NCBI GenBank assembly: GCA_017305715.1
Contig: JAFKKG010000009.1
Location: forward strand, 1 to 64,000
From: Hyphomicrobiales bacterium
Lineage (GTDB): Bacteria; Pseudomonadota; Alphaproteobacteria; Rhizobiales; Xanthobacteraceae
Length of the DNA: 64,000 bases
Direction: 5' to 3'
Below the pieces are notes generated by a model. It saw nothing but the letters and a program-made list of their open reading frames with translations, was not told where the DNA came from and ran no database searches. This document shows positions 1 through 64,000 of the stretch, piece by piece (positions within the stretch are counted from its first letter, which is position 1; every line of letters starts with the position of its first letter). The translations under genes were made by a program, and so were the position numbers.

Positions 1-54
1 GCGCGCTGCACCCGCGATCTCATGTGCGTCGTGCACAAAACAAAATGCACATGA

Positions 55-350
55 GCATACAGGGCAGCGGAGAACATCCGACATTCCCTGCGCGATGGCT
101 TTACGGCTTATGGCGAGCTCTCCCCGGAGAACGGCTCTTTTGCCTCCGTTGCGCCCTGGGAAGTCGAACGCCTCCAGGTGCATTGACGCCAGCAACGCGA
201 CGTCGGGACCACACGCTTTTGCCGTACGCTTCGGCCGCGCTCGTCAGGCGACAACCTCCACGTCCACCGCTCCCCGCCCAACGTCCGTGACGACGGCCGA
301 CGCCCTTCTGACCAGGACGGGATGGGAATCGATATGAACTGATTTGCCAT
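55..350. repeat. Probable dispersed non-coding repeat
   Basis: No reading frame here looks protein-like on either strand. The stretch running from the words acatccgacattccctgcg through gctctccccggagaac and accacacgcttttgccgt resembles, from memory, a non-coding sequence that recurs many times in Bradyrhizobium genomes. That match is recollection and was not searched. Just before it, CATGTGC (21-27) and GCACATG (48-54) form an inverted pair. The rest of 1-600 holds no gene I can support. Confidence 0.45.
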
Positions 351-513
351 TCTGGTAAACAGAAATATTTTCCATTCCGGGGCTTGACAAGATTTCTGAA
401 TAGCAGAAGGCAGTTATCCCGGCGTCGCGCTGCGGGACAGGTCGCTCTTCGAGCTCGGCGGACGAGTCGCCAAGGTTGCGCCGGGGGCGGCCATCGGTGG
501 CCGCGCGACATCG

Positions 514-529
514 TGTGACCCCCGTCACA
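514..529. promoter_or_regulatory. CRP/FNR-family palindrome upstream of the GG peptide
   Basis: TGTGA-N6-TCACA is read directly from the sequence. It is a perfect dyad matching the classical CRP consensus and is centred about 87 bases before the ATG at 609. Position and symmetry fit an activator site for the peptide gene. Which Crp/Fnr-type protein would bind is unknown. Confidence 0.5.
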
Positions 530-608
530 GCGACGCGAAGGCTGCTGCGGCATTGTCCTCCCATCGACGGCGGAATGGTCCGCCCGAGCTTAAAAGGACA
601 AGACGACC

Positions 609-767
609 ATGCAGAACGTGGAACCGAAGAACTCGGACATCGAAATGTTGACGGATGCCGAGCTTGAGGCGATCAACGGCGGCAACTGGCTTGGCGACAT
701 CGGGCGCTGGATCGTTCGCCGCTTGCAGGGCAACGGCGACCAGCGTCGCCCGACCAACCAGCCGTAA
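609..767 (+). CDS. Double-glycine leader peptide (bacteriocin/microcin-like precursor)
   Basis: This 52-residue gene is too short for routine gene callers. A purine-rich ribosome-binding site, AAAAGGAC, lies at 592-599, about 9 bases before the ATG. Residues 1-25 form a typical double-glycine leader: acidic, with Leu14, then Glu18-Leu19-x-x-Ile22-x-Gly24-Gly25. This is the pattern cleaved by the C39 peptidase domain of peptide-exporting ABC transporters. Cleavage would release a 27-residue peptide starting NWLGDIGRW, with two Trp, five Arg and two Asp (net about +3), an amphipathic first half and a polar Pro/Gln/Asn tail. It contains no Cys. A hairpin follows the stop codon. Family knowledge points to a secreted class II-type bacteriocin or signalling peptide. 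No C39 transporter or immunity gene lies within the window, so the exporter must be upstream of position 1 or elsewhere. Confidence 0.72.
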   Translation: MQNVEPKNSDIEMLTDAELEAINGGNWLGDIGRWIVRRLQGNGDQRRPTNQP

Positions 768-779
768 TATCTTCGTCCC

Positions 780-817
780 GACTGTCCCCCGCGGCGTGAG
801 CGATCGCGGGGGCAGTC
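780..817 (+). terminator. Hairpin after the GG peptide gene
   Basis: Arms 780-793 and 805-817 pair as GACTG(T)CCCCCGCG with CGCGGGGGCAGTC, with one bulged T. It begins 13 bases after the stop codon. There is no U-tract on the + strand, so it is either a weak terminator or a 3' stabilising hairpin. Confidence 0.45.
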
Positions 818-846
818 TGCGGAAAAAGACGAGACCTCCAAATTGA

Positions 847-886
847 CCGTCATTTCCCGATGCGATTGTGCATCGGGAAATGACGG
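847..886. repeat. Perfect 17-bp inverted repeat
   Basis: CCGTCATTTCCCGATGC (847-863) and its exact reverse complement (870-886) are separated by six bases. The structure sits between the GG-peptide hairpin and the autotransporter. It could be a factor-independent stop without a T-run, an mRNA stabiliser, or a protein-binding palindrome. The sequence alone does not decide. Confidence 0.55.
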
Positions 887-928
887 ATCGATGCGCCGGG
901 CCGCCCACCCGCAAAAGTTGCAGTCGGT

Positions 929-946
929 TGTGACATCGCCGTCACA
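929..946. promoter_or_regulatory. TGTGAC-N6-GTCACA palindrome upstream of autotransporter
   Basis: The half-sites TGTGAC and GTCACA are the same as those of the site at 514-529, but the spacer is two bases longer. It lies about 157 bases before the autotransporter start. The wider spacing makes classical CRP binding doubtful. A related dimeric regulator or chance remains possible. Confidence 0.3.
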
Positions 947-1094
947 CTGCAGGTAAATCGCCGTCGACCGATTGATATCCAGTTCCCAATGCTCGATGGT
1001 CGCACCGCGAATGCTGGCGTTGCATTTCGGGGGTTTTCTGTTGGGTACGGCTGCGCCACCGGCAGGCCGCTGGGCGTCTGGCTAGGAAATTTGA

Positions 1095-4000
1095 ATGCGC
1101 GCAGGATTCGTCAGGGGAGCGGACGGCGATCGGTTCGCTGAACGCACGATGCTTTTTTCTCCGCGCCGCCGCGCTACGCTGCTGGCCGGCACTGCCTTCA
1201 CCGGCGCGTTCATTGCTGCGATCGCGGGCTACCCGCAAGGCGCGCTCGCGGCCTGCCTCGGCGAGAATACCGCCAGTGTGACCTGCCAGGCCCCAGGCGA
1301 CCAAGCGACCGCCGGCACGCTCAACACGACTTTTGCCGGCACTACGGTGATTAATGTCAATCCGGGCGGTAAGATCGATACCGGCGGCGCAACCGCGTCC
1401 GTCACGGCGGCCGGCAGCCTGACCTTCAATCACAACGACACGATCTTCGGGATTACTGGCACAGGCGGTGACGGCGTCAGGCTCACCAACACCTTCGGTG
1501 CGGTCACCTATTTGGGAAATGCGGCGGTCACTGCGACGGGTGGCAGTGGGGTAGTCGCCAGTTCGGCTGGCGCGGGTAACCTGACGGTCACCAGCAACGC
1601 GACGGCGCTCAGCACCGTCGGTTCCGGCATCTTCGCGGTAAAGGGGGGAACCGGCGACATCCTGGTCAACGGCAGTGGCGCTGCGACCGGCGCGCAGAGC
1701 GGCATGAATGTCCAGCAGTTTGGCACCAGCGGCGGCATCACCATCAGCGGGAGCGGGGACGCTACCGGAACCGCCGATGTTGGAATCAATGCCAGCATCA
1801 ATGCGACGGCGAACACGTCCAACATCCTGATCGACCGATCCGGCGCCGTAACCGGCGCTAATGGCATTGTCGCGACTTCAGGGGGTAAGGGCAGTATCAC
1901 CATTACCGGCGGCAGCGTCGTCGCCAGCACCGCGGGCGTCGGCATCGCCGCATTTCAGGACAACAACGCCGCAGGCACCAACGGCTCTATTACGGTCGGC
2001 GGGTCCGGCAACATCAATGCCGTTGGCGGTATTGGTATCGACGCCGAGGTCACCGGCGCCAACAATAGCGGCAGCGTCATGGTCAACCGCACCGGCAACG
2101 TGACGGCGACCAGCGCCGGCATATTCGCGAAAACAACGGGTGGCGGCAATGTCACGGTGACCGGCGTCGGCAACGTGAGTTCGTCGGGCAACGCCGGCAT
2201 TGTGGCGTCAAGCACCGGCAACGGCAATGTCCTAGTCGCGGCCGCAGGCACTGTTTCCGGCACTGCCGGAATTAGCGCCGGGGTGGTCGGCTCCGCGACG
2301 TCGACCGTGAATGTCACAAACAACGTGACGGGCACGGCTTTCGACGGCGTCATCAACTCCACGAATCTCGGGCTTAATACCGTGAACGTCAGTGCCGGAA
2401 CGATTCAGGCGGCGCAATCGGCCATAACCGCCGCTTCGGGAACGGGCAACATCGCCGTCACGATCGGCGCCGGTGCTGTTCTGCAAGCCACCTCCGCTGC
2501 CGGTGTCTCGCTCAGCAATGGTACCGCCAATACGGTCGTCAACAATGGCGCGATTACCGGTAGCGTAGGTCTCGGCACAATCGGGGGATCCGTCGCCATC
2601 ACGAATTCTGGTAGCATCAAGGGCAACAGCGGCGTGGCCTTGGTCTTGGGCGGCGCCAACAATTCGTTCCTGATGAGTGGCGCCAGCGCTGCGCTGGTCG
2701 GCGCGGCGACGGGCAGCGGCACCGACACCTTCCGCCTCGGCGGCAGCGCGGACAACAGCTTCAACGTCAGCCAGATCGACACCGGCTGGACCCTGCTCGA
2801 CAAGACGGGCACGTCGAACTGGGCGCTGACCGGCACCAGCACCTATGCCGGCCCGGTTACCGTCAATGGCGGCATTCTCAGCGTCAACGGTGATCTAACG
2901 TCGGCATCGAGTCTGACGGTGAATGCCGGCGGCACGCTCGGCGGCACCGGCACGGTCGGCAACACCCTGATCAATGGCGGCACGCTAGCGCCGGGCAATT
3001 CGATCGGCACGCTTAACGTGACCGGTAGCCTGACGTTTACGGCAGCCTCGACCTATCTGGTGCAGATCTCGGGCGCGACATCAGACAAGACCAATGTGAC
3101 GGGCACCGCCACGCTTTCCGGCAAGGTCATGGTCGATCCCTTGACTCGCGTCGCCACCACGACGACCTACACGATTTTGACGGCCGGTACTGTCGCCGGC
3201 ACGTTCAACTCGGCGGGCTTTCTCGCCGCCAACAGCTTTGCGAGTAATGCACGGCTGAGCTACGTCGGCAAAGATGTTCTGCTGACGGTCGATCCCGGCC
3301 TGCTGTCGCCGAACCTGCCGGCCGGCGCCACGATCAACCAGAAGAACGTCGCGGCCGGTATCGACAACGCGCTCGGTGCCGGGGCCAACATGCCGGCCGG
3401 CTTCAATGCGCTGTTTGCACTTGCGGGCACTGGTCTTGCCAATGCGCTGACGCAGGTCTCGGGCGAGATCGCGACCGGATCGCAGCAGACCACGTTCGAT
3501 GCGATGAACCAGTTCATGGGCGTGATGACGGACCCGTTCATTGCCGGGCGCGGCGATCCCGTCAGCGGTGGCGGCAATCCGAATGCCTATGCGGAGGACA
3601 GCCTCGCTTATGCCGCCAGGCGCAAGCCCGCTGATGCGCTGGCCGCGATCTATACCAAGGCGCCGCCGGCGCCTCCGTTCGCGCAACGCTGGAGCGTCTG
3701 GGTGGCGGGCTATGGCGGTTCACAGCGGACCGACGGCAATATGGTCGTTGGATCGAACGATACCCGCAGCAGCATTTACGGCACGGCCGTCGGCGCCGAC
3801 TATCGCATTTCGCCGAACACGCTGGCGGGTTTTGCGCTGGCCGGTGGCGGCACCAATTTCAGCGTCAACGGGTTTGGCTCCGGCCGCTCCGACCTGTTCC
3901 AGGCCGGCGCGTTCATCCGGCACACGATCGGTCCGGCATATCTGAGCGGCGCGCTGGCCTATGGCTGGCAGGACATCACGACGGACCGCACGGTGACGGT

Positions 4001-4523
4001 GGCCGGCATCGATCGCCTGCGCGCGCAGTTCAATGCCAATGCGTGGTCGGGCCGCGTTGAAGGTGGCTATCGCTTTGTGAGCCAGGGATTTGGCTGGACG
4101 CCGTACGCCGCCGGACAGTTCACCACCTTCGAGTTGCCGGCTTATGCCGAGCAGGCGATCGTCGGCAGCAACGTGTTTGCGCTGGCTTACAATTCGAAGA
4201 GCGTGACCGACACCCGCAGCGAACTCGGGCTGCGCACCGACAGATCCTTTGCCGTGCAGAGCGGCATCTTCACGCTGCGCGGCCGCGCCGCCTGGGCGCA
4301 TGATTTCAATCCGGATCGCGCGATCGGCGCCACCTTCCAGACGCTGCCGGGCGCCTCGTTCGTCGTCAACGGCGCGGCGCGCGCCGCCGATTCCGCGTTG
4401 GTGACCGGCGCCGCCGAGATGAAATGGCTGAACGGCTGGTCGACGGCGGCAACGTTCGAAGGCGAGTTCTCCAACGTCACCCGCAGCTACGCCGGCAAGG
4501 GCGTGGTTCGCTATGCCTGGTGA
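1095..4523 (+). CDS. Autotransporter (type V secretion) with beta-helical passenger
   Basis: Protein of 1142 residues. AGGA at 1084-1087, seven bases upstream, supports this start. A second ATG at 1149 would give a shorter, conventional signal peptide (MLFSPRRR... ending ALA-A). With the first start, the n-region is extended, as in many autotransporters. Residues about 55-560 are a low-complexity, Gly/Ser/Thr/Asn/Val-rich passenger with repeated xxITIxGxG-type strands, typical of a right-handed beta-helix. About 563-680 contain autotransporter-associated strand repeats (STYAGPVTVNGG, GGTLGGTGTVG, GGTLAPGNSIGTL). About 863-1142 form the outer-membrane beta-barrel, ending in the aromatic residues YAW. 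The passenger is expected on the cell surface and may act in adhesion. No protease or lipase motif was seen. Confidence 0.9.
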   Translation: MRAGFVRGADGDRFAERTMLFSPRRRATLLAGTAFTGAFIAAIAGYPQGALAACLGENTASVTCQAPGDQATAGTLNTTFAGTTVINVNPGGKIDTGGATASVTAAGSLTFNHNDTIFGITGTGGDGVRLTNTFGAVTYLGNAAVTATGGSGVVASSAGAGNLTVTSNATALSTVGSGIFAVKGGTGDILVNGSGAATGAQSGMNVQQFGTSGGITISGSGDATGTADVGINASINATANTSNILIDRSGAVTGANGIVATSGGKGSITITGGSVVASTAGVGIAAFQDNNAAGTNGSITVGGSGNINAVGGIGIDAEVTGANNSGSVMVNRTGNVTATSAGIFAKTTGGGNVTVTGVGNVSSSGNAGIVASSTGNGNVLVAAAGTVSGTAGISAGVVGSATSTVNVTNNVTGTAFDGVINSTNLGLNTVNVSAGTIQAAQSAITAASGTGNIAVTIGAGAVLQATSAAGVSLSNGTANTVVNNGAITGSVGLGTIGGSVAITNSGSIKGNSGVALVLGGANNSFLMSGASAALVGAATGSGTDTFRLGGSADNSFNVSQIDTGWTLLDKTGTSNWALTGTSTYAGPVTVNGGILSVNGDLTSASSLTVNAGGTLGGTGTVGNTLINGGTLAPGNSIGTLNVTGSLTFTAASTYLVQISGATSDKTNVTGTATLSGKVMVDPLTRVATTTTYTILTAGTVAGTFNSAGFLAANSFASNARLSYVGKDVLLTVDPGLLSPNLPAGATINQKNVAAGIDNALGAGANMPAGFNALFALAGTGLANALTQVSGEIATGSQQTTFDAMNQFMGVMTDPFIAGRGDPVSGGGNPNAYAEDSLAYAARRKPADALAAIYTKAPPAPPFAQRWSVWVAGYGGSQRTDGNMVVGSNDTRSSIYGTAVGADYRISPNTLAGFALAGGGTNFSVNGFGSGRSDLFQAGAFIRHTIGPAYLSGALAYGWQDITTDRTVTVAGIDRLRAQFNANAWSGRVEGGYRFVSQGFGWTPYAAGQFTTFELPAYAEQAIVGSNVFALAYNSKSVTDTRSELGLRTDRSFAVQSGIFTLRGRAAWAHDFNPDRAIGATFQTLPGASFVVNGAARAADSALVTGAAEMKWLNGWSTAATFEGEFSNVTRSYAGKGVVRYAW

Positions 4524-4680
4524 CCGGCCGGCCGGCGAGGGCGTCTCGCTTGGCGGCCGACCTCGAAGAATTCGCTTCCGGGCATGAGCGGCTTCATTTT
4601 GCGGAACGCGGCGCCCGCATAGGCGTGGGTCCAACGGCGCCGGCCACCCAGCCGAGAAGCCGGACCCCAGGTTGCTGAAT

Positions 4681-4699
4681 TTCAAACGCCTCGTTTGAA
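4681..4699. terminator. Small hairpin after the autotransporter
   Basis: TTCAAACG and CGTTTGAA (8-bp stem, 3-base loop) lie about 160 bases downstream of the autotransporter stop. The rest of 4524-4759 has no gene. Without a T-run this is only a possible end point. Confidence 0.3.
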
Positions 4700-4759
4700 T
4701 CGCGCTTCAGTCCGGTGCAAAAGGCCGGCAAACTGATGCCTCTCGTTTAATTCAAAAAG

Positions 4760-4783
4760 AAAGACCGCTGCGAGGCGGTCTTT
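4760..4783 (-). terminator. Rho-independent terminator of the PEP-CTERM gene
   Basis: The 9-bp stem AAAGACCGC / GCGGTCTTT has a 6-base loop. On the minus strand the stem is followed by a run of Ts (seen as AAAAA at 4754-4758 on the + strand). It lies just downstream of the PEP-CTERM gene and may also stop readthrough from the autotransporter side. Confidence 0.8.
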
Positions 4784-4806
4784 CTGCATATCCGAGGAAG
4801 ATGCGA

Positions 4807-5487
4807 TCAGATCATGCGAAACGCAGTTGCCTGGTTGCGGCGGCGATAGGCCATGAAGCCTACGCCAGCGAAGCCGAGGATCATCATGGCCCATGTGGAG
4901 GGTTCGGGGACGGCAGCAACGACACGGGTCATCCATGCCTGCGAGCCGGTATCCTGCCCGTTGGTGAGATCCGCGGCGAAATATGCGAGCTGCGCGTTCG
5001 CGATAAAGTCATCGGTGCTGAGGCCGCTGGTCCGGGTGACGCGGAAATCCAAGTCGCCGTAATAAGCATTACTTGAGCCGTTGCCAGCCGTGCTGTTGAT
5101 CGAGATGCCGAAGGTCCCAAAAGGAGTGGCGTCGCCGTTGCTCGTGCTGAGGCTGAACAGCCCAAAGGTGTAAGCACCACCAGAAGGTTGGAGGAACGTG
5201 GCGCTGACACCGCTCTCGGTGCCTGCCAGCGTAAAGGCGAACGGCGTGTGCGGCCCGCCGGTATTGATGAATCCGTATTGCGGCGCCGGCAGGGTGGTGT
5301 CTGTCAGGTCGACGAATACGTCGACCGTCGTGCTGTTGATTTGCGTGAGAGTTATCGTTCCAACATTGGATGGTTGGACGCCCACGCTGGTTGTGAACGT
5401 GTAGACCGGCCCTGCCAGGGCAGAGGCCGCGGAGAGGAGGAGCCCACCTGCGGCCATCGCGGCACAGTGAATAATTGATTTGAACAT
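4807..5487 (-). CDS. PEP-CTERM (PEPxxWA) sorting-domain protein
   Basis: Protein of 226 residues. The start at 5487 is preferred over an upstream in-frame codon at 5517 because AAAGGGCG lies eight bases before it. An N-terminal signal peptide ends near SAASALA-GPV. The middle is a Ser/Thr/Gly-rich beta domain without a recognised enzymatic motif. The C-terminus has the full tripartite sorting signal: VPEPSTWAMM, a hydrophobic segment, then RRR. In this family the tail is recognised by an exosortase, and the protein is linked to extracellular polysaccharide or biofilm. No exosortase is in the window. It has its own terminator and is transcribed convergently to the autotransporter. Confidence 0.85.
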   Translation of the reverse strand: MFKSIIHCAAMAAGGLLLSAASALAGPVYTFTTSVGVQPSNVGTITLTQINSTTVDVFVDLTDTTLPAPQYGFINTGGPHTPFAFTLAGTESGVSATFLQPSGGAYTFGLFSLSTSNGDATPFGTFGISINSTAGNGSSNAYYGDLDFRVTRTSGLSTDDFIANAQLAYFAADLTNGQDTGSQAWMTRVVAAVPEPSTWAMMILGFAGVGFMAYRRRNQATAFRMI

Positions 5488-5869
5488 TATGACGCCCTTT
5501 AAAAAATAACTTTCCAAGTTCTGACCGACGGCAGATTAGGAGTCAATCCGAAAATTAAATAGAGTGTTCATTTTAAATTTTTGATTTAATGAGAATCAGA
5601 GGAGATCCCTTGCAACCGTCCCCTTCGGGGCAGACCCCGACGAACAGGCCTCGCGTGCAGTTGCGACGAGATGATACCGTAAAATAGATAAAAGATGAAC
5701 AAAATTAACCACTTGACGATCAAGTTGGTCAGAAGAGCAACGAGTTGCGATATGATGCTTTCGACTCAATCCGCAATAATTATTGAGTAGGTTTGGGGCC
5801 GGGTTTCCCGTTAAGGGAACGTGGCGCTGCTTCGGCCAATTTTCGACGATTTGGGGGATATTTTTCCGC
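5488..5869. other. AT-rich divergent intergenic region
   Basis: This 382-base gap separates the PEP-CTERM gene (leftward) from glmS (rightward) and probably carries both promoters. It is clearly AT-richer than its surroundings, with segments such as 5560-5590 and 5680-5712. A TATGAT hexamer at 5751-5756 could be a -10 box, but no matching -35 stands at 17 bases. No riboswitch or small gene was recognised. Confidence 0.4.
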
Positions 5870-7696
<1,827 letters not shown>

Positions 7697-7805
7697 CCGC
7701 AGGGCGCCATCGGCCGGCAGTTGCCGGTTCTTGGGCCCTTCAAAAACCTGCTAGGATGGCTTAGCTGGAACAAGACCGGCTGCTGCCCCGCGACCTGGAA
7801 CCGCA

Positions 7806-8582
7806 ATGAATTCCCAAGAGCTGCCCCCGTCCGTCCCGGCTGAAGTTCCGCCGGAAGCCCCGCGCGGGCTAATGGCCCGTTTTCGCAACTATTTCCTCAC
7901 CGGCCTGGTGGTCGCCGGACCGATCGCGATCACCTTCTACCTGACCTGGTGGTTCGTGACCTGGGTCGACGGCCTGGTGCGGCCGTTCGTGCCCATTGCG
8001 TACCGGCCGGAAACCTATCTGCCGTTCGGGCTGCCCGGCTCCGGGCTGATCATCGCCGTGGTTGCGCTGACCCTGCTGGGCTTCCTGACCGCCAATCTGA
8101 TCGGGCGGACGCTGGTCGATCTCGGCGAAAAGCTGCTCGGCCGGATTCCGGCGGTGCGCGCGATCTATCGGGGCGTCAAGCAGGTGTTCGAGACCCTGTT
8201 CTCGGGGCAGGGATCGAGCTTTCGCCGCGTCGGCCTCGTCGAGTTTCCCTCGCCGGGAATGTGGTCGATCGTGCTGATCTCGCAGGCGCCGAGCGCGGAG
8301 ATCTCCAACAGCCTGCCCAGCAAGGACGAGCACATTTCGGTGTTCCTGCCCTGCGCCCCGAACCCGACGACGGGCTTCTTCTTCTACGTGCCCAAGAGCA
8401 AGATCCTCGAAATCGAGATGAGCGCCGAAGACGCCGCGACCCTGATCATGTCCTGCGGCGTGGTGCAGCCCGGCTCCTCCGACCCGCAAAGGAAGATCGC
8501 AGCCCTGGCCGCCACCGCGCAGGCCGCCCGCGCGGCGAATGCCGCGAACGCGGCAAAGCTGCAGCCGGCGAAGGTGGAGTAG
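7806..8582 (+). CDS. DUF502 family membrane protein
   Basis: Protein of 258 residues. Two strong membrane segments (about 24-45 and 70-95) are followed by a soluble domain with conserved features of DUF502: GEKLLGRIPAVRAIYRGVKQ, FRRVGLVEFPSPGMW and FLPCAPNPTTGF. The extreme C-terminus is an Ala-rich tail. The molecular function of the family is unknown; it is common in alphaproteobacteria and plants. The gene stands 109 bases after glmS in the same direction, possibly cotranscribed, and is convergent with recG. Confidence 0.88.
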   Translation: MNSQELPPSVPAEVPPEAPRGLMARFRNYFLTGLVVAGPIAITFYLTWWFVTWVDGLVRPFVPIAYRPETYLPFGLPGSGLIIAVVALTLLGFLTANLIGRTLVDLGEKLLGRIPAVRAIYRGVKQVFETLFSGQGSSFRRVGLVEFPSPGMWSIVLISQAPSAEISNSLPSKDEHISVFLPCAPNPTTGFFFYVPKSKILEIEMSAEDAATLIMSCGVVQPGSSDPQRKIAALAATAQAARAANAANAAKLQPAKVE

Positions 8583-8598
8583 CGCGCTGGCCTCTCTG

Positions 8599-8685
8599 CG
8601 TCATTGCGAGGAGCCCTTGCGACGAAGCAATCCATCTGTCCGTTATGCCGCGCCATGGATTGCTTCGCTGCGCTCGCAATGACGG
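8599..8685. repeat. Intergenic inverted repeat (GCGAGCGAAGCAATCCA type)
   Basis: CATTGCGAGGAGCCCTTGCG...GAAGCAATCCAT is followed by ATGGATTGCTTCGC...GCTCGCAATGACG, forming a long imperfect inverted repeat. It lies between the convergent DUF502 and recG genes. A relative is at 14823-14900. Such elements are familiar in Bradyrhizobium intergenic DNA and may act as bidirectional terminators. Confidence 0.7.
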
Positions 8686-8695
8686 GGAAAGAGCG

Positions 8696-10804
8696 TCACC
8701 CCGCGCCAATCAGCGGGATCGCCTCGTCCCGCTCATACAGATACAGCAGGCACCGCAGCGCTTCGCCGCGCTCGCCCCTGAGCTTGGGGTTGTCCTTCAT
8801 GATCCGCAACGCCTCGTCGCGGGCTTGCGTGATGAGCTGGCCGTGGACGTCGGAGCGGGCGATGCGGTAGCCGGGCAGGCCGCTCTGCCGCACACCGAGT
8901 ACGTCGCCTTCGCCGCGCAGTTTCAGATCTTCCTCGGCAATGCGAAAACCGTCGGAGGTTTCGCGGATCACTTTCAGGCGCGCGGTCGACATCTCGTTCA
9001 GCGGCTCCTTGTAGAGCAGCAGGCACGTCGAGGCTTCCGAGCCACGGCCGATCCGGCCGCGCAATTGGTGCAATTGCGCGAGCCCGAACCGTTCGGCGTT
9101 CTCGATCACCATGATGGACGCGGCGGGCACGTCGACGCCGACCTCGACCACGGTGGTGGCGACCAGCAGGCCAATCTCGTGCGCGGCGAATTGCGCCATC
9201 ACGCGGTCCTTTTCGGTGCCTTTCATCTGGCCGTGGACGAGGCCGACGCGGTCGCCAAAACGCTGCTGCAGGCGCTCGAAGCGTTCGGTGGCGTTGGTCA
9301 GGTGCTCGATGCCTTCGGCCTCGGATTCCTCCACCAGCGGACAGATCCAGTAGACCAGCTTGCCGGCCTTGAGCGCGCGGCCGACGCCGTCGATGACTTC
9401 GTCGAGCCGGCTGTTGGGAACCGTGCGGGTATCGATCGGCTGCCGGCCGGCCGGTTTTTCGCGCAGTTCCGAGACGTCCATGTCGCCAAAATATGTCAGC
9501 ACCAGCGTGCGCGGGATCGGGGTCGCGCTCAGCACCAGCACATCGACGGCCTCGCCCTTGTTGGTGAGCGCCAGCCGCTCGCGCACGCCGAAGCGATGCT
9601 GTTCGTCGACCACCGCCAGCGCCAGCGCCTTGAAGATCACGTCGTCCTGGATCAGCGCATGGGTGCCGACCAGGAAATCGATCTCGCCGGCCTCCAGTCG
9701 CGCCAGAATTTCGCGGCGCTCCTTGCCCTTCTCGCGGCCGGTGAGAATCGCGACCCGCATGCCGGCGCGCTCCGCCAGCGGGGTGATGGTCTTGATGTGC
9801 TGGCGCGCCAGAATTTCGGTCGGCGCCATCAGCGCCGCCTGCTTGCCGGCCTCGGTGACGGCGGCGGCGGCCAACAGCGCCACGACAGTCTTGCCGGATC
9901 CGACGTCGCCCTGCAGCAGCCGCAGCATCCGCACCGGCTGGCGCAAATCTTCGATGATGGCGGCGACCGCATCGCGCTGCGACGCCGTCAGCGCATAGGG
10001 CAGCGCATCGATGATCCTGCTGCGCAGATGCCCATCGCCGGCATGGCGATCGCCGGCCGGCCGCCGCAACTGCGCGCGCACCAGCGCCAGCGCCAACTGA
10101 CCGGCCAACAATTCGTCGAAGGCGAGCCGCGACCAGAACGGGCCGTCGGGCAGGATGTCGGTGAGTTCGACCGGGACATGGACCCTGTTGAACGCCTCCC
10201 GGATGGGCGGGAAGTGGCAGCGGCGGATCACTTCCGGGCTGATCCATTCCGGCAATTCAGGGAGCTTTTGCAGCGCCTGCGCGACCGCGCGGCGCAGCGA
10301 ACCGAGCGCGAGGCCCTCGGTCAGGGGGTAGACCGGATCGATGCCGGAGAGTTTTGCGAATGCCGCCTCATCCACGATGTTGGTGGGATGCACGATTTGC
10401 GGAATGCCGTCGTACATCTGCAAGGTGCCGGAGACGTAGCGCTTCTCGCCGACGGGGAGCAGTTTTTCGACATAGCCGGGCTTGGCGCGGAAAAACGTCA
10501 GCACCACATCGCCGGTGTCGTCGCTGGCATGGACGAGATAGGGCGCGCGGGAGTTGCGCGGCGGCGGCGGACGGTGGCGGTCGACAGTGACTTCCAGCGT
10601 GACCACGGTTCCCTGCACCGCCTCGCGAATTTTCGGCCGCGCCCGGCGATCGATCACGCTGGCCGGCAGATGCAGCAGCAGATCGACCAGCCGCGGCGTC
10701 TCGCTGCGGCCGAGCAGATAGCGCAGCAATTTGTCCTGCTTCGGCCCGACGCCGCCAAGCGTCGTGACCGGAGCAAACAGGGGATTGAGCAGAGCAGGGC
10801 GCAT
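8696..10804 (-). CDS. recG: ATP-dependent DNA helicase RecG
   Basis: Protein of 702 residues. The start at 10804 (MRPALLNPLFAPVTTLGGVG) is chosen because upstream in-frame codons run through repeat DNA. An N-terminal wedge/OB domain contains the LLxHLPxxxIDRR-type segment. Helicase motifs follow: Walker A GDVGSGKT (about 297-304), DEQHRFG motif II, SATPIPRT motif III, and the C-terminal helicase motifs VEVGVDVPAAS and QLRGRIGRG, with the RecG tail AIPL. It remodels stalled replication forks and branched intermediates. It is convergent with DUF502. Confidence 0.97.
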   Translation of the reverse strand: MRPALLNPLFAPVTTLGGVGPKQDKLLRYLLGRSETPRLVDLLLHLPASVIDRRARPKIREAVQGTVVTLEVTVDRHRPPPPRNSRAPYLVHASDDTGDVVLTFFRAKPGYVEKLLPVGEKRYVSGTLQMYDGIPQIVHPTNIVDEAAFAKLSGIDPVYPLTEGLALGSLRRAVAQALQKLPELPEWISPEVIRRCHFPPIREAFNRVHVPVELTDILPDGPFWSRLAFDELLAGQLALALVRAQLRRPAGDRHAGDGHLRSRIIDALPYALTASQRDAVAAIIEDLRQPVRMLRLLQGDVGSGKTVVALLAAAAVTEAGKQAALMAPTEILARQHIKTITPLAERAGMRVAILTGREKGKERREILARLEAGEIDFLVGTHALIQDDVIFKALALAVVDEQHRFGVRERLALTNKGEAVDVLVLSATPIPRTLVLTYFGDMDVSELREKPAGRQPIDTRTVPNSRLDEVIDGVGRALKAGKLVYWICPLVEESEAEGIEHLTNATERFERLQQRFGDRVGLVHGQMKGTEKDRVMAQFAAHEIGLLVATTVVEVGVDVPAASIMVIENAERFGLAQLHQLRGRIGRGSEASTCLLLYKEPLNEMSTARLKVIRETSDGFRIAEEDLKLRGEGDVLGVRQSGLPGYRIARSDVHGQLITQARDEALRIMKDNPKLRGERGEALRCLLYLYERDEAIPLIGAG

Positions 10805-10815
10805 CGGGTTTTCTA

Positions 10816-10895
10816 CTGTCATGCGCGGACTTGATCCGCGCATCCATCTTTCAAAGACGATGGATTGCCGGGTCAAGCCCGGCAATTACAGCATA
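10816..10895. repeat. Palindromic intergenic repeat upstream of recG
   Basis: Two nested hairpins lie side by side: TGCGCGGACTTGATCCGCGCA (two words of 10 around ACTTGAT) and TTGCCGGGTCAAGCCCGGCAA. They occupy the space just upstream of the recG start and before sdhE. The arrangement resembles the common Rhizobiales palindromic unit. The recG frame remains open through it, which would falsely lengthen recG. Confidence 0.6.
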
Positions 10896-10999
10896 GTTGA
10901 TAACTTGCGGAATCGTGGGGCTGACATCTGCCGTTCCGGTCGCTATATCAACCCCGCCCGGCACGTCCGGGCTTTTGGCGTTCGGATGGGAATGGGACA

Positions 11000-11290
11000 A
11001 TGACGGGTTCGACACGGTCGAGCGAGGGGCTCGATGACCGCCGCAAGCGGCTTTTGTTTCGCTGCTGGCATCGCGGCACCCGCGAGATGGATCTCATCCT
11101 GGGGCGCTTTGCGGATGCGGAGATATCGAACCTGTCTGATAGCGATATGGCCGAACTGGAGCGCCTGCTTGAGGTGCCCGATCCCGACCTCTATGCCGCG
11201 CTGACCGGCGACAAGCCGCTGGCCCCCGAATACACCAGCGCGCTGTTCGATCGCATCAAGGCGCGCCGCGCCGTGGACCACGACGTATGA
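11000..11290 (+). CDS. sdhE: Succinate dehydrogenase FAD assembly factor SdhE (DUF339)
   Basis: Protein of 96 residues, the usual size. It has the SdhE core: RRKRLLFRCWHRGTREMD (containing the RGxxE/M flavinylation motif), then LEVPDPDLYAALTG. The family promotes covalent FAD attachment to SdhA. The stop overlaps the mfd start (ATGA at 11287-11290), so translation is probably coupled. The same sdhE-mfd order is widespread in Rhizobiales. Confidence 0.93.
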   Translation: MTGSTRSSEGLDDRRKRLLFRCWHRGTREMDLILGRFADAEISNLSDSDMAELERLLEVPDPDLYAALTGDKPLAPEYTSALFDRIKARRAVDHDV

Positions 11291-14200
11291 AGTCACCCGT
11301 GAAATCGCCGGCCGCGTTGCTGGCCCCCGGCCGCGCGCTCACCTTTGCCAACGTCGCCGAGGGCGCCGAGGGGCTGGTTGTCGCCGACCTCGCACGCGCC
11401 GTCGCGGCCAAGCCGAAGCCGCCGGCGGTGAGCCTTGCCGTTGTCTGCCGCGACGGCCCCCGCATGCAGCAATTGGCGCGGGCGCTGGAATTTTTCGCAC
11501 CCGATTTGCCGGTCATGCAGTTCCCGGCCTGGGACTGCCAGCCCTATGACCGGGTGTCGCCGCATGGCGGCGTCCTGGCGCAGCGCCTGACCACGCTGGC
11601 GCGGCTGTCGCGGCTTCAGGGGAGCGACAAGCCGCTGATCGTGCTGACCACGGTCAACGCCATCGTGCAGCGCGTGCCGGCGCGCGAAGTCGTGGCGGCG
11701 CAGGCGCTGTCGGTCGCGCCGGGCCATGTGGTGCCGATGGATTCCATCGTCGCCTGGCTCGAGCATAATGGCTACAACCGCTCTTCCACCGTGCGCGAGC
11801 CCGGCGAATACGCCGTGCGCGGCGGCATTCTCGACCTTTTTCCCGCCGGGCTCGACCAGCCGGTGCGGTTCGATTTCTTCGGCGACAGCCTGGAATCGAT
11901 CCGGACCTTTGACGCCGAGACCCAGCGCACGCTGCTCGACATGCGCGCGCTCGATCTGGTTCCGGTCTCCGAATTCCAGTTGGTCACCGAGACCATCCGC
12001 CGCTTCCGCATGGGCTATGTCGCGACCTTCGGCGCGCCGCAACGCGACGACCTGCTGTATGAGGCGGTCAGCGAAGGCCGCCGGCATCCCGGCATGGAAC
12101 ACTGGTTGCCGCTGTTCCAGGAGCGGATGGATACGCTGTTCGATTATCTCGATGGCGCGCCGGTCGCGATCGAGCCGCAAAGCGAGGACGCGGCGCGGGA
12201 ACGCTTCAGGCAGATCAACGACTATTACGAGGCCAGGCGCGAGGCGCTGGAGCATCCCGGCGGCGGCGCGATCTACAAACCGCTCCCGCCGGACCGGCTC
12301 TATCTAACGGAACAGGAATGGACGACGCGGCTGGGCGAGGCGGCCCTTGCGCGGTTGACGCCGTTCGCGGTGCCGGATGACGGCGCCGACGTGTTCGATG
12401 CCGGCGCGCGGCAGGGCCGCAGCTTCGCGCCGGAGCGTGCGGATACGGCAATCAACGTGTTCGAGGCCGTGGTGGCGCATGTGCTGGCGTTGCAGGCGCA
12501 GCGCAAGAAGGTGGTGATCACGCTGTGGAGCGAAGGCTCGCGCGACCGCATGGGCAGCATGCTGCGCGACCACAAGCTGCACAACCTCACCAGCGTCAAC
12601 GCCTGGCGCACGGTACAGGCCACGCCGCGCAATGAAGCCATGCTGGCGGTGGTCGGCATGGAGTCCGGGTTCGAGACCGATGACGTCGCCGTCATCAGCG
12701 AGCAGGATATTCTTGGCGACCGTCTGGTGCGGCCGCGCAAATCTAGCCGCAAGCTCGACAATTTCATCTCGGAGGTCACGAGCCTCTCGACCGGCGACCT
12801 CGTGGTTCACGTCGAGCACGGTATCGGCCGCTTTGTCGGGTTGCAGACCATCGAGGTCGGCGGCGCGCCGCATGACTGCCTCGAATTGCATTACGCCGCC
12901 GAGACAAAGCTGTTCCTCCCCGTCGAGAACATCGAACTGCTGTCGCGCTACGGCTCCGACCACGCCAATGTCGAACTCGACCGGCTGGGCGGCGGCGGCT
13001 GGCAGGCGCGCAAGGCCAAACTCAAGAACCGCATCCGCGAGATCGCGGGCGAGCTGATCAAGATCGCGGCCGAGCGGCATCTGCACGAGGCGCCGAAAAT
13101 GCCGGTGCAGCCGCATGTCTATGACGAATTCTGCGCGCGTTTCCCCTATGAGGAGACCGAGGACCAGCTTGGCGCCATCACATCCACGCTGAAGGACCTC
13201 GAAAGCGGCCGCCCGATGGACCGGCTGATCTGCGGCGACGTCGGATTTGGCAAGACGGAAGTCGCGCTGCGCGCCGCGTTCGCCGTGGCGCTCGACGGCA
13301 AGCAGGTCGCGGTGGTGGTGCCGACCACGCTCCTGGCGCGGCAGCACAGCAAGAATTTCGCCGAGCGTTTTCGCGGATTCCCGGTCAACGTCGCGCAGGC
13401 TTCGCGGCTGATCCCGGCCAAGGAATTGAACCAGGTCAAGAAGGGGATCGCCGAGGGGGGCGTCGACATCGTCGTCGGCACCCACGCGCTGCTCGGCAAG
13501 TCGATCAAGTTCCGCGATCTCGGCCTCCTGATCGTCGACGAGGAGCAGCATTTTGGCGTCAGCCACAAGGAGCGGCTGAAGCAATTGCGGGCGCAGGTCC
13601 ATGTGCTGACGCTGAGCGCGACGCCGATCCCGCGTACGCTGCAACTGGCGCTGACCGGCGTGCGCGATCTGTCGATCATCGCCTCGCCCCCGGTCGATCG
13701 TCTGGCGGTGCGCACCTTCGTCGCGCCGCACGATCCCCTGATGATCCGCGAGGCGCTGTTGCGCGAACGCTACCGCGGCGGTCAGGCGTTCTATGTGGTG
13801 CCGCGCATCGAGGACCTTGCCGGCGTCAAGGACTTCCTCGACAAGAACGTGCCGGAAATGAAGGTCGCGGTCGCGCATGGCCAGATGCCGCCAACCGTGA
13901 TCGAGGACATCATGTCGGCGTTCTATGACGGCAAATACGACATCCTGCTGTCGACCACGATCATCGAGTCCGGGCTCGATATCCCGACGGCGAACACGCT
14001 GATCGTGCACCGCGCCGACATGTTCGGCCTCGCGCAGCTCTACCAGTTGCGCGGCCGGGTGGGGCGCTCGAAGCTGCGCGCCTATGCGCTGTTCACGCTG
14101 CCGGCGCAGCAGAAGATCACAGCGCAGGCGGAACGGCGGCTGAAAGTGCTGCAATCGCTGGAGACGCTGGGGGCGGGCTTCCAACTCGCCTCCCACGACC

Positions 14201-14805
14201 TCGATATCCGCGGCGCCGGCAATCTGCTCGGCGAGGAACAGTCCGGCCACATCAAGGAAGTCGGTTTCGAACTCTATCAGTCGATGCTGGAGGAAGCGAT
14301 CCTCAACCTCAAGGCCGGCGTGTCCGAGCCCGCGGCCGACCGCTGGTCGCCGCAGATCACCATCGGCATGCCGGTGCTGATCCCGGAGGACTATGTCGCC
14401 GACCTCGCGGTGCGGTTGTCGCTGTACCGCCGGCTCGCCGATCTCGAAACCGACGAGGAGATCGACAATTTCGCCGCCGAGATGCGCGACCGTTTCGGCG
14501 TGCTGCCGGACGAGGTGCGCTATCTGTTCAAGGTCGCGGCCATCAAGGCCTATTGCCGCAGAGCCAATGTCGAGAAGGTCGATGCCGGGCCGAAGGGCGC
14601 GGTCATCACCTTCCGCGACAACAAATTCGCGCAGCCGGACCGGCTGGTCCATTTCATCCGCCAGCACGGCCAGGCCGCGAAGGTGCGCCCGGACATGAAG
14701 GTGGTGTTCCTGCAGGTCTGGAAGACGCCGGAAGAACGGCTGCTGGGCACGACGGAGATTCTGCGGCAACTCGCCAACCTCGCCGAGAACAAGAAGGCGG
14801 CGTAG
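11287..14805 (+). CDS. mfd: Transcription-repair coupling factor Mfd
   Basis: Protein of 1172 residues, full length. Order: UvrB-like N-terminal domains (about 1-350; FPAWDCQPYDRVSPHG, YAVRGGILDLFP), RNA-polymerase-interaction domain (GDLVVHVEHGIGRFVG), then RecG-like translocase with Walker A GDVGFGKTEVAL near 649, DEEQHFG near 750, SATPIPRTLQL, QLRGRVGRS, and a C-terminal TRCF domain. It displaces RNA polymerase stalled at lesions and recruits UvrA. It overlaps sdhE by four bases. Confidence 0.97.
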   Translation: MKSPVKSPAALLAPGRALTFANVAEGAEGLVVADLARAVAAKPKPPAVSLAVVCRDGPRMQQLARALEFFAPDLPVMQFPAWDCQPYDRVSPHGGVLAQRLTTLARLSRLQGSDKPLIVLTTVNAIVQRVPAREVVAAQALSVAPGHVVPMDSIVAWLEHNGYNRSSTVREPGEYAVRGGILDLFPAGLDQPVRFDFFGDSLESIRTFDAETQRTLLDMRALDLVPVSEFQLVTETIRRFRMGYVATFGAPQRDDLLYEAVSEGRRHPGMEHWLPLFQERMDTLFDYLDGAPVAIEPQSEDAARERFRQINDYYEARREALEHPGGGAIYKPLPPDRLYLTEQEWTTRLGEAALARLTPFAVPDDGADVFDAGARQGRSFAPERADTAINVFEAVVAHVLALQAQRKKVVITLWSEGSRDRMGSMLRDHKLHNLTSVNAWRTVQATPRNEAMLAVVGMESGFETDDVAVISEQDILGDRLVRPRKSSRKLDNFISEVTSLSTGDLVVHVEHGIGRFVGLQTIEVGGAPHDCLELHYAAETKLFLPVENIELLSRYGSDHANVELDRLGGGGWQARKAKLKNRIREIAGELIKIAAERHLHEAPKMPVQPHVYDEFCARFPYEETEDQLGAITSTLKDLESGRPMDRLICGDVGFGKTEVALRAAFAVALDGKQVAVVVPTTLLARQHSKNFAERFRGFPVNVAQASRLIPAKELNQVKKGIAEGGVDIVVGTHALLGKSIKFRDLGLLIVDEEQHFGVSHKERLKQLRAQVHVLTLSATPIPRTLQLALTGVRDLSIIASPPVDRLAVRTFVAPHDPLMIREALLRERYRGGQAFYVVPRIEDLAGVKDFLDKNVPEMKVAVAHGQMPPTVIEDIMSAFYDGKYDILLSTTIIESGLDIPTANTLIVHRADMFGLAQLYQLRGRVGRSKLRAYALFTLPAQQKITAQAERRLKVLQSLETLGAGFQLASHDLDIRGAGNLLGEEQSGHIKEVGFELYQSMLEEAILNLKAGVSEPAADRWSPQITIGMPVLIPEDYVADLAVRLSLYRRLADLETDEEIDNFAAEMRDRFGVLPDEVRYLFKVAAIKAYCRRANVEKVDAGPKGAVITFRDNKFAQPDRLVHFIRQHGQAAKVRPDMKVVFLQVWKTPEERLLGTTEILRQLANLAENKKAA

Positions 14806-14822
14806 CTCTCTGAGGCATCCTC

Positions 14823-14900
14823 GTCATCGCGAGCGAAGCGAAGCAATCCATCCAGCGGCAACGGAAGAATGGATTGCTCGTCGCTTTCCTCCTCGCAGGA
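14823..14900. repeat. Intergenic inverted repeat after mfd
   Basis: GCGAGCGAAGCGAAGCAATC at 14830-14849 faces GGATTGCTCGTCGCTTTCC further right, around a spacer. It is the same element family as 8599-8685. It separates mfd from the convergent PRC-barrel gene. Confidence 0.6.
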
Positions 14901-14966
14901 ACGGAAGCGCAAACAGCCGCCGGCGCTACCGCCGACGGCCGTTCTCACGTGGCAAAAGCGCAACCC

Positions 14967-15362
14967 TTACTTCGGATATTTGAACTCGGGCGCGGCCTTC
15001 AGCGCTTCCTTGGTGGTGTTCATCGACGCCATCCATTTGTCGTTCTTGGCGTCGCGGCGAACACTGACCGAGGACGGCGACACCGCGACATAGTGCTCGC
15101 CCACGCCGAGGAAGCCGCCGACCGACAGGATCAGCGCGTCGATCTGGTTGTTCTTGATGGCGATGTCGGTGATCTCGCCGATCGATTCTTCCTTCTGGTT
15201 ATAGACGTTCAGTCCCTTCAGCTTCGAAGAGAACATCTCGTCCTTCGAGACCGTCGAGTATTTGGCTTCCGCAGGCGCGGCGCCGACGGTCTTGGCGTCC
15301 TCGGCGAATGCCGGGCTTGCGAGCAAGGCCAGTGACGCGGTGATCAATGCAATTTTCTTCAT
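14967..15362 (-). CDS. Secreted PRC-barrel domain protein
   Basis: Protein of 131 residues. A clear signal peptide (MKKIALITASLALLASPAFA-ED) is followed by one PRC-barrel (about 45-105): LKGLNVYNQKEESIGEITDIAIKN, then GGFLGVGEHYVAVSP. A short C-terminal tail contains NTTKEALKAAPEF. The family is a small beta-barrel used as a regulatory or binding module. Secreted single-barrel members are abundant in Bradyrhizobium and their role is unknown. AGGA lies a few bases before the ATG. Confidence 0.88.
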   Translation of the reverse strand: MKKIALITASLALLASPAFAEDAKTVGAAPAEAKYSTVSKDEMFSSKLKGLNVYNQKEESIGEITDIAIKNNQIDALILSVGGFLGVGEHYVAVSPSSVSVRRDAKNDKWMASMNTTKEALKAAPEFKYPK

Positions 15363-15438
15363 GTGGTCCTCCAGTGCAGAATTGCTGTTCTACAATGCAG
15401 GACTGCAAGGGATGTTCCGTCAGCGATGACGGAACATT

Positions 15439-16680
15439 TTACGACGCGGCGCGCTGCGCCTCCTCGTCCAACCGCGCCAGCAGCGATTTTGCGGAATCGT
15501 TCGGCTCCAGCGTGGCAACCGTGACGGTCGGCTCCGCGCGGGCGTCGACCCTGCCGCGATGGGTGTGGCGCATCACGCTGGACAATCGCCGGGCGATCGC
15601 ATGCGCGGTCTTCAGGTCGGTTTCGACGAAGGTGACGATGACCGAGCCATTGTCGAAGATGGCGCCAAAATCCATTTGCCGCATCAGGCGGCTGATGATG
15701 CGCGCGCCGTCGAGCTGGGCGCGGGGGTGCGCGGGATCAAAGGCAAATTGCGCCACGGAGAGGCCGCCGCCGCGTTCCTGGGTCTGATAGACGGCGGTGG
15801 CGAAATCGCGTTCGAACGCGGCCGATGTGAGCAATCCGGTCCGGGCGTCGACCAGGCCCTCGGCGTCGATCGAGCGCAGCGTCCGGCTCAAATGCGCTTC
15901 GAAGGCGTGCTGGCGGATCAGCGGCATCGCGGTGGCCACGATCTGCGCCGGCTCGCCGCCGAGGATTTCGAGGTTCGGCAGGTCGTAGGTGGGCAGCAGA
16001 TCGCCTGACGTCACCACGACAGGCAGATGGCGGAAGCGGGCATCTTCGGCCAGCACGGTCAGGAAAGCATCGACCACGCGCGGGCTGAAACCTTCGCCAA
16101 GCACGATGCCGTCGATGTCGCGGGCGTTGAGATGCTTCGCCGCGGCCTCGATGCTGAGCGCGCCGACGACGCCGGTTTGCTCACCGAGCGACACGGAAAG
16201 CGTCGGGTAGGCGCCGCCGCGGCCGATCAGCAACGCGGTGGCGTCCCGGGCGGTGTCGATATTCGACAGTGCCATCGGGATCGCCGGCACTTGCCGCCGC
16301 ATCACCGTCGCGTGCAGGGCACGGATACGCAGCGCCGCGCGCAGGCGCGCCGCCAGACGGCTGGAATCAGCGTGACCTTGGAAACCCTGGCTTGGGAAAA
16401 ACGGTATCGCGTTGTCGGGAAGCCGTGCGCGGGGATCGACGGCGATCAGCGGCAAATAGAGGGGGCGTGAAGCGATCGGCATGGCCAGCGCGGCAAAGGC
16501 GGCTTGATCGACATCGGCGGCGGCGGCCAGCACCGCGGCCGGCTGCACCTGTTCGATCGCGCGGCCAGCGTCCGCCCATCCGGACTCGACGACCGGAAAC
16601 AGCCCTGCCGCATCGAGCGCGGGGGCAAATGACGGCCGCCCGGCGGTCGATACGACGAGGATGGGGCCTTGCTGGGACAT
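15439..16680 (-). CDS. Receiver-like protein with degenerate GGDEF domain
   Basis: Protein of 413 residues. The N-terminal half has Rossmann-like alternation resembling response-regulator folds (PLYLPLIAVDPRARLPD; RHLPVVVTSGDLLPTYDLP) but no clear phosphoacceptor. From about residue 275 a diguanylate-cyclase-like start appears (DARTGLLTSAAFERDFATAV), followed by the family helix-strand pattern. At the catalytic turn the sequence reads FDNGSVIVTF instead of GGDEF, so cyclase activity is not expected. It may be a c-di-GMP-related scaffold or a sensor. No ribosome-binding site stands out. Confidence 0.65.
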   Translation of the reverse strand: MSQQGPILVVSTAGRPSFAPALDAAGLFPVVESGWADAGRAIEQVQPAAVLAAAADVDQAAFAALAMPIASRPLYLPLIAVDPRARLPDNAIPFFPSQGFQGHADSSRLAARLRAALRIRALHATVMRRQVPAIPMALSNIDTARDATALLIGRGGAYPTLSVSLGEQTGVVGALSIEAAAKHLNARDIDGIVLGEGFSPRVVDAFLTVLAEDARFRHLPVVVTSGDLLPTYDLPNLEILGGEPAQIVATAMPLIRQHAFEAHLSRTLRSIDAEGLVDARTGLLTSAAFERDFATAVYQTQERGGGLSVAQFAFDPAHPRAQLDGARIISRLMRQMDFGAIFDNGSVIVTFVETDLKTAHAIARRLSSVMRHTHRGRVDARAEPTVTVATLEPNDSAKSLLARLDEEAQRAAS

Positions 16681-16771
16681 CGGACAACTCGGATCGAGTG
16701 CACGCCGTGCGGGAACGCGATCCTAGTTGGGGTGGCTTAATGTGGCGTCAACGCAACCTGCTTGCGTGACC

Positions 16772-18277
16772 CTAGGTGGTATTAAGGCGATCGCGAAACG
16801 CTTCGACCATCAAGGGGTTAAGCCCGAGTTCCGTCAGGGCGTCGCGGGCGCGGGCATTGTCCTGGGCGCGGCCAGCGAGCCGATGGCCGCTAAGGCGATC
16901 CGGCAGCGCGGTGAGCAGCGCACCTTGTCCCAATCGTCTCGCCCATTCCTGCAGGTCCTGCGCGAGGAAGCGGTAGCCGCCGACCGCCATGATCCCGGAC
17001 GGCGGCGCTGTGATGTTGATGGCGCCGGTGGAGCGGTCGAGCCGGGCCGAATAATCGGTGTCGACGTAGTCGCGGGGGGGAGCAGCAATGAGCGTGTCGC
17101 CGGGCGGCGGTGGGGGCGCATAGGCGGCGACCGGGATCATCGGGCCGCGCAAGCCCAGGGTGCCGCGCGGCGTCAGCAGAATATCGCCCGCCACCAAGGA
17201 GCCCGGCAGTTCGCGCGGCGCGCCATGCGGTCCGGGCTTGATCAGGGCCGGCGAGCCATCGTCGGCGATCCGGCGCGCACCGAACAGGCCGGCCTCGCCG
17301 AACAGATAGACGTCGGTCAGCGTCGCCCGCGGGGCCGACCAGCACGCGCTCGACATCACCTGTTCCGGCGCGCGCCACAGGCCGATGACATGACGCAAGC
17401 CCGGCAGGGAGGTGACGACATCGAGTTCATCCAGGCGCAACGCCAGTTGCGCCGGCGCAATCAGCGTGTCGCAGCCGTGATCATTGAGCTGCTGCTTCAG
17501 CACCTCCTCGTCGAACGGATGGTGCAGCACCAGGGTTCCACCCGACAACAGCCAGACCGTCAGCGACGAGGCGAGGCCGGCAAACGACATCGGTGAAAAC
17601 GCCGACAGGATGGTGGCGCCCTGCGGAATGTCGCTTTCGAGCGAGACCGACAGTCCGCCCGCGATCAGGCCGAGATGGGCACGCGGCACGGGCCGGAAAC
17701 CGTCCGACGTCAGGTCGAACGAGATCAGCGCCGCCTTGCGGCCATCCTGGATCACGGGGCGCGCGGTGGTGGATTCCCGCAGGATCGCATGGTCGAGCGA
17801 GGCCATGCCTTCCGGCAGATCGGTGCCGAAGCCGCAGACATGGCGGATCGAAAACGCTTCGGCCGCAGCGTTCATGGCCAGGTCCGCATAGACGATGCCG
17901 TCGACCTTGCCCGACGTCACGATCGCGCGCGCCGCGGTCCGGTTGAGCGCCATGGTCAATTCCGCCTGTCGCCACAACAGCGGCAGCACGGCGACCACCA
18001 GGCCGGCGCGATAGGCGGCAAGTATCGTCAGCGCGAATTCGATGGTGTTCGGCAACTGCACCGCGACGACGGAGTTGGCCGGCAATCCGGACTCGATGAA
18101 GTGCGCGGCGAGCGCGGAAATGACGCGGTCGGCCTGGGCGTAGGTGAGGCGTTTTGCCTTCTGGCCGGTGATGCGCGGCTTGTTGACGGGATCGACCAGC
18201 GCCAGCGCATCCGGTTGCCGGGCCAGCGACCGCTTGAACAACGTATCGAGCGTGGGTGAAGCGAGGGGCTGGTTCAT
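16772..18277 (-). CDS. Class I adenylate-forming (acyl-CoA synthetase-like) protein, eroded P-loop
   Basis: Protein of 501 residues. The start at 18277 overlaps the stop of the preceding gene (ATGA), which fixes it and implies translational coupling. The N-terminal half follows the AMP-binding family: LTYAQADRVISALAAHF, VVAVQLPNTIEF, AAYRAGLVVAVLPLLWRQAEL. However, the usual Ser/Thr/Gly-rich ATP loop (TSGTTGxPK) is replaced near residues 184-200 by SFDLTSDGFRPVPRAH, and the YGxTE motif reads YLFGEAG. The final catalytic Lys motif is not evident. It may be a non-catalytic or altered-specificity member. The partner is a solute-binding protein. Confidence 0.75.
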   Translation of the reverse strand: MNQPLASPTLDTLFKRSLARQPDALALVDPVNKPRITGQKAKRLTYAQADRVISALAAHFIESGLPANSVVAVQLPNTIEFALTILAAYRAGLVVAVLPLLWRQAELTMALNRTAARAIVTSGKVDGIVYADLAMNAAAEAFSIRHVCGFGTDLPEGMASLDHAILRESTTARPVIQDGRKAALISFDLTSDGFRPVPRAHLGLIAGGLSVSLESDIPQGATILSAFSPMSFAGLASSLTVWLLSGGTLVLHHPFDEEVLKQQLNDHGCDTLIAPAQLALRLDELDVVTSLPGLRHVIGLWRAPEQVMSSACWSAPRATLTDVYLFGEAGLFGARRIADDGSPALIKPGPHGAPRELPGSLVAGDILLTPRGTLGLRGPMIPVAAYAPPPPPGDTLIAAPPRDYVDTDYSARLDRSTGAINITAPPSGIMAVGGYRFLAQDLQEWARRLGQGALLTALPDRLSGHRLAGRAQDNARARDALTELGLNPLMVEAFRDRLNTT

Positions 18278-20139
18278 TTGCGCTGCGCATCCGGTTTGAA
18301 CCACCATGTCTCCGGCAAATAACCCGTCAACGCGATGGTTGCAGGCCGTTCTATCCGATTCCATCGCGCGATCCATTGCTCGGCGACGTTAAACACCGGG
18401 ATAGCGTAGAAGCCGGACATCAGGGCCCGGTCCAGCGCCCGCACCGCCGAGACGAATTCGGGCCGCTCGCGCGCCTCCAAAAGGGCGGCGATCATGGCGT
18501 CGATCGCCGGGTCCCGCGCGCCCATATAGTTGCGGGTACCCGGGATATCGGCGGCCTGGCTGCCCCAGTAGAACGACTGCTCGTTGCCGGGCGAGAGCGA
18601 CTGATCCCAGCGGTTCTGGATCATGTCGAATTCATAGCCGAGCCGGCGCTGGTCGAATTGCACGGGATCGACGGCGCGCACGCTGGCGTCGATCCCGGCG
18701 CGCTTGAGGTCCCTGGTGTAAGCCAAGGCGATCCGTTCCTGATCGCGCGTGGTGACGAGAATCTCGAAGGTGAAGGGTGTTTTCGTTGCGCGCCGGCGCA
18801 GCACGTTGCCTTCGAGATCGTAGCCGGCTTCGGACAGCAGGGCGAGGGCGGCCCGCAGCGCGGCGCGGTCGCGGCCCGAACCATCGCTGACGGGCAGGCG
18901 GAAGCTGCCATCGAGAATATCGCGCGGAATTTCTGCAAGGTAAGGCTTCAACAATGCGCGCTCGCGATCGTCAGCGGCGCGGCCGTAGGCGGATAATTCC
19001 GAACCGGCAAAGAAGCCTCCGGCGCGCGTATAGAGGCCGAAGAAATAGTTGCGGTTGATCCATTCGAAATCGAACAGCAGCGTCAGCGCCCGCCGCACCC
19101 GGACGTCGGAAAATAGCGGACGCCTCGTGTTGAACACCAGATACTCCGACGGCTGCGGCATCCCGGGCTTGATGATATCGCGGATCAAATCGCCACTGCG
19201 GGCGGCCGGGAAATCATAGCCCTCGTGCCAGCGCAGCGGTTCGGTCTCGTTGCGGAAGTCGTAGAGCCCGCGCTTGAAGGCTTCGAACTGGCCGTTGGAT
19301 TCGCGGTAGTAGTCGATCCGGACCTCGTCGAAATTCCACAGGCCCCGGTTCACCGGCAGATCGCGGCCCCAATAATCGGGATTGCGCGTCAGCGAGACGC
19401 TGGCGCCCGGACGCACGGCGCTGACGCGATAGGGGCCGGAACCGACCGGTCCCGTCATCGTGGTTTCCTCGAACGTTTCGGGATCGACCGCATGCTTTGG
19501 CAACACCGGCATCAGGCCGAGGATCAGCGGCAGTTCGCGGTCACTGGCGCCACCGAAATCGAACCGTACGGTGAGCGGATCGGGCGCTTCGGCCCTGGCG
19601 ACCTTGGCGTAATACTGGCGGTGGTTAGGGCGGCCGCGGTCGCGCAGCAACGCCCATGAAAACAACACGTCCTCAGCCGTCACCGGCTTGCCGTCCGAGA
19701 ACCGCGCCCGGGGATCGAGGCGGAACGTGACGTAGCTCCTGGCGTCATCGGTCTCGACGCTTCTGGCCAGCAGCCCATAGAGCGTGAACGCCTCGTCATT
19801 GCCCCGGCTCATCAGGCTCTCGACGACGTAGCCGCGGATTTGTTGAACGGCGAGACCGCGGACGATGAAGGGATTGAGGCTGTCGAAGGTTCCGAGCATG
19901 CCCCAGACCAGCCGGCCGCCCTTCGGGGCATCCGGCCGGGCGTAGGGCATCCGGGCAAAATCGGCCGGCAAGGCCGGCGCGCCATGCATGGCGATGGCGT
20001 AGCTTTCGGCGGCCTCGGCCTTGTCAGCGAGTGCAACCGGCAACATTCCGAGCACAAGCGCGCTGCAGCCAAGGATACCAAGCCGGATACGTCGAAAGGC
20101 TACCATCGGCACGCGCGGATTTGATTCGGGATTGGTCAC
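18274..20139 (-). CDS. Family 5 extracellular solute-binding protein (YejA-like)
   Basis: Protein of 621 residues. An N-terminal signal region ends near ADKAEAAES. The body shows family 5 peptide-receptor features: GTFDSLNPFIVRG, SDGKPVTAEDVLFSWALL, GSGPYRV, NPDYWGRDLPVN and VRRALTLLFDFEWIN. The length and the RDLPVNRGLWNFDEVR stretch fit the YejA branch, which binds peptides or microcin-like substrates for an ABC importer. The yejB/E/F permease and ATPase genes are not adjacent. Its stop codon overlaps the adenylate-forming gene. Confidence 0.88.
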   Translation of the reverse strand: MTNPESNPRVPMVAFRRIRLGILGCSALVLGMLPVALADKAEAAESYAIAMHGAPALPADFARMPYARPDAPKGGRLVWGMLGTFDSLNPFIVRGLAVQQIRGYVVESLMSRGNDEAFTLYGLLARSVETDDARSYVTFRLDPRARFSDGKPVTAEDVLFSWALLRDRGRPNHRQYYAKVARAEAPDPLTVRFDFGGASDRELPLILGLMPVLPKHAVDPETFEETTMTGPVGSGPYRVSAVRPGASVSLTRNPDYWGRDLPVNRGLWNFDEVRIDYYRESNGQFEAFKRGLYDFRNETEPLRWHEGYDFPAARSGDLIRDIIKPGMPQPSEYLVFNTRRPLFSDVRVRRALTLLFDFEWINRNYFFGLYTRAGGFFAGSELSAYGRAADDRERALLKPYLAEIPRDILDGSFRLPVSDGSGRDRAALRAALALLSEAGYDLEGNVLRRRATKTPFTFEILVTTRDQERIALAYTRDLKRAGIDASVRAVDPVQFDQRRLGYEFDMIQNRWDQSLSPGNEQSFYWGSQAADIPGTRNYMGARDPAIDAMIAALLEARERPEFVSAVRALDRALMSGFYAIPVFNVAEQWIARWNRIERPATIALTGYLPETWWFKPDAQRK

Positions 20140-20386
20140 CAGCGAGCTTTATCATAGGCGTTACCATCACCTGACATAGCCCTCGGCCGCGGACGGGGAC
20201 CGCAGCCAAAAATGCCTGTTGGCATTGATCTTTTCGTCCGCCGCTGTATTGAAGGCGTGCAATTGGCCAAGGTGGTGGCGCCAGTCACGTATCCGCCTCA
20301 ATTGACTAGGAGACAGCCGCCCAAACGGCTAGGTGTCGGTGCCTGCAGCGGTTTCGGGCGCTCCCGTTCAGAAAGGGTTTTCCGCA

Positions 20387-21211
20387 ATGAATTTCCGTAT
20401 CTTGGCCGCGTCGATCCGGCCGCATGGGCGGGTTTCCGCCTTGTTGGCGGCAACGGCACTGTCCGCGACGTTGCTCGCCTCGGGCGCGCTGGCCCAAACC
20501 CCGGCACCGGCCCCTGGCGCCCCGGCACCGGCCCCGAAGGCTGCGCCCAAGGCGGCCCCGAAGGCGGCTCCCAAGGCTCCCGCGCCCGCCGCTCAGGCGC
20601 CGCCCGCGGCAGCCGGTGCTCCGGCCGCAGCCGCCGCCCAACCTCCGGAACAACAGGTTCAGCTGATCTATGCGCCCTGGACCAAGTTCTGCCTCAAAGG
20701 CCAGGACGCTGGCGCCAAGCAGGTCTGCTTCACCGGCAAGGACGGGCGCATCGAGTCCGGCCAGCCGGTCATCGCGGCCGTCGTCATCGAGCCCGAAGGC
20801 GAGCCGAAGAAGATTCTGCGCGTGACGCTGCCGCTCGGCATGCAACTCGTGCACGGCACCCGCGTCATCGTCGATGCCAACCCGCCGCAGCAGAGCCCCT
20901 ATGTGATCTGCTTCCAGAACGGCTGCATGTCGGACTACGAAATCACCCCGGAATTGTTGGCCAATATGAAAAAGGGCCAGAATCTGGTGGTTCAGGCCAT
21001 CAACTCCAACGGCGCACCGCTGACGCTGCCGCTGCCGCTGGCCGAGTTCGCCAAGGCGTATGACGGTCCGCCGACCGACCCGAAGGTATTCGAGGAAACC
21101 CAGAAGAAGCTCCAGGAAGAGCTGCAGAAGCGGGCCGAAGAACAGCGCAAGAAGCTGGAAGACGCCCAGAAGGCCGGTGGCGGCGCTCCCGCCAATCCGG
21201 CTGCCAAGTAA
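20387..21211 (+). CDS. Invasion-associated locus B (IalB) family protein
   Basis: Protein of 274 residues. The start at 20387 (MNFRILAASI) has AAAGGG about eight bases upstream. A signal peptide ends near ASGALA-QTP. Residues about 38-85 are a low-complexity Pro/Ala/Lys linker. The IalB domain follows (PWTKFCLKG..., KQVCFTGKDGR, VTLPLGMQLVHGTRV, PYVICFQNGCMSDYEI), with four conserved Cys likely paired in the periplasm. The tail is a charged helix predicted as coiled coil. The family was named in Bartonella but is common in free-living Rhizobiales. A strong terminator follows. Confidence 0.92.
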   Translation: MNFRILAASIRPHGRVSALLAATALSATLLASGALAQTPAPAPGAPAPAPKAAPKAAPKAAPKAPAPAAQAPPAAAGAPAAAAAQPPEQQVQLIYAPWTKFCLKGQDAGAKQVCFTGKDGRIESGQPVIAAVVIEPEGEPKKILRVTLPLGMQLVHGTRVIVDANPPQQSPYVICFQNGCMSDYEITPELLANMKKGQNLVVQAINSNGAPLTLPLPLAEFAKAYDGPPTDPKVFEETQKKLQEELQKRAEEQRKKLEDAQKAGGGAPANPAAK

Positions 21212-21231
21212 CCGCGGTCATCGCGACAAAC

Positions 21232-21261
21232 AAAAAGGCGCCCCGGTTCGGGCGCCTTTTT
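21232..21261 (+). terminator. Rho-independent terminator of the IalB gene
   Basis: AAAAAGGCGCCC / GGGCGCCTTTTT has a six-base loop and a T-run. It stands 20 bases after the ialB-like stop and is symmetrical, so it also serves the convergent hspQ. Confidence 0.9.
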
Positions 21262-21295
21262 CGTTGGGATCGAGCTTCCAGTCTGGTCGGGGCTT

Positions 21296-21628
21296 CTAGT
21301 TCAACGAGGGATTGCGGGGGCGATAGCCGCCGGACTTGTCCTTGATGAAGATCTCGGCGACCTGCGAATGCCGGATCGGTTCGCCGGAATCGTCGGGCAG
21401 CAGGTTCTGCTCGGAGACGTAGGCGACATATTCGGACTCCGAATTCTCCGCCAGCAGGTGATAGAACGGCTGGTCCTTGTGCGGCCGGACGTTCTCGGGG
21501 ATCGACAACCACCATTCCTCGGTATTGTTGAATTCCGGATCGATGTCGAAAATCACGCCCCGGAATGAAAACACCCGGTGGCGGACGATCTGCCCGATCT
21601 GAAATTTGGCGGTGCGCGCTTTAATCAT
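21296..21628 (-). CDS. hspQ: Heat shock protein HspQ (YccV-like, hemimethylated-DNA-binding fold)
   Basis: Protein of 110 residues. It carries the family signature: FQIGQIVRHRVFSFRGVIFDIDPEF, then EEWW, then QPFYHLLAENSE and YVAYVSEQNL. HspQ is a specificity-enhancing factor for Lon in enterobacteria; the alphaproteobacterial role is inferred. It is convergent with the IalB gene. Confidence 0.92.
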   Translation of the reverse strand: MIKARTAKFQIGQIVRHRVFSFRGVIFDIDPEFNNTEEWWLSIPENVRPHKDQPFYHLLAENSESEYVAYVSEQNLLPDDSGEPIRHSQVAEIFIKDKSGGYRPRNPSLN

Positions 21629-21751
21629 ACCTCGTCGAATAGACCATCATTGTGGCCGATGCTAGGGGCAAATGGTTGAATTAACTCTACGGTCCGGCTG
21701 GAATATCCCCCGCCAGAGCCCGGAAAACACTTACGAAATGACCGCCGCCGC

Positions 21752-22705
21752 ATGGCTGATATCCTCAATCTGGCAATCCCCTATTTCGGCGTGATCTTCA
21801 TCGGCTTTGCCTGCGGCAAGACCCGCGGGCTGCCGGAGGCGGGCCTCGCCTGGATGAATTTCTTCCTGCTCTACGTCTCGCTGCCGGCCCTGATGTTCGG
21901 CATCATGGCCAAGACGCCGTTTTCGGAACTCAACAATCCACCGTTCCTGATCGCGACCTCGCTCGGGACCGTGAGCGCCTTCATCCTGGCCATGATCACC
22001 GGCCGCGTCATCGGCGACCTGTCGCTGCGCAAGGCGACCCTCGCAGGGCTATCGGGCGCCTATGGCAATATCGGCTACATGGGCCCGGGACTGGCGCTGG
22101 CCGTGCTCGGCTCCAAGGCGTCGGCGCCGACCGCGCTGATTTTCTGCTGCGACAGCATCTTCCTGTTTTCGATCGTGCCGATCCTGATCGCGTTCACCGA
22201 TCGCGAACATCGCTCGCTGCTGCACACGTTCGGCATCGTGGTGCGGCAGATCGTGCTGAACCCGCTGATCATGTCAGCCGGCGCCGGCGCGCTCGCCGCC
22301 GGCTTGCATTTTCGCCCGCCCGTCGCGATCGACAACACGCTGACCTTCCTGCAGAACGCGGCGGCGCCGACGGCGCTGTTCGTGCTCGGCGTCACCGTCG
22401 CGTTGCGCCCGTTCGATCGGGTGCCCTGGGAGGTGCCGGGCGTGATCGCGGTCAAGCTGTTGATCCATCCCTTGATCGTGTTCGGCCTGATGCTGCTGTT
22501 CGGGCCGTTCGCGCAGCCCTGGGCGGCGACCGCGGTGCTGATGGCCGCGCTGCCGCCGGCGCTCAACGTGTTTGTCATCGCGCGGCAGAACAACACCTGG
22601 ATCGAGCCGGCGTCGGTCGCCGTGCTGATCGGCACCTTCGCGTCCGTCGTCACGCTGACCGGCGTGATGTGGCTGATCCAGAGCGGCCGGCTGGCGCTGC
22701 CGTGA
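21752..22705 (+). CDS. AEC family auxin-efflux-type transporter
   Basis: Protein of 317 residues with about ten hydrophobic segments. It shows the AEC signatures: IPYFGVIFIGFACG, LPALMFGIMAKTPF, GAYGNIGYMGPGLAL, the central loop, then QNAAAPTALFVLGVTV and LPPALNVFVIARQN. Members export carboxylates or auxin-like compounds. The substrate cannot be assigned here. It ends 19 bases before the convergent GNAT gene. Confidence 0.9.
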   Translation: MADILNLAIPYFGVIFIGFACGKTRGLPEAGLAWMNFFLLYVSLPALMFGIMAKTPFSELNNPPFLIATSLGTVSAFILAMITGRVIGDLSLRKATLAGLSGAYGNIGYMGPGLALAVLGSKASAPTALIFCCDSIFLFSIVPILIAFTDREHRSLLHTFGIVVRQIVLNPLIMSAGAGALAAGLHFRPPVAIDNTLTFLQNAAAPTALFVLGVTVALRPFDRVPWEVPGVIAVKLLIHPLIVFGLMLLFGPFAQPWAATAVLMAALPPALNVFVIARQNNTWIEPASVAVLIGTFASVVTLTGVMWLIQSGRLALP

Positions 22706-22723
22706 AAGCCGGACATGCGTCCA

Positions 22724-23212
22724 TCACTCCAGCGCGGAGAAGGCGGGCGCATAGTCGACACGGCCGGATTGCGAGGGAAGCTGGTTCCCCTGCAACGGCA
22801 GGGCCATGAAATGCGGCCCGGCATAGGGAGAGTCGAAGCCGTCGGCATGATGGATGCTGAAACCGAAGCGCTGGTAATAACCGGGATCGCCGAGGACGAA
22901 GATGCCTGCGTAGCCTTCATTTTTGGCGCGCTTGATCCCTTCCTGAATCAGTGCCGCGGCAATTCCTCGGCGGCGCCAGTCCGAAAGCACGGCCACCGGA
23001 GCGAGCCCGAGCGCAGGAAACGGCGCCGCCATTCTTGAAAACATGACGTGCCCGGTCAGCACACCGCCATCGATCGCGACGAGCGAGATGACCGCGTCGC
23101 CGGCTGCCCGCAATTTTTCAACAAGATCGGCTTCGCCGGTTCCCGGAAATGATGCCAGGAGCAGTTGCCTGACGACGTTGACGTCGGCCGCGGCCTCTTC
23201 GCGGAGGTTCAT
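22724..23212 (-). CDS. GNAT family N-acetyltransferase
   Basis: Protein of 162 residues. The start at 23212 overlaps the UbiH-like stop (ATGA). It has the acetyl-CoA binding fold: ALGLAPVAVLSDWRRRGIAAALIQEGIKRA with the R/Q-x-x-G-x-G/A loop, followed by GDPGYYQRFGFS. It resembles YhbS-type GNATs whose substrate is unknown. Coupling to the FAD monooxygenase is positional only. Confidence 0.87.
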   Translation of the reverse strand: MNLREEAAADVNVVRQLLLASFPGTGEADLVEKLRAAGDAVISLVAIDGGVLTGHVMFSRMAAPFPALGLAPVAVLSDWRRRGIAAALIQEGIKRAKNEGYAGIFVLGDPGYYQRFGFSIHHADGFDSPYAGPHFMALPLQGNQLPSQSGRVDYAPAFSALE

Positions 23213-24420
23213 GGTTTGGCAGCGCTCGATGGCGCTCCCCGCCGCCACGACGGCGCAAGACCCTCGCGCATCGCAAGCCGCCGCAAGGGACCGAACGAGC
23301 CGACCAGATGCAACCCCGCCGCACGCAGCGACTGCACGCCGACGAAATCGCTGAGCAGCGAACGGTTGGCGAGATCGATGGCAAACACCCGGCTCGCCAC
23401 GTCGGGCCGCCGCGCGGATTGATAGCGCGCCAGCACCTGCGGCGCGCCGGGATCTTCGCCAAGCGACATCGCCTGTCCGACGATGTCGGCGATATCAGCG
23501 GCGTCGCGCAATCCCATGTTGAGGCCCTGCGCGCCGATCGGCGGCAGCACATGCGCGGATTCGCCGACCAGCGCCACGCGATGGCTCGCGAATTGTCCTG
23601 GACTCTCGATCGACAGCGGAAACAGATTGCGCCCGGGCTCGACCCTGACGCTGCCGAGAATGGAATGCGATTGCTTCTCCGCGGCCTCGGACAAGTCGTC
23701 GTCGCCGAGCGCCATCAACCGCTGCGCTTCCTTCGCTGCCGAAACCCACACCACGCTGCAGCGGTTGCCGGGCAGGGGCACGAATACGCAAGGCCCCTGC
23801 GGCGTATGAAACTCGGTCGAGATGTTCTTGTGGGGCCGGGAATGGGCGATGTTGAAGGTGAGGGCAGACTGATGCAGGTCGCGCCGCTTGACGTCGATTC
23901 CGGCGGCGTCGCGGGACAGGGACTGGCGTCCGTCGGCGCCGATCACGAGGCGCGCCGTCAGCGTGCCGCCCGCGTTGGTATGGATGGAAACCGATGCGTC
24001 CTGTGGGTCGACCGCGACGGCTTCGTCGTCGAACCGCGTCAGGCCGGAAAGCTCGGCCGCGCGCTCCTCGAGCGCTGCCATCAGCGCCCGGTTGGCGATG
24101 TTGAAGCCGAACTGGTCGAGACCGATTTCCTGCGATGAAAACCGCACCTCCGGCGCCCGGATCAGGCGGCCGGTATCGTCGACCAGCCGCATGGTCTGTA
24201 GCGCCGCGGCCTGACCGGCGCAGCGGCGCCAGACGTCCAGCCGTTCGAGCAGATCGGTGGAGGCGCCGAGCAGCGCCGTGGTGCGGTTATCGCCATAGGG
24301 CGCCCGGCGCGCGAGCAAGGCGGTCTTGGCGCCGGTCTCAGCCAGCGCAATGGCGGCCGTCAGTCCGGCCGGTCCACCGCCGACAACAATGGCGTCATAA
24401 ATTGGCGATGCATCGGTCAT
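23209..24420 (-). CDS. UbiH/UbiF family FAD-dependent monooxygenase
   Basis: Protein of 403 residues. The N-terminal dinucleotide fold is AIVVGGGPAGLTAAIALAETG. The FAD motif GD/GESAHVLPPIGAQGLNMGLRDA lies near the C-terminus. The full length fits the ubiquinone-biosynthesis hydroxylase family (UbiH/UbiF/Coq6), which hydroxylates the benzoquinone ring at the inner membrane. The exact ring position cannot be told from sequence. It heads a two-gene operon with a GNAT. Confidence 0.88.
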   Translation of the reverse strand: MTDASPIYDAIVVGGGPAGLTAAIALAETGAKTALLARRAPYGDNRTTALLGASTDLLERLDVWRRCAGQAAALQTMRLVDDTGRLIRAPEVRFSSQEIGLDQFGFNIANRALMAALEERAAELSGLTRFDDEAVAVDPQDASVSIHTNAGGTLTARLVIGADGRQSLSRDAAGIDVKRRDLHQSALTFNIAHSRPHKNISTEFHTPQGPCVFVPLPGNRCSVVWVSAAKEAQRLMALGDDDLSEAAEKQSHSILGSVRVEPGRNLFPLSIESPGQFASHRVALVGESAHVLPPIGAQGLNMGLRDAADIADIVGQAMSLGEDPGAPQVLARYQSARRPDVASRVFAIDLANRSLLSDFVGVQSLRAAGLHLVGSFGPLRRLAMREGLAPSWRRGAPSSAAKP

Positions 24421-24555
24421 ACTGGAACAATTGCCATTCCCGGCAGCATTTTCAAGCCGTTGACCTCGTTAAATGTTTCCATTGATTTGCGCGGCCGAAC
24501 GCCGCAAGCGCTTGTATGCAAATAGAGTCGATTCCTGATAAGCACTGCCGGAACC

Positions 24556-25293
24556 ATGGACCAGATACCCCAGTCAATATCGCCGGCGGCAACGCGGCCC
24601 ATGCGGATGGCCGCATTGGGCGTGCATGTTTTCACGGCGCTGGGGGCGGGCATCGGCCTGATCGCGCTGCTGGAGGCCGCGCGCGAGCACTGGGCCAACA
24701 TGTTCGCCTGGCTCGGCGTGGCGCTCGTCATCGATGCCGTTGATGGCCCGCTGGCGCGAAAATTCGACGTCGCGCGACTGCAGCCGAACTGGTCGGGGGA
24801 CCTGCTCGACCTCGTCGTCGATTTCGTCACTTACGTTTTCGTTCCGGCTTATGCGATCATCACGGCGAGCGGCATGGTGCTGCCGCTGGCCGCGCCATTG
24901 CTTGGCATCGGCATCGTGACCTCGAGCGCGCTGTATTTTGCCGACCGGCGTATGAAGTCGGCCGACAACCATTTTCGCGGATTTCCGGCGCTGTGGAATG
25001 TCGCGGCGTTCTATCTGTTTCTGCTGCGGCCCTCGCCGGAGCTTGCGACCCTCGCCGTCGTGATCCTGATCGCGCTGACATTCGCGCCGTTCCATGTGCT
25101 GCACCCGATCCGCGTCGTGCGCCTGCGCTGGTTGACCCTGTGGCTGCTGGCCGCGGGCGCGGCACTGGCGGCCTATGCGATTGCTTGCGACTTCGCCGTG
25201 GGAATTCCCGTCACAACAGGACTTTGCGCGATCGCCGCCTACATCTTCGGCAGCGACGCGCTGATCCGGAAACTGAAATCGTTCAAGGCATGA
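24556..25293 (+). CDS. pcs: Phosphatidylcholine synthase
   Basis: Protein of 245 residues, hydrophobic with about eight segments. It carries the CDP-alcohol phosphotransferase motif in the Pcs form: Asp63-Gly64, Ala67-Arg68, Gly81, Asp85, Asp89. The enzyme condenses CDP-diacylglycerol with choline to make phosphatidylcholine, a membrane lipid important for rhizobia on their hosts. The stop overlaps the terC start (ATGATG), so the two membrane proteins are probably translated together. Confidence 0.93.
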   Translation: MDQIPQSISPAATRPMRMAALGVHVFTALGAGIGLIALLEAAREHWANMFAWLGVALVIDAVDGPLARKFDVARLQPNWSGDLLDLVVDFVTYVFVPAYAIITASGMVLPLAAPLLGIGIVTSSALYFADRRMKSADNHFRGFPALWNVAAFYLFLLRPSPELATLAVVILIALTFAPFHVLHPIRVVRLRWLTLWLLAAGAALAAYAIACDFAVGIPVTTGLCAIAAYIFGSDALIRKLKSFKA

Positions 25294-26015
25294 TGGAATT
25301 ACTGACCCGCCCGGAAGCATGGGCAGCGCTGCTGACGTTGACGGCGCTCGAAATCGTCCTCGGCATCGACAACGTCATCTTCCTTTCGGTGATCGTGGCG
25401 CGGCTGCCGCCGGAGCAGGCCAAACGCGCGCGCCAGATCGGCCTGCTGCTGGCGCTGGTGTTCCGCATCCTGTTGCTCAGCATCCTGGTGTGGCTGATCG
25501 GCCTGAAGGATCCGGTCCTGACCGTGAAAGGCCTATCGCTGTCGTGGCGCGACATCATCCTGATCGGCGGCGGCCTGTTCCTGATCGCCAAGGCGACGCA
25601 TGAAATTCATGCCGAGGTCGAGGCTGTTCACGGCGAAGCCGACACGCGGTCGGCAGCGAGCGCGTTTTTCTGGGTGATCATCCAGATCATCATCATCGAT
25701 CTGGTGTTCTCGCTGGATTCGATCATCACCGCGATCGGCATGGCCGAAGATATCGAGATCATGGTTGCCGCTGTCATTATCGCGTGCTTCATCATGTACG
25801 TCTCGTCGGGCCCGGTTTCGCGATTCGTGGCGGAGCATCCGACCACCAAGATGCTGGCGCTGGCGTTCCTGGTGCTGATCGGTGTCGCGCTGGTGGCGGA
25901 CGGATTCAAATTCCATATCCCGCGCGGCTATATCTACTTTGCCATCGTGTTCGCGGCCGCGGTCGAATTGTTCAACGTGCTGGCCCGGCGCAATCGCCGA
26001 AAGGCCGTCAAATAG
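25290..26015 (+). CDS. TerC family integral membrane protein
   Basis: Protein of 241 residues. The start at 25290 overlaps the pcs stop; an upstream open frame is a shadow within pcs. About seven membrane segments are present, with the two acidic family motifs ALEIVLGIDNVIFLS and IDLVFSLDSIITAIGM, thought to handle Mn2+ or other metal ions (TerC/YkoY/Alx). No tellurite operon is nearby. Confidence 0.92.
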   Translation: MMELLTRPEAWAALLTLTALEIVLGIDNVIFLSVIVARLPPEQAKRARQIGLLLALVFRILLLSILVWLIGLKDPVLTVKGLSLSWRDIILIGGGLFLIAKATHEIHAEVEAVHGEADTRSAASAFFWVIIQIIIIDLVFSLDSIITAIGMAEDIEIMVAAVIIACFIMYVSSGPVSRFVAEHPTTKMLALAFLVLIGVALVADGFKFHIPRGYIYFAIVFAAAVELFNVLARRNRRKAVK

Positions 26016-26109
26016 CTGGCTTGCGCCGGCGAGTTGACAATGCGGCAGCGATGGCTTTCGTTTCACATTCAGGGCGGGCGCCCTGGCAATTACCGAGGGA
26101 GAAATCGTC

Positions 26110-27084
26110 ATGACCAAGGCCGTGCGCGTGCACAAGGTGGGGGGGCCGGAAGCCCTGGTGTATGAGAGCGTCGACGTGCCGGCACCGGGCGCGGGCGAGG
26201 TCCGCATCCGCCAGCACGCGGTCGGCCTGAATTTCATCGACGTGTATTACCGCACCGGCCTCTACAAGGCGCCGGGGCTGCCGTTCATCGCCGGCAACGA
26301 GGCGGCGGGCGAGGTGGTGGCGGTCGGGCCCGGAGTCACCAACTTCCATCCCGGCGACCGCGTCGCCTACTATTTCAACCTCGGCGGCTATGCCTCCGAG
26401 CGCGTGATCCCCGCGGACAAGCTGGTCAAATTGCCCGATCACATCACCTACGAGCAGGGCGCCGTGCTGATGCTCAAGGGCCTGACGGTCTGGTACCTGT
26501 TGCACAAGACCTTCAAGGTCGAGCCCGGACATCGCGTGCTGATCCATGCGGCCGCCGGCGGCATCGGCTTGCTCGCCTGCCAATGGGCCAAGGCGCTCGG
26601 CGCGCATGTCATCGGCACCGTCGGTTCGAAGGCCAAGGCCGACCTCGCACTCGCCAATGGCTGCGATCACGTCATCCTCTACAACGAGGAGGATTTTGTT
26701 GCGCGGGTCAAGCAGATCAGCCGCAATGAACTTTGCGACGTCGTCTATGACGGCGTCGGCAAGACCACGTTCCCGGGCTCGCTGTCCTGCCTGCGGCCGC
26801 GGGGTCTGTTCGTGAGTTTTGGCAACGCATCAGGCCCGGTGCCGCCATTCGCGCTCGCCGAACTCAACAACCACGGCTCGCTGTTTGCGACCCGGCCGAA
26901 GCTCAACGACTATGTCAGCACCCGCAAGGAATTGCTGGAGGGCGCCGACACGCTGTTCGCCGCCGTCATCAACGGCAAACTGCACGTGCCGATCAACCAT
27001 GCCTATGCGCTCAAGGACGTCGCCAAGGCGCATATCGAACTGGAGAGCCGGGCGACGACGGGAGCCGCGATCCTGCGGCCCTGA
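26110..27084 (+). CDS. NADPH:quinone oxidoreductase (zeta-crystallin-like MDR)
   Basis: Protein of 324 residues. The N-terminal GroES-like domain (GLNFIDVYYRTGLY, GNEAAGEVVAVGPGV) lacks the zinc ligands of alcohol dehydrogenases. The Rossmann domain has HAAAGGIGLLACQWAKALGA. It reduces quinones with NADPH in the cytoplasm. GAGGGAGAAATCGTC-ATG gives a good ribosome-binding site. Confidence 0.93.
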   Translation: MTKAVRVHKVGGPEALVYESVDVPAPGAGEVRIRQHAVGLNFIDVYYRTGLYKAPGLPFIAGNEAAGEVVAVGPGVTNFHPGDRVAYYFNLGGYASERVIPADKLVKLPDHITYEQGAVLMLKGLTVWYLLHKTFKVEPGHRVLIHAAAGGIGLLACQWAKALGAHVIGTVGSKAKADLALANGCDHVILYNEEDFVARVKQISRNELCDVVYDGVGKTTFPGSLSCLRPRGLFVSFGNASGPVPPFALAELNNHGSLFATRPKLNDYVSTRKELLEGADTLFAAVINGKLHVPINHAYALKDVAKAHIELESRATTGAAILRP

Positions 27085-27104
27085 TTTTGGCCCTAGGAAA
27101 AAGC

Positions 27105-27131
27105 GTCGTCCCGGCTCAAGGCCGGGACGAC
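27105..27131. terminator. GTCGTCCCGGC hairpin after quinone oxidoreductase
   Basis: An 11-bp perfect stem, GTCGTCCCGGC / GCCGGGACGAC, with a 5-base loop lies between two convergent genes. The word is a common Bradyrhizobium intergenic palindrome. It probably ends transcription from both sides. Confidence 0.6.
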
Positions 27132-27149
27132 GACAGACGACAGATAGAG

Positions 27150-28346
27150 CTACGCCACCATCCGCGCGGCGCCCATCTGGGTCAGCACGCCGTCGAGGCA
27201 ATCGATCATCATCGATATCTCTTCGCGCGTGACGTTGAGCGCCGGCATGAACCGCAGCGCATCCGGCTGCGGCGAGTTCAACAGCACGCCCTCCGCAAAC
27301 GCCTGCGCCACGATCGAAGCGCCGATCGGCAGTTTGAGATCGAGCGCCAAGAGCAGGCCCCGGCCGCGCACCTCGCCGAGGCCATGCCGGGCCGACAGTT
27401 TCTGCAATTCGCTTTCCAGGAACAGGCCGGCATCGACGGCCGACTTCAGGAAGCCGGGCGCCGCGACGTGTTCGAGCACCGCAAGGCCCGCGGCGCACAT
27501 CAGGGGATTGCCGTTGAACGTGCCGCCCTGGTCGCCATGCTCGAAACAGGATGCATAGTCGGTTGCCAGCAAAGCTGCCAGCGGCACGCCGCCGCCGATG
27601 CCTTTGCCGAGCGTCATGATGTCAGGCTCGATCTCCGCATGCTCGTAATGGAACAGTTTTCCGGTCCGGCCCATGCCGGTCTGGATCTCGTCGACGATCA
27701 GGAGCAGGCCGCGCTCCTGGGTCAGCGCCCGCAACTCTTTCAGGAATTGATCGGTCGCCGGCCAAACGCCGGCTTCGCCCTGGATCGGCTCCAACATGAC
27801 GGCAACCGTCTTGCTCGAGATCAGCCGCTTGACGGAATCGAGATCGTTGAGCTGCGCCTTGGGAAATCCGGTGACCTTGGGCTCGAACAGCGGCTCGAAA
27901 GCTTTCTTGCCCGACGCCGACATGGTCGCGAGCGTGCGGCCGTGGAAGCCGCCAACGAAGGTGATGATTTCATGCGCGCCGCCTTTGTAGAGCGTGCCAA
28001 ATTTGCGCGCCAGCTTGATCGCGCCTTCATTGGCTTCGGCGCCGGAATTCGTAAAGAACACCTGATCGAAGCAGCTATTGGCGACCAGTGCGTTGGCGAG
28101 CTTGAGACTGGGCTCGTTGAAGAAGGCGGGACTCGGCGTCAGCAACAGTTTGGCCTGCGCCGCAAGCGCGTCGGCGACGATCGCAGGCGAGTGGCCGAGG
28201 CAATTGACCGCCCAGCCCTGCATGAAGTCGAGATAGCGCTTGCCGCTGTCGTCCCAGAGATAGGCGCCGTCGCCCTTGACGAAGACGGTTTGCGGCCGTG
28301 CGGTGATGTTCATCAGCGCATCATACGGATGGGTGGCATTGGTCAT
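27150..28346 (-). CDS. argD: Acetylornithine/succinyldiaminopimelate-type aminotransferase (class III)
   Basis: Protein of 398 residues. The start at 28346 has AAGGAG eight bases upstream. Class III PLP features: [58 protein letters not shown], and the Lys-containing [16 protein letters not shown]. Length and motifs match ArgD, which converts N-acetylglutamate semialdehyde to N-acetylornithine. Because argF is not adjacent, it could be a second ArgD-like paralogue of broader specificity. Confidence 0.85.
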
Positions 28347-28393
28347 GTCGAACTCCTTGGGTGGTCGGGGGTGAAAGGGCAGGCCGAAACGCA

Positions 28394-28424
28394 AGAAGGC
28401 CGCACTTTGCGGGTGCGGCCTTCT
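28394..28424 (-). terminator. Hairpin between rimO and argD-like gene
   Basis: A 12-bp perfect stem, AGAAGGCCGCAC / GTGCGGCCTTCT, with a 7-base loop. Read on the minus strand it follows rimO and precedes the aminotransferase start by about 48 bases. It could end rimO or act as an attenuator in the argD-like leader. A second, smaller hairpin (TCGTCGC/GCGACGA) lies at 28485-28503. Confidence 0.6.
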
Positions 28425-28588
28425 CGAAAACGTTGCTGAACTAGTTGATCAGCGGTGTCGTCGGACATGGCGCAGCCCATCATCGTCGCAGGAGCGACGA
28501 CGGAAAGCTGCGCGGCGGTTGGTCCGGTTCAATGTCATGGCGCAGGCCCATACAGCCGAATGGCCGACGGTGTCAAGACGGTTGGAGA

Positions 28589-29908
28589 TCAAAACCCCGC
28601 CACGCTGCCGTGCAGATCGTATTGATCCGCGCGCTCGATCTTGGCGGTGACGATTTCGCCGACCCGCAGCGGCCGTCGGCTGGAAACATAGACCGCGCCG
28701 TCGATCTCGGGTGCATCGGCTTTTGAACGGCCTTTTGACACCGTCGGGCCGACCTCGTCGATGATGATCTGCTGGCGCGTGCCGACCTTACGCTTGAGGC
28801 GGCGCGCGGAGATCTTCTGCTGCCGCGCCATCAGCGCGTTCCAGCGCTCCTGCTTGATGTCATCGGGCACAGGGCTGCCGATCGCGTTCGAGGAGGCACC
28901 GGCCACCGGCTCATATTTGAAGCAGCCGAGGCGATCGATCTCGGCTTCCTCGAGCCAGTCGAGCAGATAGGCGAAATCGGAATCGGTCTCGCCGGGGAAG
29001 CCGACGATGAAGGTCGAGCGCAAGGTCAATTCCGGACACTGCTCGCGCCACTTCTTGATCCGCGCCAGCGTCTTTTCCTGCGCTGCCGGGCGCTTCATCG
29101 CTTTCAGCACTTCCGGGCTCGCATGCTGGAAGGGAATGTCGAGGTAGGGCAAAACCTTGCCTTCGGTCATCAACCCGATGACTTCGTCGACATGCGGGTA
29201 GGGGTAGACATATTGCAGCCGCACCCAGGCGCCGAGTTCGCCGAGTTCCTTGGCGAGGTCGAAGAATTTGGCGCGGACCTGGCGGCCCTTCCACGGGCTC
29301 TCGGCATATTTGATGTCGACGCCGTAGGCTGACGTGTCCTGAGAGATGACCAGTAATTCCTTGACGCCGGCGCTGACCAGCTTTTCGGCCTCGCGCAGCA
29401 CATCGTTTGCGGGGCGCGACACCAGATCGCCGCGCAGTTTCGGGATGATGCAGAAGCTGCAGCGGTTGTTGCAGCCTTCGGAAATCTTCAGGTACGCGTA
29501 ATGCCGCGGTGTCAGCTTGACGCCCTGCGGCGGGACCAGATCGAGGTGAGGGTTATGCACCGGCGGTAGCGCCCGGTGCACCGCGTCCAGCACGCTCTCA
29601 TATTGCTGCGGGCCCGTGATCGAGAGCACGCCGGGATAGGCAGCCTCGATCTGTTCGGGTTCGGCGCCCATGCAGCCGGTGACGATGACCTTGCCGTTTT
29701 CCGCCATCGCCTCGCCGATGGCGCCGAGCGATTCCTGTTTGGCGCTGTCGAGGAACCCGCAGGTGTTGACGATGACGATATCGGCGCCGTCATGCTTGCG
29801 GGCCAGCTCATAGCCTTCGGCGCGCAGCCGCGTGATGATGCGCTCGGAATCCACCAGCGCCTTGGGGCAGCCGAGGCTGGTAAAAGAAATGCGCGGCGCT
29901 CTTTGCAT
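28589..29908 (-). CDS. rimO: Ribosomal protein S12 methylthiotransferase RimO
   Basis: Protein of 439 residues. The N-terminal UPF0004 domain has Cys14, Cys50 and Cys79. The radical-SAM cluster motif is Cys146-x3-Cys150-x2-Cys153. A TRAM domain occupies about 375-439. [11 protein letters not shown] and the length separate RimO from MiaB. It methylthiolates Asp88 of S12. It is transcribed alone. Confidence 0.96.
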
Positions 29909-30064
29909 GTGGTCGCCTGGAACCTAGTTCTGATTGTTTAGGATATGGCGTCCAAGTAATTGATCAGACGGAAAAATTCAACCGCTACGTATGATTCCTC
30001 AGTGCCAAAATAGTGCTCGTGCATAGCGAATGAATTAAGTCGCCATTTTCCCAATGGCGGCCTG

Positions 30065-30454
30065 TCAACGATCAGGATGGAGGCTTTCAGGGTATTCGCC
30101 TATGGAAACCTCAACCGCGATATCGTTTCCGCGAGCGTCGAGGTACTGATGTCCTGATACCGAGGAGGCAAGCACGTCTAGCTTGTCTGCGAAATCCTCT
30201 GCTAGTACCGGCTGCAAGCTCCACTCTAGACCATCGCGGCCGAAACGCATCCCAGCGTCTCTCTCGTGTGCTACAGCTTTAATTGCAATCTCATTGCCGT
30301 CTATGGACGTACAAAGAGATTCAAATGCTAGCGCGTCCGGCGCCTTTACAGACCGCAGCCAATCTCGCAGCTGGCGCATGCCCACTGCGTCTCCCCAAAA
30401 AAGCACAGTGGGGCCACCTTTCCAGCCTCGAAAATATGCGGATCGCAGCGTCAT
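30065..30454 (-). CDS. Hypothetical protein of atypical composition
   Basis: Protein of 129 residues with no family I can name. It is acidic, with a WGDAVGMRQLRDWLRS helix and a C-terminal GHQYLDARGNDIAVEVSIGEYP block. There is no signal peptide or membrane segment. The DNA is less GC-rich than its neighbours and the flanks are non-coding, suggesting transfer. The layout, a short acidic standalone protein, resembles immunity-type proteins, but no motif confirms that. Confidence 0.5.
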   Translation of the reverse strand: MTLRSAYFRGWKGGPTVLFWGDAVGMRQLRDWLRSVKAPDALAFESLCTSIDGNEIAIKAVAHERDAGMRFGRDGLEWSLQPVLAEDFADKLDVLASSVSGHQYLDARGNDIAVEVSIGEYPESLHPDR

Positions 30455-30743
30455 ATAAACCTCAAGCTACCTTCCTAGCGTCCCCCAAATTTGACGAGTT
30501 TATCATCGAGACGAGCGCCGCCTTCGGGCGGCCCTTTCTTTGGGGAGCGTGCGTCGCAAAGTTTACATTCGTTGTCTCAGGATCATCCCAACGAAACAAA
30601 GCTGATCTTGGGCGCGGTGGCCTGTTGCATATTACATCTGCCTGATTGATCAGCACGAGCTAGTCCCAATTGCCCATAATTACAAGGCTTTGCGGGGGCT
30701 TTTGACGTGCTATGGATGGATTTGCCGGGTTAAGAGTTGATCG
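30455..30743. other. Intergenic region upstream of nasT
   Basis: This 289-base gap is AT-richer than the average. It contains a hairpin GCCGCC-TTCG-GGCGGC at 30517-30532 followed by CCTTTCTTT, a likely terminator on the + strand although no + strand gene precedes it closely. The nasT promoter should lie in the last 80 bases. No clear -35/-10 or sigma-54 site was seen. Confidence 0.4.
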
Positions 30744-31334
30744 ATGAGCGCTGAGTCGTCACCGAAAATCGTCATTGTCGACGAAAGCCCGATCCGTGCC
30801 GCCATTCTCGAAGAGGGGCTGCGGGAGGCGGGCTTTACCCGCGTGGTCCATATCCGCGAAATGCAGAGCCTGCTGGCGCGGATCTACGCCGAAGACCCCG
30901 ACGTCATCCTGATCGACCTGGAAAACCCCAGCCGCGACGTGCTGGAGGCGATGTTCCAGGTCAGCCGCGCGGTACGGCGGCCGATCGCCATGTTCGTCGA
31001 CCAGAGCGATGCCGCCTCGATCCAGGCGTCCGTCGATGCCGGCGTCTCCGCCTATATCGTCGACGGCCTGAAGAAGGAGCGGATCAAGCCGATCCTCGAC
31101 CTCTGCATCTCGCGCTTCAATGCCTTTTCCAAGCTGCAGGATGAGCTCGACCGTACCAAATCGGCGCTCGAGGAACGCAAGGTCATCGACCGCGCCAAGG
31201 GCATCCTGATGAAGGTGAAAGGCCTGACAGAAGACGAGGCCTACGTGCTGATGCGATCCACCGCGATGCGCGAGAAGAAGAAAATCGGCGAGATCGCGCA
31301 GTCGATCCTGACCGCGTCGGAGTTGCTGAAATGA
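30744..31334 (+). CDS. nasT: Nitrate-responsive ANTAR antiterminator NasT
   Basis: Protein of 196 residues. A receiver domain occupies 1-125 (KIVIVDESPIRAAILEEGL, VILIDLENPSRD); the usual phosphoacceptor region is altered, as in NasT. A C-terminal ANTAR RNA-binding domain follows (about 140-190): KVIDRAKGILMKVKGLTEDEAYVLMR. NasT prevents termination in leaders of nitrate-assimilation mRNAs when released from NasS. It overlaps nasS by four bases. Confidence 0.95.
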   Translation: MSAESSPKIVIVDESPIRAAILEEGLREAGFTRVVHIREMQSLLARIYAEDPDVILIDLENPSRDVLEAMFQVSRAVRRPIAMFVDQSDAASIQASVDAGVSAYIVDGLKKERIKPILDLCISRFNAFSKLQDELDRTKSALEERKVIDRAKGILMKVKGLTEDEAYVLMRSTAMREKKKIGEIAQSILTASELLK

Positions 31335-32497
31335 CCACACCGCTGCATATCGGCTTCATTCCGCTGGTCGACGCCTCCGCGCTGATCGTCGCCGTCGACA
31401 AGGGATTTGCCGCCACTGAAGGGCTCGACGTCACGCTGGTGCGCGAAGTGTCGTGGTCCAACGTGCGCGACAAGCTCAATATCGGCCGGTTCGATGCGGC
31501 GCATCTCCTGGCGCCGGTCGCCATCGCTTCGAGCCTTGGCCTCGGCCATGTCAAGGTGCCGATCGTGGCGCCGTTCAATCTCGGCCTCAATGGCAATGCG
31601 ATCACGGTATCGCCGGCGCTGCATGCGGCGATCATGGGCGAAATCGACGGCGATCCGCGCAATCCGCTGCTGACGGCGCAGGCACTCTCGCGCGTCGTCG
31701 CTGCGCGGCGCAAAGCCGGCGCCGAGCCGCTGACCTTCGGCATGACGTTTCCGTTTTCGACCCACAATTATCAGCTGCGGTTCTGGATGGCGGCGGGCGG
31801 GGTCGATCCCGACGAGGACGTTCATCTGGTGGTGTTGCCGCCGCCCTATATGGTCGACAGTCTCGCCAATGGGCATGTGGATGCCTTCTGTGTCGGCGCG
31901 CCTTGGAATTCGGTCGCGGTCGATCTCGGCATCGGCCACATCCTGCATTTCGTCTCCGATATCCTGGTCAGCGCCGTCGAGAAGGTGCTGGCGGTCCGGC
32001 AAGGTTGGTCGGAAAAGAATCCGGAAGTCCTGGCAGCGCTGGTCCGGGCGGCGTCGCGTGCGGCCCACTTCATCGAGCAACCGGAAAACCGCGCCGAGGC
32101 CGCCGGCATTCTGGCGAAGCCCGAATATATCGGCGTCGATGCGGAAGTGATCCTGCGGACATTGGGTGGCCGGCTGAAGGTTTCGCCCGATGGCACGATC
32201 CGCGAAAGCAGCCGCTATTTGCTGGTGGGGCGGGAGGGCGCCGCGCGGCCCGATCCCGCGCAGGCCGCGTGGCTCTACGCCCAGATGGTACGCTGGGGAC
32301 AAACGACGATGCGGCCGGAAGCACTCAAGGCCGCGATGGCGGTGTTCAGGCCGGACCTCTACGACGCCGCCACCGGGCAGCCCGTGAGGGCGGCAAGCGG
32401 AGGCGATCCGATCGGAGCCTTCGCCGGTCCGGCCTTCAACCCCGACGATATCGCCGGGCATCTGGCGGCGTTCGAAATTGGCCGCTGGAAGCCCTGA
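31331..32497 (+). CDS. nasS: Nitrate/nitrite sensor NasS
   Basis: Protein of 388 residues of the NrtA/CmpA substrate-binding family. There is no signal peptide (it begins MTTPLHIGFIPLVDASALIVA), so it acts in the cytoplasm as the NasT partner instead of as a transport receptor. Ligand-binding features are GRFDAAHLLAPVAIASSLG and the later PYMVDSLANGHVDAFCVGAPWN. Without nitrate, NasS sequesters NasT. A strong terminator follows. Confidence 0.93.
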   Translation: MTTPLHIGFIPLVDASALIVAVDKGFAATEGLDVTLVREVSWSNVRDKLNIGRFDAAHLLAPVAIASSLGLGHVKVPIVAPFNLGLNGNAITVSPALHAAIMGEIDGDPRNPLLTAQALSRVVAARRKAGAEPLTFGMTFPFSTHNYQLRFWMAAGGVDPDEDVHLVVLPPPYMVDSLANGHVDAFCVGAPWNSVAVDLGIGHILHFVSDILVSAVEKVLAVRQGWSEKNPEVLAALVRAASRAAHFIEQPENRAEAAGILAKPEYIGVDAEVILRTLGGRLKVSPDGTIRESSRYLLVGREGAARPDPAQAAWLYAQMVRWGQTTMRPEALKAAMAVFRPDLYDAATGQPVRAASGGDPIGAFAGPAFNPDDIAGHLAAFEIGRWKP

Positions 32498-32509
32498 AGC
32501 GAAGTTAGG

Positions 32510-32533
32510 CAGCCTCGATGCAGGCTGTTTTTT
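32510..32533 (+). terminator. Rho-independent terminator after nasS
   Basis: CAGCCT-CGATGC-AGGCTG is followed by six Ts (32528-32533). It separates nasTS from the reductase operon, which therefore needs its own promoter. Confidence 0.88.
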
Positions 32534-32631
32534 AGGCGGCCTGCCTGCGAACCAGCAGTGAAGTTCGCTTCAGAGCTTCAGGGGAACGCTTCTAACTAGT
32601 TGTAAAACATAATAATTTTATATGAACTGGA

Positions 32632-32648
32632 TTGGCACGCAACTTGAA
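32632..32648 (+). promoter_or_regulatory. Sigma-54-like promoter for the nirA operon
   Basis: TTGGCACGCAACTTGAA matches the -24/-12 consensus (TGGCACG-N4-TTGCA) with the correct GG-N10-GX spacing. The -12 dinucleotide is GA instead of GC. It predicts a transcript start near 32659 and a leader of about 170 bases before the reductase ATG. Sigma-54 control of nitrogen assimilation through NtrC is established knowledge; its use here is inference. Confidence 0.6.
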
Positions 32649-32704
32649 TGCTGCAGTGCAGCCAGCCGTCGCAGATGCCAGCTGGCCTTCGTCCATGATG
32701 GATT

Positions 32705-32728
32705 TCCGCAGCAACGAAGCTGACCGGA
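32705..32728 (+). promoter_or_regulatory. Candidate NasT hexaloop hairpin in the nirA leader
   Basis: The RNA can fold as TCCG-CAGC-[AACGAA]-GCTG-(AC)-CGGA. The six-base loop has A at position 1 and G at position 4, the pattern recognised by ANTAR proteins, and nasT lies directly upstream. ANTAR targets normally have two such hairpins; I found only one convincing example, so the call is tentative. Confidence 0.4.
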
Positions 32729-32830
32729 TCGAACAGGAGCAAGCCCGGCGAACCAGCCGAGCCCAACTCCGGTCGGTCACCCGCCTTTCGTTGACGCCAC
32801 CCCGTGGCCGCAGGAGCTTCGTCTCGCACT

Positions 32831-34633
32831 ATGAAAATGGAAACGCTCACGATCGACTTTACCGACGAGCAGAAGCGCTACCTCGAAGGTTTTACGACGG
32901 GTCTGCAGATCAGCCGGGTCGGTCGCGGCCTTGGCGGCGGTACCTCCGGCAAGGCGAATGTCGGGCAGAACGGACCTGAGGCCGCGCACATCAGGGCGCA
33001 GGACAAGGTCACGGCATCGGGCAAGAAGCTGGTCGATCAGGAGAAGTGGAAGCGCGAAGAGCATCCATTCGATGCCTATCCGCGGCTGAAAGAGCAGGCG
33101 CGGGTCGATGCGCGGCCGTCGCCGGCGGACAATTTCCGCTGGCGCTATTACGGCCTGTTCTATGTCGGACCGGCGCAGGATTCCTACATGTGCCGCTTGC
33201 GCATTCCCAACGGCATCATGAAGCATTGGCAGTTTGCCGGGCTTGCCGATCTGATCGAGCGCCTGTGCGGGCCGTTCTGCAACGTCACCACGCGCGCCAA
33301 TTTGCAGGTGAGGGAGATCCCGCCGAAAAACGCGGTGGCGCTGATCGAGGGGATTCAGGATCTCGGCCTGTGCTCACGCGGCTCCGGCGCCGACAATATC
33401 CGCAACGTCACGGGCACGCCGACGGCCGGGATCGATCCGCAGGAAATTTTGGACACCCGCGAATATGCCCGCGAATGGCACTACCACATCCTCAACGACC
33501 GTTCGCTGACGGGCTTGCCGCGCAAGTTCAACGTCGCCTTCGACGGCGCCGGCAAGATCGCGGTGCTGGAAGACACCAACGATATCGCGTTTTCTGCGGT
33601 CGAGGTGAAGGACGGCTTTGGCGTCGAGCCCGGGATCTGGTTCAGGCTCGGCATCGGCGGCATCACCGGCCATCGGGATTTTGCCACCGATACCGGGATC
33701 ATCGTCAAGCCGGCCGATGCGACAAAAGTTTCCGACGCCATTGTCCGCGTCTTCATCGATCTCGGTGACCGCACCAACCGGCTCAAGGCGCGCCTGAAAT
33801 ATGTCATCGACGGCATGGGGATGGAGAAATTCCTGGTGCTGGTCGAAGAAAAGCTCGGCCACGCTTTTACGCGCGTGCCGCCGGACGCGCTGGCGCCACG
33901 GCCCAATTTCGACCGAACCGCCCATATCGGCGTGCACAAGCAGAAGCAGGAGGGCTTGAACTGGATCGGCGTGGCACTGCCGCTCGGCAAGGTGACCTGC
34001 GAGCAGATGCGCGGCCTTGCCAGGATCGCGCAAGACCTCGGCGACGGCGACATCCGCCTCACGGTCTGGCAGAACCTGCTGATTCCGGGCGTGCGCGACG
34101 ACAAGGTTGCGCTGGCGACCGCTGCGATCGAGGCGCTCGGCCTTGCGATCACAACCTCGGAACTTCGCGCCGGCCTGATCGCCTGCACCGGCCGCGCCGG
34201 CTGCAAATTCGGCCTTGCCGACACCAAGCGCACGGCCGCCCGGATCGCAGACTGGTGCGATCCACGAGTCCCCATCGAGACGCCGATCAACATCCATCTC
34301 ACCGGCTGCCACCATTCCTGCGCCCAGCACTACATCAGCGATATCGGGATGATCGGTGCGCGCATCCCGGTCGGCGATACCGACGACACCGTCGATGGCT
34401 TTCATATCTTCGCCGGCGGCGGTTTCGGTCCGGATGCCGATGTCGGGCAGGAGGTGTTTCACGACATCACGGCGGAGGACGCGCCTGGCCATGTCGAGCG
34501 GCTGCTGAAAGCCTATCTGACACATCGCGCTTCATCCGATGAAACCTTCCTGACATTTGCGCGCCGCCATGATGGCGAGACCCTGCGCAAGCTGGCGGAT
34601 GCCCAGGTTTCCTCTTTGGAGGTGTCCCCATGA
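32831..34633 (+). CDS. nirA: NirA-type ferredoxin-dependent nitrite/sulfite reductase
   Basis: Protein of 600 residues. The start at 32831 is preferred; an in-frame GTG at 32804 and an ATG at 32837 are alternatives, and AGGAG lies at 32812-32816. Two ferredoxin-like half-domains precede two siroheme domains. The cluster ligands are in CTGRAGCKFG (near 450) and TGCHHSC (near 491). The protein reduces nitrite to ammonium, or sulfite to sulfide, with six electrons. Context (nasTS upstream, sigma-54-like promoter) favours nitrite. The stop overlaps the next gene, the likely electron donor. Confidence 0.9.
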   Translation: MKMETLTIDFTDEQKRYLEGFTTGLQISRVGRGLGGGTSGKANVGQNGPEAAHIRAQDKVTASGKKLVDQEKWKREEHPFDAYPRLKEQARVDARPSPADNFRWRYYGLFYVGPAQDSYMCRLRIPNGIMKHWQFAGLADLIERLCGPFCNVTTRANLQVREIPPKNAVALIEGIQDLGLCSRGSGADNIRNVTGTPTAGIDPQEILDTREYAREWHYHILNDRSLTGLPRKFNVAFDGAGKIAVLEDTNDIAFSAVEVKDGFGVEPGIWFRLGIGGITGHRDFATDTGIIVKPADATKVSDAIVRVFIDLGDRTNRLKARLKYVIDGMGMEKFLVLVEEKLGHAFTRVPPDALAPRPNFDRTAHIGVHKQKQEGLNWIGVALPLGKVTCEQMRGLARIAQDLGDGDIRLTVWQNLLIPGVRDDKVALATAAIEALGLAITTSELRAGLIACTGRAGCKFGLADTKRTAARIADWCDPRVPIETPINIHLTGCHHSCAQHYISDIGMIGARIPVGDTDDTVDGFHIFAGGGFGPDADVGQEVFHDITAEDAPGHVERLLKAYLTHRASSDETFLTFARRHDGETLRKLADAQVSSLEVSP

Positions 34634-36231
34634 ACCAGATCACACCGCCGCCCAGGATCGAGATCATTCCCTCCAGCGCGCCGTTTTCGGAGGCGCAGCG
34701 TTCGTGGCTGAACGGGTTCTTTGCGGGCCTGCTGTCGGACGCGCCGACGCCCTTGTCGGCCGAGCAGGGCGCCGCCGTCATGCAAGGTGGCGATGGCGAC
34801 GACGGCGAAGCGCCATGGCACGACCAGACCATGCTGATCGCCGACCGCATGAAGCTCGCCGAAGGCCGCCCGCTGCGGCGCAAGATGATGGCCGCGATGG
34901 CGCAGCAGGATTGCGGCCAGTGCGGATACAATTGCAACGACTATTCGGACGCGATCGCGAACAAGACCGAAGCCAGACTCAATCTCTGCGTTCCCGGCGG
35001 CAAGGAAACCGCCCGGATGCTGAAATCGCTGTATGAGGAGCTCGACAAGGCGCCGGCATCGCCCTCGTCGGCAGCCGCCGCAGCTCCCGCTGTGGCTGCG
35101 CCTGCAACCGTCGCGGAGCCGGGGCGTTCGCGCGATAATCCGGCTCCGGCAAAGTTTGTGGGACGCCGGCTTCTGAACAAGGGCAAGTCGGAAAAGGAAA
35201 CCTGGCACATCGACTTCGATCTGTCGGGCTGCGGTCTCGATTACGTCGTCGGCGATTCCTTCGGCATCTTCGCCCGCAACGATCTCGGCCATGTCGACCA
35301 GATCATCGCTCTGCTCGGCGCGTCACACACCACAAAGGTCCGCGGCAAGACCTTGCGCGAGGTGCTGCTCGATGATGTATCGCTGGCGCCGGCGCCGGAT
35401 TCGCTGTTCGAACTGATCTCCTATTTGACCGGCGGCGCGCAGCGCGAAAAGGCGAGGGCGCTGGCGCAGGGCGAGGATCCCGATGGCGACGCGGCCACGC
35501 TCGACGTGATGGCGGTGCTGCAGAAATTCCCCAACGTGCGGCCGCATCCCGAAGCCTTCGTTGAGGCACTCGAAGCCTTGCAGCCGAGGCTTTATTCGAT
35601 CTCGTCGTCGCACAATGCGACGCCCGGCAAATTGTCGCTGACGGTGGATTGCGTGCGCTACGTTGTCAACAAGCGCAAGCGCCTTGGCTTGGCCTCGACC
35701 TTCCTCGCCGAGCGCATCCAGCCGGGCGACGAGGTGAAGGTCTATGTACAGAAGGCCCATGGTTTTGCGCTGCCGGAGGATCCAAAAACCCCGATCATCA
35801 TGATCGGGCCGGGCACCGGCATCGCGCCGTTCCGCGCCTTCCTGCATGATCGCCGCGCCACCGGCGCGCCGGGCAAGAACTGGCTGTTCTTCGGCCATCA
35901 GCGCAGCGACTGCGACTTCTTCTACTCCGAAGAACTCAACGCCATGAAGATTTCGGGCCTGCTGACGCGGCTGTCGCTGGCCTGGTCGCGCGACGGCGAC
36001 AAGAAGTTCTACGTGCAGGACCGCATGCGCGAGGTTGGGCGCGAATTGTGGACCTGGCTGGCCGAGGGCGCCAACGTCTACATCTGCGGCGATGCCAAGC
36101 GGATGGCCAAGGATGTCGAGCGCGCATTGGTCGATATCGTCGCCCAGTTTGGCGCAAGATCGACCGACGAGGCCGTGCTGTTTGTGGCGGAACTCAAGAA
36201 GAAGGGTCGATTCCAGCAGGACGTCTACTAG
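34630..36231 (+). CDS. CysJ-like NADPH/FAD reductase with N-terminal 4Fe-4S domain
   Basis: Protein of 533 residues. Residues about 85-130 hold a Fe-S module: Cys95-x2-Cys98-x3-Cys102 and Cys120 (LNLCVPGG), of the CGxCGxxxC type. After an Ala/Pro linker (135-160), a CysJ-type FAD and NADPH domain follows: RLYSISSS (FAD), GPGTGIAPFRAFLHDR (NADPH), VYICGDAKRMAKDVE, ending RFQQDVY. There is no flavodoxin/FMN domain, so electrons would pass NADPH-FAD-[4Fe-4S] to the siroheme reductase encoded just before. Start overlap ATGA. Confidence 0.85.
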   Translation: MNQITPPPRIEIIPSSAPFSEAQRSWLNGFFAGLLSDAPTPLSAEQGAAVMQGGDGDDGEAPWHDQTMLIADRMKLAEGRPLRRKMMAAMAQQDCGQCGYNCNDYSDAIANKTEARLNLCVPGGKETARMLKSLYEELDKAPASPSSAAAAAPAVAAPATVAEPGRSRDNPAPAKFVGRRLLNKGKSEKETWHIDFDLSGCGLDYVVGDSFGIFARNDLGHVDQIIALLGASHTTKVRGKTLREVLLDDVSLAPAPDSLFELISYLTGGAQREKARALAQGEDPDGDAATLDVMAVLQKFPNVRPHPEAFVEALEALQPRLYSISSSHNATPGKLSLTVDCVRYVVNKRKRLGLASTFLAERIQPGDEVKVYVQKAHGFALPEDPKTPIIMIGPGTGIAPFRAFLHDRRATGAPGKNWLFFGHQRSDCDFFYSEELNAMKISGLLTRLSLAWSRDGDKKFYVQDRMREVGRELWTWLAEGANVYICGDAKRMAKDVERALVDIVAQFGARSTDEAVLFVAELKKKGRFQQDVY

Positions 36232-36234
36232 CAG

Positions 36235-37224
36235 TCATCCCAGAATTCGAATGCCGGTCTTCGTGGCCACGCCTTTGAACCGGTCGAGCTCTGTCGCAAC
36301 GATCGCTTTCGTGCTCGCAGCCGTATTTTCTCCATCCCATGCCAGCATGCCGGCGTTGAGGAACCGCAGGCGGGTGGTCTCTTCAGTGAGCGCTGCCACG
36401 CTTGATTTGTTGAGTAGGTCCAGCGCTTCGCTCGGCAAGCCCGAGGGCGCGTGGACGAGGTAGAAGATATTCAGCTCCATCTCTTTCAGGCCCGACTCGC
36501 CGAAGGTGGGGATGTCGGAAAAGAGCGGGAAGCGTGAAGGGCTTGTCACCGCCAAGGCACGAACGAGTCCGCCTTGCATCAATCCAGACGCTGAACCCAG
36601 CGAGGCTACTCCCCACGCGGTTTCGCCTTTCGAGACGCTCAGAACAGCAGGCGCGCCGCCACGGTACGGAATGTGCCGGGAGGCGTTCTTTGGCCCAATC
36701 TTGCTACGCAGCAATTCGGCTGCAATGTGCGGAATGGAGCCGGCTCCTGAACTAGAATAATTCAGGTCCTTCGATTTCTCCGAACCCAGCAGGTCCAGCG
36801 CTTCAGCCAGATTCCTGGCCGGGAAGTCGGGGCTGACGATAAAGACCATTGGCGAGGTACAGATTGTCGCCACCCAGTCAAAATCGCCGAGCGGATCGTA
36901 TTTCACGCCTTCCGCATACATCGCGGGCCAGATCGCGAACGAGGACGATTCGGAAAGAAGCAGCGTGTAGCCGTCAGCTTCCTGCCGCTTGAGCCAGGAT
37001 GCTGCCACGGTGCCGCTCGCGCCGGGCCGGTTTTCAACGACGAATGGCTTGCCGCCAAGATGCCTGGACATTCCTTCGCCGACGATCCGCGCGGCAATAT
37101 CGGTCGAGCCGCCCGGCGCATACCCATTCAGGATCGTCACTGGACGAACAGGAAAACCCTGCGCCGCGACCGGCCCCGCGGCCAATGTGGCCGCAAAAGC
37201 CAGCAGGCACTCCCGGCGGTTCAT
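36235..37224 (-). CDS. Bug family solute-binding protein (TctC-like)
   Basis: Protein of 329 residues. The signal peptide is MNRRECLLAFAATLAAGPVAA-QG. Bug signatures: FPVRPVTILNGYAPGGSTDIAARIVGEGM, VVENRPGASGTVAASWL, HIPYRGGAPAV and FPLFSDIPTFGESGL. Such receptors serve tripartite tricarboxylate transporters or act as orphan periplasmic sensors. No TctA/TctB is adjacent. It is convergent with the Fe-S flavoprotein, with three bases between the stops. Confidence 0.93.
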   Translation of the reverse strand: MNRRECLLAFAATLAAGPVAAQGFPVRPVTILNGYAPGGSTDIAARIVGEGMSRHLGGKPFVVENRPGASGTVAASWLKRQEADGYTLLLSESSSFAIWPAMYAEGVKYDPLGDFDWVATICTSPMVFIVSPDFPARNLAEALDLLGSEKSKDLNYSSSGAGSIPHIAAELLRSKIGPKNASRHIPYRGGAPAVLSVSKGETAWGVASLGSASGLMQGGLVRALAVTSPSRFPLFSDIPTFGESGLKEMELNIFYLVHAPSGLPSEALDLLNKSSVAALTEETTRLRFLNAGMLAWDGENTAASTKAIVATELDRFKGVATKTGIRILG

Positions 37225-37355
37225 GCAGTCCTCCTTCTTGAATCGGCTAACCGCAGAACGGGCCGTATTTGTGGGAACTGTAGGGGATACGTCGAACCGG
37301 TCAAGAAAGGTGACGCGCCCGGGGGCGGTTCCAAATAGCTCAAATCGGCCCGAAT

Positions 37356-37389
37356 AAAATTCTCGCTGGAATCGGGCGAAGAGAATTTT
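37356..37389. repeat. AAAATTCTC / GAGAATTTT inverted repeat
   Basis: A 9-bp perfect stem with a 16-base loop lies in the 276-base gap between the Bug receptor and a small membrane gene. The arms are A/T-rich, so it might be a regulator-binding dyad or a weak terminator. Confidence 0.35.
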
Positions 37390-37500
37390 TCACTGGAAAG
37401 TGAGTCCCCGGGAGGGGCCTCATCACTATTTCTCGGCCCTTATTGCAAGTTGCCGCGAACGATATTCCATATGCACTCCATGCTGCGTTGGAGATCGACC

Positions 37501-37653
37501 ATGCGCGAATTATCGGCGGAAGCCCGCCTGCACCTCTATGCACGTTCGCTGTCCCGCCGGACCGGAACGGGATTCCATACCGCCGCGGTCTACAGCTCGC
37601 TTGCGCTCATCGCGGCCATCGTGTTCGGCTCGCTGTCGGTTCATCCCTTCTGA
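37501..37653 (+). CDS. Small single-pass membrane protein
   Basis: Protein of 50 residues. GGAG at 37490-37493, seven bases upstream, selects this ATG over earlier in-frame ones at 37450-37480. A basic N-terminal half (MRELSAEARLHLYARSLSRR) is followed by one hydrophobic helix (about 28-47) and a short HPF end. There is no homology I can name. It is convergent with the AraC regulator. Confidence 0.5.
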   Translation: MRELSAEARLHLYARSLSRRTGTGFHTAAVYSSLALIAAIVFGSLSVHPF

Positions 37654-37655
37654 GA

Positions 37656-38594
37656 TTATGACTGCTTGCCGCGGAAATCCCGTGGCGTGATGCCAAAGAA
37701 GCCCCTGAACGTCCGGCTGGCGTGCGCGCCATCGGCAAACCCGCATTGCATCGCGAGCGCGGCAATTGAAGTTGCCGACAGGCCAGGTCGCTGCAACAGA
37801 TCTCGAAACTGCTCGACGCGGAGCCGGAGCACGTGGCGCTCAAACGTCGTCTCGCGGTCCGCAAATATGCGATGGAAGGTCCGCTCCGAAACGCCGAATG
37901 CGGCCGCAAGCACCGGGGCCGGCCGGATCGCGGCGAGGTTCGTTCTCAGATAGGTGTCGATCAGGCTGAACAGCTCTATGCGGGTGAGCCCGTGATCGTC
38001 GCCGGTGGCGAGACGTAGCAGTGTCGACAGATAGGTGATGATATCCGTCTCGTCGTCTTGGCCCGGCTGCGCATCCGACAGATCAATGGCTGCACGGACG
38101 AAAGCCGCGATCGAGCGCGCGATGACGCCGGACAGGGGAACGGGTCTGGCGCACAGCCGCTCGGCTTGCGGAAACATCCGGAGCAGCACCGGGGCGGGTA
38201 CCGTTGCGATCAACACTTCGCAGCGCTGTTCGGGTCCATCGAGCCGGTCCTCGAACGGCCGCCGCGCATCATAGAGCACGCCATACCCCGGCTCGATCAT
38301 GCCCTCGTGGCCGGCCTGCACCATCGCGCTGCGGCCGCGGCGCTGGAAATCGAACATGAATTCGTCCGAGCCCGCCTTGCTGACAAGCTTTGCATCGCGG
38401 CGGTAGCATTGCGGGCTGCTGTCGAAGCGGACCAGCTTGACGCTGCCGACTTCCACGAATTCGAAGTGGCCGCTGACCAGCGCGGTTCCGATCGGCCTGG
38501 TGTCGACATGGGCGAAGGATCGACAGATCGACTCGGTCCAGAACGCCTGTCGCTCGGCCGGGCGAATGGGGTCTGTCGAGACGGTGATGGCCAT
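37656..38594 (-). CDS. AraC family transcriptional regulator
   Basis: Protein of 312 residues; the start at 38594 (MAITVSTDPIRPAE) is preferred. An N-terminal ligand-binding domain of the AraC-binding-like type (FAHVDTRPIGTALVSGHFEF) is followed by the double helix-turn-helix (about 210-310): LAAAFGVSERTFHRIF, MQCGFADGAHASRTFRGFFGITPRDFR. It is divergent from the copper amine oxidase and probably controls it in response to an amine or aldehyde. Confidence 0.88.
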   Translation of the reverse strand: MAITVSTDPIRPAERQAFWTESICRSFAHVDTRPIGTALVSGHFEFVEVGSVKLVRFDSSPQCYRRDAKLVSKAGSDEFMFDFQRRGRSAMVQAGHEGMIEPGYGVLYDARRPFEDRLDGPEQRCEVLIATVPAPVLLRMFPQAERLCARPVPLSGVIARSIAAFVRAAIDLSDAQPGQDDETDIITYLSTLLRLATGDDHGLTRIELFSLIDTYLRTNLAAIRPAPVLAAAFGVSERTFHRIFADRETTFERHVLRLRVEQFRDLLQRPGLSATSIAALAMQCGFADGAHASRTFRGFFGITPRDFRGKQS

Positions 38595-38726
38595 CGCAGC
38601 GAAGTTCCGATCAGGGGCCTCCCAGCGTCGCCCAGGTCCGGCCATGCTGCAAGGTCGAAAAGCTGGCAGGCTCATTCAAGACGTTGCCCACAGGCTGTCC
38701 TAACCTGCGGCCCAATGTTGCGGGGA

Positions 38727-40709
38727 ATGAACGTGGATAGCCCAAGCCAAAGAGCCGATACGACCATCGAACATCCCCTTGATCCGCTCAGCGAGACCGA
38801 GGTCACGCTGGCCTCCGATCTGCTGCGGAGCCTCAAGCAGCTTGGTCCGGATACCCGCTTTTCCCATGTTCAGCTCGAGGAGCCGGCTAAAGCCGACATC
38901 CTGGGTTGGACACCCGGCACCAAGCTCCCGCGGCAGGCGGCGGCCACGCTGTTCGACTGCAAGACCGGCGCAACGCATGTCGCAACCGTCGATCTCGGGT
39001 CGCGCCAGGTGACGGCCTGGCGCGAGCACCCGACCAAGGCGCATCCCTATGGCCAGCCGCCGGTTACGATCGAGGAGGTGTTCAAGGTCGGCGATATCGT
39101 CAAGCGTGATGCCGGATGGCGGCGCGCGATGAAGCGGCGCGGGCTGACGGACGAGGACATCGAGCTGGTCCAGGTCGATCCGTTCTCCGCCGGCTATTTC
39201 AACCGTGACGTCGAGAAGGGGCGCAGGCTCGTCAGTGGGGTTTCCTTCTGGCGCCGCGATATCAAGGACAATGGCTACGCCCATCCGATCGAAGGCGTGG
39301 TCGCGCTGGTCGACCTGATCGAGGACAAGGTCGTCCAGCTCGTCGACGAGCCGGATATCGTTCCGATCCCGAAGCGGTCGCGCAATTACGACCGGGCGTC
39401 GATTCCGAAAATGCGTGAAGACGTCAAGCCGCTCGATATCGTGCAGAAGGACGGCCCCGGCTTCTCGGTCGAGGGCTGGAAGGTTTCCTGGCAGAACTGG
39501 TCGTTCCGCGTCGGCTGGTCCGCCCGCGAGGGCCTCGTGCTGCATCAGATCGGCTTTCGCGATGGCGCGCGGGAGCGGCCGATCATCTATCGGGCGAGCG
39601 TATCCGACATGATCGTGCCCTATGCCGACCCGACCGCGAACCATTTCTGGAAATGCGCGTTCGACGCCGGCGAGTATGGTTTGGGCAAGCTCGCCAATGC
39701 GCTCGAACTCGGCTGCGACTGCCTCGGGCATATCCATTATTTCGACGTGCCGGTCGCCGACGATTACGGCAAGCCGCAGGTCATGAAGAACGCGATCTGC
39801 CTGCATGAGGAGGATTTTGGCATCCTCTGGAAGCATTATGAGTTCCGTAACGACACGTTCGAGGTGCGGCGCTCGCGCCGTCTCGTCATTTCGTTCTTCA
39901 CGACGGTCGGCAATTACGATTACGGCTTCTACTGGTATTTCTATCAGGACGGCACGATCCAGCTCGAAGTCAAGCTGACCGGCATCATCCAGACCGCGGC
40001 GGTCGTCCCCGGCCAGCCCTATCCCTGGGGCGGCATGGTGGCGGAAGGACTGGGCGGTCCGACGCACCAGCACTTCTTCAACGCGCGTCTGCACATGATG
40101 GTGGATGGCGAGCGCAACAGCGTCACCGAGCATGAGTTCAGGCCGCGGCCGTTTGGCGCCGATAATCCCTATGGCAACGTGTTCGACACCACGGCGCGCA
40201 CGCTCAGTTGCGAACAGGAGGCCGCCCGCGAGGCCGACGGCCGTACCGGACGCTATTGGAAGATCGTCAATCCCAACGTGACCAACAGCGTCGGCGGGCC
40301 GACCGGGTACAAGCTGCTGGCGCATGCGGCGCCCGTCATGCTGGCGCAGGAAAACTGCTACATGACGGCGCGCGGCGGCTTTGCGACCAAGCACCTGTGG
40401 GTGACGCGTTATGCGCCCGCTGAGCGTTATGCCAGCGGAGAGTTCCCGAACCAGCACGCCGGCGGCGACGGCCTGCCGAAATACGTGGCGCAGAACCGCG
40501 GAATTGAAAACGAGGACATCGTGGTGTGGCACACGTTTGGCGCCACCCATGTCTGCCGCCCCGAAGACTTCCCGGTCATGCCGGTCGAATATGTCGGCTT
40601 CGCGCTGAAGCCGAACGGTTTCTTTGCCGAGAATCCGGCGATGGATCTGCCGCCCGATCGCAACGACGCAAGTCGCGATATCAGGGAAAAAGGCGCATGC
40701 TGCGCCTGA
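38727..40709 (+). CDS. Copper-containing primary amine oxidase
   Basis: Protein of about 660 residues. Starts at 38715 (ATG), 38727 (ATG) or 38733 (GTG, with GGGGA six bases before) are all possible. The topaquinone precursor is the first Tyr of TVGNYDYG (about residue 397). Copper ligands lie in THQHFFNARLHM and in VWHTFGATHVCRPEDFPVMP. The active-site region is YADPTANHFWKCAFDAGEYGLG. No signal peptide is seen, so it may be cytoplasmic. It oxidises primary amines to aldehydes with release of NH3 and H2O2, giving a nitrogen source. Confidence 0.94.
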   Translation: MNVDSPSQRADTTIEHPLDPLSETEVTLASDLLRSLKQLGPDTRFSHVQLEEPAKADILGWTPGTKLPRQAAATLFDCKTGATHVATVDLGSRQVTAWREHPTKAHPYGQPPVTIEEVFKVGDIVKRDAGWRRAMKRRGLTDEDIELVQVDPFSAGYFNRDVEKGRRLVSGVSFWRRDIKDNGYAHPIEGVVALVDLIEDKVVQLVDEPDIVPIPKRSRNYDRASIPKMREDVKPLDIVQKDGPGFSVEGWKVSWQNWSFRVGWSAREGLVLHQIGFRDGARERPIIYRASVSDMIVPYADPTANHFWKCAFDAGEYGLGKLANALELGCDCLGHIHYFDVPVADDYGKPQVMKNAICLHEEDFGILWKHYEFRNDTFEVRRSRRLVISFFTTVGNYDYGFYWYFYQDGTIQLEVKLTGIIQTAAVVPGQPYPWGGMVAEGLGGPTHQHFFNARLHMMVDGERNSVTEHEFRPRPFGADNPYGNVFDTTARTLSCEQEAAREADGRTGRYWKIVNPNVTNSVGGPTGYKLLAHAAPVMLAQENCYMTARGGFATKHLWVTRYAPAERYASGEFPNQHAGGDGLPKYVAQNRGIENEDIVVWHTFGATHVCRPEDFPVMPVEYVGFALKPNGFFAENPAMDLPPDRNDASRDIREKGACCA

Positions 40710-40760
40710 CCGCTACTCGGATCCGTGCGGCGATGGCGCCGAGACCGGTTACTGAAAAAG

Positions 40761-41531
40761 TCAGTGCGGCGTCTTGAACGGCGCCACCGCAATCCCGGCG
40801 TCCTTCAGGGCCTGCCGCACGCCGCGCCCGATCTCGACCGCGCCCGGCGTGTCGCCGTGAATGCAGACGGTGTCGGTGCGCATCTTGATCACCTTGCCGG
40901 TGACCGACACCACCGCGCCGTCCTGCACCATCCGCACCACGCGATCGGCTATCGCCTTGGGGTCGTGCAGCACTGCGCCGGGCTTCTTGCGCGATACCAG
41001 CTGGCCATCGTCTTCATAGGCGCGGTCGGCGAATACTTCGTGCACCACGGGCAGGTTGGCGGCTTCGCCGGCGGTCACCAGCTTGGAATTGGCGAGCACG
41101 ACGAAAATCAGGTTGGGGTCGACGGCCTTGATGGCGTTGGCGATGGCTCTTGCGGTCATGTCGTCCTCGCAGGCGACGTTGGAGATCGCGCCATGTGCCT
41201 TGACATGGGTGACCCTGTGACCGGCGGCGGTCGCGATCGCCTGCAACGCGCCGATCTGGTAAGCGACCAAATTCTCGATCTCCGATGATTTCAAGCCGGG
41301 CATCGGGCGCCGGCCGAAACCATGCAGGTCGCGATATCCGGGATGGGCGCCGACGCTGACGCCGCGCGCTTTCGCAAGCTCGACCGTGTGGCGCATGATG
41401 TCGGGATCGCCGGCATGGAAGCCGCAGGCGACGTTGACCGAAGTGGCGAGCTCGATCATCGCGGCATCATTGCCCATTTCCCACGCGCCAAATCCTTCGC
41501 CGAGATCGCAGTTGAGGTCGATGGTTGTCAT
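40761..41531 (-). CDS. pxpA: 5-oxoprolinase subunit A (LamB/YcsF family)
   Basis: Protein of 256 residues beginning [16 protein letters not shown], the family hallmark. [30 protein letters not shown] and [18 protein letters not shown]-type motifs follow. With PxpB and PxpC it hydrolyses 5-oxoproline to glutamate using ATP. It is the last gene of pxpB-pxpC-pxpA, 40 bases after pxpC. Confidence 0.96.
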
Positions 41532-41571
41532 GGTGCCTGTCCGCTTGTGCTGAGGGGATATTTGGTTTGCT

Positions 41572-42624
41572 TTAGTCCGGGCCCGCTACGTCCGCCGACG
41601 CGACCTGCCAGGTCGCCACGTCGACGGCGCTGACGGCCTGGCCGGCGACGTTGGCATCTTGCAGCGCGTCGATGTTGAGATCAAAGCTTTCGATCGGCCG
41701 CAGCCGGTCGGGCAGGGAACGCAGCAATTCCCAGAATTTTCGTGCGGCTAGCTGGGCTTCCGCCATGCTGACGGCCTCAAAGCGAAAGGCGCGGCCGGCC
41801 GGAGTCTGTGCAAACCGCCCGAAGTCGGCGGAGATCACGGTTGCGATCTTGGGATAGCCGCCGCTGGTGCCGCGGTCCGGCATCAGCACGATGGGCTGGC
41901 CGTTGCCGGGAACCTGCAGGCTGCCGTTCACGGTGCCGTCGGAGACGATGTTGTGGCCGTGCAGATGCTTGATGACGGGGCCTTCGAGCCGATAGCCCAT
42001 GCGGTCGCTGGTCGCCGAGATCTTCCACTCGCTGTCGAGGAACAGCTTTTTGGCCTCATCGGCGAATTCATCATCCTGCGGCCCCCAGACCACGCGGATC
42101 GGTGCTTTCGTCGCGGCCGGCAGTTCGATCCGCCGCTCCGGTGCTGCGCTGGCGGGCGATGCCTGCAACTCGTCACCGGCTTGCAAGGGACGCGGATAGG
42201 GGCTGCCGAGCCCGGCGCGCGCGTTGACGGAGAGGCTGCCGAAGTCAGGCTCACCGGCAATGCCGCCTTCGATGGCGAGGTAACTGAACGAACCGCCGCG
42301 GGCAAAGCCAAGCGTCAGGGCCTCGCCGTCGGCGATCGTCGCCGTGCTGCCGATCGCAACGGGGCGACCGGCGATATCGGCGTTGCGCGACGCGCCTGCG
42401 AGCGCAATGCGGACGGCGCCGCCGCGCGCGGTGAAGACAGCGCCAAACGGGCCGATTTCGACGGTAGCCGCAAACAGCTCATTGCCAACCAGCGTATTTC
42501 CTGCCGCCAGCGCCAGACGGTCCATCGCGCCGCTCGGCACCAGGCCATAACGCTGCGAGCCGGGCCGGCCGCCGTCCTGGACCGAACTTGCCGGGCCGAT
42601 CGATGTGACGACGAGCTTGCTCAT
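41572..42624 (-). CDS. pxpC: 5-oxoprolinase subunit C (biotin-dependent carboxyltransferase-like)
   Basis: Protein of 350 residues; the start at 42624 overlaps the pxpB stop (ATGA). Motifs: [44 protein letters not shown] and [22 protein letters not shown]. The similarity to the carboxyltransferase domain of urea amidolyase is shared by the whole family. Confidence 0.94.
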
Positions 42625-43382
42625 GAGGTGATCAACTCGGCGACGATCTCGCCCGCCGCCGCGGCGCGATCCTGCTCGGCAAACGTCCTGGCGTCGACCG
42701 GCGCAAACGTAATGGCGTCGCCGGGCTCCAGCAGGAAGGTCGGATCGCGATGCAGCTGATAGGTGCGGACCGCGGTCTGTCCGAGCAGGTGCCAGCCGCT
42801 GGGGCCGGCGAGGCACTGCACCCCGGTCTGTACGCCGCCGATCGAGACCGTGCCGGCCGGCGTCAGCAGCCGCGGGTTCTGTCGCCGTGGCATTTGCAGC
42901 GAATCCGAGAGTCCTGACAGATACGACCAGCCCGGCGTGAAGCCGATCATGGCGACGCGGTAATCGCCGGCGGCATGCCGCGCCACGATGTCGTCGGGCG
43001 TCGTCTTGAGTGCTTTGGCGACGTCTTCAAGGTCGACGCCATGCTCGCCGCCATAGACCACGGGAATGCGCCAGCGCCGGGTTTTCGTAGCCTCCGGCAC
43101 CGGCAACTTCGCCAGCGCCAGGATCTGCTCGCCGAGGGCTTCGAACGACGTCCGCACGGGATCGTAATGCACGAGCAGCGAGCGATAGGTCGGTACGGTC
43201 TCGGTGACACCTTCGACCGGCGCGCTTGCCATCGCGGCGTCGAGCGCCAGCACCCGCCGGTTGGCGGCATCGTCGATGTTGCGGGAAAACTCCACCGTGA
43301 TGGCGCTGTCGCCGCTTTGTAGAAGGCGGGGTGGCAAAAGGCGGGGCGGGGGTAGCGTCTCGGCCATGGCCTCTGGACTCAT
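42621..43382 (-). CDS. pxpB: 5-oxoprolinase subunit B (PxpB/KipI)
   Basis: Protein of about 253 residues; the start at 43382 or 43367 is uncertain because neither has a strong ribosome-binding site. Family motifs: SGDSAITVEF, RSLLVHYDPVR, VAMIGFTPGWSYLSGL, MPRRQNPRLLTPAGTVSIGG and QTGVQCLAGPSGWHLLG. It forms a complex with PxpC and is translated first in the operon. Confidence 0.94.
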   Translation of the reverse strand: MSPEAMAETLPPPRLLPPRLLQSGDSAITVEFSRNIDDAANRRVLALDAAMASAPVEGVTETVPTYRSLLVHYDPVRTSFEALGEQILALAKLPVPEATKTRRWRIPVVYGGEHGVDLEDVAKALKTTPDDIVARHAAGDYRVAMIGFTPGWSYLSGLSDSLQMPRRQNPRLLTPAGTVSIGGVQTGVQCLAGPSGWHLLGQTAVRTYQLHRDPTFLLEPGDAITFAPVDARTFAEQDRAAAAGEIVAELITS

Positions 43383-43587
43383 GAGCTTGAGACCAAGCTG
43401 TAGCCTGTTTTGCACGTCAGTGGAATTCGCTCGGTGCGAAATCATTGAGCAAGTTCAATAAACTAATCTGCATGGCGACGATAAGATGTTGTGATCGCAG
43501 CCTGCCCAACGAACCCTTGACGCGATGCCCGCGCCCCGCAAGATGCGCTACCTTTTGATCCCCTCCCATTGGAGCGTTGCCTGACCG

Positions 43588-44286
43588 ATGTCCCTGACCC
43601 CCGAAGCGATCGCGACCCTGTCCCGCGTGTCCACCGCCACCATCACCACCGTCCTGCTCAAGAAGGGCCTGCGGAATGTCTGGATGCGCGGTACCAAACC
43701 GCTGCGGCCCGGACAGCCGCGGCTGGTCGGGCCGGCCTTCACGCTGCGCTTCGTGCCGGCGCGTGAAGACCTCGCGACGCCGGAATCCTGGTCGTCGCCG
43801 ATCTCGACCCGCACCGCGATCGAAGCCATGCCGCAGGGTTGCATCGCCGTGGTCGATGCGATGGGCGTCAAGGATGCCGGCATCTTCGGCGATATTCTGT
43901 GCGCGAGGATGGTCAAGCGCGGCGTGGCGGCGCTGATCACGGATGGCGTCGTGCGCGACGTCGAAGGCGTGCTCGGCACCGGCATGCCGGTCTGGTGCGA
44001 TGGATATGCAGCACCGCCGTCGGTTGCAGGGCTGACCTTCGTCGGCTGGGGTGAACCGATCGGCTGCGGCGGCGTTGCGGTGTTTCCGAACGACATCGTC
44101 GTCGCCGACCAGGATGGCGCCGTGCTGATCCCGCAGGCGTTCCTCGACCTCATTCTGGCCGAAGGCGCCGAGCAGGAGCGGATGGAAGCCTGGATCGTCA
44201 ACGAGGTGAATAATGGTGCAGCCTTGCCCGGCCTCTATCCGATGAATGCCGAGACCAAGGCGCGCTATGCGGCGACCAAGAAGTAA
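43588..44286 (+). CDS. RraA family protein (aldolase/oxaloacetate-decarboxylase-like)
   Basis: Protein of 232 residues. It has the fold and active-site loop of RraA-like HMG/CHA aldolases: GDILCARMVKRGVAALITDGVVRD, where Gly, Arg and the final Asp bind divalent metal and substrate. Members split 4-carboxy-4-hydroxy-2-oxoadipate or decarboxylate oxaloacetate; a few inhibit RNase E. The substrate is not determined. It is followed 24 bases later by a cupin gene. Confidence 0.87.
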   Translation: MSLTPEAIATLSRVSTATITTVLLKKGLRNVWMRGTKPLRPGQPRLVGPAFTLRFVPAREDLATPESWSSPISTRTAIEAMPQGCIAVVDAMGVKDAGIFGDILCARMVKRGVAALITDGVVRDVEGVLGTGMPVWCDGYAAPPSVAGLTFVGWGEPIGCGGVAVFPNDIVVADQDGAVLIPQAFLDLILAEGAEQERMEAWIVNEVNNGAALPGLYPMNAETKARYAATKK

Positions 44287-44309
44287 CATCAACAAAGCGA
44301 GGTAACGCC

Positions 44310-44714
44310 ATGGATATTCACGTTTCCGGCTCACGGCCGACGCGAATGGCGCCGTCAGACTATTTCACCGGGACGGTCTGGCAGGATCCGATCATTGCCA
44401 CCGAGGCACCGGCGCGGCTGGTCTCGACCCGCGTCTCCTTCGAGCCCGGGGCGCGAACGGCCTGGCACTCGCATCCGCTTGGGCAGACCCTGTACGTGAT
44501 TTCAGGGGTCGGCCGCGTCCAGGCCGTGGGTGGACCGATCAGGGAAATCCGGCCCGGCGACGTGGTCTGGATTCCGCCTGGGGAGAAGCACTGGCATGGC
44601 GCTTCGCCGACCAACGGCATGATCCACATCGCGATGCAGGAAGCACTCGACGGCAATTACGCGACCTGGATGGAGAAGGTCACCGACGCCGACTATTCGG
44701 CGAAGGTCGGCTAG
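44310..44714 (+). CDS. Cupin domain protein
   Basis: Protein of 134 residues, one conserved beta-barrel. Metal ligands are in AWHSHPLGQTLYVISG (His-x-His...Gln) and PGEKHWHG (His). The layout matches the CxxC-less carboxymuconolactone-associated cupins often annotated TM1287-like. AGCGAGG precedes the ATG. It is presumably cotranscribed with the RraA-like gene. Confidence 0.88.
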   Translation: MDIHVSGSRPTRMAPSDYFTGTVWQDPIIATEAPARLVSTRVSFEPGARTAWHSHPLGQTLYVISGVGRVQAVGGPIREIRPGDVVWIPPGEKHWHGASPTNGMIHIAMQEALDGNYATWMEKVTDADYSAKVG

Positions 44715-44760
44715 CGTTTCGCGCGCGGATATCCGGATCGCGAACGAAGCGCGTCAACAA

Positions 44761-44795
44761 TGATCGAGAGCTTTGCTTTCCAAAGCTCTCGATCA
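44761..44795. terminator. Perfect 15-bp hairpin between convergent genes
   Basis: TGATCGAGAGCTTTG / CAAAGCTCTCGATCA with a 5-base loop. The right arm contains the stop codon of the minus-strand gene at 44793, so the end of that gene is folded into the hairpin. No strong T-run is present. It is a likely shared terminator for the cupin gene and the secreted protein. Confidence 0.65.
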
Positions 44796-45152
44796 AATCC
44801 GCTGCGCACTCCACGTGCCCGAGCACATCGCGGCGCGCCAGGTGCCGGATCCCGAGGTACCGGAAAGGCGCCCGAGACCGACCGCACGCTTCATGCCGCT
44901 CGATAGCGTCACCGAGATGTTGCCGGCTTCGGCGACACGGCCGGACGCCGTTACCGCGGCGCTGGCCGAGGCGACTTGACCGTTATTGATCCCGATCGAC
45001 ACCGATACGTCGCTGGGGCAGGCCGCGTTCGACGATGCGATCTGCACGTTCCATTGGCCGTCGAAGGTCGCGGCGACCGCCGGTTTCGCGGAGATCATAC
45101 CAGCCAGCATCATCGTGGCGCCGGCGATAGCGGATTTGAAAATGCGTTTCAT
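44793..45152 (-). CDS. Small secreted protein, function unknown
   Basis: Protein of 119 residues. The start at 45152 has AGGGG six bases upstream. The signal peptide ends at AKPAVA-ATFD. The mature part begins FDGQWNVQI and is rich in Ser/Ala/Gly, with Cys in AACPSDV and AAMCSGTW probably forming one disulfide. The pattern resembles short periplasmic domains common in Bradyrhizobium; no function is known. A CRP-like palindrome lies about 60 bases upstream. Confidence 0.75.
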   Translation of the reverse strand: MKRIFKSAIAGATMMLAGMISAKPAVAATFDGQWNVQIASSNAACPSDVSVSIGINNGQVASASAAVTASGRVAEAGNISVTLSSGMKRAVGLGRLSGTSGSGTWRAAMCSGTWSAQRI

Positions 45153-45207
45153 GACCAACCCCTGTTTGTTTGACGGGGGCACCCTCTCACAGCGCTTCCG
45201 ATGCGGC

Positions 45208-45223
45208 TGTGATGGTCATCACA
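45208..45223. promoter_or_regulatory. CRP-type palindrome upstream of secreted protein
   Basis: TGTGATGGTCATCACA is a perfect TGTGA-N6-TCACA dyad centred about 63 bases before the start at 45152. The position fits an activator or repressor site for that gene. Confidence 0.5.
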
Positions 45224-45298
45224 TAGACAAACCAGACGGTGTTTCGGCGTGAACCGGGTCGCGGCATCAAACGACGCGACAATGGCCCGGCGACAAAA

Positions 45299-45321
45299 AG
45301 CCCCGCCGGATCGGCGGGGCT
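45299..45321 (-). terminator. Rho-independent terminator of DUF2147 gene
   Basis: AGCCCCGCCG / CGGCGGGGCT has a 3-base loop and is followed on the minus strand by TTTTTGTCG. It ends the gene at 45358-46293. Confidence 0.85.
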
Positions 45322-45357
45322 ATGATCAATAGGGCTCTGATCAAAAGGCGTGGCGCA

Positions 45358-46293
45358 TTATTCGAGGCGTGTCCAGGTCTGGCCACCGCAGAACATGCCG
45401 CCAAAGGCGCAGCCCTGAACGCGCAGCCGGTCGGTGCCCTTCAGCGTGATCGTTGAATCGTACCTGCTACCGGAGCTTGGATCGACAATCCGGCCGGTCC
45501 ATTTGTTGTTGCCCGGCCTCATGTTGATCAGCACCTGCTCGCCGTTGCGACCGGTCCTCTTGTCGATGGAATAGCCGCAGAGGTTAGGCCCGCATTGTTC
45601 AATCCTGACCTTGCCGTCCTTGCCGTCTTTCTTCTCGGTCATCCAAACGCCGAGCGGTGAATCCGGGTCCGATGCGGGGGGCGGCGGGGCTATCGCGGCA
45701 ACGGACGGCCGCGGGGCGGGAGGCGGCTCCTGCTGAACCTGTGGCGGCGGTGGCGGTGCAGACGGTGCGGTATCTGCGGGTGCAACGGCCGCCGTCGATG
45801 TCGATGGCTCGACAGGGGCAGGTGCGGCCGGGACCGGAGCCGTGGGGGCGGGGGCCGGCGGCACGGCGGCCTGTTCGGCCGGGGCACGCTCGACGGGCGG
45901 CGTCCGGTCGGGCTCCGACGGACTGGTCCGAGCGTCCTGCGGCGGCCGCCGGCGCAGCCGGTCGCGATAGTCGTCGCGCATGTCGTCGCGGCGCGCGTCA
46001 TCGCGACGGCCGTCATCCCGACGCGCATCATCGCGGCGGCTGTCCTCGCGGTCGCGATAGCGGGCGTCGTCCCGATTTCGGTTGTCGTCCCGGCCTCGAA
46101 CGTCGTCGCGGTAATCATTATCGTCGCGCGAGCGTTTGGCCTTGCGCCCGGTGTTATCGTAGACGCCCGGAATCTGCACGGTACCCCGATCGGGATCGAT
46201 GCGAATGGTCTTCCCGCCATAGTCGAAGGTGTATTGGGCCTGCGCGGCGCTGCTCGCCAGCAAAAGCGCGGCGATAGCCAGAAGCTTTTTCAT
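45358..46293 (-). CDS. Secreted DUF2147 protein with Arg/Asp repeat
   Basis: Protein of 311 residues. The start at 46293 follows GGAGG seven bases upstream. A signal peptide (KKLLAIAALLLASSAAQA) is followed by a short beta segment (YTFDYGGKTIRIDPDRG), then residues about 52-115 with alternating Arg and Asp (RRDDARRDD-type units), a Pro/Ala-rich linker (about 118-205) and a C-terminal DUF2147 domain (PLGVWMTEKKDG, RIEQCGPNLCGY, RLRVQGC). The charge-block repeat and linker suggest periplasmic or wall interactions. A CRP-like site is upstream. Confidence 0.82.
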   Translation of the reverse strand: MKKLLAIAALLLASSAAQAQYTFDYGGKTIRIDPDRGTVQIPGVYDNTGRKAKRSRDDNDYRDDVRGRDDNRNRDDARYRDREDSRRDDARRDDGRRDDARRDDMRDDYRDRLRRRPPQDARTSPSEPDRTPPVERAPAEQAAVPPAPAPTAPVPAAPAPVEPSTSTAAVAPADTAPSAPPPPPQVQQEPPPAPRPSVAAIAPPPPASDPDSPLGVWMTEKKDGKDGKVRIEQCGPNLCGYSIDKRTGRNGEQVLINMRPGNNKWTGRIVDPSSGSRYDSTITLKGTDRLRVQGCAFGGMFCGGQTWTRLE

Positions 46294-46353
46294 AACGACC
46301 TCCTGTGCAGGGAATCCGAAACGTCCGATGCTACGCAAACGCAGCTCGCGAAA

Positions 46354-46369
46354 CGTGATCCAGATCACT
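46354..46369. promoter_or_regulatory. CRP/FNR-like dyad upstream of DUF2147 gene
   Basis: CGTGATCCAGATCACT contains GTGA-N6-TCAC, or TGAT-N4-ATCA as in FNR/FixK sites. It is centred about 68 bases before the start at 46293. Confidence 0.42.
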
Positions 46370-46481
46370 TTCAAATAATGAGTCGTGTACTAGCGGCTTT
46401 GGTTCAATGTCGTCCGGGTAGTCTAATTCGCACCCGGCATCCGGTCAATTTCAGGGGAAAACCGGCGTATTTTAAGGCAAA

Positions 46482-46740
46482 TCAGTCGAACCAGATGGCG
46501 TAGATTTTCCTGAAACTGCCATCCTCGGTCGCGATGTGCAGCCACTGGTCGACGAAGGCCTTCAGCGCGACATCGCGCTGCAGCCAGTAGGCCTTCTCGG
46601 CGAAGTCGAACGGCTTTTCCGGTGCACCGCGCAGAGCACGCCGGGATGCATCTTCTGCTGGTATCGCGTCTCCGATGAATCCGTCACACGCAAGCCGTTC
46701 GTCCGAATCGACAGCTCTCCGCTCTGGCCGCTACAGCTCT
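46482..46740 (-). pseudogene. Frameshifted remnant of a cyclohexadienyl-dehydratase-like receptor
   Basis: Reading the minus strand from about 46740, one frame gives GLRVTDSSETRYQ and then HPGVLCAVH. After CAC a single C seems to be missing, and the frame shifts to PEKPFDFAEKAYWLQ, ...ALKAFVDQWLH, ending at IYAIWFD and a stop (46482-46484). The order matches the C-terminal 80 residues of PheC-like periplasmic dehydratases/receptors. The rest of the gene is absent; a TAG stop and unrelated sequence lie upstream. Confidence 0.7.
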
Positions 46741-46836
46741 AAATGAGCCTGTCACAGTAATTACCGTGTCTCACTTACGGGGTGCAGTCCAGTGCTGTCT
46801 CCGTAATTCCCTCAAATGCAAATGCGGATTGCTGGG

Positions 46837-47148
46837 CTACGGACTACATGACCGAGTGACTATGGCGTCACCATATTTCACTCGGGCCTCGTCAATGGAT
46901 AGACATCGAAGTTGCGGTGGACCACCACCGTGAAGCTCGCTTTGAGGGTATACCAACTCCCAAAGGCGCTCGTCATCTGGATCGCGATAAAGTGTGTCCC
47001 AACCACTGCTGTCTCGTCCTAGTTCTTTCAGGTGCGTATGAACAAGTGAGTCGATTCTTCGGCACGTGTCATCGGCCACGATGCCACCCAGGTTATTTGG
47101 AATCCATCTACCAGTAAGATTGGTTTCAGTAGGATCGAGATTCATCAT
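46837..47148 (-). CDS. Imm27-like immunity protein (orphan)
   Basis: Protein of 103 residues. The sequence follows the Imm27 family as I know it: LDPTETNLTGRWI, VADDTCRRIDSL, then the block GWDTLYRDPDDERLWELVYP and SELHGGGPPQLRCLS. Imm27 proteins protect against polymorphic (contact-dependent or type VI/VII) toxins and usually follow the toxin gene; here none is adjacent. The DNA is markedly AT-richer than its surroundings. It stands beside a pseudogene and repeat DNA. Confidence 0.68.
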   Translation of the reverse strand: MMNLDPTETNLTGRWIPNNLGGIVADDTCRRIDSLVHTHLKELGRDSSGWDTLYRDPDDERLWELVYPQSELHGGGPPQLRCLSIDEARVKYGDAIVTRSCSP

Positions 47149-47538
47149 CGCACCGTTCGAATGGATGACCCTGAGGGGATCGGTTGATTTGGAACAACAA
47201 ATTCTCTAGCGCCGCCGGCCGTTCGTCCTCCTCCTATAAAGCCTGGGTCAGCCCGTAGGGCGGATTGGAGCCGACTTGTCCGCCGTAGCGCGGAGAGCGA
47301 AGGCGGAAGGCGTAATCCGCCATCTTAGAGGCACTCCCTACCAGCTCATCGCTGTTCGCCGAAGTCTCCGCTTGCCAATTGCGCATCCGCGACGATTGTT
47401 CGATATGGACTGCAGGATAGCACAGGGCGTGTTGGCGCTGTAACCGTGCTGGCGTTTCATGCCGCGGGAACGAGAACGCGTGTTTGAAAATTGAATCCGT
47501 TCCAGCTCGTTTGGCTTGCGCGAAGCGCGCTGGTCGGC
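47149..47538. other. Gene-free stretch with a GTAGGGCGGATTAG-like repeat
   Basis: This 390-base gap holds no supported gene. Within it, 47253-47323 contains CCCGTAGGGCGGATTGG...CCGCCGTAGCGCGGAGAGCGAAGGCGGAAGGCGTAATCCGCC, an inverted-repeat element common in Bradyrhizobium intergenic DNA by memory. Confidence 0.5.
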
Positions 47539-48033
47539 CTAGCTCTCACCGCTATCTTTGCGTGCCAGATTGGCGGCGGCCGCGCGTCCCGTCATCTCGC
47601 TTTTCAGTTGCTCGAACCGATGCCGTGCGTCGGCCGCGCGGTCATCCACCATCTGGATCGCGGCGTCCTTGCCCATCGGTCCGGCAACGACCGGCGCCGA
47701 ATGCTCGCCGATGGTCTCATCGACGTAATAGTCGCCATTGTCCTCGCGCACCGTCCATTTGAAACGGATCGCGGCCATCGGTCCGGGGCCGATTTTCGAA
47801 TAGCCATCAGCCTCGATCGGCGGATGAGCCTCGAAAGGTGCGGGGGCCTCGGGTGTCGGGGCCTCGAGCGGTGGAGGAACCGCGAGCGAAAGCGGCGCTT
47901 CTTCGAGGGGAGGAGGGCTGGCCGGGGCTTCCTCGACGGCAGGCCGTTCCCGCTCGCGCGGGATCACGGGCGGCTGATCGAGGATGCTGGCGATCGCCGC
48001 CAGCGCGTTGTCGGTCGGGTCGCTTTGACTCAC
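47539..48033 (-). CDS. Conserved hypothetical protein
   Basis: Protein of 164 residues. The first 75 are Pro/Glu/Ala-rich and disordered. The conserved part is FKWTVREDNGDYYVDETIGEH, with GPMGKDAAIQMVDDRAADARHRF following. There is no signal peptide. I know similar proteins only as uncharacterised from Bradyrhizobium. Function unknown. Confidence 0.65.
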   Translation of the reverse strand: MSQSDPTDNALAAIASILDQPPVIPRERERPAVEEAPASPPPLEEAPLSLAVPPPLEAPTPEAPAPFEAHPPIEADGYSKIGPGPMAAIRFKWTVREDNGDYYVDETIGEHSAPVVAGPMGKDAAIQMVDDRAADARHRFEQLKSEMTGRAAAANLARKDSGES

Positions 48034-48253
48034 GATTCAGCCTCCGGATCGAACTTCGTCTGTGGAATCGGTGTCCCCGTTGCCGCCCGGCATCTTTTCC
48101 TCGCTTCCGAATGAGGCTGAGTTTTGTCCTTCAGACCCAAACCGGCGGTATCAGGTGCTTCCACCCCCGCAAAGTGCGCCTGCCATGCGGAATAAGATTC
48201 CGTCATGGGGCAGGCGATCGTGCGGAGCAATATCCGGCCTTGCCTGGGGCGGA

Positions 48254-49243
48254 TCAGCTCAGCACGTCCTGATTGATCACGTTCTGACGCAGCGGATCGC
48301 CGTCTAGCACGCTGAGAATATTGCGTGCGGTCTGCTCGCTCATGCGGTCCACGGCTTCCCTTGTCACGCCGGCGACGTGGGGCGCGAAGATGACGTTCGG
48401 GAGAGCGAACAGCGAATGGCCGGCGGGCGGCGGCTCCTGTTCGAAAACGTCGAGACCGGCGCCGGCGAGCCGGCCGGACGCCAGCGCATCATGCAGCGCC
48501 GGTTCGTCGACGATGCCGCCGCGCGCGGTATTGATCAGGTAGGCGGCAGGTTTCATCAGCTTCAGCCGCGCCGCGTTGAACATGCCGATGGTCTCCGGCG
48601 TCTTCGGGCAATGGATACTGACGAAGTCGGCGCGGGGCAGGGCTGCATCGAGGTCGGCGACGGGCTCGCAGCCGGCGGCCTTGATGTCGGCAGCGGGCTT
48701 GTAGGGATCGAACACCAGGACGTTCATTTCCATGGCCTGGCAGCGCTTGGCAGTGCGGGTTCCGATGCGGCCGAAGCCCACGATCAGCACCGTCTTGCCG
48801 TAGAGGTCGTAGGGCAGCATGCCGAGCCGGCTAGGCCATTTATTGTCGCGGACGATGGAATGCATTTCGACCGCACGCTTTGCCAGGGTCAGCATCATGA
48901 ACAATGCGCATTCGGCAACGGAGGGCGAATTCGCGGTGCCGGCGACCATCAGCGGCACCTTGCGGCGGCTCAGCGCGGGCACATCGACGGCGTCAAAGCC
49001 GACGCCGATCCGGGTCACCACCAGCATGTCCTTGGAGGCTTCCAGCTCCGGTTCGCCGAAGCGCGTGCCGCCAAGGGCGACGCCATGGACCGGCGCATGC
49101 TCTTTCAGCTTGGCCTGGAAGTCCGGCTGCGAGATCATGTTGGGGAATTCGACGAGTTCGATGTCGTCCCGCACGTCGAGCAGCGCGCGTCCCTGCTGCG
49201 ACATCGATTCCGTGACGAAGATTTTCTTCTTGTTGGTCGCCAT
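48254..49243 (-). CDS. D-2-hydroxyacid dehydrogenase (SerA-like)
   Basis: Protein of 329 residues; the ATG at 49243 is preferred over a TTG at 49276. NAD-binding motif VLIVGFGRIGTRTAKRC. Catalytic Arg in NTARGGIVDEPAL, Glu in LDVFEQEP, His in FAPHVAGVT. It converts a 2-hydroxyacid to a 2-oxoacid; without an ACT domain it is not a classical SerA. Placement at the end of an ABC sugar operon suggests use of the imported substrate. Confidence 0.9.
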   Translation of the reverse strand: MATNKKKIFVTESMSQQGRALLDVRDDIELVEFPNMISQPDFQAKLKEHAPVHGVALGGTRFGEPELEASKDMLVVTRIGVGFDAVDVPALSRRKVPLMVAGTANSPSVAECALFMMLTLAKRAVEMHSIVRDNKWPSRLGMLPYDLYGKTVLIVGFGRIGTRTAKRCQAMEMNVLVFDPYKPAADIKAAGCEPVADLDAALPRADFVSIHCPKTPETIGMFNAARLKLMKPAAYLINTARGGIVDEPALHDALASGRLAGAGLDVFEQEPPPAGHSLFALPNVIFAPHVAGVTREAVDRMSEQTARNILSVLDGDPLRQNVINQDVLS

Positions 49244-49272
49244 TTCCTGCCCTTGGGTGGTTGTTTTCGCCG

Positions 49273-50373
49273 TCAAATGACGGCGCCGGTTCCCTCGTTT
49301 AGCAGGTGCATATTATTGAGGTCCACTGCCAATCGCAGCGGGGCGCCATCCTGCGCGCCGGCGTTGGGATTGACCCGGCCGCAGATCTGCGCGCCTTCGA
49401 GCGCGAAATAGATCAGCGTCTCCATTCCCATCGGCTCGGTGACGTCGAGCACGGCATCGAAGCTTTCGACGCCGGGCTCCGGATGCGCCTTGGCCTCGGT
49501 GATGTGCTCGGGCCGCAGACCGAGCAGCAGTCTGTCGGTTCGCGATGCGCCCTGGTACCGGGCGGCGCGTGCCGGCGGCAGCGGGAAGGCGATGCGGTCG
49601 GTGATCCGCACATGCAGCTTGCCGCCGGACTCTTCGAGCCGGCAGGGGATGAAATTCATCGCGGGCGAGCCGATGAAGCTGGCGACGAATTTCGTCGCCG
49701 GCTTGTGATAGAGTTCGTTCGGCGTGCCGATCTGCTCGATGCGGCCGTGGTTCATCACCACGACCCGGTCGGCCAGCGTCATCGCCTCGACCTGATCATG
49801 GGTCACGTAGACCGTCGTGGTGCGGACTTTCTGATGCACCTTCTTGATCTCGATCCGCATCTGGACGCGCAGCTTGGCGTCGAGATTGGACAGCGGCTCG
49901 TCGAACAGGAAGACTTTCGGGTTGCGCACGATGGCGCGGCCCATCGCGACGCGCTGGCGCTGGCCGCCCGACAATTGCTTCGGCTTGCGATCGACCAGTT
50001 CGACGATATCGAGCATGCGCGCGGCCTCGTCGATCCGGCTCTTGATCTCCGCCTTCGGATAACGCTTCAGCCGCAGCCCGAACGACATGTTCTCCGCGAC
50101 TGTCATGTGCGGATAGAGCGCATAGTTCTGGAACACCATCGCGATATCGCGGTCCTTTGGCGGGACGTCGTTGACGACGTCGCCACCGATCATGATGTCG
50201 CCGCCGGTAATGTCTTCGAGGCCAGCAATCATTCGAAGCGTGGTGGACTTGCCACAGCCGGATGGTCCCACCAGCACGACAAACTCATGGTCGGCGATGT
50301 CGAGATCGATGCCGCGCACCGCCTCGACGTCGTCGTACTTCTTGACAACTTTACGCAACGTCACGTCAGCCAT
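49273..50373 (-). CDS. Sugar/glycerol-phosphate ABC transporter ATPase (UgpC/MalK type)
   Basis: Protein of 366 residues. Walker A GPSGCGKST, Q-loop YALYPHMTV, signature LSGGQRQRVAMGRAIVR, Walker B VFLFDEPLSNLDAKLR, switch His in VTHDQVEAM. A C-terminal TOBE/regulatory domain follows. It energises the adjoining permeases. Confidence 0.95.
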   Translation of the reverse strand: MADVTLRKVVKKYDDVEAVRGIDLDIADHEFVVLVGPSGCGKSTTLRMIAGLEDITGGDIMIGGDVVNDVPPKDRDIAMVFQNYALYPHMTVAENMSFGLRLKRYPKAEIKSRIDEAARMLDIVELVDRKPKQLSGGQRQRVAMGRAIVRNPKVFLFDEPLSNLDAKLRVQMRIEIKKVHQKVRTTTVYVTHDQVEAMTLADRVVVMNHGRIEQIGTPNELYHKPATKFVASFIGSPAMNFIPCRLEESGGKLHVRITDRIAFPLPPARAARYQGASRTDRLLLGLRPEHITEAKAHPEPGVESFDAVLDVTEPMGMETLIYFALEGAQICGRVNPNAGAQDGAPLRLAVDLNNMHLLNEGTGAVI

Positions 50374-50377
50374 GAGT

Positions 50378-51289
50378 TCAACCCTTTGTCGCACCGGCGG
50401 TCAGGCCGGCAATGTAGTAGTCCATCAGGAACGCGTAGATGATCAGTGGAGGGGCCGCGCCGAGCAGGGCGCCGGTCATGATCTGTCCCCAGTTGAACAC
50501 GTCGCCCTTGATCAGCGTGGTGATGATGCCGACCGGCAGCACCAATTGATCGGTCGAAGTCGTGAACACCAGCGGATAGAGGAACTGCGCCCATGACACG
50601 GTGAAGGCGAAGATGGTCGCCGCGATCAGGCCGGGCAGCGCCACCGGGATGAATATCCGCGTCAGGGTCTGGAACCAGGAAGCCCCGTCGATGATGGCGG
50701 CCTCGTCGAGTTCCTTCGGGATCGAGGCGAAATAGCCGATCATGATCCAGGTGCAGAACGGTACCGTCAGCGTCGGATAGATCAGCAGCAGCACATACCA
50801 GCGGTTGATGAGCTGGATGCCGGTCCAGTCGCCGAACAGGGCAAATACCTTGAACAGGGGAATGAACAGCAGGCTGTCCGGGATCAAATAGGTCAGGAAC
50901 ACGCCGGTTGCGAGCGTCGCCGAGCCCCAGAACCGCATCCGCGCCAGGGCGAATGCCGCCGGCACCGATATCAGCATGGTGATGGTGACCACGAAGATCG
51001 ACACCAGCGCGGAATTCCAGAAGAAGCGCAGAAACTGGTTCGATGTCAGCAGTCCGATGTAATTATCCAGCGTCGGGTGGAAAACCCACCATGGATTGGT
51101 TGCCGCCGAGATTTCCGCGCTGCTCTTGAGCGAGGTGATCAGCATGTAGATCGGGGGCAGCAGCGAGAAGATCGCAAACAAAGTGAGGAAAAAATACGAC
51201 CATCGCAGCGCCCACGTCCGGTCGCGGCTCATGCTGCCGTATTTGACGGTACGGGTCGGGGCGGCCTTGTCGATCGCAACTGTGCTCAT
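50378..51289 (-). CDS. Carbohydrate ABC transporter permease (MalG type)
   Basis: Protein of 303 residues. Six membrane segments and the MalG-family coupling loop EAAIIDGASWFQTLTRIFIP (EAA motif). The start overlaps the previous stop by one base (TGATG at 51287-51291). Operon order: receptor, permease, permease, ATPase. Confidence 0.94.
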   Translation of the reverse strand: MSTVAIDKAAPTRTVKYGSMSRDRTWALRWSYFFLTLFAIFSLLPPIYMLITSLKSSAEISAATNPWWVFHPTLDNYIGLLTSNQFLRFFWNSALVSIFVVTITMLISVPAAFALARMRFWGSATLATGVFLTYLIPDSLLFIPLFKVFALFGDWTGIQLINRWYVLLLIYPTLTVPFCTWIMIGYFASIPKELDEAAIIDGASWFQTLTRIFIPVALPGLIAATIFAFTVSWAQFLYPLVFTTSTDQLVLPVGIITTLIKGDVFNWGQIMTGALLGAAPPLIIYAFLMDYYIAGLTAGATKG

Positions 51290-52227
51290 CAGGATTCATT
51301 CCCGCGCTTGTTGACATCACGCAGGATGAAGATCGCTGCGACCGCCAGGATTGGCACCATGAACAGGGAGACGCTGGCGCCGAGCGGAATGTCGCTGCCT
51401 TCGATGCCGATCCGGAAGGCCCAAGTGGCAAAGATGTGGGTGTGGTCCAGCGGCCCACCGGCGGTGAGGATTCGAACGATATCGAAATTGGCGAAGGTGA
51501 CGATCAGTGAGAACAGCGTCGTGATCGCGATGATGTTGCGCATCATCGGCAGCGTCACATACCAGATCCGCTGCCACCAATTGGCGCCGTCGATGGCGGC
51601 GGCTTCGTAGAGCTGGTCGGGCACCGATTTCAGCGAGGCCAGATACATGATCATGAAGAACGGCGCGCCATACCAGACGTTGACCAGGATGACCGAGAAG
51701 CGCGCCCAGGTAGCGTCGCCGGTCCACGGGATCGGCCCGATTCCGAAGAACGACAGTGTATAGTTGAAGGCGCTGTAGGAGGGGTCGAACAGCCACAGCC
51801 ATGCCAGCGTGCTCATGGCCGGCGGGATCACCCACGGCACCAGCAGCATGCCGCGCCATTTGCGCTGGCCCTTGGCCGGAATGTTGTGGACGAAATGCGC
51901 GACGATGAAACCGATCAGCGCCTTGAAGACCACCGCCGTGATCGCGAAGATGCAGGACTGCTTGACCACCAGCCAGAAGGTGTCGCGCTTGAACAGGAAC
52001 TCGAAATTGCCGAGTCCGACGAAGCGCTGCATCGACTTGTTGAGGGTCGCCAGATGCAGCGAATAGAACGCCGGATAGAGCACCAGCAGCGTGATCAGAA
52101 TGATCAGCGGCAGCGTCATCAGGAACGCCGCGGTCGATTTGCGCTTCAGCGCCTTCTGAAGGCTGGAGCGTTTTCGTGGTGTTTGCGTTGCGCCAACACG
52201 GTCCGGCTGCAATGCGACATCAGCCAT
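51289..52227 (-). CDS. Carbohydrate ABC transporter permease (MalF type)
   Basis: Protein of 312 residues. Six membrane segments. The coupling loop is EAAAIDGANWWQRIWYVTLP. A basic N-terminus precedes the first helix. It pairs with the next permease. Confidence 0.94.
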   Translation of the reverse strand: MADVALQPDRVGATQTPRKRSSLQKALKRKSTAAFLMTLPLIILITLLVLYPAFYSLHLATLNKSMQRFVGLGNFEFLFKRDTFWLVVKQSCIFAITAVVFKALIGFIVAHFVHNIPAKGQRKWRGMLLVPWVIPPAMSTLAWLWLFDPSYSAFNYTLSFFGIGPIPWTGDATWARFSVILVNVWYGAPFFMIMYLASLKSVPDQLYEAAAIDGANWWQRIWYVTLPMMRNIIAITTLFSLIVTFANFDIVRILTAGGPLDHTHIFATWAFRIGIEGSDIPLGASVSLFMVPILAVAAIFILRDVNKRGNES

Positions 52228-52379
52228 GATGCATCTTCCTCGCGATTTATTTCAACGAAGGCGGTTTTCGATGCGCCCGGGGGCCGGCCTATCGTCGGCT
52301 CCCGTTTCACCTCGTGCGGAAAACGGATTCGCCGCGAGCAACCCGCAACGCGCGGGCCGTCGCGGCGAGCTTGTCCGTT

Positions 52380-53720
52380 CTAGCTTCGCATGAAGCCTTC
52401 GCACTCGCCTTCGGCCCAGGCGAGCGTCTTTTCCATCGCTTCGCCCTGGTGATAACGCAGGCACATCTTGGTCAGCGTGGCCTGCGCGTAGATCTGCTGC
52501 GCGATCTTGGGCGGAGCCGGCGATGCCGCGATCGACAGGATCTGATGCTTGTAGGGGTTCGGATAGTGGTAGAGCGTGCCCTTTGGCGGGCCTTCTTCAG
52601 CCCAGACCTTCAGCGTCGTCAGCTTTTCGTAGGCCGGCAGATCGTAACCACCGCTCGCCGTCACCATCTTCTCGATCGCCGCCGGCTTGGAGAGGGTCAC
52701 GAGCAGATCCTTTGCAGCCTGCTTGTTCTTGGAGAAGTTCCAGATGCTCCAGTAATAAGGCAGGTAGGGCGCGAAGCGTCCCTTTGGCCCGGCCGGGAAG
52801 CCGTGGGTCCAGCATTGCTCGGCAACCTGCGGCGCGTCGCGCTTGGCGACCGCCCAGGCGCTCGGCGGATTCATGATCATCGCGCCGCGGCCGGAGACCA
52901 GCCATTTATTGTTGGAGGCGTCATCCCAGGCCGCAACGTCGGGCGGCAGGAAGGAGATCAGCTTCTTGTAATACTCGAGCGCCTGGCGGACCGCGTCGGT
53001 CTTGACGGTGAGGTTGCCCTTGGCGTCGACGAGTTGGGCGCCGAATGACAGGAAGATCGCGCCGGCCGTATCGACGTTGTCGGTGGTCTCGCCGAGACCG
53101 ATCCCGAACGGCACGCCGCCCTTGTGGCAGGCCTCGGCCGCCTTCAGGAAGGTATCGAGGTTCCAGTTGTCCGCCTTCGGTTCAGAACCCGCCGGATACA
53201 TCGCCTGCACATCGATGCCGGCGTGCTTCTTCATCAGATCGATGCGCGAGCAGGGGCCCTTGATCTGGCTGCCGACGCAGGCGGGCACGCCGAGCCACTT
53301 GTTGCCGACCGTGCCGAGATAAGTGACGGTGCCGTTGACCTCGCCGTTCTCGGCGATGATCGGCTTCATGATGTCGGCGACGTCTTCGAGCTGCTCGGCA
53401 TTGGCATGGGCCCACCATGTCGGCATCGCGAAGATGTCATGGCCGGATTTCGCCTGCGCCTCGGCGGCGATCGTCAGCAGGTTCTTGTTACCCTGGCTCG
53501 GGATGTAGTCGATCGTGACCTCGACCTTGGCCTTTTCGGCCCACTCATTGACAATATCGGTCGAAGCCTTGTTGGCACCGGGCACCCAATGGTCCCAGAA
53601 ACCGATGCTCAGTTTGCCGGCGGCGTTCGCGCTGCGCACGTAGGGCGCAGTCACGAGGGCCGCCGATGATAGCGCTGTCGCAGCAACAAATTGGCGTCGT
53701 GTAAGCTTCTTCCGTAACAT
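52380..53720 (-). CDS. Sugar-type ABC transporter substrate-binding protein
   Basis: Protein of 446 residues. The start at 53720 follows GGAGG seven bases before. A twin-arginine-like signal (LTRRQFVAATALSSAALV) suggests Tat export. Family 1 receptor features: FWDHWVPGANKAS, EVTIDYIPSQGN, GRGAMIMNPPSAW and GFPAGPKGRF. Substrate unknown; length and partners fit a di- or polyol/saccharide importer. Confidence 0.92.
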   Translation of the reverse strand: MLRKKLTRRQFVAATALSSAALVTAPYVRSANAAGKLSIGFWDHWVPGANKASTDIVNEWAEKAKVEVTIDYIPSQGNKNLLTIAAEAQAKSGHDIFAMPTWWAHANAEQLEDVADIMKPIIAENGEVNGTVTYLGTVGNKWLGVPACVGSQIKGPCSRIDLMKKHAGIDVQAMYPAGSEPKADNWNLDTFLKAAEACHKGGVPFGIGLGETTDNVDTAGAIFLSFGAQLVDAKGNLTVKTDAVRQALEYYKKLISFLPPDVAAWDDASNNKWLVSGRGAMIMNPPSAWAVAKRDAPQVAEQCWTHGFPAGPKGRFAPYLPYYWSIWNFSKNKQAAKDLLVTLSKPAAIEKMVTASGGYDLPAYEKLTTLKVWAEEGPPKGTLYHYPNPYKHQILSIAASPAPPKIAQQIYAQATLTKMCLRYHQGEAMEKTLAWAEGECEGFMRS

Positions 53721-54176
53721 GGCGTTCCTCCCTGGATGGGCCAATCGGATATGAAGGAAATTTCCGTTCTTGTTTTTTTATCTGGCGCCATTCGGTCGCC
53801 GCGGAGATTTCATTATTGACGATCAGAGCAGAATTGCCAGCGTCTGTCGAGAAATCACGTGGCCGCAGTTCTTGAACTAACGTTGTGTACAAATTGCAGG
53901 CAGTGCGCGCGTCAAGGTCCCGTGAGCCGGTTCAGTTCCTGCGTTCGAGGTGAGATATTGCGTTGCACACCGCAAAGGCCACGGCACGTGCAAGCGTGTG
54001 GGACAGCGTCGCAGGTTCCGCCGCCACCAGCCTCGACGGCACGTTTCGTCATCGGTGAGATCCGACGCGGCAGGTAGACTTGGGCGGCGCGAAAACGATA
54101 AAATCGGATTCGGCAGCAATCCTCAGCCGCCGCGACCGCCATGCCGGCAACCCCATTCGACCATGGAGACCGACCA
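53721..54176. other. 456-base divergent intergenic region
   Basis: It lies between the ABC receptor (leftward) and the LTXXQ gene (rightward). TTGTGTACAA at 53883-53892 resembles GntR-type operators (TTGTATACAA) and is about 165 bases before the receptor start. No small gene or terminator was seen, and several open frames here are shadows. Confidence 0.35.
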
Positions 54177-54890
54177 ATGACCAGCCCGACATCGAAGCTG
54201 CGCGTGCGGCTCAAATGGTGTGCAGCTCTCGGAGCGGCCGCCATCATGCTGTTCGGCGCGTCGCTTGTGGTGGAGGCGCAGGTGGTCGAGGGCGTCCAGA
54301 AAGGCGCCCGTGAAGGCAACAAGGCGGCCGGCCCGGTCGGCGGCGTGCTCGGCGGCGCCATCGGCGGTGTTGTCGGCGTGGTGACAGGTGTTACCGGGGT
54401 CCTCACCGGCGGCGGTCAACAGCAACCGGGCCCGGCGAAACAAGGCGATGCTGCCAAATCAGCTAAGGCGGCCAAAGGTACCAAGACGGCGGCAAAGCAG
54501 CCGCAGGTGCTGACCCAGACCAGTGCCCCGCAAATCACGGCCGAGCAGATCGTCGCCAACAGCGACGCCAATATCGAGCGTATCAAGAAGTCATTGAATT
54601 TGACGCCCGAGCAGGAGAAGAACTGGGCCGGCTTCAACAGTGCGATGCACTATCTCGGCCATAATGGCGCCGATCGCCTCAATCTGCGTATTGCCCGCGC
54701 CAAACGCGATCCACCGGACGACATCATCGAGCAGATGCGCAATGAGGCCCAGTTTCTCAACGATCGAGCGGTGGACCAGCGCAATGTTGCCGATGCCGCC
54801 GAGCCGCTGTTCGCAAGCCTGGACGACAAGCAAAAAGCCGTCTTCATCCAGGAAATGGTCAATCTGAGCCACGAGCGCGGGCTGGATTAA
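54177..54890 (+). CDS. LTXXQ-motif protein with glycine zipper
   Basis: Protein of 237 residues. The start at 54177 follows GGAG eight bases before. A hydrophobic N-terminal segment (about 15-34) is followed by a glycine-zipper at about 52-80 (GGVLGGAIGGVVGVVTG) that could insert in membrane, a Lys/Ala linker, then an all-helical domain with LTPEQ at 142-146, the Spy/CpxP-like LTXXQ motif. It probably acts in the periplasm in envelope stress or metal response. Confidence 0.78.
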   Translation: MTSPTSKLRVRLKWCAALGAAAIMLFGASLVVEAQVVEGVQKGAREGNKAAGPVGGVLGGAIGGVVGVVTGVTGVLTGGGQQQPGPAKQGDAAKSAKAAKGTKTAAKQPQVLTQTSAPQITAEQIVANSDANIERIKKSLNLTPEQEKNWAGFNSAMHYLGHNGADRLNLRIARAKRDPPDDIIEQMRNEAQFLNDRAVDQRNVADAAEPLFASLDDKQKAVFIQEMVNLSHERGLD

Positions 54891-55228
54891 CGCGTCTTCC
54901 GGGCGCGTCGCGCAAAAACCCATCCGCCACGGATCACGCCGGACACCGACATTGGTTGGAGCGGACACCCCGCGGGCGAATAGCCGGGCACGCATGCCCT
55001 GGGGTAGGTTGAAGGCGCGGCACCCGGCTATCCTGCCGCAGCGGCGCGGCGGTTCCAATCGCCATGCAATGATGAAGAAACCCTGACCGACTCGCGCCCG
55101 ACTGATGGCTGACTCGGGGCCTTGTCGGGAATCGCGGGGGCTGCGCAGAAATCAAGCGCCCAAATTCAAGCGATTTCGGCCAGCGCCGGGCTGGCCGAAG
55201 GGTCAATGATATCTGTTGCGGTGATCGC
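54891..55228. other. Gene-free stretch
   Basis: This 338-base gap lies between the LTXXQ gene and the convergent VOC gene. The few frames lack a ribosome-binding site and any recognisable composition. No hairpin of note was seen. Confidence 0.35.
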
Positions 55229-55630
55229 TTACGTCTTCGGGAAGTTCAACTCCACGCCGACGCCGTCGGGATCGTAGAGAAAAAATTGCGTGTCACCGGT
55301 ACGCGGCACGATGCTCTCGCGAAACTTGACGCCTTTTGCCTGCAATCGCTGGCGCATGCTGTCGACATCGGTGGCGGCAAAGGCGATGTGGTCGAGCCGG
55401 CCGGTGTCCTCGTATTTCTTCTCCGTCCCCCGCACCACGATGCCCTCCCGCGGCTTGCGTGTTCCCATCAGATGGACCGTGGCGGTGCCGCCGGAATAGA
55501 GCCAGTAGCCGGGAAAGTCGAGCGGCGGACGGTCGCCGTTCTCAAGCCCCAGCACGTCGCAATAGAAATCCTTGGTGCGCTCGAGATCGGCAGGCTCGAT
55601 GGTGTAGTGCTGTAGTCCGCCAAGTCCCAT
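55229..55630 (-). CDS. VOC family (glyoxalase/dioxygenase superfamily) protein
   Basis: Protein of 133 residues, two beta-alpha-beta-beta-beta units. Likely metal ligands: His of GLQHYTIEP, His of GRLDHIAFA, Glu of GVGVELNF. RLDHIAFAATDVDSM is the typical second-repeat start. Such proteins include extradiol dioxygenases and isomerases. It lies 24 bases downstream of the acyl-CoA-dehydrogenase-like gene in the same direction. Confidence 0.9.
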   Translation of the reverse strand: MGLGGLQHYTIEPADLERTKDFYCDVLGLENGDRPPLDFPGYWLYSGGTATVHLMGTRKPREGIVVRGTEKKYEDTGRLDHIAFAATDVDSMRQRLQAKGVKFRESIVPRTGDTQFFLYDPDGVGVELNFPKT

Positions 55631-55653
55631 GGTTTCTTCTCCTTTGGAGCAGG

Positions 55654-56865
55654 TTAAACGAAGGTGAGGTCGGCCTCGGCACCCATCATCCAGGCGCCGA
55701 CGGTTTCAAAATGCCTGATCTGGCCCTGCAGTTGCTGGGTCACGGTGTGGATATCGCGAAAACGGCGTTCCAGCGGATGGCCCTCGAAAATCGCGGTAGC
55801 GCCCGCTGCGTTATAGGCGAAATCGACTGCCTCGCGCGCCTTGTGGATGGCGTTGGTGGCGGCCATGCGCACGGTGATGCGCTGTGCGACCGTGATGCTG
55901 GCGCCGGCCACCAGGTCCTTCCAGATATCGGCCATCGACTGCAGCACGAAGCCGCGCGCCGCGCGCAGATTGACTTCGGCCTGGGCGAGGCCGGTCTGCA
56001 CCACGGCGTTGTCGCGTAGCGTGCCCCTCGCGCCGCGCGGCACCTTGTTGCGCGCCACCTCGACGAAATCATCGAGCACGCTCCTGGCGATGCCGCAGGC
56101 GACGCCGGCAAAGCCGACCTGGTAGCAGGTGCCGGCGCCCATCCGGTAGAGCGGGCCGCTTTCGCGGCATTCCCGGTCGAATTCGCGGGTGATCGAATGG
56201 TCGGCTCGAACGAAAAAGTCGTTCAGCGCGAACTGGTCGCTGGCGGTGCCGCGCAGGCCGACCGTGTTCCAGATGTCGGTCCATTCGACGTCTTCGGTCC
56301 GCACCAGCATGGTGCGCTCCAGCGGCAAGCCGTTGGCTTCGAGCCGGGGCGTGCCATCGGCCGCAAAGATCGGGCAATGCGCGCCGAGCCAGGTCGCGTG
56401 GCGGCCGCCGGACGCAAAGGACCACACGCCCGTGACCCGGTAACCGCCCTCGCATTCGATCGCGCTGACCTTGGGGCCGGGCCCCCAGGCCAGCACCGCG
56501 CGCGGATCCGCAAAGATCGCGCGCGCCACCGGCAGGTCGAGATAGGCCGCCGACATCGCGCAGCCGCCACCCTGGCTGAGGCACCAGGCGGTCGACGCAT
56601 CGGCTTTGGCAATGGTTTCGATGACGTGGAAAAACGTGACGGGGTCGGTCTCGATCCCGTCGGTCGAGCGCGGCAGCAACAGGCGAAACAGCCGCGCGTC
56701 ATGGAGCTTGTCGAGCAGCGCCGGCGGCAACCGGCGCGTGCGCTCGATCTCGTTTCCGGCCGCGGCAATGTCGGGACGCAGCGCCTCGGCACGGGCGACG
56801 ATCGTCCGGTCACCGGCAAGATCAGCAGCAATCGCGATCAACTTATCCGAGCCTCCCGCATCCAA
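55654..56865 (-). CDS. Acyl-CoA-dehydrogenase-like flavin monooxygenase
   Basis: Protein of 403 residues. The order of N-terminal helical domain, central beta domain and C-terminal helical bundle follows the ACAD fold. Features: TAWCLSQGGGCAM, GVWSFASGGRHATW and EWTDIWNTVGLRGTASDQFA, the last typical of the flavin-dependent hydroxylases (HsaA/HpaH C-terminal type). It probably uses reduced flavin and O2 on an aromatic or sulfur compound. A reductase partner is not seen. Confidence 0.85.
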   Translation of the reverse strand: MDAGGSDKLIAIAADLAGDRTIVARAEALRPDIAAAGNEIERTRRLPPALLDKLHDARLFRLLLPRSTDGIETDPVTFFHVIETIAKADASTAWCLSQGGGCAMSAAYLDLPVARAIFADPRAVLAWGPGPKVSAIECEGGYRVTGVWSFASGGRHATWLGAHCPIFAADGTPRLEANGLPLERTMLVRTEDVEWTDIWNTVGLRGTASDQFALNDFFVRADHSITREFDRECRESGPLYRMGAGTCYQVGFAGVACGIARSVLDDFVEVARNKVPRGARGTLRDNAVVQTGLAQAEVNLRAARGFVLQSMADIWKDLVAGASITVAQRITVRMAATNAIHKAREAVDFAYNAAGATAIFEGHPLERRFRDIHTVTQQLQGQIRHFETVGAWMMGAEADLTFV

Positions 56866-56889
56866 TCTTGTTCCGAGCCTGGTTCGGGA

Positions 56890-58293
56890 TCATGCCCGCC
56901 GCACTCTGGCCGTCGACATGTCCACCCCGCCGGCCAGTTCCTGGTCGATCTGCTCGATCGACTTGCCCCTGGTCTCGAAGCCGATGAAATAATACACGAA
57001 CCCGGCCATCAGGAACCAGCAGCCGAGATACACGAAGGCCGTCGGAATCTGAGTCATCGGCACGTCGGGCTTGAGATAGTTGTTGGAACCGACGATCAGG
57101 GCAAGGCCGACCGGTCCGATGATCTTGCCGATGCCGCCAAAACCATAGGCCGATCCCATACCGGTGGTTCGCAGATGCGAGGGCCAGACCTCGGCCGCAT
57201 AAGGGCCGACAATGGCAAAGCCGCCGTCGGCGAAGAAGAAGGTCGCGGCCAGGATCAGCCAGAACGCGGACATGCCGAACAGCGTCGCATCGTAATTGTA
57301 GCCCGCGACGATGGTCAGGACGCCGGCGCCGAGGCCCAACAAGCCGCCTGAGGTGCGCCGTCCCAGCAGCTCCGAAAAATAAGAGAAGGAGAGGCGGCCG
57401 ATGAAGCCGCAGACGGTGAGCAGGATCATCATCTTGGCGGCTTCCTGCGGGCTCACCTTCAAGAGCAGCACGAACAGCGACGGCGCCCAGAGCGTGATGC
57501 CGTAGACGCCGGTTTGCGCACCGGCATTGCCGAGCCAGGAAACCAGCAGGCTGCGCGGGTATTTGAACAGGTCGAACCAGCTCGTCTTGATGACCGGACC
57601 GGCGTCGGCCGCGGTCGGCAAAGGCAGCGCTGACGGCTCCATTTGCAGGGCCCAGGCCAGCGATTTCCGCGCCTCCTCGTAGCGGCCCTGGCGGCAAAGC
57701 CAGCGCGGGCTCTCCGGAACCCAGAGGCGGACCAGCAGCACCATGAACGCCGGCAGCACGCCGATCGCAAACAGCAGCCGCCACTGGTCGCTGCCCATGA
57801 ACGCGCCCAGCACGGCGCCGAGGCCGACGCCGAGCGGGATGACGCAGGTCACGAGACCCCCGACCCAGCCCCGCTTGGAGGAGGGCATGAACTCCTGCAC
57901 CAGCGGCAGGTCGACACAATAGAGCCCGCCGACGCCGGTGCCGACGAAGAAACGCATGATGGCCAGATAGATCCAGCCATTGTCCGGCGTGAAATAAAGC
58001 AGGCCGGTGGCGATCGAGAAGTTCAGGACGGTGCCGACGAACACCATGCGGCGGCCGATGCGATCGGCGAGCCAGCCCCAGACATAGGCGCCGATGATGG
58101 CGCCGATGCCGGAACTCATCAGCACGAATGCGGATTGTCCGAAAGTGAGTTTCCAGGGGCCGATCAGGAAGGCGAGCACGAAGCCGATCAGGAAGTAATC
58201 GAAGAACTCGAGGGCATCACCGATGATGGCGGCGGCAAGGATTTTGATCTGGTTGCCGGTCAGAGTAGTCCGGCGATCGAGTATCTCGAACAT
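56890..58293 (-). CDS. MFS transporter (sugar/aromatic-acid porter type)
   Basis: Protein of 467 residues with 12 hydrophobic segments. The start at 58293 has a GGGGGAAG run upstream. Motifs: GDALEFFDYFLIGF, GWLADRIGRRMVFVGT (loop 2-3), VQEFMPSSKRGWVGG and PESPRWLCRQGRYEEA (central loop). It resembles the aromatic acid/benzoate and shikimate porters. It forms an operon with the monooxygenase and the VOC gene. Confidence 0.9.
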   Translation of the reverse strand: MFEILDRRTTLTGNQIKILAAAIIGDALEFFDYFLIGFVLAFLIGPWKLTFGQSAFVLMSSGIGAIIGAYVWGWLADRIGRRMVFVGTVLNFSIATGLLYFTPDNGWIYLAIMRFFVGTGVGGLYCVDLPLVQEFMPSSKRGWVGGLVTCVIPLGVGLGAVLGAFMGSDQWRLLFAIGVLPAFMVLLVRLWVPESPRWLCRQGRYEEARKSLAWALQMEPSALPLPTAADAGPVIKTSWFDLFKYPRSLLVSWLGNAGAQTGVYGITLWAPSLFVLLLKVSPQEAAKMMILLTVCGFIGRLSFSYFSELLGRRTSGGLLGLGAGVLTIVAGYNYDATLFGMSAFWLILAATFFFADGGFAIVGPYAAEVWPSHLRTTGMGSAYGFGGIGKIIGPVGLALIVGSNNYLKPDVPMTQIPTAFVYLGCWFLMAGFVYYFIGFETRGKSIEQIDQELAGGVDMSTARVRRA

Positions 58294-58568
58294 GGCGCTT
58301 CCCCCCGTGTGGCGCCTGTTCATATCGGGGCGGGCGTCGCGCCTGCGCACCGCCGATGTGCAAAGGCTATCGTCAGGCCGAGGCCGTCGACAAGCCCACC
58401 AAGACGCGGAGCACATCTGCGCACAGCCGATGGAGAGCACCATGCCGCTGCGCACAATTCTGGATTTGAAAACGCTCCGGGGTGAGCGGTACTGCGGCGC
58501 ACCCGGTGCATTTGCTTAAGGTTTGGCTGCTAAATTGCTTATTCTAGCGATAGCCGCGGCCACGACGC

Positions 58569-58835
58569 ATGGAAGAAAAGCGAAAGTACCCGCGAACCGA
58601 GATCGAGCAGCTGGCCTATGTTTCGTCAGGCGGCTCCGTGATGCGTTGCCTGGTTCGGAACATCTCGATTGAGGGGGCCGCGATCGATGTCGAGAACCCC
58701 GCATTCGTTCCGCAGTGCTTTCGCCTCGTGATGGCGGAGGACTCCTCGGTCGTGCGCGAATGCCGGATCGCCTGGATCAAGAAGAACCGGATCGGCCTGA
58801 CATTCATGGATGTCGTGCAGGAACCGCCAAAATAA
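58569..58835 (+). CDS. PilZ domain protein
   Basis: Protein of 88 residues, a single PilZ domain. The c-di-GMP motifs RKYPR (RxxxR) and NISIEGAAI (D/NxSxxG) are intact. It stands alone between divergent transport genes. It could mediate c-di-GMP control of motility, adhesion or polysaccharide. Confidence 0.87.
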   Translation: MEEKRKYPRTEIEQLAYVSSGGSVMRCLVRNISIEGAAIDVENPAFVPQCFRLVMAEDSSVVRECRIAWIKKNRIGLTFMDVVQEPPK

Positions 58836-58844
58836 GCGGATGCG

Positions 58845-59813
58845 TCACTCGATCCTGAGCTTGGCATCGCGCACCACCTTGCCCCATTTTTCCATTTCCA
58901 GCTTGATGCGGGCGCCGAATTCCTCCGGCTTGTTCGCGACCGCCTTGAACCCCAGCGTGGTCAGGCGGTCCTTCACGTCGGGCTGGCCGACCGCCTTGGC
59001 AATCTCGCGATAGAGCAGATCGACGATTTCCTTCGGCGTTCCGGCCGGTGCAACGATGCCCGTGATGGTGTCGGCTTCCTGGTCCTTGATGCCCTGTTCG
59101 GCAAAGGTGGGCACATCGGGCAACTGGCTGACGCGCTCGGTGGCGGCAACGCCGAGCGCGCGCAATTGCCCGGCCTGCACCGCGGCAAGGGCAGGCGGCA
59201 GGGCGGTGAAGGCCATCGGGGTATGGCCGCCGATGGTCGACTGGATCGCGGGCGCGGCTCCGGTAAACGGCACGTGCACGAGGTCGAGACCGAATGCCAG
59301 CCGAAACAATTCGCCGCCGAGGTGCGGTGTCGAACCGACGCCAGGACCGGCAAAGCCGTATTTGCCGGGATTGTCGCGGATCAACTGCACCAGTTCCGGA
59401 AGCGATTTGGCCGCCACCGACGGGTTGACCACCACCACGTTCGGCGAAACCGCGACCAGCGTGACCGGCGCGAAATCCTTGACGGCATCGTATGGTACCT
59501 TGGCATAGAGGCTGGGGTTGACCACAAAGCCCGTGCTGACCACCATGACGGTGTAGCCATCGGGGGTCGCGCGCGCGACCTGGCCGGAGGCGGTGTTGCC
59601 ACCGGCGCCACCGATATTCTCGACAAAGAACTGGTGGCCGAGCGCATCGGAGAGCTTCTGCGAGATCAGGCGCGCGATCACATCGGTCGGGCCGCCGGCG
59701 GGAAAGCCAACGACCACGCGTACCGGGCGGTTCGGATAGCCCTGCGCCGAGGCCGCCGGGACACCGCCCAGCAGCAAGGCGGCTGCGAGCAACAATTGCA
59801 AAACGGCCGCCAT
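58845..59813 (-). CDS. Bug family solute-binding protein (TctC-like)
   Basis: Protein of 322 residues. The start at 59813 follows GGGGGAAG. The signal peptide ends at PAASA-QGY. Bug hallmarks: YPNRPVRVVVGFPAGGPTDV, FFVENIGGAGGNTASG, LVHVPFTGAAPAIQSTIGG and LPDVPTFAEQGI. No TctAB partner is in the window. It is the second Bug receptor here; the two share only family-level similarity. Confidence 0.93.
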   Translation of the reverse strand: MAAVLQLLLAAALLLGGVPAASAQGYPNRPVRVVVGFPAGGPTDVIARLISQKLSDALGHQFFVENIGGAGGNTASGQVARATPDGYTVMVVSTGFVVNPSLYAKVPYDAVKDFAPVTLVAVSPNVVVVNPSVAAKSLPELVQLIRDNPGKYGFAGPGVGSTPHLGGELFRLAFGLDLVHVPFTGAAPAIQSTIGGHTPMAFTALPPALAAVQAGQLRALGVAATERVSQLPDVPTFAEQGIKDQEADTITGIVAPAGTPKEIVDLLYREIAKAVGQPDVKDRLTTLGFKAVANKPEEFGARIKLEMEKWGKVVRDAKLRIE

Positions 59814-59902
59814 GACGCTTCCCCCGACTGTGTTTGTTGTTGGGGACATCATCGGCGACGGCGCGGCACAGAACAAGGGGGAGGTGTCGAGCGGCGCCGC
59901 CG

Positions 59903-60538
59903 TTATTTCTTGAGCAGCGGCTTGATCCGCTCTTCCAGTTCCTCGAACGACATCGCGCCTTTCAGCCGTTCGCCATTGAGGAAGAAGGTTGGCGTCGAAT
60001 CGACCTTGAGGGTCTGGACCGCGTATTTCTGATCGGCGGTGAGCTTGTCGAATTGCTCCTGATCGGCCTGGCAGGTCACGACATCCTGCTCGCTCATGCC
60101 ATTCAATTTGCCGACAAACAGCAGCGTCGCCTTGGTCTCCGCGATCAGACGTTCCTGTTGCTTGAACAGGGTTTCGACGGCGCCGAGATATTTCTCGGAA
60201 TCGTTCTTGGCGATGCATCGTGCCAGGATCGAGGCCGCCGCAGCCTTGATATCGAGCGGAAACTCGCGGAATACGAAACGAACCTTGCCGGTGTCGATAT
60301 ATTTGGATCGCAGCATCGGGAAGACGTTCTCGCCGAAGGCGGCGCAATGCGAGCAGCTCATCGAGGCGTATTCGGTGATCGTCACCGGCGCTTTCGCCGA
60401 CCCGATCGCGATCTCGGGCAGCGACACCGGCTTGGCGACGGCCGCCGCCATGGCGCTCTGCGCGATGGCTGAACCCGCGAAACATGGTGCGATGAAAGCG
60501 AGCAGGATGATGGTGGCGATGGTGCGCAAGGCGTTCAA
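59903..60538 (-). CDS. DsbA family thioredoxin-like protein
   Basis: Protein of 211 residues. A signal peptide ends near AGSAIA-QSA. The thioredoxin-fold active site is Cys62-Ser-His-Cys65. The cis-Pro is in DSTPTFFLNGERL. It is a periplasmic disulfide oxidoreductase or a reductase of the same family. Its own operon. Confidence 0.9.
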   Translation of the reverse strand: MNALRTIATIILLAFIAPCFAGSAIAQSAMAAAVAKPVSLPEIAIGSAKAPVTITEYASMSCSHCAAFGENVFPMLRSKYIDTGKVRFVFREFPLDIKAAAASILARCIAKNDSEKYLGAVETLFKQQERLIAETKATLLFVGKLNGMSEQDVVTCQADQEQFDKLTADQKYAVQTLKVDSTPTFFLNGERLKGAMSFEELEERIKPLLKK

Positions 60539-60710
60539 CGGATGATTCCAGGTTGAGGATCGGGACGATCTGATGCTTTCTGTCCTGAACTATCTATATT
60601 CCCTGGCCGCGGTGTTCTCAACATTCCCGGCCCGACCTGCTTGCCATTCTCGACGCGCCGCACGGAAATGCTATGCAGGGGCATAGCGGAGATTCCACGG
60701 AGTTCTTGAG

Positions 60711-61523
60711 ATGCCCACCCCATCGAGGCGCGTCGCCGTCGTCGGCCTTGGTCCGATCGGACGTAAGGTCGTCGAGGCCCTAGATCAAGGCATCGACGGC
60801 CTGGTCCTTGCCGCCGTATCGGCGCAGGACCCGGCCAAGCATGGCGGGTTTCTCGCTCAACTGAAGCGGCCGCCCGCGATCTTGCCGATCGACGGCCTCA
60901 GCGCAGTGGCCGACATCGTCATCGAGTGCGCACCGAGCAAACTGGTTCGGTCGATCGTCATCCCGTTCGTGAGCCGTGGAAAGACCGCGATCGTGCTGAG
61001 CGTGGGTGCGCTGCTCGAAAACGAGGATCTGATTGCACTGGCCCGGCAAAACGGCGGCCAGATCGTGGTCCCGACGGGAGCGCTGATCGGCCTTGACGCC
61101 GTCACCGCGGCGGCGGAAGGCAAGATACAGTCGGTCAGGATGGTGACACGAAAACCTCTCAATGGCCTCGCGGGCGCTCCTTACCTCGTCGAAAACGACA
61201 TCGACATTGCCGGGATCACCGAGCCCTTGAAGATTTTCGAGGGCACCGCGCGGGACGCCGCCAAGGGGTTTCCGGCCAATCTCAATGTCGCCGTTGCACT
61301 CTCGCTGGCGGGTCTCGGGCCTGACCGGACCACGCTGCAGATCTGGGCCGATCCGACCGTGACCCGAAACGTGCACCGCGTCGAAGTGGAATCCGATTCC
61401 GCGCGCTTTTCGATGACGATCGAGAATATCCCGTCGGAGAACCCGAAGACCGGCCGCATCACCGCGCTGTCCGTCATTGCCTATCTGCGCAAGCAGGGGG
61501 CAGCCTTGCGCGTCGGAACCTGA
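60711..61523 (+). CDS. L-aspartate dehydrogenase (NadX-like)
   Basis: Protein of 270 residues. The N-terminal nucleotide-binding motif is VAVVGLGPIGRKVVEAL. The C-terminal DUF108 domain contains GAPYLVENDIDI and FPANLNVAVALSLAGLGPDRT, the usual aspartate-dehydrogenase signature. It makes iminoaspartate from aspartate for NAD biosynthesis, or deaminates aspartate. NadA/NadC are not adjacent. Confidence 0.88.
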   Translation: MPTPSRRVAVVGLGPIGRKVVEALDQGIDGLVLAAVSAQDPAKHGGFLAQLKRPPAILPIDGLSAVADIVIECAPSKLVRSIVIPFVSRGKTAIVLSVGALLENEDLIALARQNGGQIVVPTGALIGLDAVTAAAEGKIQSVRMVTRKPLNGLAGAPYLVENDIDIAGITEPLKIFEGTARDAAKGFPANLNVAVALSLAGLGPDRTTLQIWADPTVTRNVHRVEVESDSARFSMTIENIPSENPKTGRITALSVIAYLRKQGAALRVGT

Positions 61524-61557
61524 GCGTTTCCTGGATCCGCTGTCAGGGCAGGCGGCC

Positions 61558-61827
61558 TCACTTCGCCAACGACATCCATCGCTCGGTGGCGCCCATCGCC
61601 GCCGCCCAAAGCTGATCCGCAGGCTGGCCGCGGTGCAGCGCCTTGCCGACCTCGCAGATCGCCATGAACGCGCCGGAGCGCGCCTCTTCAATCTCCAGCG
61701 GCTGTTCGCCGCTTCCCTGGACCAGTCCGACCAGTCCGTTGAGGATCGGCAACGCCTTTTCGACCGGCTCGCGTTCGGCAGCCTGCAGCGCCTCAAATAC
61801 TTTTGCAGCTTTCTCGAAATCGTTCAT
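61558..61827 (-). CDS. Conserved small acidic helical protein, function unknown
   Basis: Protein of 89 residues, mainly helical, with no signal peptide or Cys-pair motif. It is convergent with the aspartate dehydrogenase gene and has no clear operon. I do not recognise a family. Confidence 0.5.
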   Translation of the reverse strand: MNDFEKAAKVFEALQAAEREPVEKALPILNGLVGLVQGSGEQPLEIEEARSGAFMAICEVGKALHRGQPADQLWAAAMGATERWMSLAK

Positions 61828-62002
61828 GGCCGACTGCCGATGCCCAGGGACGAAGCGTGCTGGCGTCTCAGGATAGTGACGGCCCGACGCCGATTGACGG
61901 GCCGCGCCCGACGATGATGAGCACTATGTCTACGCTATAGCCATCTTGCGCTCCATGGCTTTGTTGTACCAGTGACCTAATCCGGCGGTACGAGGTGCAA
62001 GG

Positions 62003-63229
62003 TCAAGGCTCGAGTCGTTCCTGACGAAGCGTCCGCAAGAAAACGGGCACGATCGCCGCCGCAAAACCCGACGCTGCACCGACGCCGAGCGCCCAGCGTG
62101 GCCCGTAATGATTGGCCACCCATCCGACGATCGGCGCTCCGATCGGTGTGCCGCCGAGGGCGATGCCAACGCGGAGCGCCATCACCCGTCCGCGCATGGC
62201 TGGCTCAGTTGAGAGCTGCATCAGGCTGTTCGTCGTGTTGGTGACGGTCAGGGCGGCGACGCCGATGATGACGAGCGCGCTGGCAAAGAACCAGTAGCCC
62301 GGAGCAACGGCGGCCAGCGTGCAGCCGAGCCCGAAGACGCCGGCGCCGACCATCAACAGGCTGAATCGCGGCTTTTCGCGGCCGGCGCTCAACAGCGCGC
62401 CGGCCACCGTGCCGATCGCCATGATCGATGACAGCAGGCCATAGCCGCGGGCATCGGCATGGAAGACGCCGACCGCCATGGTCGAGATGAAGATCGGGAA
62501 ATTCAGGCCGAAGGTCCCGATCAGGAACAGCATGACCAGGATCGCCTTGAGGTCAGGGCGTCGCCACACGTAGCGGAACCCCTCCGTAAAGCTTCCTCTA
62601 GCGCGGTGAGCCCTGGCGTTCGGACGAAGCTCCGCGATGCGCAGGAACGCCAGCGAGATCAGCACCGCAACGAAGGAGGCGCCGTTGATCAGGAAGGCCC
62701 ACCCGGTGCCGATCGCGGCGATGATCATGCCGGACAGGGCTGGGCCGATCATCCGCGCTGCGTTGAACGAGGTCGAGTTCAGAGCCACCGCATTGTGCAG
62801 GTCCTCGTCCCCGACAAGTTCCGCGACGAAGGTTTGGCGCACCGGCGCATCGAACGCCGCGGCACTGCCGAACAGGAAGGCGAAGATGTAGACGTGCCAG
62901 AGCTGGACGACGCCGGTGACGGTAAGCGCGCCTAGTGCCAGGGCAAGAACCCCCATCGCCGCCTGCGTGGCGATGAGAAGCTTGCGCTGGTTGAAATGGT
63001 CGGCGGCAAAGCCCGTCCACGGCAGCAGCAGGAGCTGCGGCCCGAACTGCAACGCCATGACCAGGCCGACGGCAGAAGCGTCGTGATGGGTGAGTTGGGT
63101 GAATACCAGCCAGTCCTGCGCCGTCCGCTGTACCCAGGTGCCCACGTTGGAGACGAAGGCTCCGCCGACCCAGACCCGATAGTTGAACCCTCGCAGCGAC
63201 CGAAAAATACCCGCGAAGGGAGGGCTCAT
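62003..63229 (-). CDS. MFS transporter (EntS/MFS_3 type)
   Basis: Protein of 408 residues, 12 segments. The start at 63229 overlaps the preceding stop (ATGA). Motifs: FRGL..FNYRVWVGGAFVSNVGTWVQRTAQDWLVF start, FAADHFNQRKLLIATQ (loop 2-3), SSIMAIGTVAGALL. MFS_3 members often export siderophores or drugs. It is the third gene of an isochorismatase-membrane protein-MFS operon. Confidence 0.9.
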   Translation of the reverse strand: MSPPFAGIFRSLRGFNYRVWVGGAFVSNVGTWVQRTAQDWLVFTQLTHHDASAVGLVMALQFGPQLLLLPWTGFAADHFNQRKLLIATQAAMGVLALALGALTVTGVVQLWHVYIFAFLFGSAAAFDAPVRQTFVAELVGDEDLHNAVALNSTSFNAARMIGPALSGMIIAAIGTGWAFLINGASFVAVLISLAFLRIAELRPNARAHRARGSFTEGFRYVWRRPDLKAILVMLFLIGTFGLNFPIFISTMAVGVFHADARGYGLLSSIMAIGTVAGALLSAGREKPRFSLLMVGAGVFGLGCTLAAVAPGYWFFASALVIIGVAALTVTNTTNSLMQLSTEPAMRGRVMALRVGIALGGTPIGAPIVGWVANHYGPRWALGVGAASGFAAAIVPVFLRTLRQERLEP

Positions 63230-63555
63230 GGATGCTCCGGCTGGTTGCCGCCATGGAACCGGCCAAAATGCCGGGCGGAAAAAAGCGCGATCAGGAACGC
63301 GCCGGCGCCGAGTGCGGCAACGTCGGCCGTATCCTTCAGGCTGAATTCGCCGACACGGCAGACGAGCACGTAACCGATGAGGAGATTGAAGAAGCCCCAC
63401 AGTATGTTGACGGTGGACGAAGACAGCCCTTCTCCTGGCGGCTTGGCGAAGGGACTCTGAAACGGCCGCCCCATCATGCCGCTGACGAAATGAGGGATCG
63501 CGTTCGCCAGGAAGACCCCGCCAAAGAAATAGGACAGGAGAGAAAGCCATGTCAT
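63226..63555 (-). CDS. Small membrane protein
   Basis: Protein of 109 residues with three hydrophobic segments (about 5-25, 50-68, 75-93). I do not recognise a named family. It is tightly linked to both neighbours: the upstream stop lies one base away and its own stop overlaps the MFS start. A role tied to the transporter is likely. Confidence 0.7.
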   Translation of the reverse strand: MTWLSLLSYFFGGVFLANAIPHFVSGMMGRPFQSPFAKPPGEGLSSSTVNILWGFFNLLIGYVLVCRVGEFSLKDTADVAALGAGAFLIALFSARHFGRFHGGNQPEHP

Positions 63556-63556
63556 C

Positions 63557-64000
63557 TCAGGCGCTCCTTGTTGTTTGCAGCAGATCGATGATCTCCCGGC
63601 TCGTGCCGGTCTCGCCGAGCCGCGGAAAGACGTTCCTGGTGCTGTAATCGTGGGCCTCGGGGCGTGTGTCGGTCATGGCGTCGAGCGCGAGGGTGACGTT
63701 GAACCCTAGCTCATAGGCCTGTCGCGCGGTCGACTCGACGCCGGTCCCCGTCGCCACGCCGGCGATCACCACCTGGGTGACGCCGCGCGCTTTCAGTTGG
63801 GTTTCGAGGTCGGTGCTGGCGAAGGCGCCCCAGGTCCGTTTCGTCACGACGATATCGTCGGACTGCCGGTCAAGTTCTGGAAGGAAATCGGTGAAGCCTT
63901 CAGGAAACGGATTCTCGTGGCGCCTCGGCTGTTCCGTGCGCCCCGGTGCGCCGCCGAGGACGTTGACCAGCACGACCGGAAGGCGTCGGGCGCGGAAGCT
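63557..64000 (-). CDS. Isochorismatase-like cysteine hydrolase (partial)
   Basis: At least 147 residues; the N-terminus is cut by the window edge. Features: DDIVVTKRTWGAFASTDLETQL and VVIAGVATGTGVESTARQAYELGFNVTLALDAMTD, the loop where the catalytic Cys normally follows Gly-Val; here the position reads GVATGTGVES, so the usual Cys is replaced by Thr. It may hydrolyse an amide or be inactive. Confidence 0.85.
   Translation of the reverse strand, partial: SFRARRLPVVLVNVLGGAPGRTEQPRRHENPFPEGFTDFLPELDRQSDDIVVTKRTWGAFASTDLETQLKARGVTQVVIAGVATGTGVESTARQAYELGFNVTLALDAMTDTRPEAHDYSTRNVFPRLGETGTSREIIDLLQTTRSA

Follow-up and report, generated by a model that had tools for sequence, protein, structure and literature searches.

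A screen for double-glycine (GG) peptides in Gram-negative bacteria was reportedly made by Dirix et al. in 2004. In class II bacteriocins with a GG leader, the leader consensus and the short cationic core are like those of the peptide described here, but here no immunity partner was seen. According to the accessible part of the paper on the NHLP (NHLM) export system (Haft, Basu, Mitchell 2010, PMC2887384), that system comprises the same HlyD-like, C39-ABC and ABC proteins as the present one and has GG precursors encoded in the same genome, some also adjoining the exporter as they do here, while the paper also reports precursors encoded at a distance from their partner genes. The same accessible text covers the prochlorosin/N11P expansions of marine cyanobacteria, in which, as here, many GG precursors with diverse cores occur in one genome. 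The leader consensus of C39/PCAT substrates is L(-12)xxxE(-8)L(-7)xxI(-4)xGG, as given in the available part of PMC6363468.

The precursor gene analysed here lies in a window of 64,000 nucleotides, the whole stretch of DNA under study, which starts at the first base of contig C25; the genome measures 7.45 Mb, and the precursor stretch is single-copy in it. In contrast to NHLP precursors, the window precursor has no nitrile-hydratase-like leader, and the four NCBIfam families reported at E values up to 10 included neither TIGR03793 (NHLP) nor TIGR03798 (N11P), in a search whose filters drop weak matches. The window leader thus qualified as neither an NHLP nor an N11P precursor. Unlike the prochlorosin/N11P expansions, the leaders found here are short, about 17-40 residues, and not of the Nif11 type, and no LanM was noticed by eye near the exporter cluster on contig C40. 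Moreover, the shared CRP-type promoter and UTR hairpin are not mentioned in the accessible text of PMC2887384. The parts are of known kinds and their combination was not found in the literature searched: none of the titles and abstract openings listed, mostly with a rhizobial or alphaproteobacterial focus, described this regulon. The features of the locus were as follows.

514 to 529, plus strand: CRP-type activator box TGTGACCCCCGTCACA, a perfect TGTGA-N6-TCACA palindrome, also recognised by its conservation
551 to 556, plus strand: putative -10 element CATTGT, 21 nt 3' of the box
569 to 584, plus strand: 5' UTR hairpin GGCGGA-AUGG-UCCGCC, from the inverted repeat and covariation (alignment A3)
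595 to 598, plus strand: Shine-Dalgarno sequence AGGA, read from the sequence, 10 nt 5' of the ATG
609 to 767, plus strand: GG-leader precursor ORF with an ATG start, 52 aa, from homologues and dN/dS
609 to 683, plus strand: leader of 25 codons, the last two Gly-Gly, with L(-12), E(-8), L(-7), I(-4) and GG as in C39 substrates
684 to 764, plus strand: core of 27 codons, the predicted secreted peptide
780 to 817, plus strand: downstream hairpin (fold z -3.9), a probable transcript end or stabiliser

The initial annotation had proposed a short gene with a ribosome-binding site, an E-L-x-x-I-x-G-G leader and a basic core free of cysteine, all of which were found. The translation consisted of the leader MQNVEPKNSDIEMLTDAELEAINGG, which ends in ELEAINGG, followed by the core NWLGDIGRWIVRRLQGNGDQRRPTNQP; the arrangement L(-12)-x3-E(-8)-L(-7) with GG before the core was present in LTDAELEAINGG. 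The core has 27 residues, a charge of +3, a pI of 11.8, a mass of 3203.5 Da and no Cys, and the hydrophobic moment of its first 15 residues was equalled or exceeded in 3.4% of shuffles. A search of Bradyrhizobium returned full-length, unbroken homologues in four other genomes at 69-73% identity. The outcomes that would have spoken against a protein-coding gene, broken frames or no selection at the protein level, were absent: Nei-Gojobori dN/dS was 0.04-0.16 among the four homologues and 0.36-0.51 between the window and those four. More widely, precursor matches occurred in 31 of 265 same-genus genomes (E<=0.01) and in 18 of 391 genomes of a family-level sample, where five lay outside the genus, one of them strong (E 3e-16). 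In many distant members the leader and the C-terminal motif, GPGDLRR or GPGNLRG, were kept, while the middle varied. Alignment A1 held 10 sequences, one cut at 43 aa and three at 70 aa. Positions 609-767 are a real gene, an orphan whose likely exporter is on another contig, and the product, judging from its sequence, is very probably a small exported peptide.

The most informative part of the locus is the upstream palindrome, which is found again upstream of many unrelated GG peptides. It had been annotated as perfect and CRP-like, and it proved to be conserved in the four homologues. The box was found at -95/-96 from the ATG in the window and the homologues, and in near-perfect form in distant members. 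TGTGA-N6-TCACA occurred at two sites in the window, compared with 0.04 expected from shuffles, and the perfect palindrome at 30 places in the genome, with none for the reversed control. A box (N6, <=2 mismatches) was located <=260 nt upstream in 15 of 19 representatives; the four without one of their own (L023, L037, L040, L041) sit behind another GG gene, and the first gene ahead, examined for two of them, had a box at -93 and -98, respectively. Of 41 aligned upstream regions, many of them closely related, 36 had a YAY-type -10 element exactly 21 nt downstream of the box. The layout was TGTGA-N6-TCACA, a gap of 21 nt, a -10-like element and a short 5' UTR before the ATG, and the conserved box at a fixed promoter distance, in these 36 regions and at 48 sites in the window's own genome, is what a CRP-type regulon would show. 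A spacing of 21 nt after the box is the arrangement of class II activator promoters, and the box centre, at about -41.5 and 29 nt before the -10 hexamer, is placed as in class II CRP-dependent promoters. A sigma-70 scan found no promoter in the region upstream of the window gene, a result to be expected where an activator site stands in for the -35 element. The candidate regulators are 13 HTH_Crp_2 matches above the cut-off in the genome; among the five for which a helix was located, one (L212) had R-E-x-x-x-R, as in CRP.

The box with the 21-nt spacing and YAY occurred at 48 sites in the genome, while the backward control gave none. When all 48 were tested for a short GG-leader ORF (20-130 aa with a GG leader, <=130 nt downstream of the site), 17 preceded one, compared with 86 of 40,000 random window positions; the P value of 2e-33 is only indicative because the random positions were not matched for intergenic sequence. 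No GG ORF followed the other 31 sites, and many of these precede ordinary genes, so the regulator is not exclusive to GG genes. Boxes without YAY at the spacing preceded GG ORFs in 7 of 56 cases, adding five more peptides (the loci were partly chosen for GG genes), and YAY is therefore a preference and no strict rule. In all, 23 GG-leader ORFs were identified in the genome; 22 of them follow such a box and one does not, and apart from its start codon each was matched exactly to the genome DNA. Their leaders had L(-12) in 21 of 23 (I in the other two), and L(-7), V or I(-4) and GG in all 23, in searches that demanded hydrophobic residues and GG at those positions, not leucine as such. The cores varied widely and were amphipathic, Gly-rich, Pro-rich or Cys-containing; two otherwise different peptides (L195, L198) both had the core motif NPQPLPPK. 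The shared leader and promoter suggest that these ORFs may encode a coordinated set of secreted peptides.

Between the -10 element and the Shine-Dalgarno sequence, a subset of the family has a hairpin with an AUGG loop; for the window gene, neither this inverted repeat nor the 21-nt spacing was part of the initial annotation. Other members had GCGCGGA-AUGG-UCCGCGC, GAGGGG-AUGG-CCCCUC and GCGGGA-AUGG-UCUCGC. Covariation was scored in alignment A3, whose 24 rows were taken from 28 distinct 20-mers from 41 regions; 92.8% of 138 cells were paired and 28 had changed on both sides, compared with at most 62.3% and 8 in slid controls. The rows were partly chosen by loop, with L051 (3-nt loop), L095, L103 (5-nt loop) and L019 left out and L049 and L136 picked by hand, so that these counts lean towards the hairpin. 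Three of five measures were reached in 0 of 500 shuffles, while pairs changed on both sides (92/500) and further pair types (135/500) were unexceptional. The window UTR alone (563-608) was not unusually stable (z -0.8). A stem of >=5 pairs around AUGG was found in 5 of the 23 ORFs of the genome, the window gene included and one with a UGG loop, which makes the element a subset feature. Among the three Rfam matches listed up to E 5 for window positions 1-1200, none reached the gathering score. An upstream start codon in the loop was rejected, as the distance from loop end to ATG ranges from 24 to 32 nt in the rows with a correctly placed hairpin and the frame is not kept. A DNA operator was disfavoured relative to an RNA hairpin, since the stem letters change in pairs, some to G-U, while the loop is constant. 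Two tandem hairpins were seen by eye and fold in the 5' UTR before a GG peptide at L012, L013, L025, L036 and L039.

The box combined with GGRATGG occurred three times in the window's genome, each time ahead of a GG ORF. In seven genomes it occurred at 34 places, and 19 of the 30 tested precede GG ORFs, with one site counted twice among the 19. Its mean number per genome was 2.46 in exporter-positive genomes (n=70) versus 0.96 in the others (n=195). Genus-wide the pattern is loose: 174 of 265 genomes match, and among the matches listed, with genomes mixed, 3 of the first 30 loci lay ahead of a GG ORF.

Downstream of the gene, the hairpin that had been annotated was found as a strong fold at 780-817 (z -3.9; MFE -32 kcal/mol for 776-826), and a CCCCCGCG...CGCGGGGG stem was also seen by eye 3' of the four homologous genes. 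It is not a canonical intrinsic terminator, since no T-run follows it and a terminator scan found nothing. Farther along, an inverted repeat with 17-bp arms and a 6-nt loop, single-copy in the genome, occupies 847-886 (z -8.2 for 842-890), and a second CRP-like site with wider spacing, TGTGA-N8-TCACA at 929-946, lies ahead of a long repeat-rich ORF (1095-4523) that is autotransporter-like by eye. An ORF on the minus strand at 4807-5517 has a PEP-CTERM-like tail, again by eye.

The likely exporter of the window precursor, as far as sequence can tell, is an NHLP-type C39-peptidase ABC system on contig C40 of the same genome. The initial annotation had suggested looking for a transporter upstream of position 1; the contig ends there, and nothing points to an exporter on that side. 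Its three proteins all scored above the NHLP/NHLM cut-offs: 1) an HlyD-like protein of 422 aa (TIGR03794, 292.6 bits, cut-off 156.2), 2) a C39-ABC protein of 717 aa (TIGR03796, 1060.4 bits, cut-off 853.3) and 3) an ABC protein of 968 aa (TIGR03797, 860.9 bits, cut-off 709.4). The cluster carries a Peptidase_C39 domain (E 1.9e-36), so the genome has the C39-peptidase exporter expected alongside a GG-leader peptide, and a 54-aa GG precursor adjoins it. The neighbours of the peptide gene look metabolic by eye in the four closest homologues, and in several other relatives precursors flank an HlyD, C39-ABC, ABC cluster. A C39 domain (E<=1e-30) was present in 27 of 31 precursor-matching genomes versus 43 of 234 others (Fisher 4e-14, ignoring kinship), or in 26 of 29 versus 44 of 236 when G219 and G064, whose matches are not leaders, were left out. 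The precursor-matching genomes without an exporter at this threshold were G094, G111, G176 and G219, the last being one of the two non-leader matches. No TGTGA-N6-TCACA-type box was found <=300 nt from the HlyD gene of the exporter operon.

Several other observations were made around exporters. In L042, L043, L044, L045 and L046, pairs of like GG precursors flank the exporter on either side and point outward in opposite directions, which resembles an inverted duplication around it. A protein with cyclic-nucleotide-binding and patatin domains is encoded near the C40 exporter (L062:6886-8703). At another place in the genome (L192, C29:72500-72700), divergent HlyD-like and ABC-like genes, identified by eye, have box-plus-spacing sites both ways.

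The reading that we favour, with a probability of roughly 0.65, is that the genome encodes a dispersed regulon of GG peptides that would be exported in trans by a single exporter. A CRP-family activator would bind TGTGA-N6-TCACA and, from the spacing, probably drive a short transcript from a promoter of the class II type. The hairpin in the 5' UTR probably influences initiation or the stability of the mRNA, and the 52-aa precursor would be translated from this short mRNA. The leader, the exporter and their co-occurrence suggest that the C39 domain of the C40 exporter cuts after Gly25 and that a basic peptide of 27 residues is secreted. As to its use, a membrane-active role in competition between bacteria leads the candidates, if tentatively and short of an even chance; signalling is a more doubtful use, and some other purpose is unlikely. 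Any bacteriocin or signalling function of the window peptide is putative.

It is conceivable, if somewhat improbable, that the product is a secreted signal or developmental peptide, an idea also put forward for the Nostoc PCAT HetC. In other systems signals make use of GG leaders and C39 exporters, according to the available parts of PMC6363468 and PMC10986499, and both the common CRP-type control and the failure to see an immunity gene would suit such a role. However, no receptor or sensor kinase was linked to the peptides, and about two dozen different cores would be a large number for a single signalling circuit.

An orthodox class II bacteriocin, in which a secreted cationic amphipathic helix kills relatives while a dedicated immunity protein protects the producer, appears unlikely. 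The core is indeed basic and amphipathic, and there was a weak likeness to class II leaders in Pfam and NCBIfam, but every class II match fell below its cut-off (PF10439 14.3 of 27.1 bits, lactococcin G-beta 16.2 of 29.4, ComC 12.4 of 20.4). Membership of that family was rejected on the PF10439 score, which is below the gathering cut-off, as was a XyeA triceptide (TIGR04495, 15.4 bits, cut-off 33). Between 767 and the ORF at 1095 gene prediction yielded no gene-like ORF, and inspection by eye revealed no immunity gene next to the four homologues, which, as far as these regions go, speaks against this reading. PADLOC returned 0 families. The only conserved unknown beside the exporter was a 149-aa protein (L062:16080-16529) with no Pfam or NCBIfam match above cut-off. 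ORFs similar to it adjoin the exporter in L038, L042 and L044, and it is a candidate accessory or immunity protein.

We consider it quite unlikely that the box marks nothing more than a global CRP regulon, that it precedes GG genes by coincidence and that these genes form no functional group. The 31 sites ahead of other things and the exporter operon that has no box would fit this explanation, but GG ORFs followed 17 of 48 sites versus 0.2% of random positions, the spacing and UTR layout are common to unrelated GG families, and box-plus-GGRATGG preceded GG ORFs in 3 of 3 cases in the window's genome. Finally, a chance ORF without a product, for which the single copy at a contig edge and the 234 of 265 same-genus genomes without a match (E<=0.01) might be cited, is practically refuted by dN/dS, the length, frame, leader, core and promoter having been kept in four other genomes under purifying selection.

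Similarity searches have difficulty with GG peptides, which are short and diverse, and consequently the substrates of C39 exporters often stay unidentified. The dispersed regulon favoured here offers another route: the promoter signature provides a list of candidate substrates, with GG-leader ORFs behind 17 of the 48 sites in one genome, and a large set of micro-genes becomes testable together. We give even odds to the broader proposition that exporter-bearing Bradyrhizobium have about two dozen scattered, mostly unrelated GG peptides united by a promoter grammar, a subset of which has an undescribed AUGG-loop RNA element that would set when or how the peptides are made, and that a promoter search finds peptides that a protein search misses. 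If true, this would mean that in a Gram-negative soil bacterium secreted peptides encoded at dispersed loci can be run as one programme under CRP-like control.
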